Below, one piece after another: positions 1 to 64,000 of a DNA stretch of 64,000 nucleotides. Every line of letters begins with the position of its first letter. Positions within the stretch are counted from its first letter, which is position 1. The stretch is from an uncultured Ruminococcus sp. (GTDB taxonomy: Bacteria > Bacillota > Clostridia > Oscillospirales > Ruminococcaceae). The notes beneath the pieces are model-generated. The model did not search any database, was not told where the DNA came from, and saw only the letters and a list, made by a program, of their open reading frames with translations. The DNA lies in contig CAMCRP010000002.1 of the NCBI GenBank assembly GCA_945877315.1, positions 46,160-110,159 on the forward strand, given 5' to 3'. Made by a program: the position numbers and the translations under genes.

Positions 1-1
1 T

Positions 2-796
2 GCCGAAACACTGGCAGACAGCGATTCCATGTCCTACCACAAGGACCGCAAGGCAGACGAATGGACCCTTGCAGATTATGTTGACAAGGGAATTGAGGTG
101 CTTGACAATGACACAGGCTTCTTTATGATGGTCGAGGGCGGAAAGATCGACTGGGCTTGCCACGCAAACGATGCAGGCTCCACAATTTCCGATACAGCGG
201 CTCTCAGCTTTGCAGTCGCAGAGGCAGTTGAATTCTACAACGAACACCCCGATGAAACTCTTATCCTTGTAACAGGCGACCACGAAACAGGCGGTCTGAC
301 TATCGGCTACGCAGGAACAAATTACGATACCTACCTTGCAAATCTGAAAAACCAGAAAATTTCCTACGCTAAATATGACAGCGATTATGTTGCAAAGTAT
401 AAGGAAAACGGTACTTCCTTTGAAGCTGTTCTGAAGGACGTTCAGCGTCTTTTCGGACTTGTTGCTCCCGAAAATGCAACAGATAATTCCAACCCCAATC
501 TTGTTCTTACCGAATGGGAAATGGAAAAGCTCAAAGCCGCATACGACAAGACAATGAACGGCGGCGAGGAGGAGCTTACCGATGAGGAATACATTCTCTA
601 CGGCACATATGAGCCTCTTTCTGTAACTATCACACACATTCTCAATAACAAGTCGGGTATCAATTTCAGCTCATATTCTCACACAGGACTTCCCGTTGCG
701 GTATTCGCAAAGGGTGCAGGTCAGGAGCTTTTCAGCGGATATTACGATAACACCGATATTTATGACAAGCTTGCACTTCTTACAGATGTTCAGTAA
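2..796 (+). CDS. Alkaline phosphatase, C-terminal portion (cut by window start)
   Basis: Reading frame is open from the first bases, so the 5' end lies outside the window. What remains is the metal-binding half of a PhoA-family alkaline phosphatase, an exported phosphomonoesterase. VEGGKIDWACHAND carries the Mg ligand Glu and the Zn ligands Asp and His, TGDHETGG carries the second Zn pair, and SHTGLPVAV near the end carries the last Zn-binding His. All core ligands expected of this region are present, so the enzyme looks intact. It stands alone upstream of a YibE/F gene; no Pho box can be assessed because the promoter is missing. Confidence 0.93.
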   Translation, partial: AETLADSDSMSYHKDRKADEWTLADYVDKGIEVLDNDTGFFMMVEGGKIDWACHANDAGSTISDTAALSFAVAEAVEFYNEHPDETLILVTGDHETGGLTIGYAGTNYDTYLANLKNQKISYAKYDSDYVAKYKENGTSFEAVLKDVQRLFGLVAPENATDNSNPNLVLTEWEMEKLKAAYDKTMNGGEEELTDEEYILYGTYEPLSVTITHILNNKSGINFSSYSHTGLPVAVFAKGAGQELFSGYYDNTDIYDKLALLTDVQ

Positions 797-883
797 GTTA
801 TCTTCACTTTAAATTCTTCCTTAAAGCGTCCTCATACGGCAGAGTATGGGGGCGCGAATTTTTCATCGGAAAGGAAAATATAA

Positions 884-2008
884 ATGTCTGAAAAAATAAG
901 ATACAATGCGCCTGTTATAGCAGCTGTTCTGCTGATAATAATACTTCTGCTGATTCCCACAGGCTTTGAGGGAGCGGCGACATACACAGGCAGCGACCGC
1001 TGTGCCGCAAAGGTCATTTCCTGCGATAACAGCGCAATAATTGACACGGGACTTGTACGTCAGGGCGAACAGGTCTGCAAGGTTAAGCTGCTTGGGGGGC
1101 TTTTCAAGGGTCAGGAAACGGAAGCGGTAAATCTGCTGAACGGTTCCCTTGAACAGGATAAAATTTTTGCCGAAGGGGACAAGGCGTATGTACTTGTAAG
1201 CTATCGTGACAGCGAGATACTTTCGGTCACAATGGTTGACCATTACCGTCTTAACGGTGAGCTTATTCTGGCGGCGGTGTTTGTGATTTTTCTGGTTGCA
1301 TTTGCGGGACAGACGGGAGTTCGGGCGGTGCTGTCCTTTATCGTAACGGTTTTGTCCATATGGAAGCTGCTTGTGCCGCTGTATCTCAAGGGCTTTGACC
1401 CAATAATAACGGGCGGGATCATCGTTTTGCTGCTTTCGGTAATGATAATTGCGCTGGTTTACGGCTTTGACAGGCGGACTGCGGCGGCTTCGCTGGGAGT
1501 GGGAGCGGGTATTGTCACCACTGCCGTTACAGGAATTATATTTACGGATATCTTTAAAATTCACGGCGCAGTTATGGCGTTTTCCGAAAGCCTTTTGTAT
1601 AACGGCTACAATGACCTAAATCTTACAAGAATTTTTATGGCGAGCATTTTTATCGGCTCTTCGGGTGCGGTAATGGATTTAGCGGTTGATATTACATCTG
1701 CGGTGCATGAGGTCATTCAGAAAAAGCCCGACATCAGCCGAATTGAGGCAATTAAATCGGGGCTGAATGTGGGACGTGCGGCAATGGGAACTATCACCAC
1801 AACGCTTCTCCTTGCATATTCGGGCAGCTGCTGTGCGCTGCTGATGGTATTTATGGCACAGGGAACGCCACTCGGAAATATTCTTAATTACAAATATGTT
1901 GCTGCGGAGATAGTGCACACTGTTGTGGGCAGCTTCGGGCTTGTAAGCGTTGCACCCCTTACTGCTCTGGCGTGCGGTGTGCTCCTTACGGAGAAGGGCG
2001 GAAAATGA
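884..2008 (+). CDS. YibE/F-family multi-pass membrane protein
   Basis: A protein of 374 residues with a hydrophobic segment at about residues 10-27, an extracytoplasmic stretch of about 90 residues, then roughly seven hydrophobic segments to the C-terminus. Gly/Ser-rich membrane stretches (IFIGSSGAVMDLAVDI, SGSCCALLM) are typical of the YibE/F family (Pfam YibE_F). Its biochemical function is not established. An AAGGAAA ribosome site precedes the ATG by about ten bases. It follows the phosphatase by 87 bases and may be read through from it. I see no transport or catalytic motif that would allow a more specific call. Confidence 0.85.
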   Translation: MSEKIRYNAPVIAAVLLIIILLLIPTGFEGAATYTGSDRCAAKVISCDNSAIIDTGLVRQGEQVCKVKLLGGLFKGQETEAVNLLNGSLEQDKIFAEGDKAYVLVSYRDSEILSVTMVDHYRLNGELILAAVFVIFLVAFAGQTGVRAVLSFIVTVLSIWKLLVPLYLKGFDPIITGGIIVLLLSVMIIALVYGFDRRTAAASLGVGAGIVTTAVTGIIFTDIFKIHGAVMAFSESLLYNGYNDLNLTRIFMASIFIGSSGAVMDLAVDITSAVHEVIQKKPDISRIEAIKSGLNVGRAAMGTITTTLLLAYSGSCCALLMVFMAQGTPLGNILNYKYVAAEIVHTVVGSFGLVSVAPLTALACGVLLTEKGGK

Positions 2009-2100
2009 TTTGTTTTACACGAATTTTGCAAAGTGCAGATAGCCGATTTTACATTGCAGATTTATAATTAGCTAAATATAATTTATGGGACGGTTTTAAT

Positions 2101-2424
2101 ATGAAAAAAGCAATTTGTGTGATGCTGTCTGTCATAATGTCCGCAGGAATATTTTCTTCCTGTTCAACCGCTTCGGAAAACAGCTTTGGCGGCGGGGCTT
2201 TTGAAAAGGAAACTATAAAAATTTTGTCGGGCTCCGAAAACAAGGAGCTTTCGGATATACTTGCGGACTGTTCAAGGAAAACGGTCGTGGGCATTGAAAT
2301 GACCTACAAGGGCTCTGTGGATATTATGAATGAGCTGAAAAGCGGTGCGGCGGATTATGATTCAGTGTGGCCCGCTTCAAGCATATGGCTTTCTCTGGGC
2401 GATGAAAAGCATATTAAAAGTTGA
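2101..2424 (+). pseudogene. Truncated lipoprotein (solute-binding type) remnant
   Basis: The first 20 residues form a lipoprotein signal ending in a lipobox (GIFSSC). The next 80 residues resemble the N-terminal lobe of an extracellular binding protein (TIKILSGSENKEL, then MTYKGSVDIMNELKSGAADYDSVWPASSIW). Such proteins usually exceed 300 residues, but this frame stops after 107. Immediately at the stop another frame begins to read like a DtxR-type regulator tail, which points to a deletion joining two unrelated genes. I treat it as a broken gene; a short secreted peptide could still be made. Confidence 0.7.
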
Positions 2425-2467
2425 CAAGGACGGCTATATAACCTTTACCGAAAAAGGAAACAGCTGA
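2402..2467 (+). pseudogene. DtxR-type regulator fragment fused by deletion
   Basis: One frame over from the lipoprotein end, 21 codons read LKVDKDGYITFTEKG before a stop. That pattern is the wing segment of the DtxR/MntR winged helix (compare the full gene at 7031-7402). The piece has no start of its own and no dimerisation or metal domain. It looks like the surviving scrap of a metalloregulator gene lost by deletion just upstream of the iron locus. The match is short, so the call is tentative. Confidence 0.45.
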
Positions 2468-2517
2468 AAGATCATATTCAGACCTTTCACACAAGATCGA
2501 ATAATTGATAAATGAGC

Positions 2518-2547
2518 CGCTGCGGAGCTTTCCGAAGCGGCTTTAAA
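2518..2547 (+). terminator. Imperfect hairpin, probable terminator of the remnant gene
   Basis: GCCGCTGCGG and CCGAAGCGGC pair with one mismatch around a short loop, followed by a poor T-tract. It separates the decayed genes from the promoter of the iron locus. Confidence 0.45.
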
Positions 2548-2554
2548 GTTATGC

Positions 2555-2606
2555 TTGACAAACATTGCCTCTGTATGCTATACTGTATTCAGTTAGCTTG
2601 CACTAA
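2555..2606 (+). promoter_or_regulatory. Promoter with DtxR-like box upstream of the DUF2325 gene
   Basis: TTGACA (2555-2560) and TATACT (2579-2584) are spaced by 18 bases. Nine bases after the -10 lies TTAG-CTTGCA-CTAA (2593-2606), placed to block early transcription. The same TTAG-N6-CTAA pattern recurs through the locus. Confidence 0.75.
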
Positions 2607-2624
2607 TCGAAAGAAGGTGAAAAA

Positions 2625-2906
2625 ATGAGTGTAGTACTAATAGGCGGAAATGACCGCATGGCAACAAGATACAAAGACATCTGCGAGGAGTATAACTGTA
2701 AGGCAAAGGTGTTTACTCAGATGCCCTCGAACTTTGAAAGCAAGCTGGGAGTACCCGATCTTATGGTGGTTTTCACAAATACCTGTTCTCACAAAATGGT
2801 GAACAGCGTAAATCAGAAATCGAAAAAGCATGATATCCCCGTAGCGAGAGTACATAATGCCAGCGTGAATGCGCTGAAAAATGTGCTGGAGCAATACTGT
2901 GTATGA
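2625..2906 (+). CDS. DUF2325 domain protein
   Basis: A 93-residue protein made almost entirely of a DUF2325 domain: N-terminal VVLIGGNDRMATRYK, a central PDLMVVFTNTCSHKMV and a C-terminal PVARVHNASVNALKNVL. The fold is thought to be a small Rossmann-like alpha/beta domain with a conserved Cys-His pair (TCSH). In Clostridia such genes often accompany iron or metal uptake genes, and this copy follows a DtxR-like box. Its molecular role is unknown; metal or redox sensing is a guess from context. An AAGAAGGTG ribosome site sits seven bases before the ATG. Confidence 0.8.
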   Translation: MSVVLIGGNDRMATRYKDICEEYNCKAKVFTQMPSNFESKLGVPDLMVVFTNTCSHKMVNSVNQKSKKHDIPVARVHNASVNALKNVLEQYCV

Positions 2907-2925
2907 TATATTTTTTGTAATAAGG

Positions 2926-2939
2926 TTAGCATATGCTAA
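2926..2939. promoter_or_regulatory. DtxR-like operator (perfect palindrome)
   Basis: TTAGCATATGCTAA is a perfect 14-base dyad between the DUF2325 and DUF3793 genes. It overlaps an upstream ATG of the latter, which argues that the real start is the TTG at 2960. Confidence 0.65.
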
Positions 2940-2959
2940 TTATGCGCGGAGGTGATATT

Positions 2960-3532
2960 TTGTCTAAAACCGAGTATGATAATTTCGGACAAAAGCTTGC
3001 ATTTCATACAGCACCCACTTTGCTTGGGATAAAATGTGCAAGCCTTGTTTCACTTTCATTAGCGGAGTTCAATCTTGATTTTCACACCCGGTATTTCAAC
3101 CGCAGAGCCGCCGCCAAAGGATTGAAAAGCAGGATATTATGCAGCTGCAGCGACCGTGCGCTGATGCTTGTTTACAGCGAAAGGCTGCTGAACAAACGAC
3201 TTTCGGATAATGCTGTCCGAAGTGTTCTTGCGGAGTACGGTTATTCCGAAAATTTCTCCCTTGATGAATGTCTTGACCGCCTTTCGGCGCGTATTCGGGA
3301 GAGTGAAAGCTTTCCTCACGAAATAGGCATTTTTCTCGGCTATCCCGTGGAGGACGTTGTTGGCTTTATTGAAAACAAGGGAGAAAATTTCAAGCTGTGC
3401 GGCACATGGAAGGTCTATGGCAATGTGGAAAATGCAAAGCGAACATTTTCAAATTACGTTAAGTGCAGAGCTTATCTGTGCAATAAATTAAACGAGGGCG
3501 CAGATATTTATCAAGCCCTAAAAATATCATAG
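2960..3532 (+). CDS. DUF3793 family protein
   Basis: A protein of 190 residues of the DUF3793 family, with the characteristic pattern of a Cys-rich N-terminal helix region, LMLVYSERLLNKRL, LSARIRESESFPHEIGIFLGYPVEDVVGFI and a C-terminal WKVYGN segment. The family travels with flavodoxin and feo genes in Clostridia; its function is not known. I start at TTG 2960 because GGAGGTGAT lies just in front of it, while the ATG 27 bases upstream sits inside an operator and lacks a ribosome site. It is followed by the flavodoxin gene after 12 bases, so the two are co-transcribed. Confidence 0.82.
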   Translation: MSKTEYDNFGQKLAFHTAPTLLGIKCASLVSLSLAEFNLDFHTRYFNRRAAAKGLKSRILCSCSDRALMLVYSERLLNKRLSDNAVRSVLAEYGYSENFSLDECLDRLSARIRESESFPHEIGIFLGYPVEDVVGFIENKGENFKLCGTWKVYGNVENAKRTFSNYVKCRAYLCNKLNEGADIYQALKIS

Positions 3533-3544
3533 GAGGAATTTTTT

Positions 3545-3952
3545 ATGAAAACAGCAGTAATTTACTGGAGCGGTACAGGCAATACCGAGGCTATGGCAAA
3601 GGCGGTCGCAGAGGGTGCAGGAGCGGAGCATTTCACCGTATCCGATTTTTCGGGCAGCATAGATGATTATGATGCAGTTGCTTTAGGCTGTCCTGCAATG
3701 GGTGCAGAAGTGCTTGAAGAGGACGAGTTTGAGCCGTTTTTATCATCAGTCGAGGATAAGCTGAACGGCAAAAAGGTCGCTCTTTTCGGTTCTTACGGCT
3801 GGGGTGACGGCGAATGGATGAGAAACTGGGAGGAACGTGTCAAGGCTGACGGTGCAGTTCTTGTGAACGGTGAAGGACTTATCGCAAACGAAACACCTTC
3901 GGACGATGATCTGGAAAATTGCAGGCAGCTTGGAAAAGCACTTTCTGAATAG
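3545..3952 (+). CDS. Flavodoxin
   Basis: A short-chain flavodoxin of 135 residues. WSGTGNTEAMA near the N-terminus is the FMN phosphate loop, and GSYGWGDGEWMRNWEE is the second flavin-contacting loop. Flavodoxins carry one electron at low potential and replace ferredoxin when iron is scarce, which fits its place between iron-box-controlled genes. AGGAGG lies six bases before the start. The following 160 bases hold a degenerate and two good DtxR-like boxes leading into feoA. Confidence 0.93.
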   Translation: MKTAVIYWSGTGNTEAMAKAVAEGAGAEHFTVSDFSGSIDDYDAVALGCPAMGAEVLEEDEFEPFLSSVEDKLNGKKVALFGSYGWGDGEWMRNWEERVKADGAVLVNGEGLIANETPSDDDLENCRQLGKALSE

Positions 3953-3973
3953 TGGTATAATTTTAATACAAAG

Positions 3974-3987
3974 TTACCTAATGCTAA
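3974..3987. promoter_or_regulatory. Degenerate DtxR-like box
   Basis: TTAC-CTAATG-CTAA differs by one base from the TTAG-N6-CTAA pattern. It lies 21 bases after the flavodoxin stop and about 40 bases upstream of the feo -35. Confidence 0.4.
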
Positions 3988-4027
3988 CAGCAAAATATGT
4001 GCAGATATACAAATATTTCAAAACTGC

Positions 4028-4112
4028 TTGACAAAGGAAAAAATATGGAGTATGATAATTGAGGTTAGTGAAAGCTAACCTCAATTAATGTGCATAAGTT
4101 AGCCTTGTCTAA
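4028..4112 (+). promoter_or_regulatory. feo promoter with two DtxR-like operators
   Basis: TTGACA (4028-4033) and TATGAT (4051-4056) are 17 bases apart. Directly after the -10 lies a long dyad TTGAGGTTAG-N6-CTAACCTCAA (4059-4084), and a second box TTAG-CCTTGT-CTAA at 4099-4112. Both would place a repressor on the start site, giving iron-dependent repression of feo. Confidence 0.8.
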
Positions 4113-4132
4113 CAATGCAAAGGAGTGAATTT

Positions 4133-4345
4133 ATGATGCCGCTTACACTTGCAAATACAGGTGAGGAAAACATCATCAAGAAGATCGGAGGAAATCCCGA
4201 AACAAGGAAATTCCTCGAAAATTTGGGGTTTGTGGCAGGCTCTGCGGTAACTGTCGTCAGTGAGATCGGCGGAAATGTTATCGTGAACGTCAAGGATTCA
4301 AGAGTTGCCGTTTCAAAGGAAATGGCTTGCAAAATTATGGTGTGA
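4133..4345 (+). CDS. feoA: FeoA domain protein (first copy)
   Basis: A 70-residue SH3-like FeoA protein, the small cytoplasmic partner of FeoB in ferrous iron uptake. LANTGEENIIKKIGGNPETRKFLENLGFVAGS and a C-terminal DSRVAVSKEMACKIMV match the family. AAAGGAG precedes ATG 4133 at good spacing; the in-frame ATG at 4115 lies upstream of that site and is unlikely. A second FeoA gene starts 14 bases after its stop. Paired FeoA genes are common in Clostridia. Confidence 0.92.
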   Translation: MMPLTLANTGEENIIKKIGGNPETRKFLENLGFVAGSAVTVVSEIGGNVIVNVKDSRVAVSKEMACKIMV

Positions 4346-4359
4346 AAGGGGATATTGCT

Positions 4360-4581
4360 ATGTCAACACTTAAAGAAGCAAAGATAGGCTCCACAGTTAC
4401 GGTGAAAAAGCTGAGCGGAGAAGGCGCAGTCAAGCGCAGAATTATGGATATGGGTATCACAAAGGGTACGGAAATTTATGTCCGCAAGGTCGCACCTCTG
4501 GGCGATCCCATTGAAGTAACGGTTCGCGGCTATGAGCTTTCCCTGAGAAAAGCCGATGCCGAAATGATAGAAGTCGGCTGA
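4360..4581 (+). CDS. feoA: FeoA domain protein (second copy)
   Basis: A 73-residue FeoA-type protein: LKEAKIGSTVTVKKLSGEG, RRIMDMGITKGTEIYVRKVAPLGDP and YELSLRKADAEMI are the three conserved blocks. The start ATG 4360 follows AAAGGGG; an upstream in-frame ATG would overlap the first feoA and lacks a ribosome site. It resembles canonical FeoA more closely than the first copy. Two DtxR-like boxes separate it from feoB. Confidence 0.93.
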   Translation: MSTLKEAKIGSTVTVKKLSGEGAVKRRIMDMGITKGTEIYVRKVAPLGDPIEVTVRGYELSLRKADAEMIEVG

Positions 4582-4599
4582 TATTTTTTTACATATTAG

Positions 4600-4632
4600 T
4601 TAGCAGAGGCTAATAAAGTTAGATTAACCTAA
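4600..4632. promoter_or_regulatory. Tandem DtxR-like boxes upstream of feoB
   Basis: TTAG-CAGAGG-CTAA (4600-4613) and TTAG-ATTAAC-CTAA (4619-4632) lie between feoA2 and feoB, just ahead of its ribosome site. They suggest a second point of iron control inside the operon. Confidence 0.7.
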
Positions 4633-4653
4633 CTTAAAGAAAGGATAAGTAAT

Positions 4654-6807
4654 ATGGAAATACGAATTGCGCTTGCGGGAAATCCAAACGCAGGCAAAAC
4701 CACGCTTTTTAATGCTCTCACAGGTTCCAATCAGTTTGTGGGAAACTGGCCCGGCGTTACGGTTGAGAAAAAAGAGGGAAAGCTGAAGGGTCACAAGGAC
4801 GTTATCATCACCGACCTTCCAGGTATCTACTCACTTTCTCCCTACACACTTGAAGAAGTTGTTGCCCGAAACTATCTTATCGGCGAGCGTCCCAATGCTA
4901 TCCTCAACATCATTGACGGAACAAATCTTGAAAGAAATCTTTATCTTACCACACAGCTTGTGGAATTGGGGATCCCCGTTGTATGTGCAATAAATATGAT
5001 GGACGTTGTGCAAAAGAACGGCGATAAGATAAACATTGAACAGCTTTCCAAAGAGCTTGGCTGCAAAGTAGTTGAAATATCAGCATTAAAGGGCACGGGC
5101 ATAAACGAAGCTGCAAATGCGGCGGTAGATGCGGCGAAATCGGGAGTGAAAACAGTTTCTCAGCATAAATTCTGCGGCTGTGTTGAACACGCAATTGCAC
5201 ATATCGAGGAATGTGTCCTCCACGATGTTCCCGAGGAGCAGCAGAGATGGTATGCCGTAAAGCTGTTTGAGCGTGATGAAAAGGTCTATGAAACGCTGAA
5301 CATTTCCGACAGCAAAATTTCCCACATTGAAGGCGATATTGCCGCCGCCGAAAAGGAAATGGACGACGACAGCGAAAGCATTATTACCAACGAGCGTTAC
5401 ATTTACATAGGCAATATCATCAAGGATTGCCTTAAAAAGAAAAACAAGGGCGGCTTGACTGTTTCCGATAAGATAGACCGCATTGTAACGAATCGTTTTC
5501 TTGCATTGCCCATATTTGCGGCAGTAATGTTTATTGTTTACTATGTTTCCATAACAACGGTAGGCGGCTGGGCGACCGACTGGACAAACGATGTTTTCTT
5601 CGGTGAATGGATACTGCCCGGGGCGCAGACATTCCTTGAAAATATAGGCTGTGCGGACTGGCTGACGGGTCTTGTGGTTGACGGAATTATCGGCGGTGTC
5701 GGAGCGGTTCTGGGCTTTGTTCCTCAGATGCTTGTTCTGTTTATCTTCCTTGCATTCCTTGAAGCCTGCGGATATATGGCGAGAATTGCATTTGTAATGG
5801 ACAGGATTTTCAGGAAATTCGGTCTGTCGGGAAAATCCTTTATCCCCATGCTAATCGGTACAGGCTGCGGCGTTCCTGCGGTTATGGCAAGCCGTACCAT
5901 CGAAAATGAGCGTGACCGAAGAATGACAATTATGACAACAACATTCATTCCCTGCGGTGCAAAGCTGCCTATTATCGGATTAATTGCAGGCGCACTTTTT
6001 GATAACGCCGGTTGGGTAGCGACTTCCGCATATTTCATCGGAATGGCTGCAATTATCATATCGGGAATCATGCTCAAAAAGACAAAAATGTTTTCGGGTG
6101 AGCCTGCTCCCTTTGTAATGGAGCTGCCTGCATATCATCTTCCGACTGCGGGAAATGTTCTCCGTTCGATGTGGGAGCGTGGGTGGTCATTCATTAAAAA
6201 GGCGGGAACGATCATACTTCTTTCAACGGTTGTGTTATGGTTCTTACAGAGCTTTGGAGTTGAAAACGGCAGCTTTGGTATGATAGAGGATCTTGATAAT
6301 TCCGTACTTGCAGCTGTGGGCGGAGTAATAGCACCGCTGTTTGCACCTCTGGGCTGGGGCGACTGGAAAGCGGCTGTTGCGGCAGTTACGGGACTTATCG
6401 CAAAGGAAAATGTTGTTGCCACATTCGGTACTCTGTTCCATTTCGGCGGCGAAATTTCCGAAAACGGTGACGAGATCTGGGGACTTATGACATCAAGCTT
6501 CACCGCTCTTTCGGGCTATTCCTTCCTTGTGTTTAATCTGCTTTGTGCACCCTGCTTTGCGGCTATCGGTGCAATCAAGCGTGAGATGAACAACGGCAAA
6601 TGGACTGCTTTTGCTATTGCATATCAGTGCTTGTTCGCATATGCGGTATCGCTTATTATTTATCAGTTCGGACTGCTTTTCGCAGGTTCGGTAAATGTTA
6701 TGGGACTTATCTTTGCGGTCATCGTTCTTGCATTAATCATCTATATGCTTGTACGCCCTTACAAGGAAAGCAATAGGCTGACAACAAGTGTTAGAGTAAA
6801 TTCATAA
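4654..6807 (+). CDS. feoB: FeoB ferrous iron transporter
   Basis: A full-length FeoB of 717 residues. The N-terminal G domain has the P-loop GNPNAGKTT (residues 9-17), the switch region around NWPGVT, DLPG starting at residue 54 and NMMD for guanine binding. A helical region follows, then about ten membrane segments from near residue 285, with the Gate motifs EACGYMARIAFVMDR and GCGVPAVMASRTI, and a repeated ALIAKENVVATFGTL-type block. It imports Fe(II) in anaerobes. It is embedded between FeoA genes and a Cys-rich partner and controlled by DtxR-like boxes. Confidence 0.97.
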   Translation: MEIRIALAGNPNAGKTTLFNALTGSNQFVGNWPGVTVEKKEGKLKGHKDVIITDLPGIYSLSPYTLEEVVARNYLIGERPNAILNIIDGTNLERNLYLTTQLVELGIPVVCAINMMDVVQKNGDKINIEQLSKELGCKVVEISALKGTGINEAANAAVDAAKSGVKTVSQHKFCGCVEHAIAHIEECVLHDVPEEQQRWYAVKLFERDEKVYETLNISDSKISHIEGDIAAAEKEMDDDSESIITNERYIYIGNIIKDCLKKKNKGGLTVSDKIDRIVTNRFLALPIFAAVMFIVYYVSITTVGGWATDWTNDVFFGEWILPGAQTFLENIGCADWLTGLVVDGIIGGVGAVLGFVPQMLVLFIFLAFLEACGYMARIAFVMDRIFRKFGLSGKSFIPMLIGTGCGVPAVMASRTIENERDRRMTIMTTTFIPCGAKLPIIGLIAGALFDNAGWVATSAYFIGMAAIIISGIMLKKTKMFSGEPAPFVMELPAYHLPTAGNVLRSMWERGWSFIKKAGTIILLSTVVLWFLQSFGVENGSFGMIEDLDNSVLAAVGGVIAPLFAPLGWGDWKAAVAAVTGLIAKENVVATFGTLFHFGGEISENGDEIWGLMTSSFTALSGYSFLVFNLLCAPCFAAIGAIKREMNNGKWTAFAIAYQCLFAYAVSLIIYQFGLLFAGSVNVMGLIFAVIVLALIIYMLVRPYKESNRLTTSVRVNS

Positions 6808-6878
6808 CTTGTTTTGTTTGCGTTTCTGTGATTTTTCACGGGAACGCAAACGTAAATTTTCGGAAAGGTTGTGACGTT

Positions 6879-7034
6879 ATGGGTACGGTTATTATAGGAA
6901 TAATTGTTGCAGTAATTATCTTTTTGGCAGGACGGCAATTGTATAAGGATAAGAAGCAGGGCAAATCCCTTTGCGGAGGAAAATGCTCCTGCTGTCCAAA
7001 TGGCTGCGCTTGTCACGGAGAGATAAAAAAGTGA
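6879..7034 (+). CDS. FeoB-associated Cys-rich membrane protein
   Basis: A 51-residue protein with one membrane helix (GTVIIGIIVAVIIFLAG) and a short cytoplasmic tail bearing six or so cysteines (CGGKCSCCPNGCACHG). This is the layout of the FeoB-associated Cys-rich family (FeoC-like position, Pfam FeoB_associated). It may hold iron or a cluster next to FeoB. ATG 6879 is preferred because GGAAAGG precedes it; the upstream in-frame ATG has no ribosome site. Its stop overlaps the GTG of the regulator gene by four bases. Confidence 0.88.
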   Translation: MGTVIIGIIVAVIIFLAGRQLYKDKKQGKSLCGGKCSCCPNGCACHGEIKK

Positions 7035-7402
7035 ACGGTCTGACATATTCACAGAAAAAATATCTTTTTGCTATTTACAAGCTTGGACATAACGGAGAAG
7101 AAGTAAAATCCTCCGAAGTTGCAAGACTCGTGGGTGTAAGCAAGGCAAGCACAGCCGCAATGGCTGTTAAGCTGTGCGAAAGCGGATATATCCAAAAGGA
7201 GCATTACGGGCAGATAGGGTTGACGGAAAGCGGTGTTAAGGCGGCAAATTCAATTTACACAAGCTATATAATCATTCGTGATTTTCTTGAAAATGCTCTC
7301 GGACTTGACGAAAAGACAGCCGATGCCGACGCTGTGAAAATTGTTATTCACGCTTCCGAAAAAACTGTGAACCACCTTGCGGAATATCTGCTGAAAGGGT
7401 GA
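7031..7402 (+). CDS. DtxR-family metal-dependent transcriptional regulator
   Basis: A 123-residue regulator with an N-terminal winged helix (YSQKKYLFAIYKLG, SSEVARLVGVSKASTAAMAVKLCESGYI, GQIGLTESG) and a helical region bearing His and Asp/Glu residues expected for metal binding and dimerisation (HASEKTVNHLAEYL). It lacks the SH3-like third domain, as in MntR-type short members. GTG 7031 overlaps the preceding stop, giving translational coupling. Being the last gene of a feo operon that carries seven TTAG-N6-CTAA boxes, it is the likely iron-responsive repressor of those boxes, including its own expression. Confidence 0.88.
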   Translation: MNGLTYSQKKYLFAIYKLGHNGEEVKSSEVARLVGVSKASTAAMAVKLCESGYIQKEHYGQIGLTESGVKAANSIYTSYIIIRDFLENALGLDEKTADADAVKIVIHASEKTVNHLAEYLLKG

Positions 7403-7406
7403 TAAA

Positions 7407-7513
7407 ATGGCAACGGGAATTATTATACTATGGCTATTTGCGGAAGGAGTATGACAGGGTTTATTCCGGAAAAATCAAAAATATAGAAAATGACCGTCTT
7501 ACGGGAGTAGGAT
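7407..7513 (+). pseudogene. Possible decayed small membrane gene after the regulator
   Basis: Four bases after the regulator stop an ATG opens a 15-codon frame beginning MATGIIIL and ending at a stop. A neighbouring frame then continues with a basic, charged stretch (YLRKEYDRVYSGKIKN) to a stop at about 7513. Joined, they would look like a short membrane anchor with a basic tail, as in FeoB-associated small proteins. The frames do not join as written and the match is weak, so this may be chance. Confidence 0.25.
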
Positions 7514-7594
7514 AGTTCTTGCCTGCGTCCGGGTGTTCCATATTATTTATTTTGCGTTCGGAGTTAAAAACTGCGAATAATTTTTCAAAAACAC

Positions 7595-7648
7595 TTGACA
7601 AATCAACTTGAGTATGATATGATAACAGCGTTACGTAACAATGTTATC
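7595..7648 (+). promoter_or_regulatory. Promoter and operator of the TetR gene
   Basis: TTGACA (7595-7600) and TATGAT (7618-7623) are 17 bases apart. TAACA-A-TGTTA (7636-7646) lies just past the -10 and matches the two palindromes before the ABC gene, implying autorepression. Confidence 0.7.
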
Positions 7649-7662
7649 AAGGCGGTGAGAAT

Positions 7663-8286
7663 TTGAAATCTGACAGGGAAACACGGGAGCTGCTTATGGA
7701 AAGCGGTAAAAAGGAGTTCCTTGAAAAGGGATATATGAAGGCTTCTCTGCGGAAAATTTGCGCCGATGCAGGCGTTACCACAGGCGCACTTTACTTCTTT
7801 TTCAAGGATAAGGAGGATCTGTTCGGAGCAATAGCAGAGCCGCCGCTTAAGGTGCTTACGGACATTCTGAACGGTCATTTTTCTGCTGATCTGGAGGCAA
7901 TCTCACAGCCTCATGCACCGTCGGGCAAAAACGCTCATGAATTGGTGGATCATGACGACTTTGTTGCTCGCCTTATTCATCATATTTACGGAAATTATGA
8001 TTCTTTTATCCTGCTGCTGACGAAATCTCAAGGCTCAAAATATGAAAACTGCGTTGACAGTCTTGTTGATACAATTGAGCAGTTTTACCTTGCAATGTCT
8101 GAGAAAATAGGTGCTCATTACGGCGCAAGGGTCAACCGATATATGCTTCACTGGCTTGTTCATATGATGGTGGATTCCTTTATTCATCTCATAACTCATG
8201 AAGTCGATGAAGAAAAAGCTGTTCAGTATATGATGAGAATTATGAATTTTATACTTGTCGGGTGGCAGAAAGCCGTTTTTGAATAA
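7663..8286 (+). CDS. TetR/AcrR family transcriptional regulator
   Basis: A regulator of 207 residues with a TTG start behind AAGGCGGTGAG. Residues 8-50 form the TetR HTH: FLEKGYMKASLRKICADAG then VTTGALYFFFKDKEDLF. The rest is a helical ligand-binding domain without an assignable ligand. It sits directly upstream of an ABC exporter pair, and copies of its operator-like palindrome occur in front of both transcripts, so it most likely represses the exporter until an unknown compound is present. Confidence 0.92.
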   Translation: MKSDRETRELLMESGKKEFLEKGYMKASLRKICADAGVTTGALYFFFKDKEDLFGAIAEPPLKVLTDILNGHFSADLEAISQPHAPSGKNAHELVDHDDFVARLIHHIYGNYDSFILLLTKSQGSKYENCVDSLVDTIEQFYLAMSEKIGAHYGARVNRYMLHWLVHMMVDSFIHLITHEVDEEKAVQYMMRIMNFILVGWQKAVFE

Positions 8287-8309
8287 GCGGCTTTTTTATA
8301 TAAGCAATA

Positions 8310-8377
8310 CATAACAATGTTATGCCGAACTAACTTTTGTCGGCGATATTTTATAAGCTGTACATAACAATGTTATG
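8310..8377. promoter_or_regulatory. Duplicated TetR operator upstream of the ABC exporter
   Basis: The perfect palindrome CATAACAATGTTATG occurs at 8310-8324 and again at 8363-8377. The flanks (TAAGC before, AACTAACTTTT after) are also repeated, so a block of about 38 bases has been duplicated with a 53-base period. Two operators upstream of the exporter suggest tight or cooperative repression. Confidence 0.75.
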
Positions 8378-8408
8378 CTAAACTAACTTTTTAACGGGAG
8401 GAAATATT

Positions 8409-9110
8409 ATGTATCTGGAAATCAAGGACGTAAAGAAAAGCTACGGAAAGGATTCAAGCTATATTCAGGTTTTGAAGGGCATAACCACAAGCGTTGAAAA
8501 GGGTCAGATGTGCGTTATACAAGGCACCAGCGGCAGCGGAAAATCAACTTTGCTCAACTGCATAGGCGGTCTTGATACAATGGATTCGGGGTCGGTAAGG
8601 GTTGACGGCAAGGAGATTTTCGGGCTTAAACCAAATGCTCTTTCTGATTACCGCCGTGATAATTTGGGCTTTATTTTTCAGTTCTACAATCTTGTACCAA
8701 ATCTTACGGTAAGGGAAAATATACAGGTCTGCGAGTACATTTCCGATTCGCCGCTGAACATTGACGAGCTGCTTGAAACGCTGGGACTTACGGAGCATCA
8801 GAACAAATTTCCCTCACAGCTTTCGGGCGGTCAGCAGCAGAGGTGTGCTATCGCAAGGGCGCTTATAAAAAATCCCAAGCTGCTTCTCTGCGATGAGCCT
8901 ACGGGTGCGCTTGATTCAAAAACATCACGGGATATTCTCGTCCTCCTTGAAGAGATAAACAGGAAATACGGCACTACAATGCTTATCGTCACTCACAATA
9001 ATGCCATAAAAAATATGGTGCATAAGGTAATAATCGTCAAGGACGGACTTATTAAAAAGGACTATGAAAACGAAGTCCGCACACCTGCGGCAGAGCTGGA
9101 GGACTTATAA
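8409..9110 (+). CDS. ABC transporter ATP-binding protein (MacB/LolD type)
   Basis: A 233-residue ATPase with Walker A GTSGSGKST, Q-loop FIFQFYNLVPNLT, signature LSGGQQQR, Walker B LLLCDEPTGALD and the switch His in IVTHNN. The LVPNLT and GALDS variants are typical of the MacB/LolD/BceA-like subfamily that pairs with FtsX-type permeases. Its stop overlaps the start of the next gene by one base, so the two form one exporter. The operators upstream put it under the neighbouring TetR protein. Antimicrobial or cell-envelope compound export is a plausible role but no substrate can be read from the sequence. Confidence 0.94.
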   Translation: MYLEIKDVKKSYGKDSSYIQVLKGITTSVEKGQMCVIQGTSGSGKSTLLNCIGGLDTMDSGSVRVDGKEIFGLKPNALSDYRRDNLGFIFQFYNLVPNLTVRENIQVCEYISDSPLNIDELLETLGLTEHQNKFPSQLSGGQQQRCAIARALIKNPKLLLCDEPTGALDSKTSRDILVLLEEINRKYGTTMLIVTHNNAIKNMVHKVIIVKDGLIKKDYENEVRTPAAELEDL

Positions 9111-11650
9111 TGAACAGAGTGCTAAGCAAACGTATTTTTCGTGATTTAAAGAGCAATTTCCTGCGGTATCTTGCGCTTTTTCTGATGATAGTCATGGGAA
9201 TGTACATAATTATTGCAGTGGTGGGAGCTGCGGAAACTATAATAACAAGGACGGTCGAAACAGGCGAGAAAAACCATGTTGAGGACGGACAGTTTGCTGT
9301 TTTTACACAGCTTACGGCGGCGCAGGAAAAGGAGATAACCGACAGGGGAGTTACCCTTGAAAGGATATTTTCCTTTGATGCCCAAATGTCCGATAATTCC
9401 GTGCTGAGAGTTTTTAAGGTGCGTGAAGAGGTTGACCTTATTGATACGGACGAGGGCAGAGCACCCGAAAAATCGGGAGAGATATTCCTTGAAAAGCGTT
9501 ATTGTCAAGAACATGAAATATCCGTTGGAGATACGTTGAAAATAGGCGAAAAAGTCTTTGTCGTAACGGGCATTGGCACAGTTCCCGATTATGACGCTCC
9601 CACAAAAAAATTCTCCGACAGTTCGGTGGACAGCTCACTTTTCGGAGTTGGTTTTGTCGTTTCCGAAGATTATGAAGCACTGAAAAGTCTTGGAAAAACC
9701 GAGGATATTCGCTATGCTTATCTGCTAAACGGAGAAATTACCCACGATGAATTAAAGGATATTATCAAGGATTTTGAGTTTGACTATAACGATATTGAGG
9801 ACGAATATTTCCGTGAAATGCTTGATGATACCCTCGGCAGAAAAGAGGACATACAGGACGGTATAAATGAACTTTATGACGGTTCAAAGGAGCTTGCGGA
9901 CGGACTTTCCGAACTTGACAAAATGAGTGTTGCTCTTGACGGATTGAAAGCCTATTCCGACGGAGTTACGGAATATACAAACGGGGTTCACGAAGCAGCA
10001 GATGGCGCCGCCGAACTGGCAGACGGAGTAAAGGAGCTGAAAACCGAAACGGACGATATGCTTGACGAGCTTTTCACCGTTGACATCGACAATCTTACCG
10101 AGTTTGTGGAAGCTGCGGATAATCCCCGAATTGCCGCAGCCGCAGCCGATATGCAGATGAACAAAAGCGTTGGTCTGTTTGCGGGTGTGATAATTATGGT
10201 GCTGTTCACATACGTTATTTCCGTATTTGTCATTCATCAGATACAGCGTGAATCAAGTGTTATCGGCGCATTGTATGCTCTCGGTGCAAAAAAGAAGGAT
10301 CTAATCGGTCATTATATCGCATTGCCAACTATAATAAGCTTTGCAGGCGGTCTTGCAGGTTCGGCACTTGGTTTCAGCAAATTCGGTATTGATTCTCAAA
10401 TGGCTGACACTTACTATTATTTCTCCGTGCCTGTATTTGAGCCTGTATATCCGTTATATCTTATAATTTACGCTGTGGTAATGCCGCCCGTTATTTCGGC
10501 AATAGTAAACTATCTTGTAATAAACAAGCGACTCTCACGGACGGCACTTTCACTTATCAAAAACGAGCAGAAAACAGATTTCCGTACAGGAATCGACTTA
10601 AAGAAAATGGGCTTCCTGCGCCGTTTTCAGATAAGACAGATGCTTCGTGAAGCGAGAACGGGTCTTACCGTAATTTTCGGAATGCTCATATCGCTTATTA
10701 TATTTATGCTTGGTATCAACTGCTATGTGCTGTGTACAAATATAAAAGCTGACACGGTGCGTGACACAAAATTTGAGTATATGTATGTTTTAAAATATCC
10801 CGAGGAAACGCCGCCCGAAAATTCCGAAGCTTACTATGTTGAGTCGTTGTCGAAAACGGCATTCGATTACACTCTTGACATAAGCGTTATCGGTGTTGAC
10901 GAAAACGAGAAATATTACGGCGTATCTCCCGAAAAGGGCAAAAGCAAGATAACCGCAAGCACATCTGCTGCGCAGAAATATGGTCTGAAAAAGGGTGATA
11001 AGCTGATACTGACCGACAGTGCCACCGATATGGACTACGCATTTACAATAACCGACATTGCCGATTATTCCGCAGGACTTTCGGTGTTTATGGACATTGA
11101 CAGTATGCGTGAGCTATTCGGGCAGGAGGACGACTATTACAATATGCTCCTTTCGGATACGGCACTTGACATTGACGAGGGACGCTTGTACTCGGTAACG
11201 TCACGAAGCGACATTGAACGCTCCTCGGCAGTTTTTTCCGACCTGATGATGCCCATGGTTATAATGATGACTGTTGTTTCTATAATCATTTTCTGCGTGG
11301 TGATGTATCTTATGCTGAATGTGATGATAGAACGTGCGAGCTTTGGTATTTCTCTTGTAAAGATATTCGGCTACCGCACAAATGAGGTAAGAAAGCTGTA
11401 TCTGAACGGAAATACCGCAGTTGTTGCAGTAGGTGCGCTTATCGCCATACCCGTTTCCAAGCTGTTTATGGACACGATCTATCCCTATATGATATCCAAC
11501 ATTGCCTGCGGAATGAATCTGCATTTTGAGTGGTATATGTATTCTATGATTTATGTTGGAATCATGCTCATATATTTTGCGGTGAATGGTATGCTTACTG
11601 CAGAGCTGAAAAAGATCACTCCTGCGGAGGTGCTGAAAAACAGGGAATAA
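9110..11650 (+). CDS. FtsX-like ABC transporter permease
   Basis: An 846-residue permease. One membrane segment lies near residues 16-38, followed by a large extracytoplasmic domain of about 300 residues that includes a coiled-coil-like run with recurring DG steps (ELYDGSKELADGLSELD, AADGAAELADGVKEL) like those in YhgE/Pip proteins. Three membrane segments follow, then a second extracytoplasmic domain and a final FtsX domain (ASFGISLVKIFGYR...KITPAEVLKNRE). It partners with the ATPase encoded just upstream. A repeat element begins one base after the stop codon. Confidence 0.92.
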   Translation: MNRVLSKRIFRDLKSNFLRYLALFLMIVMGMYIIIAVVGAAETIITRTVETGEKNHVEDGQFAVFTQLTAAQEKEITDRGVTLERIFSFDAQMSDNSVLRVFKVREEVDLIDTDEGRAPEKSGEIFLEKRYCQEHEISVGDTLKIGEKVFVVTGIGTVPDYDAPTKKFSDSSVDSSLFGVGFVVSEDYEALKSLGKTEDIRYAYLLNGEITHDELKDIIKDFEFDYNDIEDEYFREMLDDTLGRKEDIQDGINELYDGSKELADGLSELDKMSVALDGLKAYSDGVTEYTNGVHEAADGAAELADGVKELKTETDDMLDELFTVDIDNLTEFVEAADNPRIAAAAADMQMNKSVGLFAGVIIMVLFTYVISVFVIHQIQRESSVIGALYALGAKKKDLIGHYIALPTIISFAGGLAGSALGFSKFGIDSQMADTYYYFSVPVFEPVYPLYLIIYAVVMPPVISAIVNYLVINKRLSRTALSLIKNEQKTDFRTGIDLKKMGFLRRFQIRQMLREARTGLTVIFGMLISLIIFMLGINCYVLCTNIKADTVRDTKFEYMYVLKYPEETPPENSEAYYVESLSKTAFDYTLDISVIGVDENEKYYGVSPEKGKSKITASTSAAQKYGLKKGDKLILTDSATDMDYAFTITDIADYSAGLSVFMDIDSMRELFGQEDDYYNMLLSDTALDIDEGRLYSVTSRSDIERSSAVFSDLMMPMVIMMTVVSIIIFCVVMYLMLNVMIERASFGISLVKIFGYRTNEVRKLYLNGNTAVVAVGALIAIPVSKLFMDTIYPYMISNIACGMNLHFEWYMYSMIYVGIMLIYFAVNGMLTAELKKITPAEVLKNRE

Positions 11651-11651
11651 C

Positions 11652-11793
11652 ACTAAACACCCATTATTTACGGGGATCTCTCGAAAAAAACATAAACGCA
11701 AAACCCTTTTCAACAGTTTCACTTTTTACGGCGATTTCTTCTCCATAATTCTAATGGTGTTTAGTATAACTCAAATTACACTCAAAGTAAAAT
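11652..11793. mobile_element. Short repeat element with ACTAAACACC ends
   Basis: ACTAAACACC (11652-11661) and its reverse complement GGTGTTTAGT (11756-11765) bound a 114-base non-coding stretch. It is followed at once by a 28-base motif (11766-11793) that recurs with three differences at 33192-33219. The right edge coincides with the broken 5' end of the next gene fragment. This looks like a MITE-type element or two nested ones. Confidence 0.55.
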
Positions 11794-12009
11794 GTAAAAG
11801 AGGCAGTAAACGGACAAAGTACAGCAGACTTTCTGAGTAAAATGAGTATTGCTTTGAAAGAAGCGGAAGAAACGGAATATTGGCCGGAATTACTGAATGA
11901 AACAGAATATATTTCCGCTGAACAATTTGACAGCGTGGTAAGTGGCTGCCGTGAAATTATAAAAATTCTGACAAGTATAATCAAAACTACAAAAGCAAGT
12001 ACCTATTAA
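11794..12009 (+). pseudogene. Four-helix bundle protein, 5'-truncated
   Basis: An open frame of 71 codons without a start reads like the C-terminal two thirds of a four helix bundle (S23/IVS-type) protein: STADFLSKMSIALKEAEETEYWPELL followed by REIIKILTSIIKTTK. Such proteins are about 115-125 residues and this lacks the first 50. The break falls exactly where the repeat element ends. It is a gene fragment, not an active gene. Confidence 0.65.
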
Positions 12010-12132
12010 TCCATGATAAAAAGGCTCAAAAAATTGTCAATTGACAAAGCCATTCGTTCCGTATATTGACCGTTCGTTCTGAAATCAACACGAGCGGTCA
12101 ATTTTGTGTTATGATAAAGGCGAGGTGAGATT

Positions 12133-12690
12133 ATGGTAAAAGTTACAAAATGGGACAAGAAAAAGAAAAACGAACAAAACAAGCGCAAATATACGCTTTA
12201 CGAAAATCTGCGATACATACTCTCGGAGATTTGGAAAAGCCAGCCTTTAATGCTTGTTTTGCTCCTTGTGGGGCTGATTGCTATTGTTGCGGAATCACTT
12301 TTCACAACATTTACGGGGAAATATGTTGTTGAGCTTGCCTTGGGAACATCATCAAGAGTTCAGCTTGCGGTGATATGCCTTTCGCTTATTGTCGGCGAGC
12401 GGATTACAAAATATATTTGGAATGAAACGCAGGATTACTGCGGATATTATGGTAATTACAAATATGCCTGCCATACGACCCGAAAAATCATACGCAAAAA
12501 TATGTCCACGGACTACAAAACAATGAAAGCTTTAATAACAGCAACGCCATACAAAAAGCGTGGGTAGGTTCTGATTATATATCGTATCAGACCTTGAGCA
12601 CAATATAGTATTTTCTGTCGGCGGTTCTGCGTGTTGCGGCATACGGCGGGGGAGTTGTTTGCTTAATACCTATACTTTCAAATCATTATC
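12133..12690 (+). pseudogene. ABC transporter permease/ATPase, frameshifted N-terminal remnant
   Basis: The first 144 codons from ATG 12133 encode a basic N-terminus and the first membrane segments of an ABC exporter subunit (YENLRYILSEIWKSQPLML, then a second hydrophobic stretch and KYACHTTRKIIRKN). The frame then fails. The next expected residues (AIQKAWVGSDYI) appear in another frame from about 12520, and soon everything is lost. The ATPase half is absent, so this is a dead exporter gene. AAAGGCGAGGTGAG before the ATG is a good ribosome site left over. Confidence 0.7.
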
Positions 12691-12706
12691 GTTTATATGT
12701 GATGTG

Positions 12707-13389
12707 TCAACCCACCGCAGCATTATTATCGAGGACTTCGCCCCAATAGGTCAGGACAATTTCCCCATCTACAAGGCTGTTATTTTCATCAAAGAAAACT
12801 CTTCCGCCGTTTAGGGAAGTACCGATAAAGAAGTAATTATCGGTACCGAGCGACAAACTTTGTTCATTTCGCAAATTAACATACGAAATGACAAAGGGGT
12901 CGCCCCTTCTGCGGGATCTTTGTAGTTTATCCCCTTGTCCCTGATACCCTTTATGAGAATATCCGAAAGCTCGCTCCCGGTCATTTCAAGGGCAAATGCC
13001 GGAAGAAAAATATTCTCCCTTGACGGGGTAACTCCTCCAAACCAGTTTTTCAGCTGCTTTTTAAGGAGCGTCTCGGTCATAGTCAGCTTTTCCCTGCAAA
13101 AGATATTTGACTGTCCTATAAGCCCACTGCTTCTGAATTTTCTTGCGCAGTATTCCGTCGGCGTTTCGTTTTCCGAAAGCTCGGCGGACTTTTTATTGAG
13201 GATATAGCATGTGAGATATTTTTCAAAGGCGGATTCATACAGGCAGTCATTTAAAATGGAAAATATCTTCTCTGCTGTCAGCGAACGGCAGTCATCGGAA
13301 AGGTCATGACCGAAATAGCATTTCAGATACTTTGCCACATCATCGGTATTTCTGCTTACGGTTCTGTAATTATCACTGACGGCAGTCAT
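12707..13389 (-). pseudogene. Unknown helical protein gene with frameshifted 3' end
   Basis: From ATG 13389 a frame of about 160 residues reads as a soluble helical protein: LSDDCRSLTAEKIFSILNDCL, a CYILNKKSAELS stretch, and a block running from RENIFLPAFALEMTGSE to LSDILIKGIRDKGINYKDP. That last block resembles a recurring but uncharacterised Firmicutes family. After codon 160 the frame continues with unlikely residues to a stop at 12811, while another frame continues with a protein-like sequence (NYFFIGTSLNGGRVFFDENN) to a stop at 12707. Either the gene is frameshifted or two fragments abut. I cannot name a function. Confidence 0.5.
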
Positions 13390-13457
13390 ATTTTTCTGTT
13401 TCCCTATAATATTTTGCTTTGCATTTGACACATTTTGACATTGCAAGACGAAAACAA

Positions 13458-13512
13458 TTAAGGAAATACCGATCAGTGGGTGTTCCCCCGACTTCGGTAG
13501 GGTAACACCCAC
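13458..13512. repeat. Repeat copy plus GTGGGTGTT hairpin
   Basis: AAGGAAATACCGATCAGTGG followed by GTGTT resembles, in reverse orientation, the repeat at 52375-52416. GTGGGTGTT (13476-13484) pairs with AACACCCAC (13504-13512) to form a 9-base-pair hairpin. The stretch 13513-13689 beyond it shows a TATAAT at 13642 but no gene. Confidence 0.45.
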
Positions 13513-13689
13513 CTAAATACATCACTCAGGTAACAGGGAAAATTTTCGATTTGAGCAGCGGTTTCTTAACATTAACATTATGCTACATTTCATAGCATCT
13601 TTCAAGTGGAATCGAAAAATACATTCAGAAAATTGTCGGTTTATAATATAAGGTGAAAAAATACCACAATTTTTCTTGGAAGTGATAGT

Positions 13690-14448
13690 ATGTTTGTATC
13701 CGGTCAGATACTTGAAGATAAATATGAGATCATAGAGCGTATCGGTGCGGGCGGCGGCGGTACGGTCTACAAGGCTTTTCAGCGTGGACTTAACAGATAT
13801 GTTGCCGTAAAGCTCATAAAGGAAGAGATAAGAGGTACTCTTGATGTACACGGCGAAGCGGATATTCTCAAAAATCTGAAAAACGACCACATTCCGCAGG
13901 TGTATGATTTTATAGAAGCGGACGGAAAGGTCTACACTGTTATGGAGTATGTTGAGGGCAGCTCCCTTAAAACACTTCCGGACAGCGGGAAACGGTTCTC
14001 AAAGCGTGAGGTTTACGATTATACACGTCAGCTTTGTGAGGCGGCGGCATATCTTCATTCCCGCAGACCGCCTATAATCCACAGCGACATAAAGCCTGCA
14101 AATATTATGCTTACTCCCGACGGAAATATCTGCCTTATTGACTACAACATCTCCCTTATGCTGGGAGGAAGTGCGGTAGGAGTAAGCGACGGCTATTCTC
14201 CGCCCGAACAGTACGGCAGGCTTTTGCCGAAAATAGAGAAGCCGGAAACCTCCTATCCCGACAGCGAAGCACTGACTGCTATGGGGACAAGCGGCGAAGA
14301 AACCGTCCTTGATGAAGCTGTCACAGGTTACAGCACAGATATTGCCAAAAGCATGGCTTTTCTGCGGCAAGATCACTTTGGCTGCCTCCTCTCGGGAGAA
14401 GCATACTGCTTGACGATATTGATATGCCTGCCGTTCACGGGCAGATAA
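13690..14448 (+). CDS. Ser/Thr protein kinase, truncated by deletion
   Basis: The first 215 residues are a Hanks-type kinase: glycine loop IGAGGGGTVYK, catalytic Lys in YVAVKLI, Glu of the C-helix, HSDIKPANIM catalytic loop (HSD in place of HRD), DYN in the DFG position, and SPPEQYG activation-segment end. After GYSTDI, where helix F should follow, the sequence turns into an out-of-frame copy of an EssC-type ATPase. The C-terminal lobe is therefore missing and the last 35 residues are nonsense. Kinases of this kind sit in type VII secretion loci of Ruminococcaceae. Activity is unlikely. Confidence 0.78.
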   Translation: MFVSGQILEDKYEIIERIGAGGGGTVYKAFQRGLNRYVAVKLIKEEIRGTLDVHGEADILKNLKNDHIPQVYDFIEADGKVYTVMEYVEGSSLKTLPDSGKRFSKREVYDYTRQLCEAAAYLHSRRPPIIHSDIKPANIMLTPDGNICLIDYNISLMLGGSAVGVSDGYSPPEQYGRLLPKIEKPETSYPDSEALTAMGTSGEETVLDEAVTGYSTDIAKSMAFLRQDHFGCLLSGEAYCLTILICLPFTGR

Positions 14449-15998
14449 GTGTCGTTTACGGAAAAGCGGACAATTACAAGCAGCAGATACAGTTCCCCGT
14501 TTGCCTTGACCTAAGTGACGGTCCAAATCTGAAAATATGCGGAACAGCTGCTTCGGGAAAAACCACCTTACTTCAAACGCTTATCTGTTCGGCAGTAAAG
14601 AAGTATTCCCCCGAGCTGTTCAATTTCTATATAATAGATTTTTCAAGCAGGACGCTAAAGCTTTTCAAGGGACTTCCTCACTGCGGAGGAGTTGTTTATG
14701 AGGACGAGGAGGACGCTGTGGGAAGGCTGATGAAGCTGCTTCTCGATATTGCAGATGAACGAAGAAAGCTGTTTGAACGCTCCGACATAGGCAGCTTCAA
14801 GGAGTATACAAGGCATAACACGCTGCCCCTTGTGCTGCTTGTAATTGACAATTTCGGGGCATTTTCGGAGCAGTTTGAGGAATATGAGGAGGTGCTGCTG
14901 CGGCTGATGCGTGAGGGTATAAGATACGGCATAAAAATCGCAGCGACATTAAATAACACCTCTGAGATGAAGTACAAAATGCGTTCCTATATGTCAGGCT
15001 CCATTGCACTGCGTATGGCGGAAAAGGGAGATTACAACGAGCTTCTGGGACGGGCACCCGATTTCCTTCCCGCTGCGGCAAGCGGACGGGGGCTTATGTC
15101 GGCAGGCGGAGAGATAATGGAATTTCAGACGGCACTTCCCGCTGCGGGTGAAAGCGAATCCGAAAGGGCGGAAAATATGAAGAAGCTGTTTGGGGAGCTG
15201 GCGGAGAAATACGGAAATGCCAACAGGGCAAGACCTATTCCCATAATAACGGAAAATATGACATATACCGAGCTGATAAAGAGCACAGAGGGTACCGACA
15301 GTCTGCCCATAGGCTATGACTGCGTAAGTGCTGAGCCGTATTTGATGCCTTTTGCGGGCTTTTATTGCTATTGCGTAAGCGGTCATGATGATATTGGTAT
15401 TGCACGAGTTTTCGAGAATATCTGCAGATATGCCGAAGAGAAAAATGTCCGGCTGACAGCAGTCAAGGTCGGCGGAATGGATATTGAACTGCCCGAGGGC
15501 TGCAATACCATAACCGATTATGACGGCGTTTGCGAGCTGATAAAGACTCTGTACAGCGAGTTTGGAAAAAGAAATGAAGCTGTTCCCGAATTCAAGGAAA
15601 AAAGGCGTGCGGGAATTTCAAGGGACAGCTTTATGGCTGAAAAATTCGGCAGGATATTCATTATCATTGACGATATGTCAAGGCTGTGCGAAATGCTTTA
15701 CACCGACCCCGCAGGCGGCAAATGTGCCGAGCTTTTCAATACGTTTTTTGCGAAGGGCAAGGATCACGGGGTACATATTTTTGCGGGCTATAACAGCTCA
15801 CGGAAAACGTATCTTACTGCATCGAACACATTTAAATCGGAAAATCACGGTATTCATCTGGGCGGAAAAGCGGGAGATCAGAATGTTCCGGAGATAGCCC
15901 TGCCTGTTTCGCAGAAGCAAAAGCAGCTTCCGTCTAACACAGGTTTTGCCGCAGACGGGCAGATGGTGAGCACCGTATATGTACCGGAGAAGGAATAA
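14424..15998 (+). CDS. essC: EssC/FtsK-type ATPase, C-terminal half (type VII secretion)
   Basis: A 524-residue piece of the secretion ATPase of type VIIb systems. CGTAASGKTTL is a Walker A, NFYIIDFSSR and LVLLVIDNFGAFSEQF carry the Walker B region, and a second, degenerate ATPase domain follows with RIFIIIDDMSRLCEML. EssC proteins are near 1450 residues with FHA domains and membrane helices first; these are absent here. EssC-like coding (ARSLWLPPL, ILLDDID) can be read in the same frame upstream of the ATG, back to about 14340, where it meets the kinase gene. The gene is thus a deletion product. Its stop overlaps the next start by one base. Confidence 0.8.
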   Translation: MPAVHGQISVVYGKADNYKQQIQFPVCLDLSDGPNLKICGTAASGKTTLLQTLICSAVKKYSPELFNFYIIDFSSRTLKLFKGLPHCGGVVYEDEEDAVGRLMKLLLDIADERRKLFERSDIGSFKEYTRHNTLPLVLLVIDNFGAFSEQFEEYEEVLLRLMREGIRYGIKIAATLNNTSEMKYKMRSYMSGSIALRMAEKGDYNELLGRAPDFLPAAASGRGLMSAGGEIMEFQTALPAAGESESERAENMKKLFGELAEKYGNANRARPIPIITENMTYTELIKSTEGTDSLPIGYDCVSAEPYLMPFAGFYCYCVSGHDDIGIARVFENICRYAEEKNVRLTAVKVGGMDIELPEGCNTITDYDGVCELIKTLYSEFGKRNEAVPEFKEKRRAGISRDSFMAEKFGRIFIIIDDMSRLCEMLYTDPAGGKCAELFNTFFAKGKDHGVHIFAGYNSSRKTYLTASNTFKSENHGIHLGGKAGDQNVPEIALPVSQKQKQLPSNTGFAADGQMVSTVYVPEKE

Positions 15999-16735
15999 TG
16001 CTGGATATTTTTTTGTTTGACACAGATTCCGATATTTCAAAGAGCATCTGCGATATATGCACGGAATATGCCATAAGAAGCAACAGCCCCGCAGCATTTA
16101 AGGCGTTTTCCGAGATACCCGAAAGCATCTGCGCAGACGGAGTTTTCGGGCGTGAAGCGGCACTGTATCTTGTAAAGGGCTGTGAACGGTGCATAAGCCT
16201 TGCCGAAAGCATACGCAGGCTGAATTTTCAGAATTACATTATCCTGCTGGCAGACGGACTCAGCGATATACTGAATTACACTTCGGCAGGGCTTCGTCCT
16301 GCGGGCATACTTATGAAGCCCGTGAAATATGAAGCCGCCGAGAGGATATTCATCGATATTTCCGCCGACCTGAAAAAAAGCCGTGCAGACCTTCGGGAAC
16401 AGTTCCGCTTCAAAATACGTGCCAGAGAATACACCGTCCCGCAGGACGCTATACTGTATTTTGAAGCGGTCAACAAGAAAATGACTCTCAGGACGGCGGG
16501 ACAGGTATTTGAATTTTATATGCCGTCGGAGGAGGTCTTGAAGCAGCTTTCGCCCCGATTTGTCCGCATACATAAAAGCTTTATTGTAAATGTCGGGCAT
16601 ATTTCCGTTGCGGATTACAAAAATATGACCGTCGAGCTGGACGACTGCTCCGTCATATATATTTCAAGAACCTATAAGGTAAATTTGCAGACGGCGTTGG
16701 CAGAGCTTGCCAATGAAAAATCCGATTTGAGGTGA
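15998..16735 (+). CDS. LytTR DNA-binding protein with receiver-like N-terminus
   Basis: A 245-residue protein. Residues 1-125 resemble a receiver domain (LDIFLFDTDSD at the acidic pocket, ILMKPV with the conserved Lys-Pro) but no clear phosphoacceptor Asp is visible. Residues 135-235 are a LytTR domain (IRAREYTVPQDAILYFEAVNKKM, FVRIHKSFIVNV, VIYISRTYK). It is translationally coupled to the EssC piece and to the next gene, so it belongs to the secretion operon and probably regulates it. Confidence 0.88.
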   Translation: MLDIFLFDTDSDISKSICDICTEYAIRSNSPAAFKAFSEIPESICADGVFGREAALYLVKGCERCISLAESIRRLNFQNYIILLADGLSDILNYTSAGLRPAGILMKPVKYEAAERIFIDISADLKKSRADLREQFRFKIRAREYTVPQDAILYFEAVNKKMTLRTAGQVFEFYMPSEEVLKQLSPRFVRIHKSFIVNVGHISVADYKNMTVELDDCSVIYISRTYKVNLQTALAELANEKSDLR

Positions 16736-16740
16736 TGGAT

Positions 16741-17163
16741 ATGATAGCATATAAATTTACGGAAACAGAGCTGAGATTTCTTTGCGAACATCTCGGAAAC
16801 ATCAAGCCGTGGGGTATTTTTGCAAAGGGCGGCGCACTGAGTGACGATGAATGTCGTCAGGCTATGGATTCCCTGAGAAACAAGGGCTTTATTACAGGCG
16901 AGGACAGCAGTGCCTCGGTCAACAGCGTTATTGCCCTTTTGATAAGGTCGCCGGGAAGGGCACAGCAAATTTTTGTGGGTGCACAGGAAGGCTTTACGGC
17001 ATACATCTGCGATAATATTTTGCTGCTGCTTATTAAGGACGGCGGCGAGGGACGTTTCCTGCTTTATCCCTTTCAAAGCGAAAGCAGTCTTATCGAATGG
17101 CTTAATGAAAACGGAATTTTTCAATGGGACAGGTTAAGTAAGGAAGAGTTTTACAATGGATAA
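16741..17163 (+). CDS. Uncharacterised type VII locus protein
   Basis: A 140-residue protein without signal peptide or membrane segment. It opens with a helical winged-helix-like region (FTETELRFLCEHLG, DDECRQAMDSLRNKGFIT) followed by a beta-rich part (GFTAYICDNILLLLIKDGGEGRFLLYPF). The arrangement faintly resembles ESX-associated EspG-like proteins, but I cannot claim homology. ATG 16741 is chosen because GAGGTGATG lies at correct spacing. It overlaps the EsaB gene by eight bases, so it is part of the same operon. Confidence 0.65.
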   Translation: MIAYKFTETELRFLCEHLGNIKPWGIFAKGGALSDDECRQAMDSLRNKGFITGEDSSASVNSVIALLIRSPGRAQQIFVGAQEGFTAYICDNILLLLIKDGGEGRFLLYPFQSESSLIEWLNENGIFQWDRLSKEEFYNG

Positions 17164-17407
17164 AATAATCGTTGAAATAAAATGTCCTGCTACGATGAAA
17201 AGCTATGAGTTCAGAATTTCCAAAAGGCTGTCGGCTGCTGAGGGGATAAAAAAGATCATCGGCGAGATACGTTCATTTGAGGGCAGTGAAAAGCTGTTAG
17301 ACGGCGAGCTGTCGCTGTTCAGCGCAAAAAGCGGGGCTGTTCTCTGCGGGGAAATGAGCTTTGCGGAAAACGGTGTTGCAAGCGGCGATGTTCTTATGAT
17401 AATTTAA
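17156..17407 (+). CDS. EsaB/YukD-like ubiquitin-fold protein
   Basis: An 83-residue protein of the EsaB/YukD type, a ubiquitin-fold accessory subunit of type VIIb secretion. The N-terminal KIIVEIKCPATMKSYEFRIS strand pair, the central helix AAEGIKKIIGEIRSFEG and the end NGVASGDVLMII follow the family pattern, including the terminal hydrophobic strand. It has no Gly-Gly tail. Its position among EssC-, LytTR- and WXG100-type genes supports the call. Confidence 0.78.
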   Translation: MDKIIVEIKCPATMKSYEFRISKRLSAAEGIKKIIGEIRSFEGSEKLLDGELSLFSAKSGAVLCGEMSFAENGVASGDVLMII

Positions 17408-17420
17408 GGAGGAATTCAAA

Positions 17421-17888
17421 ATAAAGCAAAAGACAAGAATACTTATCTACATACTTATAGCTGCGGCAGTGGTGGTGTCGGGAGTGCTGGGGGTGCTCTC
17501 CATGCGGGGCGGCGGCTCGGGCGATATTTCCGAGCATATTGATCTGGGACGGAAATATCTGATAGAGCTTTCCTATGACAAGGCGGTAATTGAGTTTACA
17601 GAAGCGATCAACATTGACCCGAATAATGTGGACGCATATCTCGGTTTGGCGGAGGCTTACGAAAAAATAGGTGATATTCCAAAGGCTATCGAATGGCTTG
17701 AAAAGGGTTTCAGTATCACAGGCGACCCGCAGATAAAGGAGATGTTGGACAGGCTGAGAACGCTTGTTGATTCGGACAGCTCTGCAGTCACGGAAGGAAC
17801 AGCAGTTTCGGAGAGTGAAACGGCTGCGCAGACCGAGTCGGAAACGAAAAGCAAGGCAAAAGCCCCCGAACTTTTCGGGAATGACTGA
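17421..17888 (+). CDS. Membrane-anchored TPR protein, separated from its PASTA part by a frameshift
   Basis: Coding begins right after AAGGAGG with ATA 17421; no ATG, GTG or TTG fits until GTG codons inside the membrane helix. The first 25 residues form a signal anchor (TRILIYILIAAAVVVSGVLG). Two TPR units follow (YLIELSYDKAVIEFTEAINIDP and AYLGLAEAYEKIGDIPKAIE), then a Ser/Thr/Glu-rich linker ending KAPELFG, the start of a PASTA domain. Here one extra G in CTTTTCGGGAATG throws the frame to a stop. The PASTA sequence goes on in the next frame, so this was one longer gene. Confidence 0.7.
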   Translation: MKQKTRILIYILIAAAVVVSGVLGVLSMRGGGSGDISEHIDLGRKYLIELSYDKAVIEFTEAINIDPNNVDAYLGLAEAYEKIGDIPKAIEWLEKGFSITGDPQIKEMLDRLRTLVDSDSSAVTEGTAVSESETAAQTESETKSKAKAPELFGND

Positions 17889-19635
17889 GGAAGAAGTTAT
17901 CACTGCCTGCGAAGCTGTTGGACTGACGTGCAGCATTTCATATGCGGAAAGCGATACTGTCGAAAAGGGATTTGTGGTCAGTCAGTCTATACCCGCAGGT
18001 GCTTCTGTTGCAAAGGGTATCAGCATACCCGTTACGGTCAGCGAGGAATCCGGGGAGAAATATACTGTTGAGCTTGTTGAAGCGTTCAGCCTTACTTATG
18101 ATGAAAATGGCGAGAGAAAGCTAAACTATGATTTGAAGTCAAATTATGATTTCCGAAAAGCTAACGCTATGGCAGAACACGGCGTCGAGTATCCTTATAT
18201 ATGCAAGCATGGACATAATAATGATGGAGCGGTTGAGGTGGCATGGGGTGAAAACGATGACCCGACCTATGACAGTGAATATGAGGGAGAAATGTATTAT
18301 TCCATTGAAACGGGGGCAGGCTCTGTAAATTTGTCGACGAGATATTATTATGTTTCGCAGTTTTCCGAGGGACTTGCGTTTTTCATGAGAGATTCCAAAA
18401 AAGAGGGTAAAACAACGACTCATGTACGAGGATATATCAATACAAAGGGCGAGGAGGTTTTCAGTTATCTTTATACCGATACCGGTTGGGTACACGGCAA
18501 CGGTTCGGGCAGTGGCTATATGGAAATCAAAGACAGCACATCTTTTCCCGACAGAGATATGTATGATATGTGTTACGGATATGCCGCTTATGAAAACAAT
18601 TCTGAGGACGGCGTAGGTGTAGTGGATTCAAAGGGAAATGTTATTATCAAACCGTCTTATTATTCCGTTGATGTTGCGGGAAACGGGATCTTCAGAGTAA
18701 CAAATAAGGATAATTGGCAAAAATACGGCTATATTACAGCGCAGGGAAAAGAAATAGCAAAATGTGAATTTGACTGTGCAGGCGAATTTATAAATGGGCT
18801 AGCCTCTGTCGGATATTATAACGACGGTAAATATACAAAGGGTGTTATTGATCAAAACGGCGAATGGGTGGTACCTTGCAAATATGAATATTGTTTAGTA
18901 GAGGATAATGGATTAATTGTTGTAATAAACACAGAGCGTGATGAAGAAACCTGGGAAAGAAAAACGTATTTTTACTGCTATGACAAAAATGGTCAGCTTA
19001 TTTTTGACAGCAACTATCCCACTATTTTGACCGGAAATAATTCAGGCTGTAAATATACTGTGGGAGAAGCAAGTGACAGGATACCGGTTCAGGGCAATGA
19101 CGGAACAGTATATTTATATGACCTTAGCGGCAAACAGATTGCTAAGACTAAAGGTGAACTTCAATATGATCCAATGAATCCATATCATGAACCACATGCG
19201 TTTATGTTTGATGTTACAGGCATAGTATGGCTTGGCGGAAATACATATATGGACAAGGACGGCAATATTTACTCACAACACCCTTACAATTTGCCAATAG
19301 GCGAAAGTTATTACGATTTATTAGGTGATGCTTGGTACACTACTATCCGCAGTGTGACCGATAAGATAGCAGGTCAAAAGACGCAGATGGACGCTTATAT
19401 GACGGAAATGCAGTCGAAGATCAAGGAGCTTGAAAATTATTTCAAGGGTGAAGCGGGTACGGCGTTTTTTGATAAATACACAACCGTTCAGAATAATGTT
19501 TCCAAATGTCTGACAAATCTTGATTCCGAGATCACTAAGCTGAGAACTGCCGCAGGTATTTTCGAAGAGGCAGGAAACAAGACAAGAACTGACGTTAATG
19601 GGCTTTCCACGGAGCAGCTCTTTACTAACAATTAA
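17881..19635 (+). CDS. PASTA / WG-repeat protein ending in a WXG100-like domain
   Basis: This frame continues the TPR gene after the one-base shift. Residues 1-55 complete a PASTA domain (MTEEEVITACEAVGLTCSIS...SQSIPAGASVAKG). A WG-repeat beta-propeller-like region of about 400 residues follows (GYINTKGEEVFSYLY, GVVDSKGNVIIKPSY, KYGYITAQGKEIAKCEF, GVIDQNGEWVVPCKYE). From about residue 480 the sequence turns helical (VTDKIAGQKTQMDAYMTEMQ...FFDKYTTVQNNVSKCLTNLDSEI), like a WXG100 secretion substrate. The junction has no linker, so an in-frame deletion may have fused the two. If real, the WXG100-like tail would couple the protein to the type VII machine. Confidence 0.68.
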   Translation: MTEEEVITACEAVGLTCSISYAESDTVEKGFVVSQSIPAGASVAKGISIPVTVSEESGEKYTVELVEAFSLTYDENGERKLNYDLKSNYDFRKANAMAEHGVEYPYICKHGHNNDGAVEVAWGENDDPTYDSEYEGEMYYSIETGAGSVNLSTRYYYVSQFSEGLAFFMRDSKKEGKTTTHVRGYINTKGEEVFSYLYTDTGWVHGNGSGSGYMEIKDSTSFPDRDMYDMCYGYAAYENNSEDGVGVVDSKGNVIIKPSYYSVDVAGNGIFRVTNKDNWQKYGYITAQGKEIAKCEFDCAGEFINGLASVGYYNDGKYTKGVIDQNGEWVVPCKYEYCLVEDNGLIVVINTERDEETWERKTYFYCYDKNGQLIFDSNYPTILTGNNSGCKYTVGEASDRIPVQGNDGTVYLYDLSGKQIAKTKGELQYDPMNPYHEPHAFMFDVTGIVWLGGNTYMDKDGNIYSQHPYNLPIGESYYDLLGDAWYTTIRSVTDKIAGQKTQMDAYMTEMQSKIKELENYFKGEAGTAFFDKYTTVQNNVSKCLTNLDSEITKLRTAAGIFEEAGNKTRTDVNGLSTEQLFTNN

Positions 19636-19745
19636 GCAGAGAAATGTGTTCGGCGGGCGGTTTGTACGGGCTGCCCGCTTTGAAAATTATTTGCATAAGA
19701 CAGGACTGTTCCGGCGGCTTGGTTTGCAAGATATGGTGAAGCGAT

Positions 19746-20711
19746 ATGTATACGATAAAATTTGATACGGAGTTGGTCGGTGAGCTGACAGGTATATACG
19801 GAAGATCCATAGACAATTTTTACGGAATGCTCCCCGAATTGTCTGCGGCGATGAGGTCAATAGATACTGCGAGGGGCTTCGGAATTGAGGATATTGCAAA
19901 GGAACTGCAGTCTGCGGTTGCAACGAGCATTGCCGAAAAATATCTTCCTAAAGACAATATCTTTGTTCCGCTAAAGTCCGGTGAATTTGGTGAAGAGATA
20001 AAGAAAGCATATGACCATTACTCGGGTGAAAATAAGAAAAAGAACTCTGCCAAGTGGATCGATGTGGAGCTTGCATATTATATTAAGGAGTGTTACGATA
20101 ACTATATCGATCCTGACGGTATATACAATCTAACTGGCAGCTTTACACCCTCATGTATGTCAATGTTTCTGGCTATGTTCTACTGTGAGATCTGCAAATT
20201 TAAATTCAAATCCAAGTTTGATTATTATGCAAAAGGAATCAAGATTGAAGATAAAGAAGCAGAAATAGTTTATAACAGCGACGATGGCAAGAAGGAGTAT
20301 ACTGCGGAAGAACTCCTTAATGAGATCAACGTGTATGACGCCAATGGTGCTAACTATCATGATGATTGGAGCGGCGAAGTATTTAACGTTGAAGCAATTG
20401 GATACCTTGCAAAGATAATAAATCTATTTGCTGATGACAATGAAAAAATGAATTTCAAAAATATGGATGTTATTGATGTTGCTAAGAGTTTTACAGAACG
20501 GTACGAACTTGAAGAATTTTTCGGCACAATCAATGATTATAATGTCGGTCAGGATAAAGTCATTAGCTACGCTCCATATATTAATTATGAGGATTATGAC
20601 TTTGACGATAGGGATTCTTCATTTATGGAATCGAATATCTTGCATATTGACGATCTTTACGCTATTCTCAAAACCTTCTGGAAAAGGTTCGTTGACCCCG
20701 AAGCAGAGTGA
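19746..20711 (+). CDS. Uncharacterised protein downstream of the WXG100-like gene
   Basis: A 321-residue soluble protein with a helical N-terminus (LTGIYGRSIDNFYGMLPELSA) and an acidic body rich in Asp, Glu and Tyr. I recognise no domain. Its place directly after a WXG100-like domain suggests an effector, chaperone or partner of the type VII system. No immunity or toxin motif is visible. The base composition is more AT-rich than the glycosidases beside it. A strong terminator follows 45 bases after the stop. Confidence 0.6.
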   Translation: MYTIKFDTELVGELTGIYGRSIDNFYGMLPELSAAMRSIDTARGFGIEDIAKELQSAVATSIAEKYLPKDNIFVPLKSGEFGEEIKKAYDHYSGENKKKNSAKWIDVELAYYIKECYDNYIDPDGIYNLTGSFTPSCMSMFLAMFYCEICKFKFKSKFDYYAKGIKIEDKEAEIVYNSDDGKKEYTAEELLNEINVYDANGANYHDDWSGEVFNVEAIGYLAKIINLFADDNEKMNFKNMDVIDVAKSFTERYELEEFFGTINDYNVGQDKVISYAPYINYEDYDFDDRDSSFMESNILHIDDLYAILKTFWKRFVDPEAE

Positions 20712-20755
20712 TCGGCGATCATAAACTCGCAAATTCGCTGCTTATATAATGTCAA

Positions 20756-20793
20756 TCGGGTGTCCCTCCGCTGTTTGGCGTGGGGACACCCGA
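20756..20793. terminator. Strong hairpin between convergent genes
   Basis: TCGGGTGTCCC (20756-20766) pairs with GGGACACCCGA (20783-20793), an 11-base-pair perfect stem. It lies between the convergent type VII remnant and the GH3 gene and can serve both. Confidence 0.85.
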
Positions 20794-20801
20794 TCTCTAT
20801 A

Positions 20802-22880
20802 TTATTTGTTTATTTCTGTTCGGACGCATTTTGTTCCGCTTAGCTTTTCGCTGAGTTCATCGGGCTGATGTGTTCCCGCAAACAGCGTAAAGCGGCTGCC
20901 GAAGCGTTTGCGCTCGCCGTTTTCGTCAACAGCGGTAAATGCCCTTTCGGACATGGGTATCTCCACGAAATTTTTTTCACCCGCCGCAAGCTTTACCCTC
21001 TTGAAACCGCACAGGCTTACATTGGGAACGGCGTTTTCGCAGTAGTCCTTAATGTAAAGCTGGATAATGTCCTCGGACGGTTTGTCGCCCGTGTTTTCGG
21101 CGGTGACAACAGCCTTGCCGTCCGAATATTCAACGGAGGTGCACAGGATATTTCCATAGGTAAGACCGTAGCCGAAGGGGAAAAGCACGTTATTTTCCGC
21201 ATAACGGTAGGTGCGGTTTTTCATGGAATAATCGGTAAAATCGGGGAGCAGCTCGGAACGTTCATAGAAGGTCACAGGCAGCTTTCCGCTCGGCGATACA
21301 TCTCCGAAAAGTATCTTAGCAAGTGCCGTGCCGCCTTCCGAACCGGGGTACCATGCGTGTATGAGCGCATCGGGTTCGCACTCGGTATTTACGGCACTTC
21401 CCGCAGCACATACCAAAACAACGGGCTTGCCCGTTTTCATAATCTTGTCAACGAGAATACGCTGACTTTCGGGCAGACTAATATCATTTTTGTCCCCCGA
21501 GGAAAACTCATTTCCCGTATCTCCCTCTTCGCCCTCAATGGTGGAGTCAAGTCCAACGCAAAGCACAACAAGGTCGGCACAGTCAGCCGCCGCAAGAGCC
21601 TCAGCATATCTGTCCCCGGGCTGTGCAAGAACGGAAACCTTGTCCTTGTAAAGATGACAGCCCTCTGCATAAATAACTCTTCCGTCAAAGCGTTCTCTGA
21701 TGCCGTCAAGGAAGGTTACATATTTATCCGCTGTGCCGTTGTAATTTCCCTCAAGGGCAATGCGGCTGTCGCTGTTGGGACCTATCACGGCGATGGTGTT
21801 CAGCTTGCTTTCATCAAGGGGAAGTATGCCGTTGTTTTTCAGCAGTACCATAGATTTTTCGGCACATTCAAGGGAAACTGCCTTGTTCTCCCTGCTTGCG
21901 ACAACGGTGTAGGGAATATCGTCAAACTCCGTCTTTTTGTCGAACATACCCAGCCTTATCCTTGTCCGCATAAGGTGAACACAGGCTTTGCGAATGTCCT
22001 CCTCGGTAATAAGTCCCTCGTCAAGGGCGGCGAGAAGATACATATATGTGCAGCCGCAGTTTACATCGCAGCCTGCCTTTAAAGCAAGTGCGGCGGATTC
22101 AACGGGGTTGGAGGTGATCCCATGGTGCATGTGAAAATCCTGAATTGCCCAGCAGTCGGACACAAAATATCCGTCAAATCCCCATTCACGAAGCTTTGAC
22201 ATAAGGAAATCACTCGCGCAGGCAGCTTCGCCGTTTACACGGTTGTATGCACCCATAACACCCTCAACATGAGCGTCCTTGACAAGTGCTTCAAATGCGG
22301 GAAGATAGGTTTCCTCAATGTCCTTCTTTGAAGCTGTTGCGTCAAACTCGTGGCGGACAGCCTCGGGACCGCTGTGAACGGCAAAATGCTTTGCACAGGC
22401 AGCAGCCTTCATAGTCTTTCCGTCACCTTGAAGTCCCTTTACAAAAGCCTTGCCGTTTTCGGCGGTAAGATAGGGATCCTCGCCGTAGGTTTCGTGTCCT
22501 CGTCCCCAGCGGGGGTCACGGAAAATGTTAATGTTGGGTGCCCAGAAGGTCAGACCCTTGTAAATGTCCCTGTCGCCGAATTTTGTGTATGCGTTGTATT
22601 TTGCACGGGCTTCATGGGCGGTTATTTCGGCGGCTTTCTTTGTCAGTTCCGTATCAAACATAGCCGCCAGACCGATAGCCTGCGGGAACATTGTGGCAAT
22701 TCCCGAACGTGCCAGACCGTGCAGTGCTTCATTCCACCAGTTATATGCGGGGATTCCCAGCCTTTCAACGGCGGGTGCGTCATATCTCAGCTGAGATGCC
22801 TGTTCCTCAACGGTCATGGCATCGGTGAGGGCAATTGCTCTTTCCTCGGGGGTGAGGGATTCGTCAAGATATTTTTCCAT
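20802..22880 (-). CDS. Glycoside hydrolase family 3 (beta-xylosidase/glucosidase type)
   Basis: A 692-residue GH3 enzyme without signal peptide, so cytoplasmic. The N-terminal barrel has PAYNWWNEALHGLAR, FWAPNINIFRDPRWGRGHETYGEDP, KHFAVHSGPE and the nucleophile Asp242 in FVSDCWAI. The second domain (VVLCVGLDSTIEGEEGD) and a fibronectin-like C-terminal domain follow. NWWNEALHG is typical of the xylosidase/arabinosidase branch, so it probably trims imported xylo-oligosaccharides. ATG follows GAAAGGACGATC, with a consensus promoter upstream. Confidence 0.93.
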   Translation of the reverse strand: MEKYLDESLTPEERAIALTDAMTVEEQASQLRYDAPAVERLGIPAYNWWNEALHGLARSGIATMFPQAIGLAAMFDTELTKKAAEITAHEARAKYNAYTKFGDRDIYKGLTFWAPNINIFRDPRWGRGHETYGEDPYLTAENGKAFVKGLQGDGKTMKAAACAKHFAVHSGPEAVRHEFDATASKKDIEETYLPAFEALVKDAHVEGVMGAYNRVNGEAACASDFLMSKLREWGFDGYFVSDCWAIQDFHMHHGITSNPVESAALALKAGCDVNCGCTYMYLLAALDEGLITEEDIRKACVHLMRTRIRLGMFDKKTEFDDIPYTVVASRENKAVSLECAEKSMVLLKNNGILPLDESKLNTIAVIGPNSDSRIALEGNYNGTADKYVTFLDGIRERFDGRVIYAEGCHLYKDKVSVLAQPGDRYAEALAAADCADLVVLCVGLDSTIEGEEGDTGNEFSSGDKNDISLPESQRILVDKIMKTGKPVVLVCAAGSAVNTECEPDALIHAWYPGSEGGTALAKILFGDVSPSGKLPVTFYERSELLPDFTDYSMKNRTYRYAENNVLFPFGYGLTYGNILCTSVEYSDGKAVVTAENTGDKPSEDIIQLYIKDYCENAVPNVSLCGFKRVKLAAGEKNFVEIPMSERAFTAVDENGERKRFGSRFTLFAGTHQPDELSEKLSGTKCVRTEINK

Positions 22881-22909
22881 AGCGATCGTCCTTTCGGGTT
22901 GATATTCCT

Positions 22910-22938
22910 ATTATAATGTATTGATAAGATAAAATCAA
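22910..22938 (-). promoter_or_regulatory. Promoter of the GH3 gene
   Basis: On the minus strand TTGATT (22938-22933) and TATAAT (22915-22910) are spaced by 17 bases, about 30 bases upstream of the start codon. Confidence 0.75.
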
Positions 22939-23145
22939 GCATTTGAAAAAATATGCCGCAGTAAATTTTGGAAACGCCCATTGATCGGTATGGGATAAAA
23001 CCGAAAGCCCTGATGTCAGCGCAAAAAAAGTTGCTCAGAATTGTAGAAAAGCATAAAAAACGCTTGCATTATCCAATAAAATATGGTAAACTTTATTTAA
23101 TGAGAAATTTTCGCTGAAAATTTGAGGGTTAAGGAGAAAAACTGT

Positions 23146-24978
23146 ATGAAAATGAAAACGTTATCAGCTGTTACTGCTCTGCTTCTTGCCGCATTAATAC
23201 CGGCAGGCTGCGGGAACGGCGGCAGCACAAAAGACACCGCAGAAACATCTGCAGCCGAGCAAAGTGTATCGGAAACCGAAGCTGCTCCTGCGGAAAATGT
23301 TGTCCCCGACCATGAGGAGGCTATCAGAAATATGACCTCGCTTGATATGATAAGGGCAATGGGCAACGGTATCAATCTGGGAAATACCCTTGAAGCCTAC
23401 AATCACAGCGGCTATGTGAACGGCTCAAACCCCGACGGTTTTGAAACGGGTTGGGGACAGCCTTACACCACCGCCGAAATGATACAGGGCATGAAGGACG
23501 CAGGCTTTGACACTATAAGACTGCCTGTTGCATGGACAAACGGCATGAACTTTGAAACGGGCGACTACACCATTGACGAGCGTCTGATGAACCGTGTGGA
23601 AACGGTGGTAAACTATGCACTTGACGCTGATATGTACGTTATCGTCAACGACCACTGGGACGGCGGCTGGTGGGGAATGTTCGGTTCGGAGGATCAGGCT
23701 GTCAGAGATAAGGGACTTGAAATGTACAAGTCTATGTGGACGCAGATAGGCGAGAATTTCAAGGACTATTCCTACAAGCTTATTTTCGAGTCCGCAAATG
23801 AGGAGCTTGGCGACCGTCTGAACGACAAGGACATAACGGGTTCCGAGGGCGTGCTGAACAAAAATGAGTGCTACGAAACCTCCAATATGATAAACAGCGA
23901 GTTTGTAAAGCTTATCCGTTCTCAGGGCGGGAATAATGCAGACCGTTTCCTGCTTATTGCGGGATATAACACGGATATTTCCAATACCTGCGATGACCGT
24001 TTCAAAATGCCCGAGGATTCGGCGGAAAGCAAGCTGCTTCTGTCGGTGCATTACTACACTCCTTGGGATTACTGCGGCACGGACAGCGTTGACCATTGGG
24101 GCTCTCCCACAGACATTGAAGAGCAGAACGGATTGTTCAAGCAGCTGAGCAAGTTCTCCGAGCAGGGCTACGGCGTTGTTATCGGTGAATATGCGGTAAT
24201 GAAAAAGGACGGCACTATCAAGCCCGATACGGACAAATTCTACGCAAATCTCCTTGATAACTGCGACCTTTACGATTTCTGCCCCGTGCTTTGGGATTGT
24301 AGTAATTTCTACAAGAGAACGTCCAACACCACTTCCAATGAGGCTCTTGCAAAGCTGTTTTCGGAACGCAGATATGAAAACGATAAGGACAAGGACATTG
24401 AAACCGTAAAGTCCGAAGCAAAGGCGAGAATAGAAGAATTAAGCGCAAAAGCCGTCGAGGAGCAGTCGGCGAGCATTGAGCTTCCTCCCTCCGATGATAT
24501 GGCTATTGCGTGGATAATGTACAATTCGGCAGATTACGGCATTTCATACAGCGTCGGCGATGTGTACGACCCCACAGGCTGCACAACGGGCGTTAAGGCA
24601 CAAAATGTTCAGATAACGGGCGAGGGAACATACACCGTAAGCCTTGATTTCACCGAATGTGGCACGGCAAAGGGCACTGCGTTCTCCGCATTGGGAATAT
24701 CCAACGGCGAGGAGCTTTTCCCCGGATATACATACACTATTGACGAGATACTCATAAACGGTGAGGTCTTTGAAATGGCAGGAAAGAGCTACACCTGTTC
24801 CGACGACGGAAAATGCAGCCGAGTAAATCTTTATAACGGCTGGGTGAAAAAGCTCCCCGGTGAAGCAAGAACGGCTGACGGAAATCTTGAGGGCTGTACC
24901 GCTCAGATAATGCCGCTGGGAGAGAAAACTCGTGTCAATACCATTTCCGTTACATTTACGGTAAAGGCTCCCGATTGA
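23146..24978 (+). CDS. Secreted GH5 endoglucanase lipoprotein with C-terminal carbohydrate-binding domain
   Basis: A 610-residue lipoprotein (signal ending LIPAGC) with a Thr/Glu-rich linker and a GH5 catalytic domain from about residue 55: NGINLGNTLEAYN, GFDTIRLPVAW, VIVNDHWDGGWWG, acid/base Glu219 in ESANEELGD and nucleophile Glu348 in VIGEYAV. The layout is that of cellulases and xyloglucanases of subfamily 4. After a charged helix (residues about 395-435) a beta-sandwich of 150 residues resembles CBM65-type beta-glucan-binding modules of Eubacterium. It probably cleaves mixed glucan on the cell surface. AAGGAG precedes ATG 23146. Confidence 0.92.
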   Translation: MKMKTLSAVTALLLAALIPAGCGNGGSTKDTAETSAAEQSVSETEAAPAENVVPDHEEAIRNMTSLDMIRAMGNGINLGNTLEAYNHSGYVNGSNPDGFETGWGQPYTTAEMIQGMKDAGFDTIRLPVAWTNGMNFETGDYTIDERLMNRVETVVNYALDADMYVIVNDHWDGGWWGMFGSEDQAVRDKGLEMYKSMWTQIGENFKDYSYKLIFESANEELGDRLNDKDITGSEGVLNKNECYETSNMINSEFVKLIRSQGGNNADRFLLIAGYNTDISNTCDDRFKMPEDSAESKLLLSVHYYTPWDYCGTDSVDHWGSPTDIEEQNGLFKQLSKFSEQGYGVVIGEYAVMKKDGTIKPDTDKFYANLLDNCDLYDFCPVLWDCSNFYKRTSNTTSNEALAKLFSERRYENDKDKDIETVKSEAKARIEELSAKAVEEQSASIELPPSDDMAIAWIMYNSADYGISYSVGDVYDPTGCTTGVKAQNVQITGEGTYTVSLDFTECGTAKGTAFSALGISNGEELFPGYTYTIDEILINGEVFEMAGKSYTCSDDGKCSRVNLYNGWVKKLPGEARTADGNLEGCTAQIMPLGEKTRVNTISVTFTVKAPD

Positions 24979-25004
24979 TAAAATAGGAAATCAGAATAAC
25001 AAAA

Positions 25005-25037
25005 AGTGCGCTTCCCGTTTGAACAGGGGAGCGCACT
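25005..25037. terminator. Bidirectional terminator between GH5 and GNAT genes
   Basis: AGTGCGCTTCCC and GGGGAGCGCACT pair with one mismatch. T-tracts follow on both strands, so it ends both convergent genes. Confidence 0.85.
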
Positions 25038-25054
25038 TCGTTTTTGCCGAGGTA

Positions 25055-25618
25055 TTATTTCGCGGCTTCATACTCACTTCTAAGCATTGAAAAGAACTGC
25101 CTTCCGACGTAATCTCCGTTAAAGAAGAAATAGTCCCGCAGAGTGCCCTCGTAAGTAAATCCGCACTTTTCTATGACACGCTTTGACGCCTTGTTAATGG
25201 TCTTTGTGCATATCTGTACCTTGTGCAGATTTATTTTATCAAACCCGTATTTGATAACCGCCTTTGTCGCTTCGGTGGCATAGCCTTTGCATTGGAAATC
25301 CGAGCCGATGCAGTACTCTATCTCCGCAAAATGGTTTTTGCTGTCCACAAGGAAATAGGCTATCTGTCCGATACATTCGTCCGAATTCTTTTCGGTGATC
25401 GCCCAGCGGTAATAATCGGGCTTTTCGTAGGAGCCGATATATTTGTCAAGCAGCTCCTTTACAGCTTCTTTGGTAGTATAGACAGGTTCTGAGTACATTG
25501 ACTGAATTTTTTCGTCGGCTATCCAGTATTTCAGCATGGCGTCGTCATCTGTATAACGAAATCTGCGAAGGATAAGCCTGTCTGTTTCAATAGTGTTTGT
25601 TCCGATATGTGTAAGCAT
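25055..25618 (-). CDS. GNAT-family N-acetyltransferase (RimJ/RimL type)
   Basis: A 187-residue acetyltransferase of the RimJ/RimL subgroup. TDRLILRRFRYTDDDAMLKYW opens the domain, ECIGQIAYFLVDSKNHFAEIEYCI is the central beta strand pair, and FQCKGYATEATKAVIKYGF is the acetyl-CoA loop (Q/R-x-x-G-x-A type, here QCKGYA). ASKRVIEKCGFTYEGTLRDYFF completes the fold. Members acetylate protein N-termini or small molecules; the substrate cannot be told here. It leads a run of small minus-strand genes. Confidence 0.92.
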   Translation of the reverse strand: MLTHIGTNTIETDRLILRRFRYTDDDAMLKYWIADEKIQSMYSEPVYTTKEAVKELLDKYIGSYEKPDYYRWAITEKNSDECIGQIAYFLVDSKNHFAEIEYCIGSDFQCKGYATEATKAVIKYGFDKINLHKVQICTKTINKASKRVIEKCGFTYEGTLRDYFFFNGDYVGRQFFSMLRSEYEAAK

Positions 25619-25639
25619 TTTTAACCTCCGAATTGTATG

Positions 25640-26080
25640 TTAAAAATAGTGTTTTTTAAGATACCATTCCGTATAGCTGTAAATGTTGGTGTCGGTATCC
25701 TTTACTGCTTCATTTGCCAAATCACGCCTCTGCGAACGGTTATCATTATAATATGCTATCATTTCCGCAATTTTTTGACCGGAAATGAATAAGGGCAGCG
25801 GGCTGAAAATATTAGAATATTTGCCCGCAGATTCCGTACAGCTTACCGAAAAGCAGCCCAAGGGAGTAAGCAGAGCATAGGAATATTCATCGTAATGGCT
25901 GTCCATTCTTGTTATTGCCGATGACATAAAACGAGTTACTGTAAGACAGACCTTCTTTTCTTCATCATATACAGCCGTAAGCAGATTTAAGTTCTGATAG
26001 GAGAAATAATCTCTCTCCGCAGGCTTTACCATATTGATTATGGCTTTGCGCTGTTTGTCGTTTAGCAGAATAATTTTCAT
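25640..26080 (-). CDS. Uncharacterised 146-residue protein
   Basis: A soluble protein starting MKIILLNDKQRKAIINMVKP, with a central beta-rich part (LLTPLGCFSVSC, SPLPLFISG) and a basic helical end. No signal peptide, membrane helix or known motif is seen. It lies 21 bases upstream of the GNAT gene on the same strand and may be co-transcribed with it. Codon use is normal for the window, so it is probably a real gene. Confidence 0.65.
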   Translation of the reverse strand: MKIILLNDKQRKAIINMVKPAERDYFSYQNLNLLTAVYDEEKKVCLTVTRFMSSAITRMDSHYDEYSYALLTPLGCFSVSCTESAGKYSNIFSPLPLFISGQKIAEMIAYYNDNRSQRRDLANEAVKDTDTNIYSYTEWYLKKHYF

Positions 26081-26114
26081 AGTATTCCCTCATTGTATTT
26101 TATATGCTGACATT

Positions 26115-26810
26115 TCATATATTTTCAACTAGCCATTTATCAGCAATTTCAAGCTCTTCTGCTGACATAAAGGGGTGCTCACTCTGTTCGGAAACGGTCA
26201 GCCTTGCTCCGAATTTTTCCGCAAAATTTCGGATAGCTTCAATGGGCTGCAAATTATCCCTTCCGCCGTACAGAATAGCAGTGGGGAGATCCCATCGGGT
26301 AATGGGGTGGGATAGAATATACCTGTAATAATCCCACCTGAGAGTGTCTATGTCGGTGGATATCTCACCCTTTTCCTCCAGCTGCTTTTCGGTAACATTT
26401 GACCACATCATCATATGCCTTACCAGCCATTCCATATCCAAAATGGGTGACTGAAACAGGCACCTTTCAAAGAGTCTGTCCCCATAGGCGTTAAGGGAAA
26501 AATATGCTCCCAGACTGCATGCAAAAAGCGCACAATTGTCCCAATTTGCAAAGGCATAGTCAGCGATTGCGTTCAGGTCGTGTATGCCGTTCCACACATC
26601 GCATCGGTGGACGGTATCTGTTCGCTCGCCGTGTTCGGGGAGGTCAAAGCTGAGCGTCTGCCAGCCCTTTTCTTCCGCTATTTCCGCAAAACGTTCGGCG
26701 TACTCCTTGCGGCTCATTTTCCCATGGACGTGTATGTATATTTTCCGTGACGGCTTTCCCCACACAATTGCGGGGATACCGTCAATAATAAGCTTTTTTC
26801 TTTCTGTCAT
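26115..26810 (-). CDS. Alpha/beta hydrolase
   Basis: A 231-residue single-domain hydrolase. IYIHVHGKMSRKEYAERF is the oxyanion region, LSFDLPEHGER follows strand 4, the nucleophile elbow is ACSLGAY with Ser preceded by Cys instead of Gly, ILYGGRDNLQP carries the acid and SEHPF the catalytic His. The substrate is unknown; small esterases and peptidase-like hydrolases have this outline. Its start lies four bases from the end of the cation-efflux gene, so the two form an operon. Confidence 0.88.
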   Translation of the reverse strand: MTERKKLIIDGIPAIVWGKPSRKIYIHVHGKMSRKEYAERFAEIAEEKGWQTLSFDLPEHGERTDTVHRCDVWNGIHDLNAIADYAFANWDNCALFACSLGAYFSLNAYGDRLFERCLFQSPILDMEWLVRHMMMWSNVTEKQLEEKGEISTDIDTLRWDYYRYILSHPITRWDLPTAILYGGRDNLQPIEAIRNFAEKFGARLTVSEQSEHPFMSAEELEIADKWLVENI

Positions 26811-26814
26811 AGTA

Positions 26815-27741
26815 TTATTCCTCTGCGGCTGTGGGATTTACGTGTACCATTATATGCTTTACCTTCGGGAAATTCTTTTCAATGTCATCATGTACAGCTT
26901 CTGCGATATTGTGTGCTTCACGGAGAGTATATGAACCGTCCGCCAGAATTTCAAGGTCAACATAGATCTTATTTCCGAAAATACGTGTTTGCAGCAGGTC
27001 TATTCCACGGACATTTTCATTTTCCATAACGCAGTCATATATCTGCTTTTGAGTTTCCTCGTCGCAGGAATGATCTATCATTTTGTCCATAGCGTCCTTG
27101 AAAATGTCAAACGCCGCCTTTACAATAAACAGGAAGATCACCAGGCTTGCAACAGAATCCATTATGGGGAAACCGAGCCTTGCGCCCTCGATACCTATAA
27201 GCGCACCTATTGAGGAGAGTGCGTCAGAGCGGTGGTGCCATGCGTCTGCCATCAATGCGCCCGAATCTATCTTCTTTGCGTAGTGCCTTGTGTACCGGTA
27301 CATGGCTTCCTTGCTGATTATTGACACTATTGCCGCTATAAGTGCCAATATTCCGGGGACCTGCAGCTCACTGTAATTGCCGTTAAGAATGTTCTGTAAA
27401 GCGTCCGCACCTATGCCAAGACCTGTAATGAAAAGGACGACCGCAAGTATTATGGCAGCCACACATTCCATTCGCTCATGCCCGTATGGGTGCTCCTTGT
27501 CAGGCTCCTTTGACGCCAGCTTGATGCCGATGATCACCACAAAGGTACTGAACACATCGGACGCAGAATGAACAGCGTCGCTTATCATTGCCCACGAATG
27601 GGCGATTATTCCCGCAAGCAGCTTGACAACGGACAGCACCACATTTCCCACAATTGTGACAAACGATACCTTGTTTGCCGTTGACTGGAATTCTGCCTCG
27701 GTAACTGTCGCTTTTCTGGTTGTTTCTTCGATTTTTTTCAT
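26815..27741 (-). CDS. Cation diffusion facilitator (metal efflux)
   Basis: A 308-residue CDF transporter with six membrane segments and a C-terminal metal-sensing domain. The transport site is formed by SDAVHSASD in helix 2 and DAWHHRSD in helix 5. The C-terminal domain begins near DKMIDHSCDEET and ends HIMVHVNP. AGGAGG sits ten bases before ATG 27741, favoured over an ATG 30 bases upstream. The gene lies behind a structured leader with a terminator that looks like a NiCo riboswitch, so export of Co or Ni is the best guess; Zn, Fe or Mn cannot be excluded. Confidence 0.93.
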   Translation of the reverse strand: MKKIEETTRKATVTEAEFQSTANKVSFVTIVGNVVLSVVKLLAGIIAHSWAMISDAVHSASDVFSTFVVIIGIKLASKEPDKEHPYGHERMECVAAIILAVVLFITGLGIGADALQNILNGNYSELQVPGILALIAAIVSIISKEAMYRYTRHYAKKIDSGALMADAWHHRSDALSSIGALIGIEGARLGFPIMDSVASLVIFLFIVKAAFDIFKDAMDKMIDHSCDEETQKQIYDCVMENENVRGIDLLQTRIFGNKIYVDLEILADGSYTLREAHNIAEAVHDDIEKNFPKVKHIMVHVNPTAAEE

Positions 27742-27841
27742 GTCGGTAAACCTCCTGATAATAACTGTCACAATTCAATGAGCGGTTAGTATAACTCCAT
27801 GTCACCAATATGTGGGGGTTTCCGAAAAAAGGTATAAAAAA

Positions 27842-27978
27842 ACACCCACGAATCAGTAATAGCAACTACTGTCCCGTGGATGAAATATCCCACTGTCACC
27901 TTTGTGACCCGACTCCATGACGGCATTGTCACGGTCTGCTCAGTTTGTACTGTAGATCAATATGCAGTGCAAAGAGTT
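27842..27978 (-). ncRNA. Structured leader, candidate NiCo (czcD-type) riboswitch
   Basis: On the minus strand, transcription from a consensus promoter gives a leader with three successive hairpins: CCGUGAC/GUCAUGG, GUCAC/GUGAC and GUGG/CCAC. AACU and AGUU outer strands can close them into a four-way junction. Purine-rich joints (GAGCAG, GGAGUCGG, GGGACAG) sit between the helices. The 3' strand can instead form a terminator hairpin CCACG...CGTGG (27879-27846) with inner CAGTA/TACTG pairing and a T-run. A four-way junction competing with a terminator ahead of a CDF gene is the NiCo layout. I could not align it to the family consensus. Confidence 0.6.
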
Positions 27979-27984
27979 TCTTGC

Positions 27985-28013
27985 ATTATATCATATGTTT
28001 CGGGGCTTGTCAA
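27985..28013 (-). promoter_or_regulatory. Promoter of the cation-efflux operon
   Basis: Minus strand TTGACA (28013-28008) and TATAAT (27990-27985), spacing 17: a full consensus promoter. Strong constitutive initiation fits control by a downstream riboswitch. Confidence 0.88.
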
Positions 28014-28116
28014 GGTCAGCAAAAATTTTTTAGAGAAAAATCAGGTTAATTTTCCGAGAATAAAATATTTATAAATTGTATCGTATCGCAAATCGGCATA
28101 CCCGCCGCAGCCATTG

Positions 28117-29115
28117 TCAGTCGGAGCCTTCCGCAGCGTCGGCGGCTTCCTTTAACATTCTTTTGTATTCGTCTATGAGATGAGCAGGTCCGATTATCCT
28201 TGCTTTTGTGCCGAACTTGAATATCCACCCGAAGAAGGGCTGCGGCTGCTCCGTCTTTACCTTAACGACGGTTTCAAACTGATCGTCGCCGTGGGGATAA
28301 ATGGGCACCTTCTTGCCAAATCGGTCAATAACTGCGTTGATAAGGTCATTGTCAAACCTCAGGCGGACGTCCTCCGAATCGCCACTGAACATTGAAAAGG
28401 TGGAATTCAGGTGTTCGGAAAGGGAAAAATCCTTGGGCTTCTTTTCTGCAGGTTCGTTAAGGATATGTATATCCGTCATGCGGTCAACACGGAAATTTGT
28501 TATCTTGCCGTATTTTTCGTAATACCCCACAGCGTAGTATTTTTCCTCGTTCCAGCAAAGGGCATAGGGCGAGCAGATGCGGACGCCTTCACGGAAATTC
28601 ATTCTTTTGCGCAGGTCATAGTCAAACATCATAAAGGAGATTTTCTTCTTTTCTGCGATCGCCTTGTGAATGGTGTCCACGTTATAGTAGATCTTTTCGT
28701 TCATGGATTTGGGACGGTTTGCGATGTAGACCTCCCTTTGAAGCTGCCTGCCCTCAAAGCTGCTGGTCAGACAGCTTATCTTTTTCAGAAGCTCCGCAGA
28801 TTTCTTTTCCGTAAGAAATTTCGCCGAAGATACGGCATTGGCAAGAAGGTTCAGCTCTGCCAGCTGAAAATCACGTCCCACAAGGCGGTAGCCGGAGTTG
28901 CTGCCCCGTCCCGAAAGTATTTCAACGCCCGCTTCACGGAGAACGTTTACGTCCTCATAGATGGTCTTTCTGCTTGTGGAAACGCCGTATGCTTCAAGCC
29001 TTTCGGCAATGTCCGCCGAAGTCATGGCGTGCTCCTCGTCGGTACCTTCAAATAAAATTTTGTAGAGATATAAAAGTGTCAGCTTCTGATTTCCCGATCT
29101 TGTTCCGTCGGTCAA
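28117..29115 (-). CDS. WYL-domain transcriptional regulator
   Basis: A 332-residue regulator: N-terminal helix-turn-helix (KLTLLYLYKILFEGTDEEHAM...VSTSRKTIYEDVNVLREAG), a central WYL domain (SFMMFDYD, SPYALCWNEEKYYAVGYYE, FRVDRMTDI) and a C-terminal WCX segment. WYL proteins sense nucleotides or other ligands and act as repressors or activators. I start at TTG 29115, which follows GGGAGGGG at good spacing; upstream codons in the same frame look non-coding. It has its own strong promoter with a candidate operator in the leader. Confidence 0.88.
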   Translation of the reverse strand: MTDGTRSGNQKLTLLYLYKILFEGTDEEHAMTSADIAERLEAYGVSTSRKTIYEDVNVLREAGVEILSGRGSNSGYRLVGRDFQLAELNLLANAVSSAKFLTEKKSAELLKKISCLTSSFEGRQLQREVYIANRPKSMNEKIYYNVDTIHKAIAEKKKISFMMFDYDLRKRMNFREGVRICSPYALCWNEEKYYAVGYYEKYGKITNFRVDRMTDIHILNEPAEKKPKDFSLSEHLNSTFSMFSGDSEDVRLRFDNDLINAVIDRFGKKVPIYPHGDDQFETVVKVKTEQPQPFFGWIFKFGTKARIIGPAHLIDEYKRMLKEAADAAEGSD

Positions 29116-29227
29116 TACGATCCCCTCCCGAATATTATGCTTGAAAAAATGCCGATAAATGGTAAATGTATTACTTGCTAATAGATAATAGGCTGTCTGT
29201 TCGCTTGATATTTTCATTATACCACTT

Positions 29228-29325
29228 CCAATGTCCCAAAGTACGGACAATGGAGAAAAATTTTTATTTTTTCCGAAAAAAGGGGGTTCTTCACCTATTA
29301 TACAGCCGAATTGTCGTATTGTCAA
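29228..29325 (-). promoter_or_regulatory. WYL gene promoter with leader inverted repeat
   Basis: Minus strand TTGACA (29325-29320) and TATAAT (29302-29297), spacing 17. In the leader of about 170 bases, TGTCC (29232-29236) and GGACA (29245-29249) form an inverted repeat that extends outward with one mismatch (CCAA/ATGG). It could be an autoregulatory operator. Confidence 0.7.
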
Positions 29326-29354
29326 CCAAATTAACAAATTTCCATAAAAAGATT

Positions 29355-29385
29355 CCGCCCTCACTGCGGTTTGCAGCAAGGGCGG
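29355..29385 (-). terminator. Terminator of the binding-protein gene
   Basis: CCGCCCT and AGGGCGG pair, and on the minus strand the stem is followed by a TTTTT tract. It lies 48 bases past the stop of the sugar-binding lipoprotein gene. Confidence 0.75.
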
Positions 29386-29432
29386 GATCTCAATGATTCA
29401 GGAGTATTTCAAAAAAATTGAATAATTCTTGG

Positions 29433-30851
29433 TTATGACATGGCTTCGATCTTTTTGTTCAGCTCGTCGATGGCGGACTGAACTGCTCCGCTGATCTCTT
29501 CTCTTGTGGTTGCCCAGTCCTTACCGTTGAAGGAAGCCTGCTTGATGCTGTCGTCAACGATGTTTGCGTAATCCCTGGGGATACCCATGTGCAGGCTGAC
29601 AACAGGGTTAGCATCGGTAAGCTCTCTTACCTTGTACCACATCTCGAACATTTCATCTGTCCAGCCGTAATCCTCACGGTACTGCTTTTCGGTAATAGCG
29701 AGTGAGCTTTCGTCCTTTTCGGCAATAAGCTTGCACTTAATGAATGCTGCTGCGCCTTCGGGATTGGGTGCACCCTTGCAGAGAGCGTATGCGTCCATAT
29801 TTGCGGGGAGATAGTACTTGTCCGCCTCGGGGTCCTTGGGCATGGGAACGAACATTATTTCATCGGGCTTACCGAACTTGGAGAGGTCTGCCTCCCAAAG
29901 TGCCCATGTTGCGCAGGGCCAGAAAAGCGTCTTGCCTTCGCTGATACGAGAGGGCTGCTCTGTCCAATCAAATTCGGGCTTAGGAAGGGGAAGGTCGTTC
30001 TTTTTCAGGTCATACATGAAATTCTCGGCACGTTCAACGGCTTCACTTGTGAGGTTGCTCTTAACAAGACCGTTTTCCATGCTTATGGGAGCTGTGCCTG
30101 TTGTAAGTACAAACTGAGTTTCAAAATACCAGCTGTCGTAGGCGAACTTGTCGTCCTCTCTGCTGCAGTAGTCAAAGCACATCTGCTTGAAGGTGTCCCA
30201 TGTCCAATTGCCTGCTTCAAACAGCTCCTTGGGGTCGTCCAGACCATTTTCCTCAATGGTGCGCTTGTTGTAGATCATCAGGCACTTGGAGTCGGTGGCA
30301 ACGGGTGCAACGTAGTGCTTGCCGCCCATAACGTGGAAATCAGCCAGCTTCTTTGTACCCTCTGTCCAGAGGTCACTGTCGAAATCCAGATAATCATCAA
30401 AGGGCTGGAACATTCCCTCAACTGCACCGATGGGGAAGGTATCAAATTCCTGAGCGGGGAACAGGTCGGGCGCAGTACCTGCCAGAACCAGGTTAGCAAG
30501 GTCGGTGTAGCGGTTCTCCCATGTGGTGGGGATCCACTCAACACTTCCGCCGTATTTGGACTCGAACAGCTCCAGAGCGAACAGCTTGGGCTTGCCGTTG
30601 TCGGGGTTTATGTCGTAGGTAGCAAGCCACTTGATATTGCCGACGTTTTGGTTCTCGTCCTCGCCAATGTCAACCTCCTCAACAGCAGCCTTATCTTCCT
30701 CGTCAAGCTCCTTGGGAGCGGTGGTTGTGGTTGTTTCGGCAGTGGTGGCTGTGGTTGTGTCCTGAGAGCCGCCGTTTGAACCGCAGGCGGTCAGTGAGCC
30801 AACAAGTGCTATCGCCGAAACGAGGGCTAAAGTTCTTTTTGCGTTTTTCAT
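29433..30851 (-). CDS. Extracellular sugar-binding lipoprotein (ABC transporter family 1)
   Basis: A 472-residue solute-binding protein: signal with lipobox SLTAC, a Thr/Glu-rich linker (about residues 28-55), then a bilobal fold (NIKWLATYDINPD, APDLFPAQEFDTFPIGAVEG, FDDYLDFDSDLW, MIYNKRTIEENGLDDPKELFEAGNWTWDTF). This is the class that binds oligosaccharides for ABC import. No permease or ATPase gene is next to it, so it must work with components encoded elsewhere or with a shared MsmK-type ATPase. The neighbouring divergent AraC gene and an intergenic palindrome suggest substrate-dependent control. Confidence 0.9.
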   Translation of the reverse strand: MKNAKRTLALVSAIALVGSLTACGSNGGSQDTTTATTAETTTTTAPKELDEEDKAAVEEVDIGEDENQNVGNIKWLATYDINPDNGKPKLFALELFESKYGGSVEWIPTTWENRYTDLANLVLAGTAPDLFPAQEFDTFPIGAVEGMFQPFDDYLDFDSDLWTEGTKKLADFHVMGGKHYVAPVATDSKCLMIYNKRTIEENGLDDPKELFEAGNWTWDTFKQMCFDYCSREDDKFAYDSWYFETQFVLTTGTAPISMENGLVKSNLTSEAVERAENFMYDLKKNDLPLPKPEFDWTEQPSRISEGKTLFWPCATWALWEADLSKFGKPDEIMFVPMPKDPEADKYYLPANMDAYALCKGAPNPEGAAAFIKCKLIAEKDESSLAITEKQYREDYGWTDEMFEMWYKVRELTDANPVVSLHMGIPRDYANIVDDSIKQASFNGKDWATTREEISGAVQSAIDELNKKIEAMS

Positions 30852-30914
30852 AATAATTCTCCTTCATCAAAGTTGTTATAGGTTTGCGTTACCGTTTTCG
30901 TTGCATTTAATATA

Positions 30915-30928
30915 CCACGTAAACGTGG
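30915..30928. promoter_or_regulatory. Palindromic operator candidate between binding-protein and AraC genes
   Basis: CCACGT-AA-ACGTGG is a strong dyad about 65 bases upstream of the binding-protein start. It overlaps the likely minus-strand promoter, so a repressor or activator site is probable. LacI-type or AraC-type binding cannot be distinguished. Confidence 0.5.
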
Positions 30929-30968
30929 AGAATAATATCATAATTTTGACTTTCGTTTAATATATTTG

Positions 30969-30997
30969 TTGCATTTTCATCCCGAATGTGATATAAT
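30969..30997 (+). promoter_or_regulatory. Promoter of the AraC-type gene
   Basis: TTGCAT (30969-30974) and TATAAT (30992-30997), spacing 17, about 38 bases before the start codon. Confidence 0.75.
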
Positions 30998-31035
30998 TTT
31001 CTTGAAAACCTTTACAGCAGAAAGGACGATGAAAA

Positions 31036-31773
31036 ATGTCCCAATCGGAAAAAGAGCTTACCTATAAAGCGTTTATGAACCGTGAATACTCCTTTGCCCA
31101 TTCACCCTTTGAAAAGGAGTTTGAATTCTACGACTGTGTGAAAAACGGCGATACTGAGGGAGTAAAGCGGGTAATGACACCTCTCGGCAGCAGCGGGACG
31201 GGCATTTTATCCGAGGATCCCGTGCGAAATCTGAAATACCATTTTATTGTCACTGTCGCACTTATAACACGATTTTGCGTTGAGGGCGGGCTGGAAATGG
31301 AAGCTGCATACACACTCAGCGACCTGTACATAATGAAGGCGGACAAGTGCACAAGGGCGGAGGAGATACATGAGCTCCATTCAGAAGCGGTGCTGGAATT
31401 TACCCGACAGATGAAGAAGGTTTCCCGAGGATTTTTGTATTCAAAGCCCGTTATTATGACTATGGACTATGTTTACGACCATCTCCATTCAAAGATCTCC
31501 GAGGAGGATATTGCGGAGCATGTTTCCCTGAGTACGTCCTATCTTTCTAGGCTGTTTAAAAAGGAGGTCGGCGTTACTATCAGCACATATATTTCCGTAA
31601 AGCGTGTGGAAACGGCGCAGAATATGCTGAAATATTCCGATTTTCCGTCGCTGGATATTGCAAATTATCTGGCGTTTACCTCACACAGTCATTTTATAAG
31701 TGTGTTCAAAAAGTACACGGGAATGACGCCCAATGAATTCCGCAAAAAGTATTATCGTTCCAACTGGGGATAA
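31036..31773 (+). CDS. AraC-family transcriptional regulator
   Basis: A 245-residue regulator. The N-terminal 130 residues hold a helical sensor of the type seen in gut Firmicutes (NLKYHFIVTVALITRFCVEGG). The C-terminal 100 residues have both AraC helix-turn-helix units (ISEEDIAEHVSLSTSYLSRLFKKEVG and LDIANYLAFTSHSHFISVFKKYTG, ending TPNEFRKKY). It is divergent from a sugar-binding lipoprotein gene and just upstream of a GH16 gene, so it probably controls beta-glucan use. AAAGGACGATG precedes the start. Confidence 0.92.
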   Translation: MSQSEKELTYKAFMNREYSFAHSPFEKEFEFYDCVKNGDTEGVKRVMTPLGSSGTGILSEDPVRNLKYHFIVTVALITRFCVEGGLEMEAAYTLSDLYIMKADKCTRAEEIHELHSEAVLEFTRQMKKVSRGFLYSKPVIMTMDYVYDHLHSKISEEDIAEHVSLSTSYLSRLFKKEVGVTISTYISVKRVETAQNMLKYSDFPSLDIANYLAFTSHSHFISVFKKYTGMTPNEFRKKYYRSNWG

Positions 31774-31863
31774 ATTATTGATATTTACAACAAAAAAGTG
31801 ATATATTTTCCGCAAATAAAAATGTATAATACAGAAAAAACAATGAAAAGGGAGTATTCTGTT

Positions 31864-32649
31864 ATGAAAAAAAGTGTTATTGCAAAGCCGATTACCGTTT
31901 TGCTTGCCTGTGCGATGCTGTTTTCTTCCTGCGGCAATTCAAATGGGGACACAAATCCCGCTGAAACATCTGCTGTTACCGAAGCTGCCGAGGCTGCTGC
32001 GGACATCTCCTTTGTAGACCTTTCAAAGGGTGCGTCCGAGCTTTTCGAGCCTGCCGACGGGTGGTGCAACGGAAGTATGTTCAATGTCACATGGCGGAAG
32101 GACAACTGCACCTTCAACGACGGCAAAATGCAGCTTATTATCGACAGGGACAAAACCCCCGTCGCTGTTCCCTACTCGGGCGGTGAGTACCGTTCAAAGG
32201 AATTTTACGGTTACGGACGCTATGAGGTCAGAATGAAGGCTATCAAGAATGACGGCGTTGTGTCCTCGTTCTTTACATATACGGGTCCCTCCGACGGAAA
32301 TCCGTGGGACGAAATAGACATTGAGATACTGGGCAAGGATACCACTAAGGTGCAGTTCAACTATTTCACAAACGGCGTCGGGGGACACGAATATATGTAT
32401 GACTTAGGCTTTGACGCTTCGGAGGATTTCCACACCTACGCCTTTGAGTGGCATAAGGACAAAATAGTGTGGTTCGTGGACGGAGCAGAGGTCTACACCG
32501 CCGACAAAAATATCCCTGTGACACCGAGCAAAATTATGATGAACGCATGGTGCGGCACCGGCGTTGACAGCTGGCTGAACGCCTTTGACGACAGCAAGCT
32601 GCCTCTTACCGCCGAATATGAAAGTATTTCCTTTGTACCTTTCGAATAA
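31864..32649 (+). CDS. GH16 beta-glucanase (lichenase-like) lipoprotein
   Basis: A 261-residue surface enzyme. The signal ends in lipobox FSSC, a short Ala/Glu/Thr linker follows, and the rest is a GH16 jelly roll. The catalytic motif DEIDIEILG places the nucleophile at Glu150, helper Asp152 and acid/base Glu154. Flanking blocks are YGRYEVRMKAIKNDGVVSSFFTYTGP and FEWHKDKIVWFVDG. It probably hydrolyses beta-1,3-1,4-glucan. ATG 31864 follows GGGAG; an upstream ATG in frame would ruin the signal peptide. Confidence 0.92.
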   Translation: MKKSVIAKPITVLLACAMLFSSCGNSNGDTNPAETSAVTEAAEAAADISFVDLSKGASELFEPADGWCNGSMFNVTWRKDNCTFNDGKMQLIIDRDKTPVAVPYSGGEYRSKEFYGYGRYEVRMKAIKNDGVVSSFFTYTGPSDGNPWDEIDIEILGKDTTKVQFNYFTNGVGGHEYMYDLGFDASEDFHTYAFEWHKDKIVWFVDGAEVYTADKNIPVTPSKIMMNAWCGTGVDSWLNAFDDSKLPLTAEYESISFVPFE

Positions 32650-32772
32650 AAATTATCTTCTATGTCACGAAAAATATCAATTTATGTGCTATAATACGAT
32701 AAACGAAGCATGGGATAGGCTCCGTAAAAAACGGTTATAATAAATACATAAATGATAAAGGAGGACACGAAA

Positions 32773-33081
32773 ATGTCTGCTGTAAAAATCGATTTGAACA
32801 ATTTCAAAAGCGAAGTTATGGAATGTGACAAGCCTGTTATTCTGGATTTCTGGGCACCATGGTGCGGCCCCTGCCGTATGGTGGGACCCATTATGGACGA
32901 GATCGCCGACGAAAATCCCGATATTAAGGTGGGAAAGATAAATGTTGACGAGGAGCAGCTGCTTGCGGAGAAATTCGGCGTAATGAGCATTCCGAGCCTT
33001 TTTGTCATCAAAGGCGGTAAGGTCGTTGAACAGTCCGTTGGCGCAAAGCCGAAATCACAGATACTTGCTATGTTAAAATAA
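32773..33081 (+). CDS. trxA: Thioredoxin
   Basis: A 102-residue thioredoxin with the active site WAPWCGPCR, Cys31 and Cys34, the buried Asp-Phe-Trp strand before it and the cis-proline loop SIPSLFVI. It reduces cytoplasmic disulfides. AAAGGAGG lies before ATG 32773; a TGCTATAAT extended -10 lies at 32690. No thioredoxin reductase is encoded nearby. Confidence 0.95.
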   Translation: MSAVKIDLNNFKSEVMECDKPVILDFWAPWCGPCRMVGPIMDEIADENPDIKVGKINVDEEQLLAEKFGVMSIPSLFVIKGGKVVEQSVGAKPKSQILAMLK

Positions 33082-33086
33082 TTTTC

Positions 33087-33115
33087 GGAGCTGCTTTCGC
33101 GGCTCCTTTTTCTTT
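33087..33115 (+). terminator. Terminator of the thioredoxin gene
   Basis: GGAGC...GCTCC with an inner GC/GC pair, then a T-rich tract. It follows the stop codon by five bases. Confidence 0.85.
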
Positions 33116-33140
33116 TTGCCCGAGTGATTTATATAGATAG

Positions 33141-33169
33141 GTGCTCCCTCGCCTTTGACGGGGGAGCAC
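33141..33169. repeat. Hairpin GTGCTCCC/GGGAGCAC
   Basis: An eight-base-pair perfect stem in the 190-base gap between thioredoxin and GH59 genes. There is no T-tract on the plus strand. It may assist termination of the convergent GH59 transcript or be part of a repeat element. Confidence 0.5.
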
Positions 33170-33187
33170 ATATAGTAAACGACATAT

Positions 33188-33268
33188 ATACATAACTTCA
33201 ATTACACTCAAAGTAAGATCATTTTTGTCGTTTGCTATATTTATCGGTATTTTCTTAGTATTGGTATA
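33188..33268. repeat. Partial repeat elements (families also at 11.7 and 52.4 kb)
   Basis: The stretch 33192-33219 (ATAACTTCAATTACACTCAA onwards) matches 11766-11793 in 25 of 28 positions by my count. Positions 33242-33262 (ATCGGTATTTTCTTAGTA) resemble the inner part of the element at 52375. The fragment lies in the gap before the GH59 stop. Confidence 0.5.
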
Positions 33269-33270
33269 TT

Positions 33271-35718
33271 TTATATCCCGCCATAGGTCGTATTCACGGG
33301 ATAAGGTACCTCTCCGCCGATGACCTCCATTCCGTCAACGCAAAATTTCCCCGAAGCAACGGTTATCCTGACGGTGTGAGCTTTTTTCTCAAGTCCGCCG
33401 CAGCGGTAGGAAATTTCACGGGAGTCTGTTTTGCAAATCTTGCTTTTCTTCGGTTTTCCGCCGTCTGTTTCAACGGAAAGCACTGCTCCGCCCTCTGTTT
33501 CACCTGTCAGTGCAAAGCCTGTTCCCTCAAAGCTTACGGTCAGCACAGCACCCTTATTGCCTTTGGAAATGGTTCTTTTGTAATTTCTAAAGCTGCTCAT
33601 GTTGTTATGCTCCCACTCGCCCTCATATTCAAAGCAAGGGTCTGTGTTGTCATAACGGGTAATATAAGTTTCCGAACCCTCCGCAGGCTCCAAAAGCGGA
33701 TGGTCAAAGCTGTTTTTGTTGTATGAGCTGTACAATGCTCCGCGTCCCGCACCTATAAGCGGCACGTATTCGCTGACATATTCTGTGACCGTATTTTCGT
33801 CAATGCAAGCGGAAATAACGTTGTTTACCGCCTTTATCTTCAAGGAATGTGAAATATTCGGGTCAAAGTCTTCAAGCCTTCCCGCTGCTTTTTCTGAGCT
33901 GTTTGCCATAAGACTCCACTTTCCGTCCTCAAAGAGTCTTATCCAATATCCGCTTGCGCCATTGCAGGCAAGAGTATACCTGATGCCTGCGCCCACATAA
34001 TTCTTATTCGGCTCCGACGATCTGTCAAGCCTTACATTTACCGATAAGCTGTAGTTATACCACCTGTCATCACCAAAGCAGGTCACAGGGTCGGGAGTGA
34101 AACCCCATTCCTTTGCCTTTGTTTCGGGAGTTATCTGCTGAACAAGGCGATTGCCGTTTTCGGTTGATTCCACCTCGAAAGCTCCGCCCTGATCGGTGGT
34201 ATATCTGGGGGCATTTCCTCCGGAGTAAAGATGATCCTCGGGATATTCGGAATACTCAAAATTGTCCGCATAGGGCAGAAGGAGCACCGTTCTTTCCGAT
34301 GGGTCGGCATTTTTATATTCGGTTCTTTTTGGGGCGATCGTTGATATTGTTACCATAGAATAAGGCTTCACTGTGACCCTATAACTGTAAGCCTCGTCCC
34401 TTTTCTCGGGAACAATATCCGACACTCTTTTAAAATAGTTTTCATCATAGCTGCCGCTGTCGGGACCTCTTGTTTCCCAAACGCTTACATTTGCACAGGC
34501 TTTGTCAAGACCCGATACCTTAAAGGAATATTCCATAGGCTGTGATGTGGTGTTGACAATAACTGTGCTGTAATCTCCGCTTGATGTATCTGCGGCGGTC
34601 ATATAGCTGTAAACTGCATCAACAATAGAGTGACCGTCGCCGCCTGCCTTTCCGTCGCTAAAGCATGCACTGTCAACAAACGCCCAACCCTTCTTTATAA
34701 ACTGTGAAAAATGGAGCGACATATAAAAGCCGCTGTCCAACAGATAATATCCGCTCCATGGTTCGGCGGCTGAAATAAGCTGCTTTTGGCAGTAGGTAAC
34801 GCCGTCATAATATGCCGATACCACAGGCTGATACTCATAAAGTGTCATTCCGCCGTTGGGGTACATTCCTATAATTCTGTTGGCAATGTCAAGTGCGCCG
34901 TTAATATCCGCAATGCCCGAATTTTTTCCGTCTAATCTGTATGTGCCCTGTGCATAGCTCATGGGGGAGCTTGCTTCGCTGAACCACAGCTCCTTGCCGT
35001 GCTCCTCTGCCAGCCTTCGTGCAGCAGCGGTTGAAGTGCTTGTGTAGTGGCTGCCCACCACATCAACGGCGTTCATAAGCTCCTCGTCCTCATACATTCT
35101 GTCGGCAAAGCCCCATGTGCATACCTCTTCGCCGCCTACTATTTTTATTTTGGAATAATCATAGGGACAGTCCGCCTCACTTTTCAGATGTGACGAAAGA
35201 TACTTTACCCAATGAAGGTCGGCTGCCCGTTCGTTCTGTATCGCACTTATATAGTCGAATTTCAGACCGTACACCTCATAAGCCGCACGGAGCGTTTCCT
35301 TATGCCATTTGTATCTTGCGGCATAAACATCATCTGCGTCCGTTATCCATTTCGGTTCGCTCCACCAAAGCATATCAAGGGTAAGGTCGGGGTTTATTTC
35401 CTTGGCATCTGCGGCAAGCCGATACCCCGCACCTCTTCTGACATCAGCCTTTTCGTCGGCACTGCGCATAACAGCGGGTTCCGTTCCCGAGGAGGAATTT
35501 ATATCCGAACCCATTTCAATTTTTAGGTGGTTTATACCGATACCCTCATCTCCGAAAATGTATTCCAGAAGCTCTCGGTAGGCTTCGGGATTCTCAGATT
35601 TATAGTCAAGGAGCAGGCGGGAGGAATTGTTGGCACTGACCATTCCCGCACCCCTGTACCGCATATTTTCTTTAGTATTTACAGCTTTTCCGTCAATGAT
35701 TATTTCTTTTGTATTCAC
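33271..35718 (-). CDS. GH59-like galactocerebrosidase / beta-galactosidase
   Basis: An 815-residue enzyme resembling family GH59, which includes galactocerebrosidases. GAGMVSANNSSRLLLDY opens the barrel, GIGINHLKIEMGSDINSSSGTEP is the conserved loop, the acid/base is Glu163 in SAIQNERA and the nucleophile Glu248 in LWFSEASSP. Galactose-binding and lectin-like beta domains fill the C-terminal half (FCFGDDRWYNYSL-type strand, IRLFEDGKWSLMAN). No signal peptide is seen, so it acts on imported galactosides. It stands alone between thioredoxin and the urease operon. Confidence 0.82.
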   Translation of the reverse strand: MNTKEIIIDGKAVNTKENMRYRGAGMVSANNSSRLLLDYKSENPEAYRELLEYIFGDEGIGINHLKIEMGSDINSSSGTEPAVMRSADEKADVRRGAGYRLAADAKEINPDLTLDMLWWSEPKWITDADDVYAARYKWHKETLRAAYEVYGLKFDYISAIQNERAADLHWVKYLSSHLKSEADCPYDYSKIKIVGGEEVCTWGFADRMYEDEELMNAVDVVGSHYTSTSTAAARRLAEEHGKELWFSEASSPMSYAQGTYRLDGKNSGIADINGALDIANRIIGMYPNGGMTLYEYQPVVSAYYDGVTYCQKQLISAAEPWSGYYLLDSGFYMSLHFSQFIKKGWAFVDSACFSDGKAGGDGHSIVDAVYSYMTAADTSSGDYSTVIVNTTSQPMEYSFKVSGLDKACANVSVWETRGPDSGSYDENYFKRVSDIVPEKRDEAYSYRVTVKPYSMVTISTIAPKRTEYKNADPSERTVLLLPYADNFEYSEYPEDHLYSGGNAPRYTTDQGGAFEVESTENGNRLVQQITPETKAKEWGFTPDPVTCFGDDRWYNYSLSVNVRLDRSSEPNKNYVGAGIRYTLACNGASGYWIRLFEDGKWSLMANSSEKAAGRLEDFDPNISHSLKIKAVNNVISACIDENTVTEYVSEYVPLIGAGRGALYSSYNKNSFDHPLLEPAEGSETYITRYDNTDPCFEYEGEWEHNNMSSFRNYKRTISKGNKGAVLTVSFEGTGFALTGETEGGAVLSVETDGGKPKKSKICKTDSREISYRCGGLEKKAHTVRITVASGKFCVDGMEVIGGEVPYPVNTTYGGI

Positions 35719-35882
35719 CGTATTTTCCTCCGCATTTCAATTTTGTGCAAAACGCCTTTTATTTGACTGCTTCTTTGATATTATATAATAACTTTCTGCT
35801 GAGGTCAATATGAAATATTCTGCATATTATCAGGTTTTTGATATGGCAGAGAAATAATTCGAGGAATTTCACAAAAAGAAAA

Positions 35883-35924
35883 GCCTGTCCCCATAGGAAC
35901 TGCATAAAGCCTATGGGGACAGGC
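35883..35924 (-). terminator. Terminator of the urease operon
   Basis: GCCTGTCCCCATAGG (35883-35897) and CCTATGGGGACAGGC (35910-35924) form a perfect 15-base-pair stem directly past the ureD stop, with a T-rich tract on the minus strand. Confidence 0.9.
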
Positions 35925-35928
35925 AAAA

Positions 35929-36630
35929 TTATTTTTCATCGGAAAATGCGTCCCATATTTCCTGCGCCGAATCCGAAAGCATACGAAACACCCTGCCCCT
36001 GTGTGCATTTGTGCAGCACAGACCGTTATTGCTGTCCGAATTGTAAGTGTACATCATTCCCGAATGGGTGTGTCCCTCAAAAAAGCCGATGCCCGAAAGG
36101 TTGGCTTCATTGGGTACAAGCTTCACATTATCAAGAAAAGCAAGCCTTCCGTCAATGTGAATTGCAGTTCGTGAACGGTAGCTTTTAAAGGCGAAATATT
36201 CATTCATGGCAGTCCGTCCGCATGAGAAAATATCCTGCATGACAAACTGCGAACCGCTGTCCAGAAATATTTCCGTCCTGCTGTCAAAAATGCTTTCCGC
36301 AAAGGGTATAACGGGCTGGGGAAGATACAAAAGCTTTCCACCATTCTCAACGGATATTTTCACACGCTGAGCTGCACCGCCCTTTGTTCCAGCCTTGAAA
36401 ATTTTCGTAAAAGACTGTCCCGTAAACTTCAGAGAAGCGTTTTCCTTAACAATGATTTCGATCTCGTAAATATCGCCGTCGAACATTCCCGCACTTGCCG
36501 TCATCATCATAATTTCGGTGTGGTCGGGGTAATAAAAAGGCTTTGCTATTTTTATGGGAGATGAGAAAAAGCTGTCTGTTATAACCGTTCTGCCGTTTTT
36601 ATTCTCGGCGCAGATATAAAGGCGGCTCAT
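35929..36630 (-). CDS. ureD: Urease accessory protein UreD
   Basis: A 233-residue UreD (UreH), the scaffold that carries nickel with UreF and UreG to apo-urease. The pattern [44 protein letters not shown] and [24 protein letters not shown] matches the family. It is last in the operon and overlaps ureG by four bases. The position of ureD at the end of the operon after ureG is common in Firmicutes. Confidence 0.93.
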
Positions 36631-37244
36631 TTTAAGTCCTCAAACAGAACATTTTTCTTTATCCAGGAAATGACCTCATCAACGCCGTCAAGGGACATTA
36701 GATTTGTGAACATATACGGTCTGCCGATTCTCATTCTTTCCGAATCCCTTGCCATAACCTCAAGGCTTGCGCCTACAAGGGGAGCAAGGTCTGTTTTGTT
36801 TATGACAAGCAGATCGGAGCGGGTAACGCCCGGACCGCCTTTTCTCGGTATTTTCTCTCCCTGTGCAACGTCTATGACATAAATAGTTGCGTCTGCAAGG
36901 TCGGGGGAAAATGTGGCGGAAAGATTATCTCCGCCGCTTTCGATGAAAATTATCTGTACATCGGGAAATTTTTCCGCCATTTCCTCAACAGCTTCAAGGT
37001 TCATGGAACAGTCCTCTCTGATGGCAGTGTGAGGACAGCCGCCTGTTTCAACGCCCACAATTCTTTCGGGGGGAAGCTTGGAGTTCTTTATGAGAAATTC
37101 AGCGTCCTCTTTTGTGTAAATATCGTTGGTAACAACGCAGATGCTGTATTCCTCGGACATTTTTCTTGTAAGCCGTTCAATAAGTGCGGTCTTTCCCGAA
37201 CCAACGGGACCGCCTACGCCTATTTTTACATATGACATTTTCAA
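36627..37244 (-). CDS. ureG: Urease accessory GTPase UreG
   Basis: A 205-residue SIMIBI GTPase. P-loop [10 protein letters not shown], the metal-binding [17 protein letters not shown] loop with the Cys-Pro-His nickel motif, [15 protein letters not shown], and NKTDLAP for guanine binding are all intact. It dimerises around Ni(II) and delivers it through UreF-UreD to UreC. AAGGCGTGC-type ribosome site; 12 bases separate it from the ureF stop. Confidence 0.96.
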
Positions 37245-37256
37245 GCACGCCTTTCT

Positions 37257-37925
37257 TTATGAAATATAAATTCGGGAATACAGCTTTTCATGCTCCATAG
37301 AACGCAGGTCAAAGCCAAAGCCGCTTATGCCAAGCTCATCTTCGGGACTTGACATCGCCTTTTCCGCTGCGTTCGGGATAAGCTTCATAGCATCACTAAG
37401 TGCTGCCTGACCGTCAAGCTGTCTTAGCGGCACAAGCTTTACCGCATGATTTACCATGGACGAAAGCAGGCTGTAACAATACATCTCCAGACCTGTCATA
37501 ATATCCGTATTTGTATCTGCAATGAAAAGTCCCACGGCAATGCAGTGATGTCCCAGACATTCGCCCGAGGATATTTTTGCAAAGTAGCGTTCAAGCCGCT
37601 GAAATTCGCCAAGCATTTTTTCTGCTTTGAGAAATCTTGCACAAAGCTTTTCACTGCCGTTTCGCAGCTCATAGGGGGATTTTGAAGCGGTGCACAGCTC
37701 GTCAAGCATAGAAAAATCATAGTCCGATGCGGCTTTTGCGGCAAATCCCAGATCATTTGTGGGTAGAGTGTAAATATACGCAGTCAGAAACCTTTCAAGG
37801 CTGTTTTTATCCTTTACTATCTCCTTCTGAGTATATGTGTCCATACCGTTTGACAGGGTCTAAGTAGCTATTGGAAACAGGCTGTCAAGTGCCTGCATCA
37901 GCGAAATAATTCCCGTGTTATTCAT
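37257..37925 (-). CDS. ureF: Urease accessory protein UreF with in-frame amber codon
   Basis: UreF begins at ATG 37925, overlapping the ureE stop, and reads SLMQALDSLFPIAT, then TAG (37862-37860), then TLSNGMDTYTQKEI without any frame change. In UreF the aligned stretch is DSLFPIGxYTxSNGxE, so TAG replaces a Tyr-like codon. Beyond it 195 codons from ATG 37844 complete the helical UreF fold (ERYFAKISSGECLGHHCIAVGLF, YCYSLLSSMVNHAVKLVPLRQLDGQ). Reinitiation at 37844 would give a protein lacking the first helix. It may be a nonsense mutation, readthrough or a sequencing error. Confidence 0.82.
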
Positions 37926-38373
37926 GATGATGTTCGTGAGAATGGGTATGTGCATGGGCTTTGCACTCGATATATCCCGCAAATTTTTCGTGAGTTTTTT
38001 CCGCCTTGAAGCCAAGCCTTTTCAGATATTCAAAGGTCGGCTCGTCATAGGGACATTTAACATTATTTTCGGAAATGGAGAGCGACAGATGACGGTTTCC
38101 AAGCTCAAAGCAAAGCCGTCCCATTTCCTGCATTGAACCGACATTTACGCTTATAAGGTCGCAGGGTGCTATCTCCACGGCAATAATTTTTCTGTCGTCC
38201 TCGTAAAGAATATCGCCCTCATTAAGCGGGGAATCTACCTTTATGCCAATATCCTCCCCCGAAGATGTGGTTTTGCGAAGCAGCTTTTTGTCACGCTCAA
38301 ACCAGTCGATAGTGACGGTTTCCACCTGCTTTGATGTATCGTGAAGCTTTCCGATTATCTTTTCCGCTATCAT
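37918..38373 (-). CDS. ureE: Urease accessory nickel chaperone UreE
   Basis: A 151-residue UreE: N-terminal domain with DTSKQVETVTIDWFERDKKLLRKT, the peptide-binding middle and a metal-binding C-terminal domain with the GRLCFELGNRHLSLSI and CPYDEPTFEYLKRLGF blocks. The tail HAHTHSHEHHHE is a strong nickel-binding His cluster. It hands Ni(II) to UreG. Its stop codon overlaps the ureF start. AAAGGAC lies before the ATG. Confidence 0.95.
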   Translation of the reverse strand: MIAEKIIGKLHDTSKQVETVTIDWFERDKKLLRKTTSSGEDIGIKVDSPLNEGDILYEDDRKIIAVEIAPCDLISVNVGSMQEMGRLCFELGNRHLSLSISENNVKCPYDEPTFEYLKRLGFKAEKTHEKFAGYIECKAHAHTHSHEHHHE

Positions 38374-38386
38374 AAAAAGTGTCCTT

Positions 38387-38698
38387 TCATTTCTTTGTAA
38401 GTGTAGCCTTTACAACGCCGTCGGGGTCTTTTAAAAGAAGAGAAACAAGCCATATTACCATTCCAAAGGCGGTGACGGACAGTCCCAAAAATCCGTCGTT
38501 TATCATATCTGCACCTGCGGGAAGAAAATACTCCGCACCCGCTTCCATATACTCAACAACTGCGTCAACCAGCCACATAAGTGACGCACCCCAATACATA
38601 AAGCAAAGCAGACTGACATTGTGCTTTCTTGCCTTTTCGCTTGTGTACCACACCGCTGTGCTGATAACTGCGGCAATTATTGTGATAAGAAGTGTCAT
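38387..38698 (-). CDS. Small membrane protein in the urease operon (I)
   Basis: A 103-residue protein with three predicted membrane segments (LLITIIAAVISTAVWYTS; VSLLCFMYWGASLMWLVDAVV; LGLSVTAFGMVIWLVSLLL) and a short basic tail. It overlaps the upstream small membrane gene by four bases and ends 13 bases before ureE. I do not recognise the family; it is not UreI, UreH/RcnA-like NiCoT or a standard Ure protein. Place and coupling suggest a partner of the next protein in nickel, urea or ammonia handling. Confidence 0.75.
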   Translation of the reverse strand: MTLLITIIAAVISTAVWYTSEKARKHNVSLLCFMYWGASLMWLVDAVVEYMEAGAEYFLPAGADMINDGFLGLSVTAFGMVIWLVSLLLKDPDGVVKATLTKK

Positions 38699-39072
38699 TT
38701 CTCAGCACCTTCCAAAGCATTATTTTTGCGCCTTTCGACAGCCGTGCTGACCGCAGCCATAACTGCCCAAACAGCCGTTACAAGGACTGCCATAGCAACG
38801 CCCGAGGTTGACATTTCGTGAAGCATTGCCATAGTGCTTTCGGCTGAATTTGCCGCTGTAAGGAACGGGAACCAAGGCGTTATTTCGCCGTGCCAAACGT
38901 GTTCAAACGCCAGAAGTGCAGAGCCGCCCCAAAGCATTTTGTTCAGCCAGCCTATTTTTTCGGAAAAATTTACAGATAAGGTTTCCCCTGTTTTCTTTTC
39001 GTGATGTTCGATAATTTTTTGCGCAGCGGTCGTAATGATCGCTTCTGCTGCGGGAACTGTAAAACAAGCCAT
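38695..39072 (-). CDS. Small membrane protein in the urease operon (II)
   Basis: A 125-residue protein directly after ureC. It has a helical N-terminus with a His pair (AAQKIIEHHEKKTGE), a membrane segment (KMLWGGSALLAFEHVWHGEI, containing two His), and a second membrane segment (SGVAMAVLVTAVWAVMAAVST) with a basic end. Translationally coupled to the following small membrane gene. I do not know the family. Buried histidines next to urease genes make a nickel or ammonium/urea permease subunit conceivable, but this is only context. Confidence 0.75.
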   Translation of the reverse strand: MACFTVPAAEAIITTAAQKIIEHHEKKTGETLSVNFSEKIGWLNKMLWGGSALLAFEHVWHGEITPWFPFLTAANSAESTMAMLHEMSTSGVAMAVLVTAVWAVMAAVSTAVERRKNNALEGAEK

Positions 39073-39086
39073 TTTTTATTCCTCCA

Positions 39087-40799
39087 TTAAAACAGATAAT
39101 ATTTTTGTGTAAGCGGGAGCTTTTCCGCAGCCTCGCAGATTATCTCCTCGCCGTCAACGGTCACATGGTAATTTTCGGGGTCGACTTTGATATCTCCCGT
39201 TCTGTCGTTAAAGCGCATATCCTTTTTGCCGATGCTGCGGCAGTTCTTTACGGGAAGAACTATCCGCTGTAAATCAAGCTTTTCTGCAATGCCGTTTTCC
39301 ATTGCCGCTTTTGATACAAATGTCGCACAGCAGCGTTTTACCGCAAGACCCTCCGCACCAAACATTTTCGTGTAAACAACAGGCTGGGGCGTTGGGATAG
39401 ACGCATTTGCATCGCCCATTTTTGAGGCGCAGATAAATCCGCCTTTGATTATCATTTCGGGCTTTACGCCGAACATTGATGGTTTCCAAAGCACCAGATC
39501 AGCCATTTTTCCAACCTCCACAGAACCCACATAATCGGAAATTCCGTGTGTAACTGCGGGATTTATGGTGTATTTTGAAACGTATCTCTTAACACGGAAA
39601 TTGTCGTTTCGGGCATTATCCTCGGGGAGAATACCTCGCTGATCCTTCATTTTTGAGGCGGTCTGCCATGTTCGTGTAATGACCTCGCCAACACGTCCCA
39701 TTGCCTGGGAATCGCTGGACATCATACTGAAAATTCCCATATCGTGAAGAACGTCCTCCGCCGCAATTGTTTCGGGACGTATTCTCGAATCCGCAAATGC
39801 AATATCCTCGGGGACCTTGCTGTCAAGATGATGACAGACCATAAGCATATCAAGATGTTCGTCAATGGTATTTTTCGTAAATGGCATGGTGGGATTGGTA
39901 GAGGACGGCAGAATATTCGGGAACGCCGCCGCCTTTATAATATCGGGAGCGTGTCCGCCGCCTGCGCCTTCGGTGTGATAGGTGTGGATAACTCTTCCGC
40001 CGACAGCATTCAGAGTGTCCTCCACAAATCCGCCTTCGTTAAGCGTATCGGTGTGAATGGAAACCTGAACATCGTACTTATCCGCAACAGTCAGTGCCCT
40101 GTCAATAACCGAAGGCGTTGAACCCCAGTCCTCGTGAATTTTCAGACCGCATGCGCCCGCTTCTATCTGCTCGGCAAGAGTGTTTGTGTCCGCACTGTTT
40201 CCCTTTCCCAGAAATCCTAAGTTCATGGGATATTCCTCTGCCGCTTCAATCATCTTTTCGATATTGAATTTTCCGGGAGTGCAGGTGGTGGCGTTTGTTC
40301 CGTCTGCGGGACCCGTTCCGCCGCCTATCATGGTTGTAATGCCCGAATAAAGTGCGGTTTCGATTTGCGTTGGGCTGATAAAATGGATATGTGTGTCAAT
40401 GCCGCCTGCGGTAAGGATAAGTCCCTCACCCGCAATGGCCTCCGTCCCTGCGCCGAACACCAGCGAAGGCGTCACACCGTCCATAATATCGGGATTTCCC
40501 GCCTTGCCTATGCCGCAAATTTTGCCGTCCTTGATACCGATGTCTGCCTTGTAAATTCCCGTAGAATCCACCACAAGTGCAGATGTTATAACCGTATCGG
40601 GACATTCGCTGTCGGGGACGGTGCAGGACTGTCCCATGCCGTCACGGAGAGATTTCCCGCCGCCGAACTTGGCTTCATCGCCGTAAACGGTATAGTCCTT
40701 TTCCACTTCAATAATCAGGGAAGTGTCCGCAAGACGCACCCTGTCGCCCGTTGTGGGACCGTACATATCGGCATATTGCTTTTTATTCATCTTAAACAT
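39087..40799 (-). CDS. ureC: Urease alpha subunit UreC
   Basis: A 570-residue catalytic subunit. Nickel ligands lie in HIHFISP and in the carbamylated lysine of GLKIHEDWG, further His in SIHTDTLNE and [15 protein letters not shown], and the active-site flap is MVCHHLDSK. All catalytic residues expected of urease are present, so the enzyme should hydrolyse urea to ammonia and carbamate. ATG 40799 is preferred over an ATG 12 bases upstream that touches the ribosome site AAAGGA. A hairpin separates it from ureAB. Confidence 0.97.
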
Positions 40800-40875
40800 T
40801 TTTATAATCATTCCTTTCTGAGTTTTGCGGTTTGCGTTAGCAAATCGAGGCGGCAGCCGAAGAAGCAAAACTCCA

Positions 40876-40908
40876 ATAATCTTGAAAATCTTTGATTTTC
40901 AAGATTAT
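40876..40908 (-). promoter_or_regulatory. Hairpin between ureAB and ureC
   Basis: ATAATCTTGAAAATC (40876-40890) and GATTTTCAAGATTAT (40894-40908) form a 15-base-pair stem with a three-base loop, overlapping the ureAB stop. There is no T-tract, so RNA processing or mRNA stabilisation is more likely than termination. Confidence 0.6.
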
Positions 40909-41585
40909 ACTCCCTTAAATCCCAGCTTTTTCGCCTTTTCAAGAGCTGAACGCTTGACGCTTTCATCATCAAAGCAGCCTTGTGTTAGGTCGTTAAGTCC
41001 CATTCCAACACGTTTTCCGCCAATGTCAACAAGTCTTACCTTTTTGCTTTCGCCCGGTTCAAATCTCACGGCAGTTCCCGCAGGAATGTCAAGCCGCTTT
41101 CCGAAGGCAGCCCCACGGTCAAATTCCAGCATTTTATTGACCTCAAAGAAATGAAAATGGGAACCTGTCTGAACGGGGCGGTCGGCGGTGTTGGTAACGG
41201 TAATTTCGATTGCGTTTTTGCCCTCGTTTATGGTTATTTCGCCGTCGTCAATGAGCATTTCTCCGGGGATAATTTTGTTATTCGGGATAATAGGCTCGTG
41301 GACGGTCACAAGCTTTGTTCCGTCGGGGAATGTGGCTTCTAGCTGTATCTCGTGTATCATTTCCGCAACGCCGTCCATAACGTCATCTGCGGATAAAAGC
41401 TGTCTGCCCTTGCTCATAAGCTCTGTAACGGAAAGACCGTCACGGGCAAGCTCCAAAAGCTCCGAGGTTATGTATGCCACCGCTTCGGGATAGTTTAGCT
41501 TTAATCCTCTTGCTTTTCGCTGTTTTGCAAGTTCACCTGCATAATGTGTCATAAGACGTTCCTGTTCTCTTGGGGTAAGGTGCAT
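40905..41585 (-). CDS. ureAB: Fused urease gamma-beta subunit UreAB
   Basis: A 226-residue fusion. Residues 1-100 are the gamma subunit ([48 protein letters not shown]) and residues about 105-226 the beta subunit ([57 protein letters not shown]). Most Firmicutes keep these separate; the fusion is known from Helicobacter UreA and some others. ATG 41585 follows AAGGAG; an upstream in-frame ATG lies too far from it. An extended -10 (TGATATAAT) is seen around 41695. Confidence 0.95.
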
Positions 41586-41782
41586 TTTATATCGCTCCTT
41601 TTCTTTAGGATAAAAATATAGCGTTTGCACGGATAAATATTCCGCACGAACGCCGTTGTTCCTTGCAATTTGCCTGTTTTGTTGATTTCATTATATCACA
41701 GTGTTAATTTTATTGATACAGTAAAAAACAGAGAAAACACAGCAAAAATAAGAGAATTTTCTTTAAATTCAAAAAAATGTCA

Positions 41783-41811
41783 TTGACAAGCACTGTTATC
41801 TATGGTAAAAT
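41783..41811 (+). promoter_or_regulatory. Promoter of the hybrid sensor kinase gene
   Basis: TTGACA (41783-41788) and TAAAAT (41806-41811), spacing 17, 48 bases before the ATG. The region is shared with the divergent urease operon. Confidence 0.75.
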
Positions 41812-41858
41812 TCTGCAAGTAAACTGAATTTATCTTGCAAAAAAGAAGTGATATAAAA

Positions 41859-44552
41859 ATGAAAAAGAACAGGAAAAACACATTCAGCAGCAGGACCCTT
41901 TCACTTATTACCGTGATGATATTTCTTTGCGTTATTACCATTATGCTTGCGGGCGGAAGATATATGAACAGCTGCATTAAAGCGGCGGACGATGCAAGGC
42001 AAAATTCCGAAGCACTGCGGGGGCTGGGTGAAAAGCTTGCCGATGCCTCCGATTATCTGACAGACGAAGCAAGACGGTATTCCGTCACGGGGGATATTAC
42101 ACATTTGTACAACTACTGGCACGAGGTCTATTCCTCAAAAACGAGAGATGGTGTTATCGAGGAGTTATATGCTTACGGTCCTCCGTCAAACGAAAGCGAG
42201 CTGCTGGAAAAGGCAAAGCAGTATTCGGATATGCTCATAAATACCGAAACTATTTCGATGAAGCTGCAGCTAATTTCCGACGGAAAAACCGCCGACGATT
42301 ACTTTTATAATGAGGAGCTTTTCCGCTACGTCAAAATGGTGGAGGAATGCGAACTGCCCGCCGAATATGAAAAAATGTCGGCGGACGAAATGGGCAGAAA
42401 AGCGGAAGCAATTCTTTACGATGCCTTTTACAACGAATCGAAATCTATGATAATTTCGCCCATAAAGGAGTTTCAGTCGGCAATGGCTGACCGTCTTAAC
42501 AAGGCGGAGGAGGACGCCGCAAGGGGCATTGCATTCGCATCATATGTGCAGATAATCGGTTCGGCGGCGGTAATTATCCTTGTGGGCATGATAATTATGG
42601 GCATAAACTATTTTTACATAAAGCCCATCGAACGCTATTCCGACACGCTTTCCCATTCGGATATTGAGGATAATATTTCAAGTGCGGAATTGTCGGGAGT
42701 GCGTGTTGTTCCGGGCGGCTCGGCAGAGCTTTTTCGGTTCGGTGAGGTGTTCAATCATCTGTCGCTGGTGCTATGCAGGGAGCTTAAAATCAGGGCACAG
42801 GCAGAAGAAAATATGCGTATTGCCAAGGAACGTGCAGACCATGCAAACGAAGCAAAGACGCAGTTTTTCGCACAGATGAGCCATGAGCTGCGCACACCTC
42901 TCAATGCCGTTACGGGATATCTTTATCTTCTGGAAAAAACCGATCTTGATGATGAACAGAAAAAATGTACTCACGGTATCGGCATAGCTTCGGAAAATCT
43001 GCTGGGGCTTATAAACAACGTCCTTGATTTTTCAAAAATCGAATCGGGAAATATGACCTTTGAAAATGTTCCCTTTGAACTGAATCTGCTCATAAACGAA
43101 GTATATGAAATGATGGAGCAAACCGCCAAAAACAAGGGAATAGAGCTTATTTTGGACATTTCAGAAAAAATTCCCGATGCTGTTTCGGGAGATCCTCTGC
43201 GGTTAAGGCAGGTGCTTGTGAATCTTGTGGGAAATGCCGTAAAATTCACCGAAAAGGGAAATGTCACCCTGTCCGCAGTTTTTATGGGAATGAATAGCGG
43301 GCGGTATGTGGTGGAATTCGGCATTCGTGACAGCGGTATCGGAATACGCAAGGAGGACATCGGGAAGATATTTTCGCCCTTCATACAGTCCGATGAAGGC
43401 GTTACAAGAAAGTACGGCGGAACGGGTCTGGGACTGTCCATTTCCGACCTTATCGTTAAGGGAATGAGCGGCGGGAAATATCACATAATCGCTTCATCGG
43501 AGGAGGGTATAGGTTCGTATTTTCGCTTCAAGGCTGAATTTGAAAAGGGTACTGTCAGAAAAGCTAATGAAGCTTCTGATATTTCACAAATGCCCGAAAA
43601 AAACATTTTGCTTGTAGACGACAACGCCGTAAATCTTGATATTGAACGTGAAATTTTAGGCTCATTCGGACTTAATGTCATAACGGCGCAAAACGGAAAT
43701 GATGCGGTCACTCTTGCAAAGGAAAATTCCCCCGACCTTATACTTCTTGACCTGCATATGCCCGTTATGGACGGTTATGAAACTGCCGAAAGACTCCGTT
43801 CACAGGGTGTAAGGGCGCCTGTTATTGCGCTTACGGCAGACGTTGTTTCGGGTACACGGGAAAAGATAATCGCCTCGGGAATGGACGGTTATCTCACAAA
43901 GCCGTTCCGTGCGGAAAAGCTTAAAAGCGTCATTTGCAAATATTTGAGCGGCGAATTTTCCGCATATGAAACGGAAGATCTGCTTGACCGTGACAGCTGT
44001 TTTTCCATTGAGGAAGCCTTGAAAAATCTGGGCGGAAAAAATGAGCTGCTGTATAATGTTGTCAAGAAATTTTTGCTTAATGAGCGCAACAGCTGCAAAT
44101 ACGCGGAGTCGCATATAAAAAGCGGACGGTTTGATACCGCACGGAGTATTCTTCATGATATAAAGGGTATGTCGGGGAATATGTGCTGTTACCGTTTGTG
44201 TGACATTTCGGAAAAGCTTCACGCTGAGCTTATTAATGGTGAATACACTTCTCTTGAAAAATTTAAGTCTGTCTGGGAGGACACCATAAAAGAGCTTGAC
44301 GGATTTATTTCGGCGTTCGAAAGCAGGAAAAAGAGCGTTGCCGACGTTTTGCCCTATGAAAATGTAAAGAAAAAATTCATTGAGCTTTGCGCCGATTATG
44401 ACATTTATGCGGCGGAATGGTTTGAGAAATACTTTGATGTTTTCCGTCGGAATTTGAGCAGCGAAAAGCTTGCAAAAATCAGCGAAGCCGTAAGCAAATA
44501 CGATTTTGACAGCGTTATAAATATTTTGGGAGAGGGGAACACAAATGTATAA
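41859..44552 (+). CDS. Hybrid sensor histidine kinase (HisKA-HATPase-REC-HPt)
   Basis: An 897-residue membrane kinase. Two membrane segments (about residues 14-34 and 225-250) flank an extracytoplasmic sensor of 190 residues. Then come a coiled linker, the H-box SHELRTPLN with His342, N-box VNLVGNAVKFTEKG, G-boxes (DSGIGI, YGGTGLGL), a receiver with Asp631 in LLDLHMPVMDG, and an HPt domain with His766 in SILHDIKGMSG. It would relay phosphate His-Asp-His to a separate regulator, most likely the one encoded with an eight-base overlap downstream. Placement between urease and urea uptake genes suggests nitrogen control. Confidence 0.92.
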   Translation: MKKNRKNTFSSRTLSLITVMIFLCVITIMLAGGRYMNSCIKAADDARQNSEALRGLGEKLADASDYLTDEARRYSVTGDITHLYNYWHEVYSSKTRDGVIEELYAYGPPSNESELLEKAKQYSDMLINTETISMKLQLISDGKTADDYFYNEELFRYVKMVEECELPAEYEKMSADEMGRKAEAILYDAFYNESKSMIISPIKEFQSAMADRLNKAEEDAARGIAFASYVQIIGSAAVIILVGMIIMGINYFYIKPIERYSDTLSHSDIEDNISSAELSGVRVVPGGSAELFRFGEVFNHLSLVLCRELKIRAQAEENMRIAKERADHANEAKTQFFAQMSHELRTPLNAVTGYLYLLEKTDLDDEQKKCTHGIGIASENLLGLINNVLDFSKIESGNMTFENVPFELNLLINEVYEMMEQTAKNKGIELILDISEKIPDAVSGDPLRLRQVLVNLVGNAVKFTEKGNVTLSAVFMGMNSGRYVVEFGIRDSGIGIRKEDIGKIFSPFIQSDEGVTRKYGGTGLGLSISDLIVKGMSGGKYHIIASSEEGIGSYFRFKAEFEKGTVRKANEASDISQMPEKNILLVDDNAVNLDIEREILGSFGLNVITAQNGNDAVTLAKENSPDLILLDLHMPVMDGYETAERLRSQGVRAPVIALTADVVSGTREKIIASGMDGYLTKPFRAEKLKSVICKYLSGEFSAYETEDLLDRDSCFSIEEALKNLGGKNELLYNVVKKFLLNERNSCKYAESHIKSGRFDTARSILHDIKGMSGNMCCYRLCDISEKLHAELINGEYTSLEKFKSVWEDTIKELDGFISAFESRKKSVADVLPYENVKKKFIELCADYDIYAAEWFEKYFDVFRRNLSSEKLAKISEAVSKYDFDSVINILGEGNTNV

Positions 44553-45300
44553 AATACTTATAGTTGAAGATGATTCCGCACTCAGATTTATATATTCAAA
44601 GAAAAAGGTGTGGAGCGACTGTGGCTTTTGCATTGAAGATCAGGCGTCTAACGGAAAGGATGCTCTTGCGCTTATTGAAAAGAAAAAGTACGACTTAATT
44701 CTCACCGATATACAGATGTCGTTTATTGACGGCATAGAGCTTTTGCGTGAAATGCGGTCGAAAAATATACAAAGTGAGGTAGTGCTTGTAAGCTCCTATG
44801 ATGAATTTGAATATGCACGTCAGGGGCTTGTTCTTGGTGCGACAGATTACATTCTAAAGCCCGCCGAGGACAATAAGCTGAAGGAAATGCTCCTGCGTGT
44901 CAAGGAAAAGCTTGATTCAAAGCAGGAGATCGCAAAGGAGGTAAAGGCTGCCGCAAAAAGCCTTGAAATTACCGTCCCCGAGGAGGGTATGCCGCACAAT
45001 ATCTGCCGATATTTTTCAGATAATTCCGACAGGATAATCACTCTTGAAGAGATGTCGGAAAGCTTCGGTTTCAGCAAGGATTATTTCGGAAAGCTTTTTA
45101 AATCACATATGGGAGTAAGCTTTAACAGCTTTTATTCGGCTGTAAAAATCGAAAAAGCAAAGTCGCTTTTGAAAACGGGAAATTACAAAAATTACGAAAT
45201 AAGCGATATGCTGGGATATTCAACGGTGGATTATTTCTCGAAAATTTTCAAGGAAATGACGGGCGTTACGCCTACGCAGTTTAGGACTCATAATGAATAA
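44545..45300 (+). CDS. Response regulator with AraC-type DNA-binding domain
   Basis: A 251-residue regulator. Residues 1-120 are a receiver (LIVEDDSALR, phosphoacceptor in LILTDIQMSFIDG, LVSSYDEFEYARQGL, DYILKPAE). Residues 150-250 hold two helix-turn-helix units (LEEMSESFGFSKDYFGKLFKSHMG and YEISDMLGYSTVDYFSKIFKEMTG). It overlaps the hybrid kinase gene and should be its output. Targets are likely the divergent urease operon or urt genes, but no binding sites were identified. Confidence 0.93.
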   Translation: MYKILIVEDDSALRFIYSKKKVWSDCGFCIEDQASNGKDALALIEKKKYDLILTDIQMSFIDGIELLREMRSKNIQSEVVLVSSYDEFEYARQGLVLGATDYILKPAEDNKLKEMLLRVKEKLDSKQEIAKEVKAAAKSLEITVPEEGMPHNICRYFSDNSDRIITLEEMSESFGFSKDYFGKLFKSHMGVSFNSFYSAVKIEKAKSLLKTGNYKNYEISDMLGYSTVDYFSKIFKEMTGVTPTQFRTHNE

Positions 45301-45445
45301 TATCCTCCTTCAACTTTCATAAAAACTATATTTTTACTGTTTTTTACCGTGTTTTATCTGATTATTCGGGTTTTAATGCAGGATTATGTGTGCTATAATC
45401 TAAATATCAAATGAAAACAGAAAACTCCGGAAAGGTGATGTTATA

Positions 45446-46144
45446 ATGGATAATTACGTTATAACGATAGCAAGGGGCTTCGGCAGCGGCGGAAAGCAGA
45501 TAGGTCTTGACCTTTCAAAAAGGCTTGGCATTCCCTGTTACGAAAGTCAGATACTTGCAATGGCATCAAATTACAGCGGTATCAAAAAAGACCTTTTCTT
45601 TCAGGTGGACGAAAAGCTGAGAGGCTATCATCTTATCAAGCGGCTGATGAAAGCAAACAATAAAGACGAGATCGTCGAGCCTACGGAAAGAAGCTTTACG
45701 TCCGATGTAAATCTATACAACATTCAGGCAAAAATAATCCGTGAGCTGGGAAAAAATCAGTCCTGCATTATCATAGGAAAATGTGCAAATCATCTGCTTC
45801 GGGATTATGACAATGTTGTCAGCGTTTATATTGAAGCACCCCGTGCGGACTGCGTTAAGTCTATTACCGCAAAGCTGGGCGTTACCGAAGAAGAAGCGCA
45901 CAATATGATATATCAGACGGACAAATACCGTGCAGATTATTACAAATACTACACGGGCGGCGAAACCTGGACAAATCCCGTGCTTTATGATATGACACTG
46001 AACAGTGCCCGAATCGGCAGGGATAAATGCGCAGAGCTTATTATCGAGTATCTGAAAATCAAGCTGGGCGATGATATCCTTGAAAAGAAGGGCACGGAGG
46101 AAAACGAAAAGGCACTCCGCCAGATGGGTATTATTCAAGAATAA
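45446..46144 (+). CDS. Cytidylate kinase-like family protein
   Basis: A 232-residue P-loop kinase-like protein: ITIARGFGSGGKQIGLDLSKRLG is the nucleotide loop, CIIIGKCANHLLRDY and VSVYIEAPRADCVKSI follow the cytidylate-kinase-like fold, and KYRADYYKYYTGGETW is the lid/helix end typical of the family. These proteins are separate from the housekeeping Cmk and their role is unclear; many lie beside transport genes in Clostridia. A TGCTATAAT extended -10 is seen at 45391-45399. A hairpin follows the stop, before urtA. Confidence 0.85.
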   Translation: MDNYVITIARGFGSGGKQIGLDLSKRLGIPCYESQILAMASNYSGIKKDLFFQVDEKLRGYHLIKRLMKANNKDEIVEPTERSFTSDVNLYNIQAKIIRELGKNQSCIIIGKCANHLLRDYDNVVSVYIEAPRADCVKSITAKLGVTEEEAHNMIYQTDKYRADYYKYYTGGETWTNPVLYDMTLNSARIGRDKCAELIIEYLKIKLGDDILEKKGTEENEKALRQMGIIQE

Positions 46145-46160
46145 TTTTATCGACAAAGAG

Positions 46161-46204
46161 GTCGGCTATGGAGTTTTTTAAATTCCGTAACCGACTTTTT
46201 TATT
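46161..46204 (+). terminator. Hairpin with T-tract just upstream of urtA
   Basis: GTCGG (46161-46165) pairs with CCGAC (46191-46195), with further GGA/TCC pairing inside, followed by TTTTTTATTTT. Only 21 bases separate its end from the urtA start, leaving no room for a promoter, so it is a possible attenuator for the urt operon. Confidence 0.65.
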
Positions 46205-46225
46205 TTAAATTTGGAGGAAAGAATT

Positions 46226-47497
46226 ATGAGAAAGCTAGAATTAACAAGGGCTGCGGCGGTTGCTGCAGCGGCGGCAATGATGATGTCACTTACAGGCTGT
46301 GGCGGAAATTCGGCGGGCGGCGGCACCTCTTCCGAGGGAACAACAGCGGCTGTATCGTCGGGAGATGACACCGTAAAGGTGGGACTTCTCCACTCCCTGA
46401 CAGGTTCAATGGCTATCAGTGAAAAGGCTGTCAGCGATGCGGAAAAGCTTGCCATTTCCGAGATAAATGCAGCGGGCGGCGTGCTTGGCAAGCAGATCGT
46501 ATATGTTGAGGAGGACGGTGCTTCTGAGCCTTCCACATTCGCAACAAAGGCTGAAAAGCTCATTGACAGCGAAAAGGTAGCAACAATTTTCGGCTGCTGG
46601 ACTTCCTCTTCCAGAAAGGCGGTAAAGCCTATTGTTGAGGATTACGGCTCACTTCTCTGGTACCCCGTTCAGTATGAGGGAATGGAGTCGTCCTCAAACA
46701 TTGTATACACGGGTGCAGCACCCAATCAGCAGATCGTTCCCGCTATTGAATATCTTATTGACAAGGGATATAAAAAGTTCTTCCTGTTAGGTTCTGACTA
46801 TGTATTCCCCAGAACTGCAAATATGATCATCAATGCACAGGTTAAGGCAGCAGGACTTGAAGTTGTCGGTGAGGAATACGCCGATATGGATCAGACGGAT
46901 TTTGCAGCTATCATCTCCAAGATCGAAGCTGCACAGCCCGATGTTATCATCAACACTCTCAACGGTACGGGCAACGTTTCCTTCTTCAAGCAGATGTCCG
47001 AAAAGAACTACACAAGCAAGGAATATATGACCATGTCCTTCTCCATTGCAGAGGAAGAGGTAGCAACTATCGGCGCTAACATTCTTCAAGGACATATGGT
47101 TTCCTGGAACTATTATCAGACCACTCCCGGCAGCGTAAACGAAGCATTTGTAAGCGCATATAAGGCAGCATACGGCGAAAACAGAGTAACAAGCGACCCC
47201 GCAGAAGCAGCATATGACGCTGTATATCTCTGGAAGGCAGCTTGTGAAAAGGCAGGCGCATTTGACACGGCTTCTGTTGTTGCAGCAATCGAAGCAGGCG
47301 GAATTTCCTTTGACGCTCCCGAAGGAACAGTTACCATTCAGGGCGACAATCACCATCTTGTAAAGCCTGTAAGAATCGGTGAAGTTGGTGCAGACGGACT
47401 TATCAACGAAGTATATGCTACCGACCCCGTAGCTCCCGACCCTTATCTTACTACATATGATTGGGCAGTTGCAGCAGGCATTCAGCCTCTTGAATAA
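46226..47497 (+). CDS. urtA: Urea ABC transporter substrate-binding protein UrtA
   Basis: A 423-residue lipoprotein (lipobox SLTGC) of the branched-chain amide type. VKVGLLHSLTGSMAISEKAVSDAEKL, GKQIVYVEEDGASEP and TIFGCWTSSSRKAVKP are hallmarks of UrtA rather than LivJ; EDGASEPSTFATKA and SSRKAV belong to the urea pocket region. ATG 46226 follows GGAGGAAA. It starts the urtABCDE operon and is separated from urtB by a 17-base-pair hairpin that could raise its level over the membrane parts. Confidence 0.94.
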   Translation: MRKLELTRAAAVAAAAAMMMSLTGCGGNSAGGGTSSEGTTAAVSSGDDTVKVGLLHSLTGSMAISEKAVSDAEKLAISEINAAGGVLGKQIVYVEEDGASEPSTFATKAEKLIDSEKVATIFGCWTSSSRKAVKPIVEDYGSLLWYPVQYEGMESSSNIVYTGAAPNQQIVPAIEYLIDKGYKKFFLLGSDYVFPRTANMIINAQVKAAGLEVVGEEYADMDQTDFAAIISKIEAAQPDVIINTLNGTGNVSFFKQMSEKNYTSKEYMTMSFSIAEEEVATIGANILQGHMVSWNYYQTTPGSVNEAFVSAYKAAYGENRVTSDPAEAAYDAVYLWKAACEKAGAFDTASVVAAIEAGGISFDAPEGTVTIQGDNHHLVKPVRIGEVGADGLINEVYATDPVAPDPYLTTYDWAVAAGIQPLE

Positions 47498-47541
47498 TCG
47501 ATAATATCTTATTCCATTGGTAAAAAAATCCCCCTCCTGAG

Positions 47542-47602
47542 CGAAATCTTCGGCTGCACAGATTTCATCTAAAATTATTGCAGCCGAAGATTTCGTCTTA
47601 TT
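47542..47602 (+). terminator. Large hairpin between urtA and urtB
   Basis: CGAAATCTTCGGCTGCA (47542-47558) and TGCAGCCGAAGATTTCG (47579-47595) form a perfect 17-base-pair stem followed by a T-rich tract. As in many binding-protein operons it would cause partial termination or protect the upstream mRNA. Confidence 0.82.
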
Positions 47603-47627
47603 TTTCTTCACGAAAAGGAGTGTTTTT

Positions 47628-48533
47628 ATGGAACAGCTTATAAACACGCTTTTTAACGGCATAAGCCTCAGCTCCATTATTTTGCTGACCTCTATCGGTC
47701 TTGCCATTACCTTCGGACTTATGAAGGTCATCAATATGGCACACGGCGAATTTCTTATGATAGGTGCATACATGACCTTCGTTATGCAGCAGATATTCGT
47801 TAAAATCTTCCCCGAAAGCGTCAGGGACATTTATTACTTCGCGGCAATTCCGTTCGCATTTCTTGTGACCTTTCTGCTGGGCAGTCTGCTTGAGCGGTTT
47901 GTTATTTCAAGACTTTACGGACGTGAAATAGACAGCCTTCTTGCAACCTACGGCATAAGCCTTATTCTCCAGCAGGCGGCAAGAAGCATTTTCGGAACAC
48001 AGGGCGTAAACGTCAATGCACCGTCCTTCCTAAACGGCGGTATCACTATCGGCGGCTGCACATTTTCCTACAACAGACTGTTCATTATCTTTATGGTTGC
48101 CCTTTGCCTTTTCCTTGTATGGCTGATCATGTACAAGTCAAATTTCGGCAAACAGATGCGTGCGGTTATGCAGAACAGAACCATGGCTCAGTGCATGGGA
48201 ATAAACTCCCGTAAGGTGGACAATATCACCTTTGCTATCGGCTCGGGGCTTGCGGGAATTGCGGGCTGTTCGGTGGCACTTCTCGGTTCCATAGATTCCA
48301 CGGTTGGACAAAGCTATATTGTAAACTCCTTTATGGCTGTCGTTCTGGGCGGCGTAGGAAAGCTTCTGGGAACTGTTATCGGCTCCACAATTATCGGGTC
48401 GGCAAGCATTTTCACGGAGCATTATACTTCTTCCACAATTGCAAAGGCTATCGTTCTGCTTATCGTTATCGTATTCTTGCAGAAGCGTCCGCAGGGCCTG
48501 TTCGTTATTAAGAGCAGAAGCCTTGATGAATAA
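47628..48533 (+). CDS. urtB: Urea ABC transporter permease UrtB
   Basis: A 301-residue LivH-like permease with about eight membrane segments. GLAITFGLMKVINMAHGEFLMIGAY is the family signature, TYGISLILQQAARSIFGTQGVNV and MRAVMQNRTMAQCMGINSRKVDN the cytoplasmic coupling region. The ARSIFGTQGVNVNAPSFL stretch is characteristic of UrtB. AAAGGAG lies eight bases before the ATG. It forms the membrane pore with UrtC. Confidence 0.95.
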   Translation: MEQLINTLFNGISLSSIILLTSIGLAITFGLMKVINMAHGEFLMIGAYMTFVMQQIFVKIFPESVRDIYYFAAIPFAFLVTFLLGSLLERFVISRLYGREIDSLLATYGISLILQQAARSIFGTQGVNVNAPSFLNGGITIGGCTFSYNRLFIIFMVALCLFLVWLIMYKSNFGKQMRAVMQNRTMAQCMGINSRKVDNITFAIGSGLAGIAGCSVALLGSIDSTVGQSYIVNSFMAVVLGGVGKLLGTVIGSTIIGSASIFTEHYTSSTIAKAIVLLIVIVFLQKRPQGLFVIKSRSLDE

Positions 48534-48545
48534 GGGGGTGCAGTT

Positions 48546-49649
48546 ATGAAGCTTATCAAAAAGCAGGGAGATAATATTTGCTTTACTGTTATAGTGCTTA
48601 TTCTTGCGGCAATGCCGTTAATGCTTAATGCGGGAATGCTCAGCGGTTCATCGACAGTGCTTTTCCTCGGAAAATGTATTGCGTTTGCGGTAGTCGCTAT
48701 TGGGCTTGACCTTATTTGGGGCTATACGGGAATACTCAGCCTGGGTCACGGACTGTACTTTGCTCTCGGCGGCTACTGCATGGCAATGTATCTTAAATTG
48801 CAGCAGACAAACGGACAGATAACAGACTTTATGCACATCGGCGGAATTGAAACGCTGCCCCTTGCATGGCGTCCCTTCAAATATCTGCCGCTGACAATTA
48901 TTCTGATAGTTGCCGTTCCCTCGCTGGTGGCGTTTTTGGTTGGATATTTTATGTTCAAAAAGAGAGTTAAGGGCGTGTATTTTTCCATTATCTCACAGGC
49001 TCTCACATGGGCGGCGTATTCCATATTTATCGCACTTTCTCCCTACACAAACGGAAATGTTGGCATTACCGAGATAAAGACCGTTTTCGGCAGCATAAAG
49101 GGCGATGCAAACAGAGCAAATATGTTCACGCTTTTCTATGTTTCTCTGGCAATTCTGGTGATTGTGTATGCGCTGGCAAAATTCCTTGTTAGCAGGAAAT
49201 TTGGTAAGCTTCTGGTTGCTATTCGTGACGGTGAAAACAGGACTTATTTTTCGGGCTACAATGTCAGCAGCTACAAGACCTTTATCTACGTTCTTTCTGC
49301 GGCAATTGCGGGAATTGCGGGTGCGGTTTTCGTAAATTTTAACGGCAGCATTACGCCCTCGCAGATGACTATCGCATATTCAATTACAATGGTGATTTGG
49401 GTGGCTATCGGCGGCAGAGGAACAATTATCGGTGCGGTCATCGGCGCATTTCTTATCAATCTTTGCGAATATAATCTCAGCTCGGGCAGTATGGTTGAGA
49501 TATGGCAGTACATAATCGGTGCAGTTTTCTGCATAACGATCCTGTTCTTTAAGGGCGGTATTGTGGGAATTGTAAAGAATCAGATCCCCGCATTTATCAC
49601 CGGAGTGAAAAATAAAAAGTCAGTTCCCGCAAAGGAGGGAGCAAAATGA
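48546..49649 (+). CDS. urtC: Urea ABC transporter permease UrtC
   Basis: A 367-residue LivM-like permease. LIWGYTGILSLGHGLYFALGGYCMAMYL is the conserved membrane block, VGITEIKTVFG and VAIRDGENRTYFSGYNVSSYK the coupling loop. LGHGLYFALGGYCMAMYL followed by a DFMHIGGIETLP-type insert is typical of urea permeases. It overlaps urtD by four bases. Confidence 0.95.
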   Translation: MKLIKKQGDNICFTVIVLILAAMPLMLNAGMLSGSSTVLFLGKCIAFAVVAIGLDLIWGYTGILSLGHGLYFALGGYCMAMYLKLQQTNGQITDFMHIGGIETLPLAWRPFKYLPLTIILIVAVPSLVAFLVGYFMFKKRVKGVYFSIISQALTWAAYSIFIALSPYTNGNVGITEIKTVFGSIKGDANRANMFTLFYVSLAILVIVYALAKFLVSRKFGKLLVAIRDGENRTYFSGYNVSSYKTFIYVLSAAIAGIAGAVFVNFNGSITPSQMTIAYSITMVIWVAIGGRGTIIGAVIGAFLINLCEYNLSSGSMVEIWQYIIGAVFCITILFFKGGIVGIVKNQIPAFITGVKNKKSVPAKEGAK

Positions 49650-50413
49650 GCGTAAATGAAAATGTTCTTGAAATAAATAATATTTCCGTTTGCTTTGACG
49701 GATTTTACGCACTTACCGAAGTAAAAACTGCCGTAAAAAGAAACACGGTTCATTTCTTCATCGGTCCCAACGGTGCGGGAAAAACTACTCTGCTTGACAT
49801 TATCTGTGCAAAGACAAAGCCCACCTCGGGGACGGTTATGTTCTATCCAAAGGAGAAAGAGCCTGTCCGACTGACGGGTATGAAGGAATATAAAATCGTC
49901 ACGGAGGGAATTGGCAGAAAATTTCAGGTGCCAAGCGTTTTCGTAAATCTTACCGTCACGGAAAATATGATACTTTCGCTGAAAGGGCATAAGGGTATTA
50001 TGGATTCAATTTTCCGCAAGCCGTCAAATGAGGATATGGAAAATATCTATGCAACACTTGAAAAAGTGGGTCTTAAAGAACGTGCAGATGTAAGAGCGGG
50101 CAGCCTTGCCCACGGCGAAAAGCAGTGGCTGGAAATTGCAATGCAGCTTTTGCAGAAGCCCGAAATTATCATGCTGGACGAGCCTGCCGCAGGCATGGGA
50201 AAGCCCGAAACCTTCAAAACAGGCGAGATCCTTAAAGAGATAAAAAAGGACTGCACAATTATCGTTATTGAGCATGACATGGATTTTGTAAAGCAAGCGG
50301 CGGATATCGTTACCGTTCTCCACGAGGGAAAGCTGCTTATGGAGGGCAGCATAAACGATGTGCTTGCGGACAAGACAGTTCAGGCGGTATATCTTGGCAG
50401 AGGCGGTGAGTGA
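49646..50413 (+). CDS. urtD: Urea ABC transporter ATP-binding protein UrtD
   Basis: A 255-residue ATPase of the LivG type: Walker A GPNGAGKTT, Q-loop GRKFQVPSVFVNLTV, signature LAHGEKQWLEIAMQL, Walker B IIMLDEPAAGM and the switch His in VIEHDMDF. IGRKFQVPSVF and LAHGEKQWLEI are UrtD-typical. It is coupled by short overlaps to urtC and urtE. Confidence 0.95.
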   Translation: MSVNENVLEINNISVCFDGFYALTEVKTAVKRNTVHFFIGPNGAGKTTLLDIICAKTKPTSGTVMFYPKEKEPVRLTGMKEYKIVTEGIGRKFQVPSVFVNLTVTENMILSLKGHKGIMDSIFRKPSNEDMENIYATLEKVGLKERADVRAGSLAHGEKQWLEIAMQLLQKPEIIMLDEPAAGMGKPETFKTGEILKEIKKDCTIIVIEHDMDFVKQAADIVTVLHEGKLLMEGSINDVLADKTVQAVYLGRGGE

Positions 50414-50415
50414 AA

Positions 50416-51108
50416 ATGCTGGAGCTTAAAAATATTGATTCATATTACGGAGAAAGCCGTGTTATCGAAGATCTGTCCTTTAATGTTCCAAAGGGCAAAA
50501 TCGTGGGCTTTATCGGCAGAAACGGCGTCGGAAAAAGCACTACTCTAAAAAGCATTATGGGAATAGTGAAAACCCCGTCGGGACAGGTAATTTTCAATGG
50601 TGAGGACATAACAAAAAAGCCCGTTTATGAGCGGGTCAAGCTGGGTATCGGTTATGTTCCTCAGGGGCGTGATATTTTCCCGCAGATGACTGTTCAGGAA
50701 AATATTGAGCTGGGATTACAGCCGCTGGGAGGGAAGGGGACTGTTCCCGATTATCTCTTTGATTTGTTTCCCATTCTCCCGAAATTTGCAAAGAGAAGGG
50801 GCGGCGACCTGTCTGGCGGTCAACAGCAGCAGTTGGCTATTGCAAGGGCGTTGGCGGCAGACCCGAAAATACTTATCCTCGATGAGCCTACTGAGGGTAT
50901 TCAGCCGTCCATTATTCAGGATATCGGTGCGGCTATCAAAAAGATAAACGAGTGGAAGGGCATTACCGTTCTGCTTGTGGAACAGTATCTTGATTTTGTG
51001 CTGCAAAATACCGATATGCTTTATGTAATGGAAAAGGGAAAGATAATTTACAAAAACGATACCAAAGCAGCCGACGGTGCAGAGGTGCAGCGTCTGATGA
51101 CGGAATAA
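50416..51108 (+). CDS. urtE: Urea ABC transporter ATP-binding protein UrtE
   Basis: A 230-residue LivF-type ATPase: Walker A GRNGVGKST, LGIGYVPQGRDIFPQMTVQENI, signature LSGGQQQQLAIARAL, Walker B ILILDEPTEGIQPSI and VLLVEQYLDF. DEPTEGIQPSII marks UrtE. ATG 50416 is favoured over GTG 50410 by the spacing to GGTGAG. It completes the urea importer that feeds the urease operon 6 kb upstream. Confidence 0.95.
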   Translation: MLELKNIDSYYGESRVIEDLSFNVPKGKIVGFIGRNGVGKSTTLKSIMGIVKTPSGQVIFNGEDITKKPVYERVKLGIGYVPQGRDIFPQMTVQENIELGLQPLGGKGTVPDYLFDLFPILPKFAKRRGGDLSGGQQQQLAIARALAADPKILILDEPTEGIQPSIIQDIGAAIKKINEWKGITVLLVEQYLDFVLQNTDMLYVMEKGKIIYKNDTKAADGAEVQRLMTE

Positions 51109-51111
51109 TTT

Positions 51112-51213
51112 ATACTAATTTCCTATCTTAAAGTAGACAAAAAATCAAGCAAAAGCTTGCATATATGGGTTTTGTGCAGATTTTTTGTCTATACTTTGAT
51201 TAGAAATTAGTAT
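51112..51213. mobile_element. MITE-like element with 35-base terminal inverted repeats
   Basis: The left end ATACTAATTTCCTATC... AGACAAAAAATC (51112-51146) and the reverse complement of the right end (51179-51213) agree in most positions, with a two-base offset in the middle. The 102-base element has no coding capacity and begins four bases past urtE. A related end occurs at 57523-57556. Confidence 0.65.
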
Positions 51214-51231
51214 TACACGGAGGTAAATTCA

Positions 51232-52302
51232 ATGAGTGACATGGGCGAAATTCTCATTGTTGATGATGTCCCCGAACAGATAACCTTTGCAGGCAGTATT
51301 CTTCTTGAAGCGGGCTACAAGGTTCGTGCGGTCACAAGCGGAAAGGCGGCGCTGTCCTATCTTGAAAATCATCAGCCCGACCTTATTATGCTTGATATAA
51401 AAATGGAGGATATGAACGGGCTTGACGTTTGCAGAACCATAAAGTCCGACGAAATGACGAAAAATATTCCCGTGATCTTTTTCTCCTCCGACAGCAGCTC
51501 GGAAACTATCCGCAAGGGCTTTGAAGCGGGCTGCTGCGACTATGTTGTCAAGCCCTTTATTCGGGAGGAATATCTTGCAAGGGTAAAAACGCATATGGAA
51601 ATTGCAAGAAAAACCATTGCCCTTGAAAATGCAAACAGTGAGCTGAAAATGTTCACCTCGGCGGTGTCACACGATCTGCGTTCGCCGCTTAGTGTTATGA
51701 AAATGCTTGTTGATACGCTTGAAGATGAGCTTCGGGACGGTAACAGCGACGATGCCGAAAAGATAATGGGAATGTTAAAAGAAAAATCCGTAAATACGCT
51801 TAAAATGACGGAGCATCTGCTGGAATTTTCAAGGGTCTGCAATGCCGTTCCTAAAATCGAAGCAATTGATCTGAACGCTCTGACAGATGATGTCTGCAAG
51901 GAGCTTCTTGCCCTTGAACCCGACCGAAAAATAACGCTGAACATATCGCCCTTGCCCGAGGTTTCGGGGGACAGTGTGCTTATTCGGCTGCTTTTCAGAA
52001 ATCTGTTATCAAATGCGCTGAAATTCTCAAAATCACGGGAAATTACAGAAATATCCGTATCTTCAACCGTCGATAAAAAGTATTACATCATTTCCGTTAA
52101 GGATAACGGCATAGGCTTTGATATGAAGCATTATGACAAGCTTTTTGAGGTTTTCAGACGGCTTCATTCCGATGAAATTGAGGGCAGCGGCGTGGGTCTT
52201 GCCCTTTGCGACAGGATAATCAGACGTCACGGCGGAAGGATAGAGGCTGTGGGTGTTCCCGACAAGGGTGTGGAATTTAAGGTATATTTCAGAAAATCAT
52301 AA
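51232..52302 (+). CDS. Receiver-histidine kinase protein
   Basis: A 356-residue soluble two-domain protein. Residues 1-122 are a receiver (ILIVDDVPEQ, phosphoacceptor in LIMLDIKMEDMNG, FFSSDSSSETI, YVVKPF). Then HisKA with the H-box AVSHDLRSPLSVMKM and an HATPase domain (NLLSNALKFSKS, DNGIGFDMKHYDKLFEVF, GSGVGLALCDRII). It lacks membrane segments, so it takes its input through the receiver, perhaps from the hybrid kinase upstream of urt. AGGAGG-like CGGAGGT precedes the ATG, just beyond the MITE. Confidence 0.92.
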   Translation: MSDMGEILIVDDVPEQITFAGSILLEAGYKVRAVTSGKAALSYLENHQPDLIMLDIKMEDMNGLDVCRTIKSDEMTKNIPVIFFSSDSSSETIRKGFEAGCCDYVVKPFIREEYLARVKTHMEIARKTIALENANSELKMFTSAVSHDLRSPLSVMKMLVDTLEDELRDGNSDDAEKIMGMLKEKSVNTLKMTEHLLEFSRVCNAVPKIEAIDLNALTDDVCKELLALEPDRKITLNISPLPEVSGDSVLIRLLFRNLLSNALKFSKSREITEISVSSTVDKKYYIISVKDNGIGFDMKHYDKLFEVFRRLHSDEIEGSGVGLALCDRIIRRHGGRIEAVGVPDKGVEFKVYFRKS

Positions 52303-52305
52303 AGC

Positions 52306-52338
52306 GGGTGTACCTCGGTTGGCGGGGTACACCTTTTT
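52306..52338 (+). terminator. Terminator of the receiver-kinase gene
   Basis: GGTGTACC (52307-52314) and GGTACACC (52326-52333) pair, followed by TTTTT. Confidence 0.85.
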
Positions 52339-52374
52339 GTTATTTTCGCAGAAATGCTGATGGCTCGGCGTAAT

Positions 52375-52416
52375 ACTAAACACCCATTAATCAGTATTTC
52401 CTTAGTATAATATACC
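52375..52416. repeat. Short repeat ACTAAACACCCATTAATCAG...
   Basis: The ACTAAACACC end is shared with 11652-11661. The inner part (AATCAGTATTTCCTTAGTA) matches the reverse complement of 13458-13475 and resembles 33242-33262 and 57570-57590. It is part of a dispersed intergenic repeat family. Confidence 0.5.
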
Positions 52417-52445
52417 CCTCATGACCCCGACGCTCCCAAAACAAA

Positions 52446-52469
52446 AGGAGCCGAGTAAAATCGGCTCCT
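52446..52469 (-). terminator. Terminator of the antiporter gene
   Basis: AGGAGCCGA and TCGGCTCCT form a nine-base-pair stem; on the minus strand TTTTGTTTTG follows. Confidence 0.8.
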
Positions 52470-52533
52470 GATAAATACAAATTCGGTTACTTAAAATAGC
52501 TTTCAATGAGAAAACCGTCGGGAAACCCGATAC

Positions 52534-53820
52534 TCAGCCTGCCGAGGCTGCAGTTTCAAGCTCCTTGGGGGCTTCTTCGTTATTGTCGGGATCGTTTCCG
52601 TCGTTCTTATCCTTTTTGAAGAGAACCTTCAGAAGAATGGGAGATACGATAGAGGAACAGATAATCAGCAGGATAACGGGTGCAAAATATTTCTGATCCA
52701 TAATGCCTACGGAAAGTCCCTTTGAAGCAACGATAAGCGCAACCTCTCCTCTGGTCATCATGCCTATGCCGACCTTTAAGCTGTCGCTCAGATTGTATTT
52801 TGCAAGCTTAGCAACGCCGCCGCAGCCGATAACCTTTGTAATAAGGGCAACGATAACAAACAGCACGGCAAATACCAGAAGATTGGAATCAAGACTGTCA
52901 AGCTGTGTTTTAAGACCGATATTAACAAAGAATATAGGTCCAAAGATCATATAGGAGCTTATGTCCATCTTTTCCGCAACATAGTCGCTGTCCTTCAAGC
53001 TGCAAAGAATGATACCTGCTGCATATGCGCCTGTAATATCTGCGATACCGAAAAGCTTTTCTGCGCAGAATGCCATAAGCATTGCAAATGCAAGTCCGAA
53101 AATAGGAAGACGTCTGTGGTGGGGATATTTTTTGTTGAGCACCTTAAATACTTTGTAAATAAGAATTCCCGCAAGAATCGTAAACACGAAGAAAAGCAGC
53201 ACGTTTACAATAACCTTTGCTACGTCGCCCATGTTTTTGTTGATAATATCTGCAATGCCGCCTGCGGAATCGGAACCGCCTGCAAGACTGATCACAAATG
53301 TGAGAACAACGATGCCGATAATATCGTCAATGATAGCTGCACTGAGGATAAGTGTTCCGACACGTGTCTTGACCTTGCCCATTTCCTTTAGCACCTGGAC
53401 TGTGATACCGACTGAGGTTGCGGTCATGATCGTGCCGATAAACAGCGATTCATAGAATTCGGGTGAACCGATAGCGGTAAGCCCTCCGAAATGATAGAAG
53501 GAATATAGAAAATATCCGCCCACAAGAGGAACAAACACGCCTACGCATGCAACAAGCAGTGCCAGCAGACCCGTTTTCATAAGGTCCTTTAGATTTGTTT
53601 CAAGACCTGCCGAGAACATTATCAGCATAACGCCGATCTCTGCCATTGCGCCGATAAAGTCCGACGTATGTACAAGTCCCAGAACCGTAGGACCGATAAT
53701 AAGACCTGCGATGATCTGACCTACCACCTGAGGTGCTTTCAGCTTTTTGGCAATAAGACCGAAGCACTCTGCGGCAAGAATTATGAGCGCAAGATCCATA
53801 AAGATTTCATATAGCTCCAT
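52534..53820 (-). CDS. Cation:proton antiporter (CPA2 / Kef-NapA type)
   Basis: A 428-residue membrane protein with about twelve segments. LIILAAECFGLIAKKLKAPQVVGQIIAGLIIGP opens the family, ATSVGITVQVLKEMGK and AAIIDDIIGIVVLTFV carry the discontinuous helix and the paired Asp (DD) of the ion site, and GMMTRGEVALIVASKG follows. It exchanges Na or K for protons across the membrane. The acidic C-terminal tail has no TrkA domain. No neighbouring gene is linked to it; it is followed upstream by 520 bases of non-coding DNA. Confidence 0.93.
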   Translation of the reverse strand: MELYEIFMDLALIILAAECFGLIAKKLKAPQVVGQIIAGLIIGPTVLGLVHTSDFIGAMAEIGVMLIMFSAGLETNLKDLMKTGLLALLVACVGVFVPLVGGYFLYSFYHFGGLTAIGSPEFYESLFIGTIMTATSVGITVQVLKEMGKVKTRVGTLILSAAIIDDIIGIVVLTFVISLAGGSDSAGGIADIINKNMGDVAKVIVNVLLFFVFTILAGILIYKVFKVLNKKYPHHRRLPIFGLAFAMLMAFCAEKLFGIADITGAYAAGIILCSLKDSDYVAEKMDISSYMIFGPIFFVNIGLKTQLDSLDSNLLVFAVLFVIVALITKVIGCGGVAKLAKYNLSDSLKVGIGMMTRGEVALIVASKGLSVGIMDQKYFAPVILLIICSSIVSPILLKVLFKKDKNDGNDPDNNEEAPKELETAASAG

Positions 53821-54135
53821 TTGATTTCAACCTTCTTTTCTTTAATTTTATCCAAATACATATTATAAAAGATAATTATTGAAATTCTATGAAATCCTAT
53901 AGATTTTTGTTAGTTTGGTGAAAATTCGTGACGCCATATAATAAATGCTGAATGTTGTTAAATTGTTTTGTGCATTTTATCAGATTTACAGAAGCTACAG
54001 ACCGCACATAGGAAAATATCAAAAATGTGTGCTCCCCTGCCGAATACGGGAGAGTGCCATTTGTACCATTCGTACAATTTGGTATAAAATTTAACAGAAA
54101 AATCAAAATAAGTCACAAAATGCAAATAAAAGCTC

Positions 54136-54164
54136 TTGATTTTTTCGGCAGAGTATGTTATACT
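54136..54164 (+). promoter_or_regulatory. Promoter of the ubiquitin-domain gene
   Basis: TTGATT (54136-54141) and TATACT (54159-54164), spacing 17. It implies a leader of about 170 bases. The remainder of the gap 53821-54341 is AT-rich with no gene or clear hairpin that I can see. Confidence 0.65.
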
Positions 54165-54341
54165 TGTTTTGAACATATTTAACAGAAATATCACACTATA
54201 TTAAGAAAGTAAGCTGATTAAACATGATATTTGGCAGGCAACTCTTCTATATTAAAGTATAACGTCTTTCAAACTCTTTTGATAAGGGCTTTAAAGGTGC
54301 TTTTTGATTTTGGAGAAAGGAATGCTGAGAGGAGAACGGCT

Positions 54342-57300
54342 ATGAAAAGAATAATCAAAAGTATAGTTGTAACGGTAATGTCTATAATGCTTATTGCGGC
54401 AATGGGCATAACCGTTTCGGCAATGAAGATATTTGTAAAGACACCTGAGAGCAAGACTATTACAATAGAGGTAGAGCCGACGGACAGTATAGAAGCTATT
54501 AAGGGTAAGATAGAAGAGAAGGAAGGAATTCCTACCGATAAGCAAAGGCTTATATTTGCCGGCAAACAGTTGGATGAGGGCAAGACTCTTTCGGATTACA
54601 ATATTCAAAAAGAAAGTACGCTTCATCTTGTACTGAAAAGTGCAGGAGATTTGTCGGTAACAGGCGGAACTGAAAATACGGATTACAAGTACGAAAACAA
54701 TGTGCTGACTATTCTGACGGAAACGCCGCTGATAATCTCCGGCACAACCACGCAAGACCGTATTGAAGTTAAGGACGCCATTTCCGCAAATATTACCCTT
54801 GCAGGGGTGAATATTGACGTTTCGGGAACAAGTGGTGCTTGTGCATTCAAAATTGCGGACGACAGCACGGGAGATGTTACAATTACCCTAGCGGACGGCT
54901 CTGAAAACACGCTGAAAAGCGGTGAACATTGTGCAGGCTTGCAGAAAAATGGCGGCATAAGCACAGGTATGCTAATTATAACAGGAACAGGCTCTCTTGA
55001 AGCAAAAGGCAGTGAGTGTGGCGCAGGTATAGGAGGAGGAGAAGAAAAAAGCACTTCAAATATCACCATAAGCGGAGGAAACATTACTGCAAATGGTGCA
55101 TATTTAGGTGCCGGAATAGGCGGAGGTTATTTAGGCAGCGGAACAAATATAACTATAAGCGGCGGTATAGTCAAGGCAACCGGAGGAGCCTCCAGTGCCG
55201 GTATAGGTGGCGGATGCAACGGTGAAGGCAAGAATATAACCATAAGCGGCGGAATTGTTACCACTTCAACTGAGTATTATGGTGCAGGTATAGGAGGTGG
55301 TAGTAATGCTGAAGGCAATACCATCATAATAACCGGCGGATCTGTAATTGCAACGCCGGGTATGGATGCAAACGCTATCGGCGGCGGTTCCGGCAAGAGT
55401 GCAGTAATCCCCACCAACGGTTCAGACAATGTTTATCTCCTTGAAATCACAAACACAGACGGCTCAGCTATCACAATCAACGGCAAAGATTATCCTTCAA
55501 AACACAACGGCGAATCAAAGATATACGCATATCTCCCCGCAAAGACAGCAGCAGATCCCAATGTGGTAACCGTAGGGACAACTGCGAAAAAGTATTGCTA
55601 TGATACAGCCAATGCCAAGTGGCTTGAGGTAGTCGGTATTCCTGACGAGGACGAAACTGCATTTACCTATGACGGAAGGGCACAGACCTACACCATTGCA
55701 GAAAGCGATTATTACACAGTTACGGGCAGCACGCAGACAAACGTAGGCACTTATACGGTAACCGTTTCTCTAAATGATAAAGTAAACACTGTATGGAACG
55801 ACGGAACTATCGCTGGCAAGGAGTATGCTTTTATTATCGGCAAGGCAACTCCCACAGTTACGGTAACGGAAAGTCCCTCCTCTGCTATTACGGGAAAGGC
55901 AACAACCGTAACGTTAACAGCAGAAGTGAAGAATCCGAACAACGATTCGCTTAATGATTGTCCCTCGGTCGAATTTTTCTATAAGATCGGTAACGGTGCA
56001 GAAACACCTATTACAGACAGTTCTTTTGTAATTCCTGCCGACACACCAAACGGAACGACCTTCACAATTAGTGCAAGAACACCCGAAACTGCTAATTATA
56101 GCGCAGGAACAGGCACGACAACAATACTTGTGTCCAATTGCACACACCCCAATTTACCTGCTGAATGGGAAAATGACGAAACATATCATTGGCACAAATG
56201 CCCCGACTGCGGTGCAGAGGTTGACAAGGCAGAGCATTCTTCCAATGCCGCCGCAACCGAAACAACAGCCGAGGTCTGCAAGGACTGCGGATATGTAATG
56301 ACTTCCGCTCTCGGACATATCCATATAAATCATCTCACTCCCGTTGCGGAAGTCCCCGAAACCTGTACAACAGACGGCGTGAAGGCGCATTATAAGTGCG
56401 ACTGCGGTAAGCTCTTCGCAGACGATCGGGCAGCAACAGAGGTTACCCTTGCAGGTCTGAAAATACCCGCACATCACGCCTACGGCATAGAATGGGTAAG
56501 CGATAATGACGAGAATCATTACCACATTTGCTCCGTATGCGGCGATAAGACAGACGTTACCGCACACAGCTTCGACGAAGGCGTTATCACCTCCGAATCC
56601 ACCGAGAAAACCGAAGGTGTTCTGACCTACACATGCAAGGTCTGCGGCTACGAAAAGACGGAGTCTATCCCCGTTTTGACCAAGGAAGAAGCGGTAGTTT
56701 CCTTTGTTGACAGGCTTTACAAAAATATTCTGGGACGCATTCCCGACGAGAACAAGGCATCTCACATTGACAATCTGGAAAACGGAGTATCCGCCACAGA
56801 GGTTGCATATGATTTCGTGTTCAGCCCCGAATTTATCGAGCTGGACGTTACCAATGAGGAACGTGTAACAATTATGTATAACACCTTCCTTAACAGAGAT
56901 CCCGACCCCGAAGGTCTGGCAACTTGGACAAGGGTGCTTGACGAAGGCGATTCTATCGGACATATCTTCATCGGCTTCACACAGTCAAACGAGTTCGGTG
57001 AAATATGCGACGAGTACGGCATTGAACAGGGAACAATGGACTATGCCGATCTTCCCGACGAAAACAAGGAGCTTATAGCCTTCATTGCCCGTCTTTACAC
57101 AAAGGCGTTGGGCAGAGGCTATGACATTGACGGTCTGAACAGCCATAAGAACGGCTACATCAATGACCGTGACCTTTACAAGCTGGCATTTGACTTCATT
57201 TTCTCCCCCGAATATCTGGAGAAAAATCTCTCCGACGAGGACTTTGTTGAGAATATGTACGAGGTATTCTTCGACCGTTCCTCCGACCCCGCAGGCAAGG

Positions 57301-57410
57301 CGGACTGGCTGGACCGCATGGCAAATCAGGGCTACACCCGTGAGGACGTTCTGGCGGGATTTGTTGGTTCGCAGGAGTGTGCGGATATGGTGGCTGGGTT
57401 TGGTATCTGA
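54342..57410 (+). CDS. Secreted multidomain protein with N-terminal ubiquitin domain and DUF4214-like repeats
   Basis: A 1022-residue exported protein. Residues 1-27 are a signal peptide ending VSA; cleavage there exposes a domain (28-103) that starts MKIFVKT and ends [10 protein letters not shown], near-identical to eukaryotic ubiquitin. It keeps [27 protein letters not shown] and all seven lysines, but has GD where ubiquitin ends GG and Pro for Leu8. Residues 104-390 contain GAGIGGG units with TISGG strands, probably a beta-solenoid. MBG/Ig-like domains (about 430-600), a Cys-rich part with CPDCG, CKDCG, CSVCG and CKVCG (600-765), and two DUF4214-like blocks (770-1020) follow. ATG 54342 follows GGAGAA. 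Function unknown. Confidence 0.9.
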
Positions 57411-57446
57411 TAATTTGTGACATAACCGAAAATAGATTTATATGAA

Positions 57447-57485
57447 CAGGGCTGATTCGGCTTATGCTGAGTCAGCCCTGTTTTT
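57447..57485 (+). terminator. Terminator of the ubiquitin-domain gene
   Basis: CAGGGCTGA (57447-57455) and TCAGCCCTG (57472-57480) pair, followed by TTTTT. Confidence 0.88.
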
Positions 57486-57522
57486 GCCTATCTTGAATAC
57501 CGAGATTTTTTACGAGCAAGTT

Positions 57523-57593
57523 ATACTAATCTTCAACCTAAATATAGACAAATTCCCCAAAATATGATATACTAAGGAACCACTGATTAAATC
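57523..57593. repeat. Partial ends of two dispersed repeat families
   Basis: ATACTAATCTTC...AAATATAGACAAA (57523-57553) resembles the termini of the element at 51112-51213. ATACTAAGGAACCACTGATT (57569-57588) resembles the inner part of the 52375 and 13458 repeats. Nothing between them is coding. Confidence 0.45.
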
Positions 57594-57661
57594 AATAATT
57601 TCATTTTTCTTGCTGCCTTATTGATGTATCTATAGCAGTACTTAAAAATATCCTAACACAC

Positions 57662-57754
57662 TTGTAGGGGACGCATCCCTTCCCGCAGTTACCAAAAGAA
57701 CTATTGAAATCTGCGGGCGGGGAAACCAAAGCATTTATGCTTTTGCCCCTACAA
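57662..57754. mobile_element. Palindromic intergenic element with TTGTAGGGG ends
   Basis: TTGTAGGGG (57662-57670) and CCCCTACAA (57746-57754) are exact inverted ends, with inner CCCGCAG/CTGCGGG pairing. The 93 bases can fold into one long stem. Elements with such ends are widespread in bacterial genomes as REP/MITE-like repeats. It lies 22 bases past the stop of the PurA-like gene. Confidence 0.65.
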
Positions 57755-57775
57755 TAACGTTATTTTTGTGGATTG

Positions 57776-58951
57776 CTATAATTTCTCACCATACTCATCA
57801 TAAGAACAGTACAGCTTGTTGACCCCAATGCTTTCGGGCAAAACATCTCCGTCAGGAGTAACAAATTTCCCGTTCGTTTCATTAAGGTGAGTGACCGCAA
57901 GTGACATTTTTGCATTTAGCACCGACTCAAATTTTGCAAAATCGGCAGATATCCTGTCACGGAGTTTTTTCACATCAAGTCTGCCGTATCTCAGCGTCCC
58001 CTGATAGCCGTTGGGGACATTAGTCATATCAAACATATTCGGATCAATCTCATTCTTTGAACATTCCCCCTCAAAGGGACCCGCACCGTGACGGGTAAGA
58101 TACGTCCTTGTCACATAGCAAACCTCAACATCATTTTCCCCCGAAAGCATACCTATCATTCTGACGGGATTTTCCGCTCCCGTATAGCTTGGTGTGGTAT
58201 GCTTTTCATTTTCCCCGAAGTCCTGACTGAGAAGCAGTCCCTGCCCTCCCTCAAACACAATATAAGGATAATTTTCAAGGATCTCTGCGTCTGCAATTAC
58301 GGTATTTTCATAAAAATATTCGCAGTCGGAAATGAAATTTTCTATTAACTTATCATTGTAAACAGTTTCCTTCCATTCATCTGAAAGCGTGGAAATCCCC
58401 AGCTTTTGCAATCTCCTTGGCAGATAATTATCACGGATATTTTTGAGATATTCAGCCCTTTTCGATTTGCTCACAGACATAAATTCGGGAAAGGAAACGG
58501 TTTTTTCGCTGTCATATCTCACCATAGTTTCCCAAATGCCAAAGCCGCAGCTGCCGTGACGGTTTTCCCCTCTGCTGTCCTCTGCTATCTGATTTATCAT
58601 CATATCAAAGGGCGTTGACCATCTGCATTTTGGAGAACAGTAAATTTTCGTATCGGGAAAAAGCTCGGAATGTTCCCCCGCAAAAACCATAGGATTGATA
58701 ATAAAAGTGTCAGCAAAATATGTATCGGAAAAAGAAAATGTCCCCGAAGAAAGATGATGAAATACATGACGGACACCGTCCCTTGATGAAACGGTATGCC
58801 CCCTCTGTGCCCCGCCGTTATGCAGCACCGTCAGACAGCTTTTGCCCGCTCTGTAGGCTTGACGGCAAAAATAATCCGTCATAAGCCCCTTGCCCTCATC
58901 GCCGTAGGACGCACCGATAACGACCTTGATTTCATGTCCGCTGTATTTCAT
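57776..58951 (-). CDS. Divergent adenylosuccinate synthetase-like protein
   Basis: A 391-residue relative of PurA, which joins IMP and aspartate using GTP. IGASYGDEGKG carries the P-loop Asp, HNGGAQRGHTV the catalytic His, FEGGQGLLLSQDFG and VTRTYLTRHGAGPFEGE the substrate loops. It is shorter than housekeeping PurA (about 425) and its nucleotide-base motif reads VTHLNETN instead of TKxD, so nucleotide or substrate preference may differ. It ends a four-gene operon with VWA and NUDIX proteins rather than purine genes. ATG 58951 follows AAAGGAGTG; codons upstream are not conserved-looking. Probably not the housekeeping enzyme. Confidence 0.82.
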   Translation of the reverse strand: MKYSGHEIKVVIGASYGDEGKGLMTDYFCRQAYRAGKSCLTVLHNGGAQRGHTVSSRDGVRHVFHHLSSGTFSFSDTYFADTFIINPMVFAGEHSELFPDTKIYCSPKCRWSTPFDMMINQIAEDSRGENRHGSCGFGIWETMVRYDSEKTVSFPEFMSVSKSKRAEYLKNIRDNYLPRRLQKLGISTLSDEWKETVYNDKLIENFISDCEYFYENTVIADAEILENYPYIVFEGGQGLLLSQDFGENEKHTTPSYTGAENPVRMIGMLSGENDVEVCYVTRTYLTRHGAGPFEGECSKNEIDPNMFDMTNVPNGYQGTLRYGRLDVKKLRDRISADFAKFESVLNAKMSLAVTHLNETNGKFVTPDGDVLPESIGVNKLYCSYDEYGEKL

Positions 58952-58964
58952 CACTTTCACTCCT

Positions 58965-59837
58965 TTACCAAGAAATAAGCTTTCTAAGCCCCTTTTTCTC
59001 CTCAGCCGCCGCTTCGCCCCCCGCAAAGGCTGTTACGATATTAATAATTGTGGGAGTAATGTTATTCAGATTGACCTTTCTGAGATGTTCATTATCAAGG
59101 TATTCCCCGAAGCTTTTCATAATCTTTTCCACGAATCTTGCACCGTTCGATCTGGGGTCAATGACAGCAAGGTGATAAACCTCAAACTTTTCGGTCACTT
59201 CCTTGTAAAGCTCCCTTGTTTCAATGTCCTTTTCATTGCTCACACCCAAGGACGCTTCAAGAGGAGCTTTCGGCAGATAGGGATTGAGCGGTTCATCTCC
59301 CATTGTTATGATAAGACCCTTTTTCCCACGGCTGTGGCAGTCAAGACGAGTGTTGTTAAGGGCGAAATACCACGCCGCCGTATAGGATTCAAAGCCGTTT
59401 CCACCGCCCCCGCCTTCAAAATAAAGTTGGTCAAGCTGCTCCGCAATGCGTATATCCGATTCAAACTGAGAAGCCTGTATGGGTGCTCTGTCGTAAGCAA
59501 GGTCGCCTATGCCCATTATCATAAACTCCACGTCCTTGGTTTGGTCGTAAAGCTTTGTCATTACCGTGTTGAGCCGTTTTGCAACCTCAACAGCGGCACT
59601 TCCCATGCTTCCCGTAACGTCAAGGGCAAGGATAACAGGCACCGTTTCGGGGTGCTCTTCGCTGTCGCAGCATTCTCTCATTACCCCATAAGGGTTCAGC
59701 ACATCTGCCAAATGTCTTGACCTAAACATATCCTGTGCAGAAAATACTCCCAAAATATCTCCGCTTGCCGAAACCCGTCTGCCTGCACGTCTGCTGTAAT
59801 CGTCAAATGAAGCTCTGTTCCATGTTCCGCTGCCCAT
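58965..59837 (-). CDS. von Willebrand factor A domain protein
   Basis: A 290-residue cytoplasmic protein. An N-terminal basic stretch (WNRASFDDYSRRAGRRVS) leads to a VWA domain with the metal site DVTGSMG (DxTxS), a Thr-containing loop near GIGDLAYDRAP, an acidic QLYFEGGGGGNGFESYTAAWYF loop and IITMGDEPLNP. A helical tail follows. Such proteins act as metal-dependent interaction platforms, often with AAA ATPases, but none is nearby. It overlaps the previous gene by one base and ends 13 bases before the PurA-like start, so stoichiometric co-expression is expected. Confidence 0.85.
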   Translation of the reverse strand: MGSGTWNRASFDDYSRRAGRRVSASGDILGVFSAQDMFRSRHLADVLNPYGVMRECCDSEEHPETVPVILALDVTGSMGSAAVEVAKRLNTVMTKLYDQTKDVEFMIMGIGDLAYDRAPIQASQFESDIRIAEQLDQLYFEGGGGGNGFESYTAAWYFALNNTRLDCHSRGKKGLIITMGDEPLNPYLPKAPLEASLGVSNEKDIETRELYKEVTEKFEVYHLAVIDPRSNGARFVEKIMKSFGEYLDNEHLRKVNLNNITPTIINIVTAFAGGEAAAEEKKGLRKLISW

Positions 59838-60397
59838 TATTCATCTTCTCCTTCCGTACCATCAAAATCAAACATTCCGTCAAACATCTCGTTCATTCCC
59901 CCGCCTGCCATTGCCATTACAAGCATGGGGTTCATAGTCTGAGAACCGCCCTTGCTCTTCATCATTTCGGAAAGCATCATATACTTCATTATTTTGCTCA
60001 TGCCGTTTTTTCCCTTTGATTTGCTGTTTCCGAAAACCGAAACTATTTTGCCGAAGAAATATACATCTCCGAAAAAAATCTGCCTTTCGGGAATGATATT
60101 TTCAATGGTGGAATCCTCATAGTTAATGACCGTTATAATGTCATTTTCCTTTTTCAGGACACATTTCGGATTGCCGCCAACAAGGATAATATCCCCAACA
60201 GCAGCCTTTTTTGTGGGGATAACAAAGAAGAAATCCTCGCCTATGTCAAACACAAAGCTATTACAGTTTGTGAGCCTTCCCGATTTCACATTGTAGGATT
60301 TATATCCCGAAGTGGTTTTCACCGCAATTTCTCCGTTCATGGAAAGTCTGCACATTCCCGGTGCTATCTTTCCAAACATTCCGCCGAACATTTCCAA
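59837..60397 (-). CDS. Uncharacterised beta-rich protein with Met-rich C-terminus
   Basis: A 186-residue protein without signal or membrane helix. Residues 10-115 alternate short strands (GEIAVKTTSGYKSYNV, NSFVFDIGEDFFFVIPT, GDIILVGGNPKCVLKKEND, IITVINYEDSTIENIIPE). Residues 130-186 are rich in Met, Lys and Gly and end acidic (MLVMAMAGGGMNEMFDGMFDF). I do not recognise a family. It is translationally coupled to the VWA gene and two bases from the NUDIX gene, so it is an integral part of this operon. Confidence 0.75.
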   Translation of the reverse strand: MEMFGGMFGKIAPGMCRLSMNGEIAVKTTSGYKSYNVKSGRLTNCNSFVFDIGEDFFFVIPTKKAAVGDIILVGGNPKCVLKKENDIITVINYEDSTIENIIPERQIFFGDVYFFGKIVSVFGNSKSKGKNGMSKIMKYMMLSEMMKSKGGSQTMNPMLVMAMAGGGMNEMFDGMFDFDGTEGEDE

Positions 60398-60399
60398 AA

Positions 60400-61164
60400 T
60401 TACTCCTCCTTTAACAGTTTTCTGCGGTACAGCTTTGATTTTCTGTGTGCCGCCGTGGTGTCGTCATACTCATCTGTTTCCTCAATTTTCGGGGACATTC
60501 TTTTTCTGAATGCCTGCATTGACTCCTCTTTTTGAAGTATCATCTGATACGGACCATGAAGGTCGGAAACGGTAAACAGCTCAGGCATCAGGTCAAAAAT
60601 AATATCGTGATATCTGACCTCGTCCTGTAATTTCTTGAATGCTTCGTAAATAATTGTACCGTGGTCGAATGGAAAATCGTTCTTTATCACGCTGCCGTTT
60701 TCCGCTAGTATTTCCAGAACGGTTTCGTCCTTTGAAATAATTATCCTTTCTAAGCTGCCGTTTATCTCATAGCGAAAGTCCATCCATACTGCCTCGGCAG
60801 CATCTGACTGACATTCCGTTGACAGCGTAACTGTGTTTGTCAGAGAGATAAATGCCGCCGAAATTATCCAGCCTCGGGGATCTCTGCCCTCACCGCTGAA
60901 AACACGCAGGGGAATAAGCTTTGAACCCGTAACACCCGCTTCCTCCGCAAGCTCTCTGCTTACCGCTTCTTCGGCAGTTTCATTTTTTTGAAGAAATCCT
61001 CCGGGGAGAGCGTACATATCCTTAAACGGCTCCTCACCTCGCTTAATAAGCAGAATTTTCAGAACCTTTTCGTCCATGGTAGATGACTTGCGGTCGTCAA
61101 CTCCAAACACCGCAGCGTCCACCGCAACGGACGGTCTTTCATAATCGGTTATGCTGTATGACAT
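60400..61164 (-). CDS. NUDIX / winged-helix protein (NrtR-like)
   Basis: A 254-residue protein. Residues 10-140 form a NUDIX domain with a near-complete box: GGFLQKNETAEEAVSRELAEEAGV (G-x5-E-x7-REUxEExGx, REL-EEAG). Residues 165-235 have the winged-helix shape of NrtR regulators (FPFDHGTIIYEAFKKLQDEVRYHD, LFTVSDLHGPYQMI). NrtR proteins bind ADP-ribose and repress NAD genes; this copy has an intact catalytic box, so it may hydrolyse as well as regulate. It heads an operon with VWA and PurA-like genes and probably autoregulates through an inverted repeat downstream of its promoter. Confidence 0.85.
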   Translation of the reverse strand: MSYSITDYERPSVAVDAAVFGVDDRKSSTMDEKVLKILLIKRGEEPFKDMYALPGGFLQKNETAEEAVSRELAEEAGVTGSKLIPLRVFSGEGRDPRGWIISAAFISLTNTVTLSTECQSDAAEAVWMDFRYEINGSLERIIISKDETVLEILAENGSVIKNDFPFDHGTIIYEAFKKLQDEVRYHDIIFDLMPELFTVSDLHGPYQMILQKEESMQAFRKRMSPKIEETDEYDDTTAAHRKSKLYRRKLLKEE

Positions 61165-61195
61165 AATATCACTCTTTCTTTGATTGTAATTTATT

Positions 61196-61257
61196 GTTCG
61201 TAACTAATAGTTCTTAACTCTATGTTTTTATTATATCATTAAAATACAATTTGTCAA
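61196..61257 (-). promoter_or_regulatory. Promoter and candidate operator of the NUDIX-VWA-PurA-like operon
   Basis: Minus strand TTGACA (61257-61252) and TATAAT (61235-61230), spacing 16. Downstream lie the inverted repeat AACTA-T-TAGTT (61202-61212) and direct repeats GTTAAGAAC and GTTACGAAC (minus strand). Their place after the -10 suits repression by the NrtR-like protein. The rest of the gap 61165-61568 is AT-rich; a TATAAT at 61385 may serve the sigma gene. Confidence 0.65.
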
Positions 61258-61568
61258 GCGGTATGGCAAAATATATTTTCAAACATGGTGTTTTTGTATA
61301 TAACATACATTTTTCAATCAAAAAATTAGCAAAATCGCACTATAAAAACGTTAATTAAATCTTCCCAACCAACGAAAAATACGCTATAATAGAAATAGTT
61401 TCTCGTGACAATGAAAATAGTAAATATACCCAAAACCATCGCACAAATTTATGCAGCCATACAAATTTACCGTTCCCTGTGACAAAATGACTTATTAAAG
61501 CATTGTAGTATATGAAAAACGTTTTGTAAAGATAAATTTCTTGGTACCAAATACAAGAAGGTGATCAT

Positions 61569-62057
61569 ATCACAAACAAAACAGAATTTGAAAGCATTGC
61601 CCGAAAATACACAAATATGCTCTATGCTCACGCACTTGTTATTCTCGGAAACAAAGCCGATGCTGAGGACGCAGCGGAAGAAGCTATTTATAAGCTGCTT
61701 GTCCGAAGGCTGCCTTTTCGTGATGATGAACATGTCAAGGCGTGGCTTATCCGTGTGGTCATAAACGAAAGCTTTATGATGCTCCGCAAACGGAAAAAGC
61801 TGTCGGGTGATGAGCTGACAGAAGAAAATGCAGGCAGCGTAGAATTTGCATATCCCGAACAAAGCGAGATATTTGATGCTGTAAATTGTCTTGATGTGAA
61901 ATACCGTTCCGTGCTGCTTTTGTATTACTGCGACAATATGAGTGTTTACGAAACGGCAAAGAAGCTGGGCATTTCAAAGACGGCAGTCACCACAAGGCTT
62001 CAGCGAGCAAGGCTGCTTTTGAAAGAAGAGCTTGAAAGGAGAAATTTTAATGGATAA
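61569..62057 (+). CDS. ECF-type RNA polymerase sigma factor
   Basis: About 162 residues. Region 2 spans TEFESIARKYTNMLYAHALVIL, DAEDAAEEAIYKLLVRR and FRDDEHVKAWLIRVVINES; region 4 spans LDVKYRSVLLLYYCDNMSVYETAKKLGISKTAVTTRLQRAR. The first ATG in frame (61617) would cut region 2.1. Coding extends upstream to ATC 61569, which sits just after AGAAGGTGAT, so an unusual start or ATG 61617 are the options. It overlaps the DUF4179-type gene by eight bases, its probable anti-sigma partner. Confidence 0.85.
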   Translation: MTNKTEFESIARKYTNMLYAHALVILGNKADAEDAAEEAIYKLLVRRLPFRDDEHVKAWLIRVVINESFMMLRKRKKLSGDELTEENAGSVEFAYPEQSEIFDAVNCLDVKYRSVLLLYYCDNMSVYETAKKLGISKTAVTTRLQRARLLLKEELERRNFNG

Positions 62058-63090
62058 ATACATGAACGAATACAAGGCGGTTTTTGATTCTATTACCGCC
62101 GAAAAGGATATTGTCGCAGCGGCAAAATCACGCATAACAAAGGGCTCCCGCACTCATTTTGTAAGACAAATTGCCGCCGCTGCCTGTGCGGTTATGCTTG
62201 TGGGCACAACGGCAGTATATGCCGCACATTCCGACTGGCTGCACAGCCTTTTCGGAAACACATCTTCTGAGATCTCGGAAAACATTTCGGATTATACTGT
62301 TAAAACTTCGGATTTTACGCTTGATATTATTGATGACAGCTTTCCCTATGAGATCACCTTCGGAAATGTAATATGCGACGGAACCATACTTTACGGTGAG
62401 ATGCACATTAACGATGTCAGCGGTGAAGCTATCCGCGAAAATGATCTGCCCATAGATGCCAATGTTACAATTAATGGCGACAATACTGCCCGAAGGCAGT
62501 CGGGACTTATTTTCCTAAATGAAAATGATGACGGATCTGCCGATGCCGCTTTTTATATAAGCAGCGAATCGGAAATTTCGGCAGGAGATTCCGTAACCGC
62601 AGTTATTACAGGAAATGCTGTTTCTCCCGATGATATGGCTGCATTCTCCTTTGAAATACTCAATATGCCGCAGACGCTTGCAAAGCACTATGATGTTGGC
62701 AGCACTGCAAGGTTTACAACCTATAAAGGAGAAAATGCCGAAATGCAGATAAACAGTGTGGAAATTTCTCCGCTTCGCATATCTGTAAAGGGTCACTGCC
62801 TAAGCTATGATAGTTATAATAAAATAACAGAATCCCCTGATTTCAGGATAGATTTTTCCGATGGAAGCTGCATGACGGTCGATAACAGAAGCTGGGTGCT
62901 TAACACCGAAAACAGCAGCGGTCGGTCAATTCTGAATGCGGGCGGCAGAGTATGTGAAACCTCCGGGTTCAGCGGCACACGTACAAGCACGGGATATGAT
63001 GTCGATTATAATGCACAGTTTCGCTGTGTTATACCTATTGATGAGGTCGTTTCCGTAACTGTCGGTGATATTACTATTCCCGTTCAATAA
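62050..63090 (+). CDS. DUF4179-type membrane protein, probable anti-sigma partner
   Basis: A 346-residue protein: a short cytoplasmic N-terminus (MNEYKAVFDSITAEKDIVAAAKSRI), one membrane segment (QIAAAACAVMLVGTTAVYAA) and a large extracytoplasmic beta-rich domain with DFTLDIIDDSFPYEITFG and a C-terminal VIPIDEVVSVTVGDI. This is the layout of DUF4179 proteins encoded next to ECF sigma factors. It likely binds the sigma factor and responds to an outside signal. Overlap with the sigma gene gives translational coupling. Confidence 0.8.
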   Translation: MDKYMNEYKAVFDSITAEKDIVAAAKSRITKGSRTHFVRQIAAAACAVMLVGTTAVYAAHSDWLHSLFGNTSSEISENISDYTVKTSDFTLDIIDDSFPYEITFGNVICDGTILYGEMHINDVSGEAIRENDLPIDANVTINGDNTARRQSGLIFLNENDDGSADAAFYISSESEISAGDSVTAVITGNAVSPDDMAAFSFEILNMPQTLAKHYDVGSTARFTTYKGENAEMQINSVEISPLRISVKGHCLSYDSYNKITESPDFRIDFSDGSCMTVDNRSWVLNTENSSGRSILNAGGRVCETSGFSGTRTSTGYDVDYNAQFRCVIPIDEVVSVTVGDITIPVQ

Positions 63091-63242
63091 GGTCACTTGC
63101 AATATTCTCAGAAATGCGGTACCGATCCAAGTTCGGCAAAAACTTTGCGTCAGTTATGTTTTCAGAATAGCATTGACGTTAATATTTTTTGTGGAGTTTG
63201 TCAATTAAAAGAATTTTTTAGAAATTTAAGAATAGTTTAAGG

Positions 63243-63368
63243 ATAAGCTTGCTGAAAAGTCTGCAAACCAAATACAGACAAACAATAATTATGGTGACTC
63301 ATGATATGAATATTGCAGGTTGTGCTGATTCTATCGTGCGTATTGAGGACGGCAATATTTTGATTTAG
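63243..63368 (+). pseudogene. ABC transporter ATPase, C-terminal fragment
   Basis: An open frame of 41 codons without start: LLKSLQTKYRQTIIMVTHDMN, then IAGCADSIVRIEDGNILI and stop. This is the switch-His region and tail of an ABC ATPase (MacB/LolD-like). The Walker motifs are absent, so it is a scrap. The preceding 150 bases after the DUF4179 gene show no gene. Confidence 0.7.
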
Positions 63369-63423
63369 TTTTTGAACAGACAGGGGTTGTCAATTCACTT
63401 TCTGAAAATGTGATGGGATAAAA

Positions 63424-63454
63424 AGCGTTACCGTTCGAGATGAATGGTAACGCT
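63424..63454. terminator. Bidirectional terminator
   Basis: AGCGTTACC and GGTAACGCT form a nine-base-pair stem flanked by A and T tracts. Confidence 0.85.
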
Positions 63455-63614
63455 TTTTATATCGAAATATAGCTGCTTTGGTGGGTGTGCCCATATGGGA
63501 TATTTACAGTGGTATGAGGGACAAAGCACTTTTTCATCGGATAATACTGCGGCGATCTGATACGGTCCCATTCCCGACAAGCACATCTGACTCGGCTGCC
63601 CTTAATTTTTCTTC

Positions 63615-64000
63615 TTATGTGTTTTCACGGATAATTTTTTCGGTTTCTTCAACGGAAAGATGAGCAATATTTGCAATGGTAGGAACAGGAATGCTGTTTC
63701 GAAACATTTCTGCTATCATTTTTACTTTTTCTCTAAATTCGCCTATTTCAATACCTTCAGCCCTGCCCCTATTAATATATAGCAAACTGATATTGCACAT
63801 ATCATCGACCTCCTTATCGATCTCCTTGTTTATGGGGATACCATATTCTTCATGGACTATCCTCTTCTTCTCAGCTGCGGGGATCCTTGCCACAAGAAGC
63901 GAGTGAAGCATTCGGATAATGCCTCTGCACTCCTTTGTGTCTGAATCTCCAAGACATACCATAATTACATTCATCAAATCATAATCAAGAATGTCCTGCG
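63615..64000 (-). CDS. Rpn-family nuclease / putative transposase, C-terminal part (cut by window end)
   Basis: The frame is open to the window edge on the minus strand, so the N-terminal catalytic part lies outside. The visible 128 residues (DYDLMNVIMVCLGDSDTKECRGIIRMLHSLL, AEKKRIVHEEYGIPINKEIDKEVDDMCNISLLYINRG, MFRNSIPVPTIANIAHLSVEETEKII) match the C-terminal tail of PD-(D/E)XK Rpn-type recombination nucleases often labelled transposases. It ends in the typical MFRN...IAHLSVEE motif. Nearest neighbours are repeats and a gene scrap, fitting a mobile region. Confidence 0.8.
   Translation of the reverse strand, partial: QDILDYDLMNVIMVCLGDSDTKECRGIIRMLHSLLVARIPAAEKKRIVHEEYGIPINKEIDKEVDDMCNISLLYINRGRAEGIEIGEFREKVKMIAEMFRNSIPVPTIANIAHLSVEETEKIIRENT

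Follow-up and report, generated by a model that had tools for sequence, protein, structure and literature searches.

A gene in the window (the whole 64,000-nucleotide stretch that was analyzed) encodes a bacterial protein in which a predicted signal peptide is followed directly by a ubiquitin domain close in sequence to the ubiquitin of Entamoeba. The architecture proved not to be a one-off, since ubiquitin-first proteins recur in many bacteria and are widespread on differing carriers. We tentatively read the window protein as an exported mimic, displayed at the surface with ubiquitin Met1 first, whose Entamoeba-like domain came from a gut protist and which, without being conjugatable, would bind a ubiquitin-recognising protein outside the cell; we give this interpretation as a whole slightly less than an even chance.

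Gene layout, ubiquitin domain and paralogs

The open reading frame (54342-57410, + strand) encodes 1022 aa: a signal peptide comes first, then the ubiquitin domain, next a predicted beta-helix and, at the C-terminal end, three DUF4214 domains. The predicted Sec signal peptide (27 aa; 54342..54422, + strand) has a basic start, a hydrophobic core and an AxA-type end, and its last residues (TVSA) adjoin Met1 of the ubiquitin domain (VSA followed by MKIFVKT), as had been noted in the sequence-only reading. Cleavage is predicted at this point, so that the mature N-terminus would be ubiquitin Met1 and the mature chain approximately 995 aa long; the protein is presumably exported. ORF residues 28-103 (54423..54650, + strand) aligned without gaps to human ubiquitin, with 55 of 76 positions identical, and shared 60 of 76 with the Entamoeba protein. 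The full protein matched PF00240 with E=4.2e-26 (90.9 bits against a Pfam cut-off of 25.4). Relative to human ubiquitin, the window domain carries the changes Q2K, L8P, T9E, G10S, L15I, S20T, T22S, N25A, V26I, A28G, Q31E, D32E, P38T, Q40K, E51D, D52E, R54K, R72K, L73S, R74A and G76D, while K6, K11, K27, K29, K33, K48, K63, I44, H68 and V70 are retained. Realignment thus reproduced both the count given in the sequence-only reading and every residue named there (the seven lysines, Ile44, Val70, L8P, R72K and the Gly-Asp tail).

The C-terminal Gly-Gly used in conjugation is absent from the window domain, whose tail reads KSAGD (G75-D76) and runs on into the carrier; residues 73-74 are altered too, beyond the loss of the last glycine. 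Given this tail and the C-terminal fusion, conjugation of the window domain is excluded, and the earlier statement to that effect follows from established knowledge. The I44 patch is the surface used by many ubiquitin receptors, and in the window domain its edge is altered by L8P and by the changes at positions 9 and 10. In an AlphaFold2 model built on 20 sequences, mature residues 1-70 had block pLDDT values of 89-96, and in Foldseek the domain matched ubiquitin chains, single-unit alignments mostly having an rmsd of 0.4-1.4 Å. The window domain therefore shows both the ubiquitin fold and the PF00240 profile match. A predicted beta-helix domain (54651..55367, + strand; PF18889 Beta_helix_3) abuts it, with modelled strands over mature-chain residues of about 77-315 (block pLDDT 64-95) in a run that begins right after ubiquitin; the remainder of the model was mostly poor (mean pLDDT 55.5).

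The C-terminal 241 aa comprise the three DUF4214 domains (56685..57407, + strand; PF13946 in three stretches, E=1.3e-41). The window protein matched 19 other places of the same genome reaching its C-terminal end (residue 1021-1022), and the triple DUF4214 tail (window 56685-57407 and these 19 places) is common to a large protein family within the genome. Since the tail recurs in paralogs of the genome, one of them a GH5 cellulase that also has a CBM65 domain, DUF4214 is likely a shared tail of exported proteins, through which surface attachment may take place. In one paralog, L108 on contig C38, the N-terminal portion contains BspA-type LRR and Ig-like domains. Its leader is 75% identical over 288 columns to the 5' leader of the window gene (54059..54324, + strand; presumed promoter region), and the carrier region of the window protein (54756..57410, + strand) is shared with it in pieces that are 68-89% identical; between leader and carrier, where the window gene has its signal peptide and ubiquitin, no match to L108 was found, so that the two genes differ by a swap of modules. 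L107, another paralog, has a comparable beta-helix region close to the N-terminus and no ubiquitin ahead of it. Within the leader, a promoter-like site (TTGATT-17-TATACT, the second hexamer preceded by TG; 54136..54164, + strand) is a candidate by consensus match alone (9/12), and sites of that kind numbered 14 in the region against 7.4 in shuffles.

Recurrence of presumably exported ubiquitin in bacteria

The window domain was the sole PF00240 match in its 3.3-Mb genome, and the other of the two genomes of the genus had none. Of 394 genomes searched in the order, 5 had matches over the cut-off, as did 5 of 391 in the class and 4 of 398 in the phylum, the window genome being counted each time; none of 14 control genomes had one. 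Two weak matches from the phylum (G824 and G862) were dropped, one giving E=0.0057 and no ubiquitin on follow-up and the other nothing, which left 11 proteins in 10 genomes. A scan of contigs with patterns taken from the window yielded 317 related coding stretches, the best 80 of which were retained. Many relatives belong to metagenome-assembled genomes; named-strain records among the scan matches were Ruminococcus albus 8, Cohnella sp. OV330, Dyella, Ohessyouella blattaphilus, Rhodopirellula maiorica and Candidatus Aquiluna. No named bacterial relative appeared among the best 120 matches listed per protein search, where eukaryotic polyubiquitin dominates, and a phage collection gave no match at E 1e-5. 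Models for E2 and DUB enzymes (PF00179 and PF00443) had no match in the window genome, nor did they match any control genome; the ThiF family (PF00899) had three matches in the window genome and also matched 12 of the 14 controls.

Eighty-eight of 97 candidates (96 plus the plasmid locus L119) were aligned. The set omits L033, whose domain has an in-frame stop, L055, truncated at a contig end, the ubiquitin-only L076, L078 and L112 (L026 and L042, of the same form, were kept), L113 (tandem ubiquitin without a signal peptide) and the near-copies L105, L116 and L117; some near-copies, e.g. L010/L089, remain in the set. Under simple rules (a hydropathy rule and the loose pattern [AVGSTIL]-x-[AGSC] before Met1, with no trained predictor), a hydrophobic stretch preceded the domain in 86 of the 88 proteins and a signal-peptidase-type motif ended exactly before Met1 in 82. 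The same junction was present in all 11 proteins of the less biased genome survey, 8 of which are also among the 88. As for the six exceptions, Met1 probably lies a few residues past the cleavage site in L050, L071, L074 and L079, L068 has no signal peptide, and the domain of L090 is internal.

What follows the domain is varied. Downstream Pfam matches among the 88 included autotransporter barrels (7), dockerins (6), Listeria-Bacteroides repeats (6), SLH domains (2) and Por secretion tails (2), and a diverged copy (44.9%) opens a gene of about 8 kb on a Pseudoalteromonas plasmid. In a Clostridia genome from water-buffalo rumen, two adjacent genes (L008:7033-8171) both encode signal peptide-ubiquitin proteins with similar carriers and two ubiquitin types, one Entamoeba-like and one not.

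Origin, age and selection

Among single-ubiquitin PDB chains, phmmer placed the window domain closest to 4gsw (119.5 bits, vs. 112.9 for human). The Entamoeba sequence used in the residue counts, taken to be that of 4gsw, scores the same as this chain against two queries (119.5 and 146.4 bits). Foldseek returned 4gsw, titled ubiquitin from Entamoeba histolytica, with 82% identity, the highest among the 50 matches listed, the other fully aligned single ubiquitins among them having 69-76%. The same entry serves as Entamoeba ubiquitin in PMC8588831. Over the 72 core residues, the window domain shared 59 with Entamoeba and at most 55 with the next best of 693 eukaryote-like units, which were cut from the protein-search matches listed (best 120 each). 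Animals and plants are heavily represented in this set, named protists are few and many units are unnamed, so that "Entamoeba-like" means the nearest sampled lineage. Eight residues distinguish Entamoeba from human ubiquitin (S20N, T22S, E24D, N25A, V26I, D32E, D52E and R54K). The window domain has six of these states and 13 of the 88 bacterial domains have all eight, while none of the 693 units has more than four.

Entamoeba was the nearest unit for 23 of the 88 bacterial domains, the window included, and six of the relatives (L003, L004, L005, L007, L011 and L052) matched it at 70/72 core residues and human ubiquitin at 62-63/72. The close relative L002 was nearest to another, unnamed unit (56/72, vs. 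55/72 for Entamoeba). Two survey copies, L127 (with the features KHITLEVE..DRIED..NTLQDYSIQ) and L123, were nearest to the metagenome protein P0339 (65/72 and 55/72, respectively), a type that is presumably parabasalid-like (Trichomonas).

The phylogeny was based on 167 rows and 72 columns, its eukaryotic part comprising 70 units picked for diversity from 326 that retain LRLRGG, together with a few extra units, Entamoeba and human. In the unconstrained tree, the window domain, 23 other bacterial domains and Entamoeba formed one set (98/87; bootstrap unsettled), and record titles place 15 of these 23 bacteria in the rumen or hind-gut of goat, sheep, deer or buffalo. Judging from its relatives, the source bacterium of the window likely lives in an animal gut as well. 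A tree with the window domain, L002 and L038 outside the Entamoeba group was equally good (lnL 1.43 higher, p-AU 0.56), and the hypothesis that the 24 Entamoeba-like domains of bacteria stem from one transfer was not rejected (p-AU 0.508). The other bacterial domains were interspersed among other eukaryotic types (26 label changes, against a shuffled mean of 70), which suggests several captures of ubiquitin by bacteria. Holding all 88 together cost 73 log units, and a single common origin of all bacterial copies is therefore disfavoured, though not rejected (p-AU 0.088). Nor did the tree place the window domain in an ancient bacterial ubiquitin-like lineage, the alternative that the sequence-only reading had named. 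Its proposal of a recent capture from a eukaryote, perhaps a rumen or gut protist, stands in part: the family is eukaryotic and the nearest sampled eukaryote is Entamoeba (82% vs. 69-76%), so that the domain was likely captured from a gut protist lineage of Entamoeba-like type, the direction presumably being from eukaryote to bacterium.

The word recent is not supported. Between the window protein and L002, pS was 0.53 for ubiquitin and 0.60 downstream (pN 0.114 and 0.246, respectively), and because these synonymous distances are similar, the domain appears to be about as old in the protein as the carrier. Its codon use points the same way, with a GC3 of 0.38 that lies within the block range of the gene (0.32-0.66); on these two grounds, a recent transfer was rejected.

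Eukaryotic contamination, also raised in the sequence-only reading, or an assembly chimera is practically excluded. High similarity to eukaryotic ubiquitin and the many metagenome-assembled relatives speak for it, but a single open frame holds signal peptide, ubiquitin and carrier, the independent genome L002 has the same architecture (55% over residues 1-479), and the 5' leader and carrier recur in a paralog of the same genome. Moreover, the signal peptide-ubiquitin arrangement is present in named strains, namely Ruminococcus albus 7 (plasmid pRUMAL01), R. albus 8, Cohnella, Dyella and Ohessyouella.

Fourteen pairs, some with a common member, were examined for selection, and in all 12 evaluable ones the dN/dS of the ubiquitin part (0-0.21) was below that of the following codons, several pairs having few changes. 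For L018/L052, pS was 0.45 and pN 0.029. Purifying selection on the ubiquitin part is thus strong in these comparisons, and the conservation could partly reflect constraint by the fold. The core is conserved and variation is greatest in the tail, Gly-Gly being retained in 5 of the 88; outside this set, LRLRGG is also kept in L076 and L112 (both ubiquitin-only) and in L121. The invariant run at positions 59-66 was discarded as a sign of selection, as YNIQKEST was among the search patterns that brought in L002-L081.

Candidate function and related systems

The closest described protein is BfUbb (gene ubb) of Bacteroides fragilis, set beside the window protein here by its description, the two sequences not having been aligned. 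BfUbb reportedly has 63% identity to human ubiquitin and a C-terminal Cys (PMC3352274), and is a free, secreted 76-aa toxin, B. fragilis being called "one of a few bacteria" with an exported ubiquitin (PMC5705921); its closest relatives were reported as entomopoxvirus ubiquitins in 2011 and giant-virus ubiquitins in 2017. The two proteins share a signal peptide that ends at Met1 (by sequence, for the window protein), high identity to eukaryotic ubiquitin, the lack of a usable Gly-Gly, a patchy distribution and a supposed origin from a eukaryote or its virus. They differ in that BfUbb is a free 76-aa protein ending in Cys and reported as closest to viral ubiquitins, whereas the window domain stands at the tip of a multidomain protein of approximately 995 aa, has no Cys after its final GD and most resembles the ubiquitin of Entamoeba. 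With the latter (E. histolytica, PDB 4GSW) it shares 59/72 core residues and six of the eight distinguishing ones, yet it belongs to a presumably exported bacterial fusion and has an unconjugatable tail and with L8P, T9E and G10S at the beta1-beta2 loop.

In the complete record of Ruminococcus albus 7 plasmid pRUMAL01, WP_013483628.1 ("ubiquitin family protein") likewise has a signal peptide, ubiquitin and then a carrier domain, but its ubiquitin is of another type (LEDDRTLADYN; nearest unit P0240, 67/72) and its carrier is different and smaller. The gene lies within a run of secreted-protein genes (L119:3787-8273), near those for a PI-PLC domain protein and a dockerin protein; one gene of the run is spore-coat-U-like by a match below the cut-off, and the four neighbouring proteins scanned had no ubiquitin domain. 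Among eukaryotes, the secreted ubiquitin of Globodera rostochiensis, as described in PMC5705921, also combines a signal peptide, ubiquitin and a C-terminal extension and is used outside the producing cell, but the producer is a eukaryote, the extension is short and cleaved, and the protein acts in plant hosts. Bacterial ubiquitin-conjugation systems (E1/E2/DUB) differ in being cytoplasmic with a Gly tail, while the window protein has a signal peptide by sequence and a GD tail. Listings of open-licence papers showed no description of multidomain surface proteins of bacteria tipped by ubiquitin, nor of an origin of the Entamoeba-like kind. Exported bacterial ubiquitin, in print a B. fragilis oddity, is here seen to recur across many groups of bacteria, and its donor type can be traced.

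The domain is under strong selection although mostly unconjugatable, which raises the question of who reads ubiquitin outside a bacterial cell. In the interpretation proposed above, removal of the signal peptide would expose Met1, and a beta-helix/DUF4214 carrier, likely held at the surface, would present the ubiquitin at its outer end. There the domain would be bound by a partner, not attached to one, as the donor surface is kept under selection while the conjugating tail is mostly lost. The predicted place at the mature N-terminus of exported proteins would put that partner outside the producing cell. We infer that such a partner exists and that it would most likely be a protein of a protist grazing on or living with the bacterium, or possibly of a competitor bacterium, as for BfUbb. 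Some features weigh against mimicry: certain proteins of this kind still have Gly-Gly, and the changes at positions 8, 9 and 10 would alter the edge of the I44 patch. Receptors that need L8 would bind the L8P form less well, which favours a narrower partner over a broad decoy. Moreover, we know of no ubiquitin machinery outside cells, and a decoy of the ubiquitin system thus faces a problem of topology.

An antibacterial module of the BfUbb kind, whose ubiquitin tip would bind an envelope protein of a competitor and harm it on contact or after release, seems rather unlikely for the window protein. According to PMC5705921, the signal peptide of BfUbb is cleaved exactly at Met1, the protein lacks its last glycine, and a synthetic version of 76 aa inhibits other strains of B. 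fragilis; a residue of a peptidyl-prolyl isomerase reportedly decides sensitivity (as cited in PMC12396204), and exported ubiquitin-only relatives were found here (L026, L042, L076, L078 and L112). The window domain, however, belongs to a mature protein of about 995 aa with a DUF4214 tail common to a cellulase, unlike a free 76-aa protein, and lacks the C-terminal Cys reported for BfUbb in PMC3352274. It is unlikely, too, that the fold serves only as a stable, protease-resistant cap or adhesive tip with no ubiquitin-recognising partner. The same cassette does occur on many unrelated carriers, in this genome it takes the position held by LRR and Ig-like modules in a paralog, and the conjugation-relevant tail is mostly lost; a pure scaffold would nevertheless be expected to drift more than a core and surface that stay near the donor (70/72 in six relatives) despite strong synonymous divergence, as in L018/L052.

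A wider hypothesis, which we regard as doubtful, is that gut bacteria repeatedly took the ubiquitin of cohabiting protists (Entamoeba-like, parabasalid-like and further types) as a "ubiquitin cloak" or decoy against protist ubiquitin receptors. It would be fused, mostly unconjugatable, as the first folded part of diverse surface proteins and moved between carriers as a signal-peptide-ubiquitin cassette. The answer to who reads ubiquitin outside the bacterial cell would bear on conflict between bacteria and protists in gut and rumen, on interbacterial antagonism and on the re-use of a eukaryotic signalling protein as a surface module.

Other forms of ubiquitin were also recorded. L026, L042, L078 and L112 (from Dyella, a deltaproteobacterial MAG and one viral contig) are exported ubiquitin-only proteins of BfUbb-like form. 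Another, L076 from Dyella sp. OK004, is 75/76 identical to human ubiquitin with a full LRLRGG tail, and is for that reason potentially conjugatable. An archaeal MAG (L068:7878-8441) encodes a domain that is 72/76 identical to human ubiquitin with no signal peptide, a possible contamination. Seven viral-contig loci were examined over the domain and its flanking residues. L113, from a viral contig, encodes ubiquitin units in tandem in a single frame and no signal peptide, like eukaryotic or giant-virus polyubiquitin, and three near-identical viral contigs (L114, L116 and L117) encode a signal peptide and ubiquitin followed by a short C-terminal tail that resembles a cell-surface sorting signal of the IPTL-CTERM kind.
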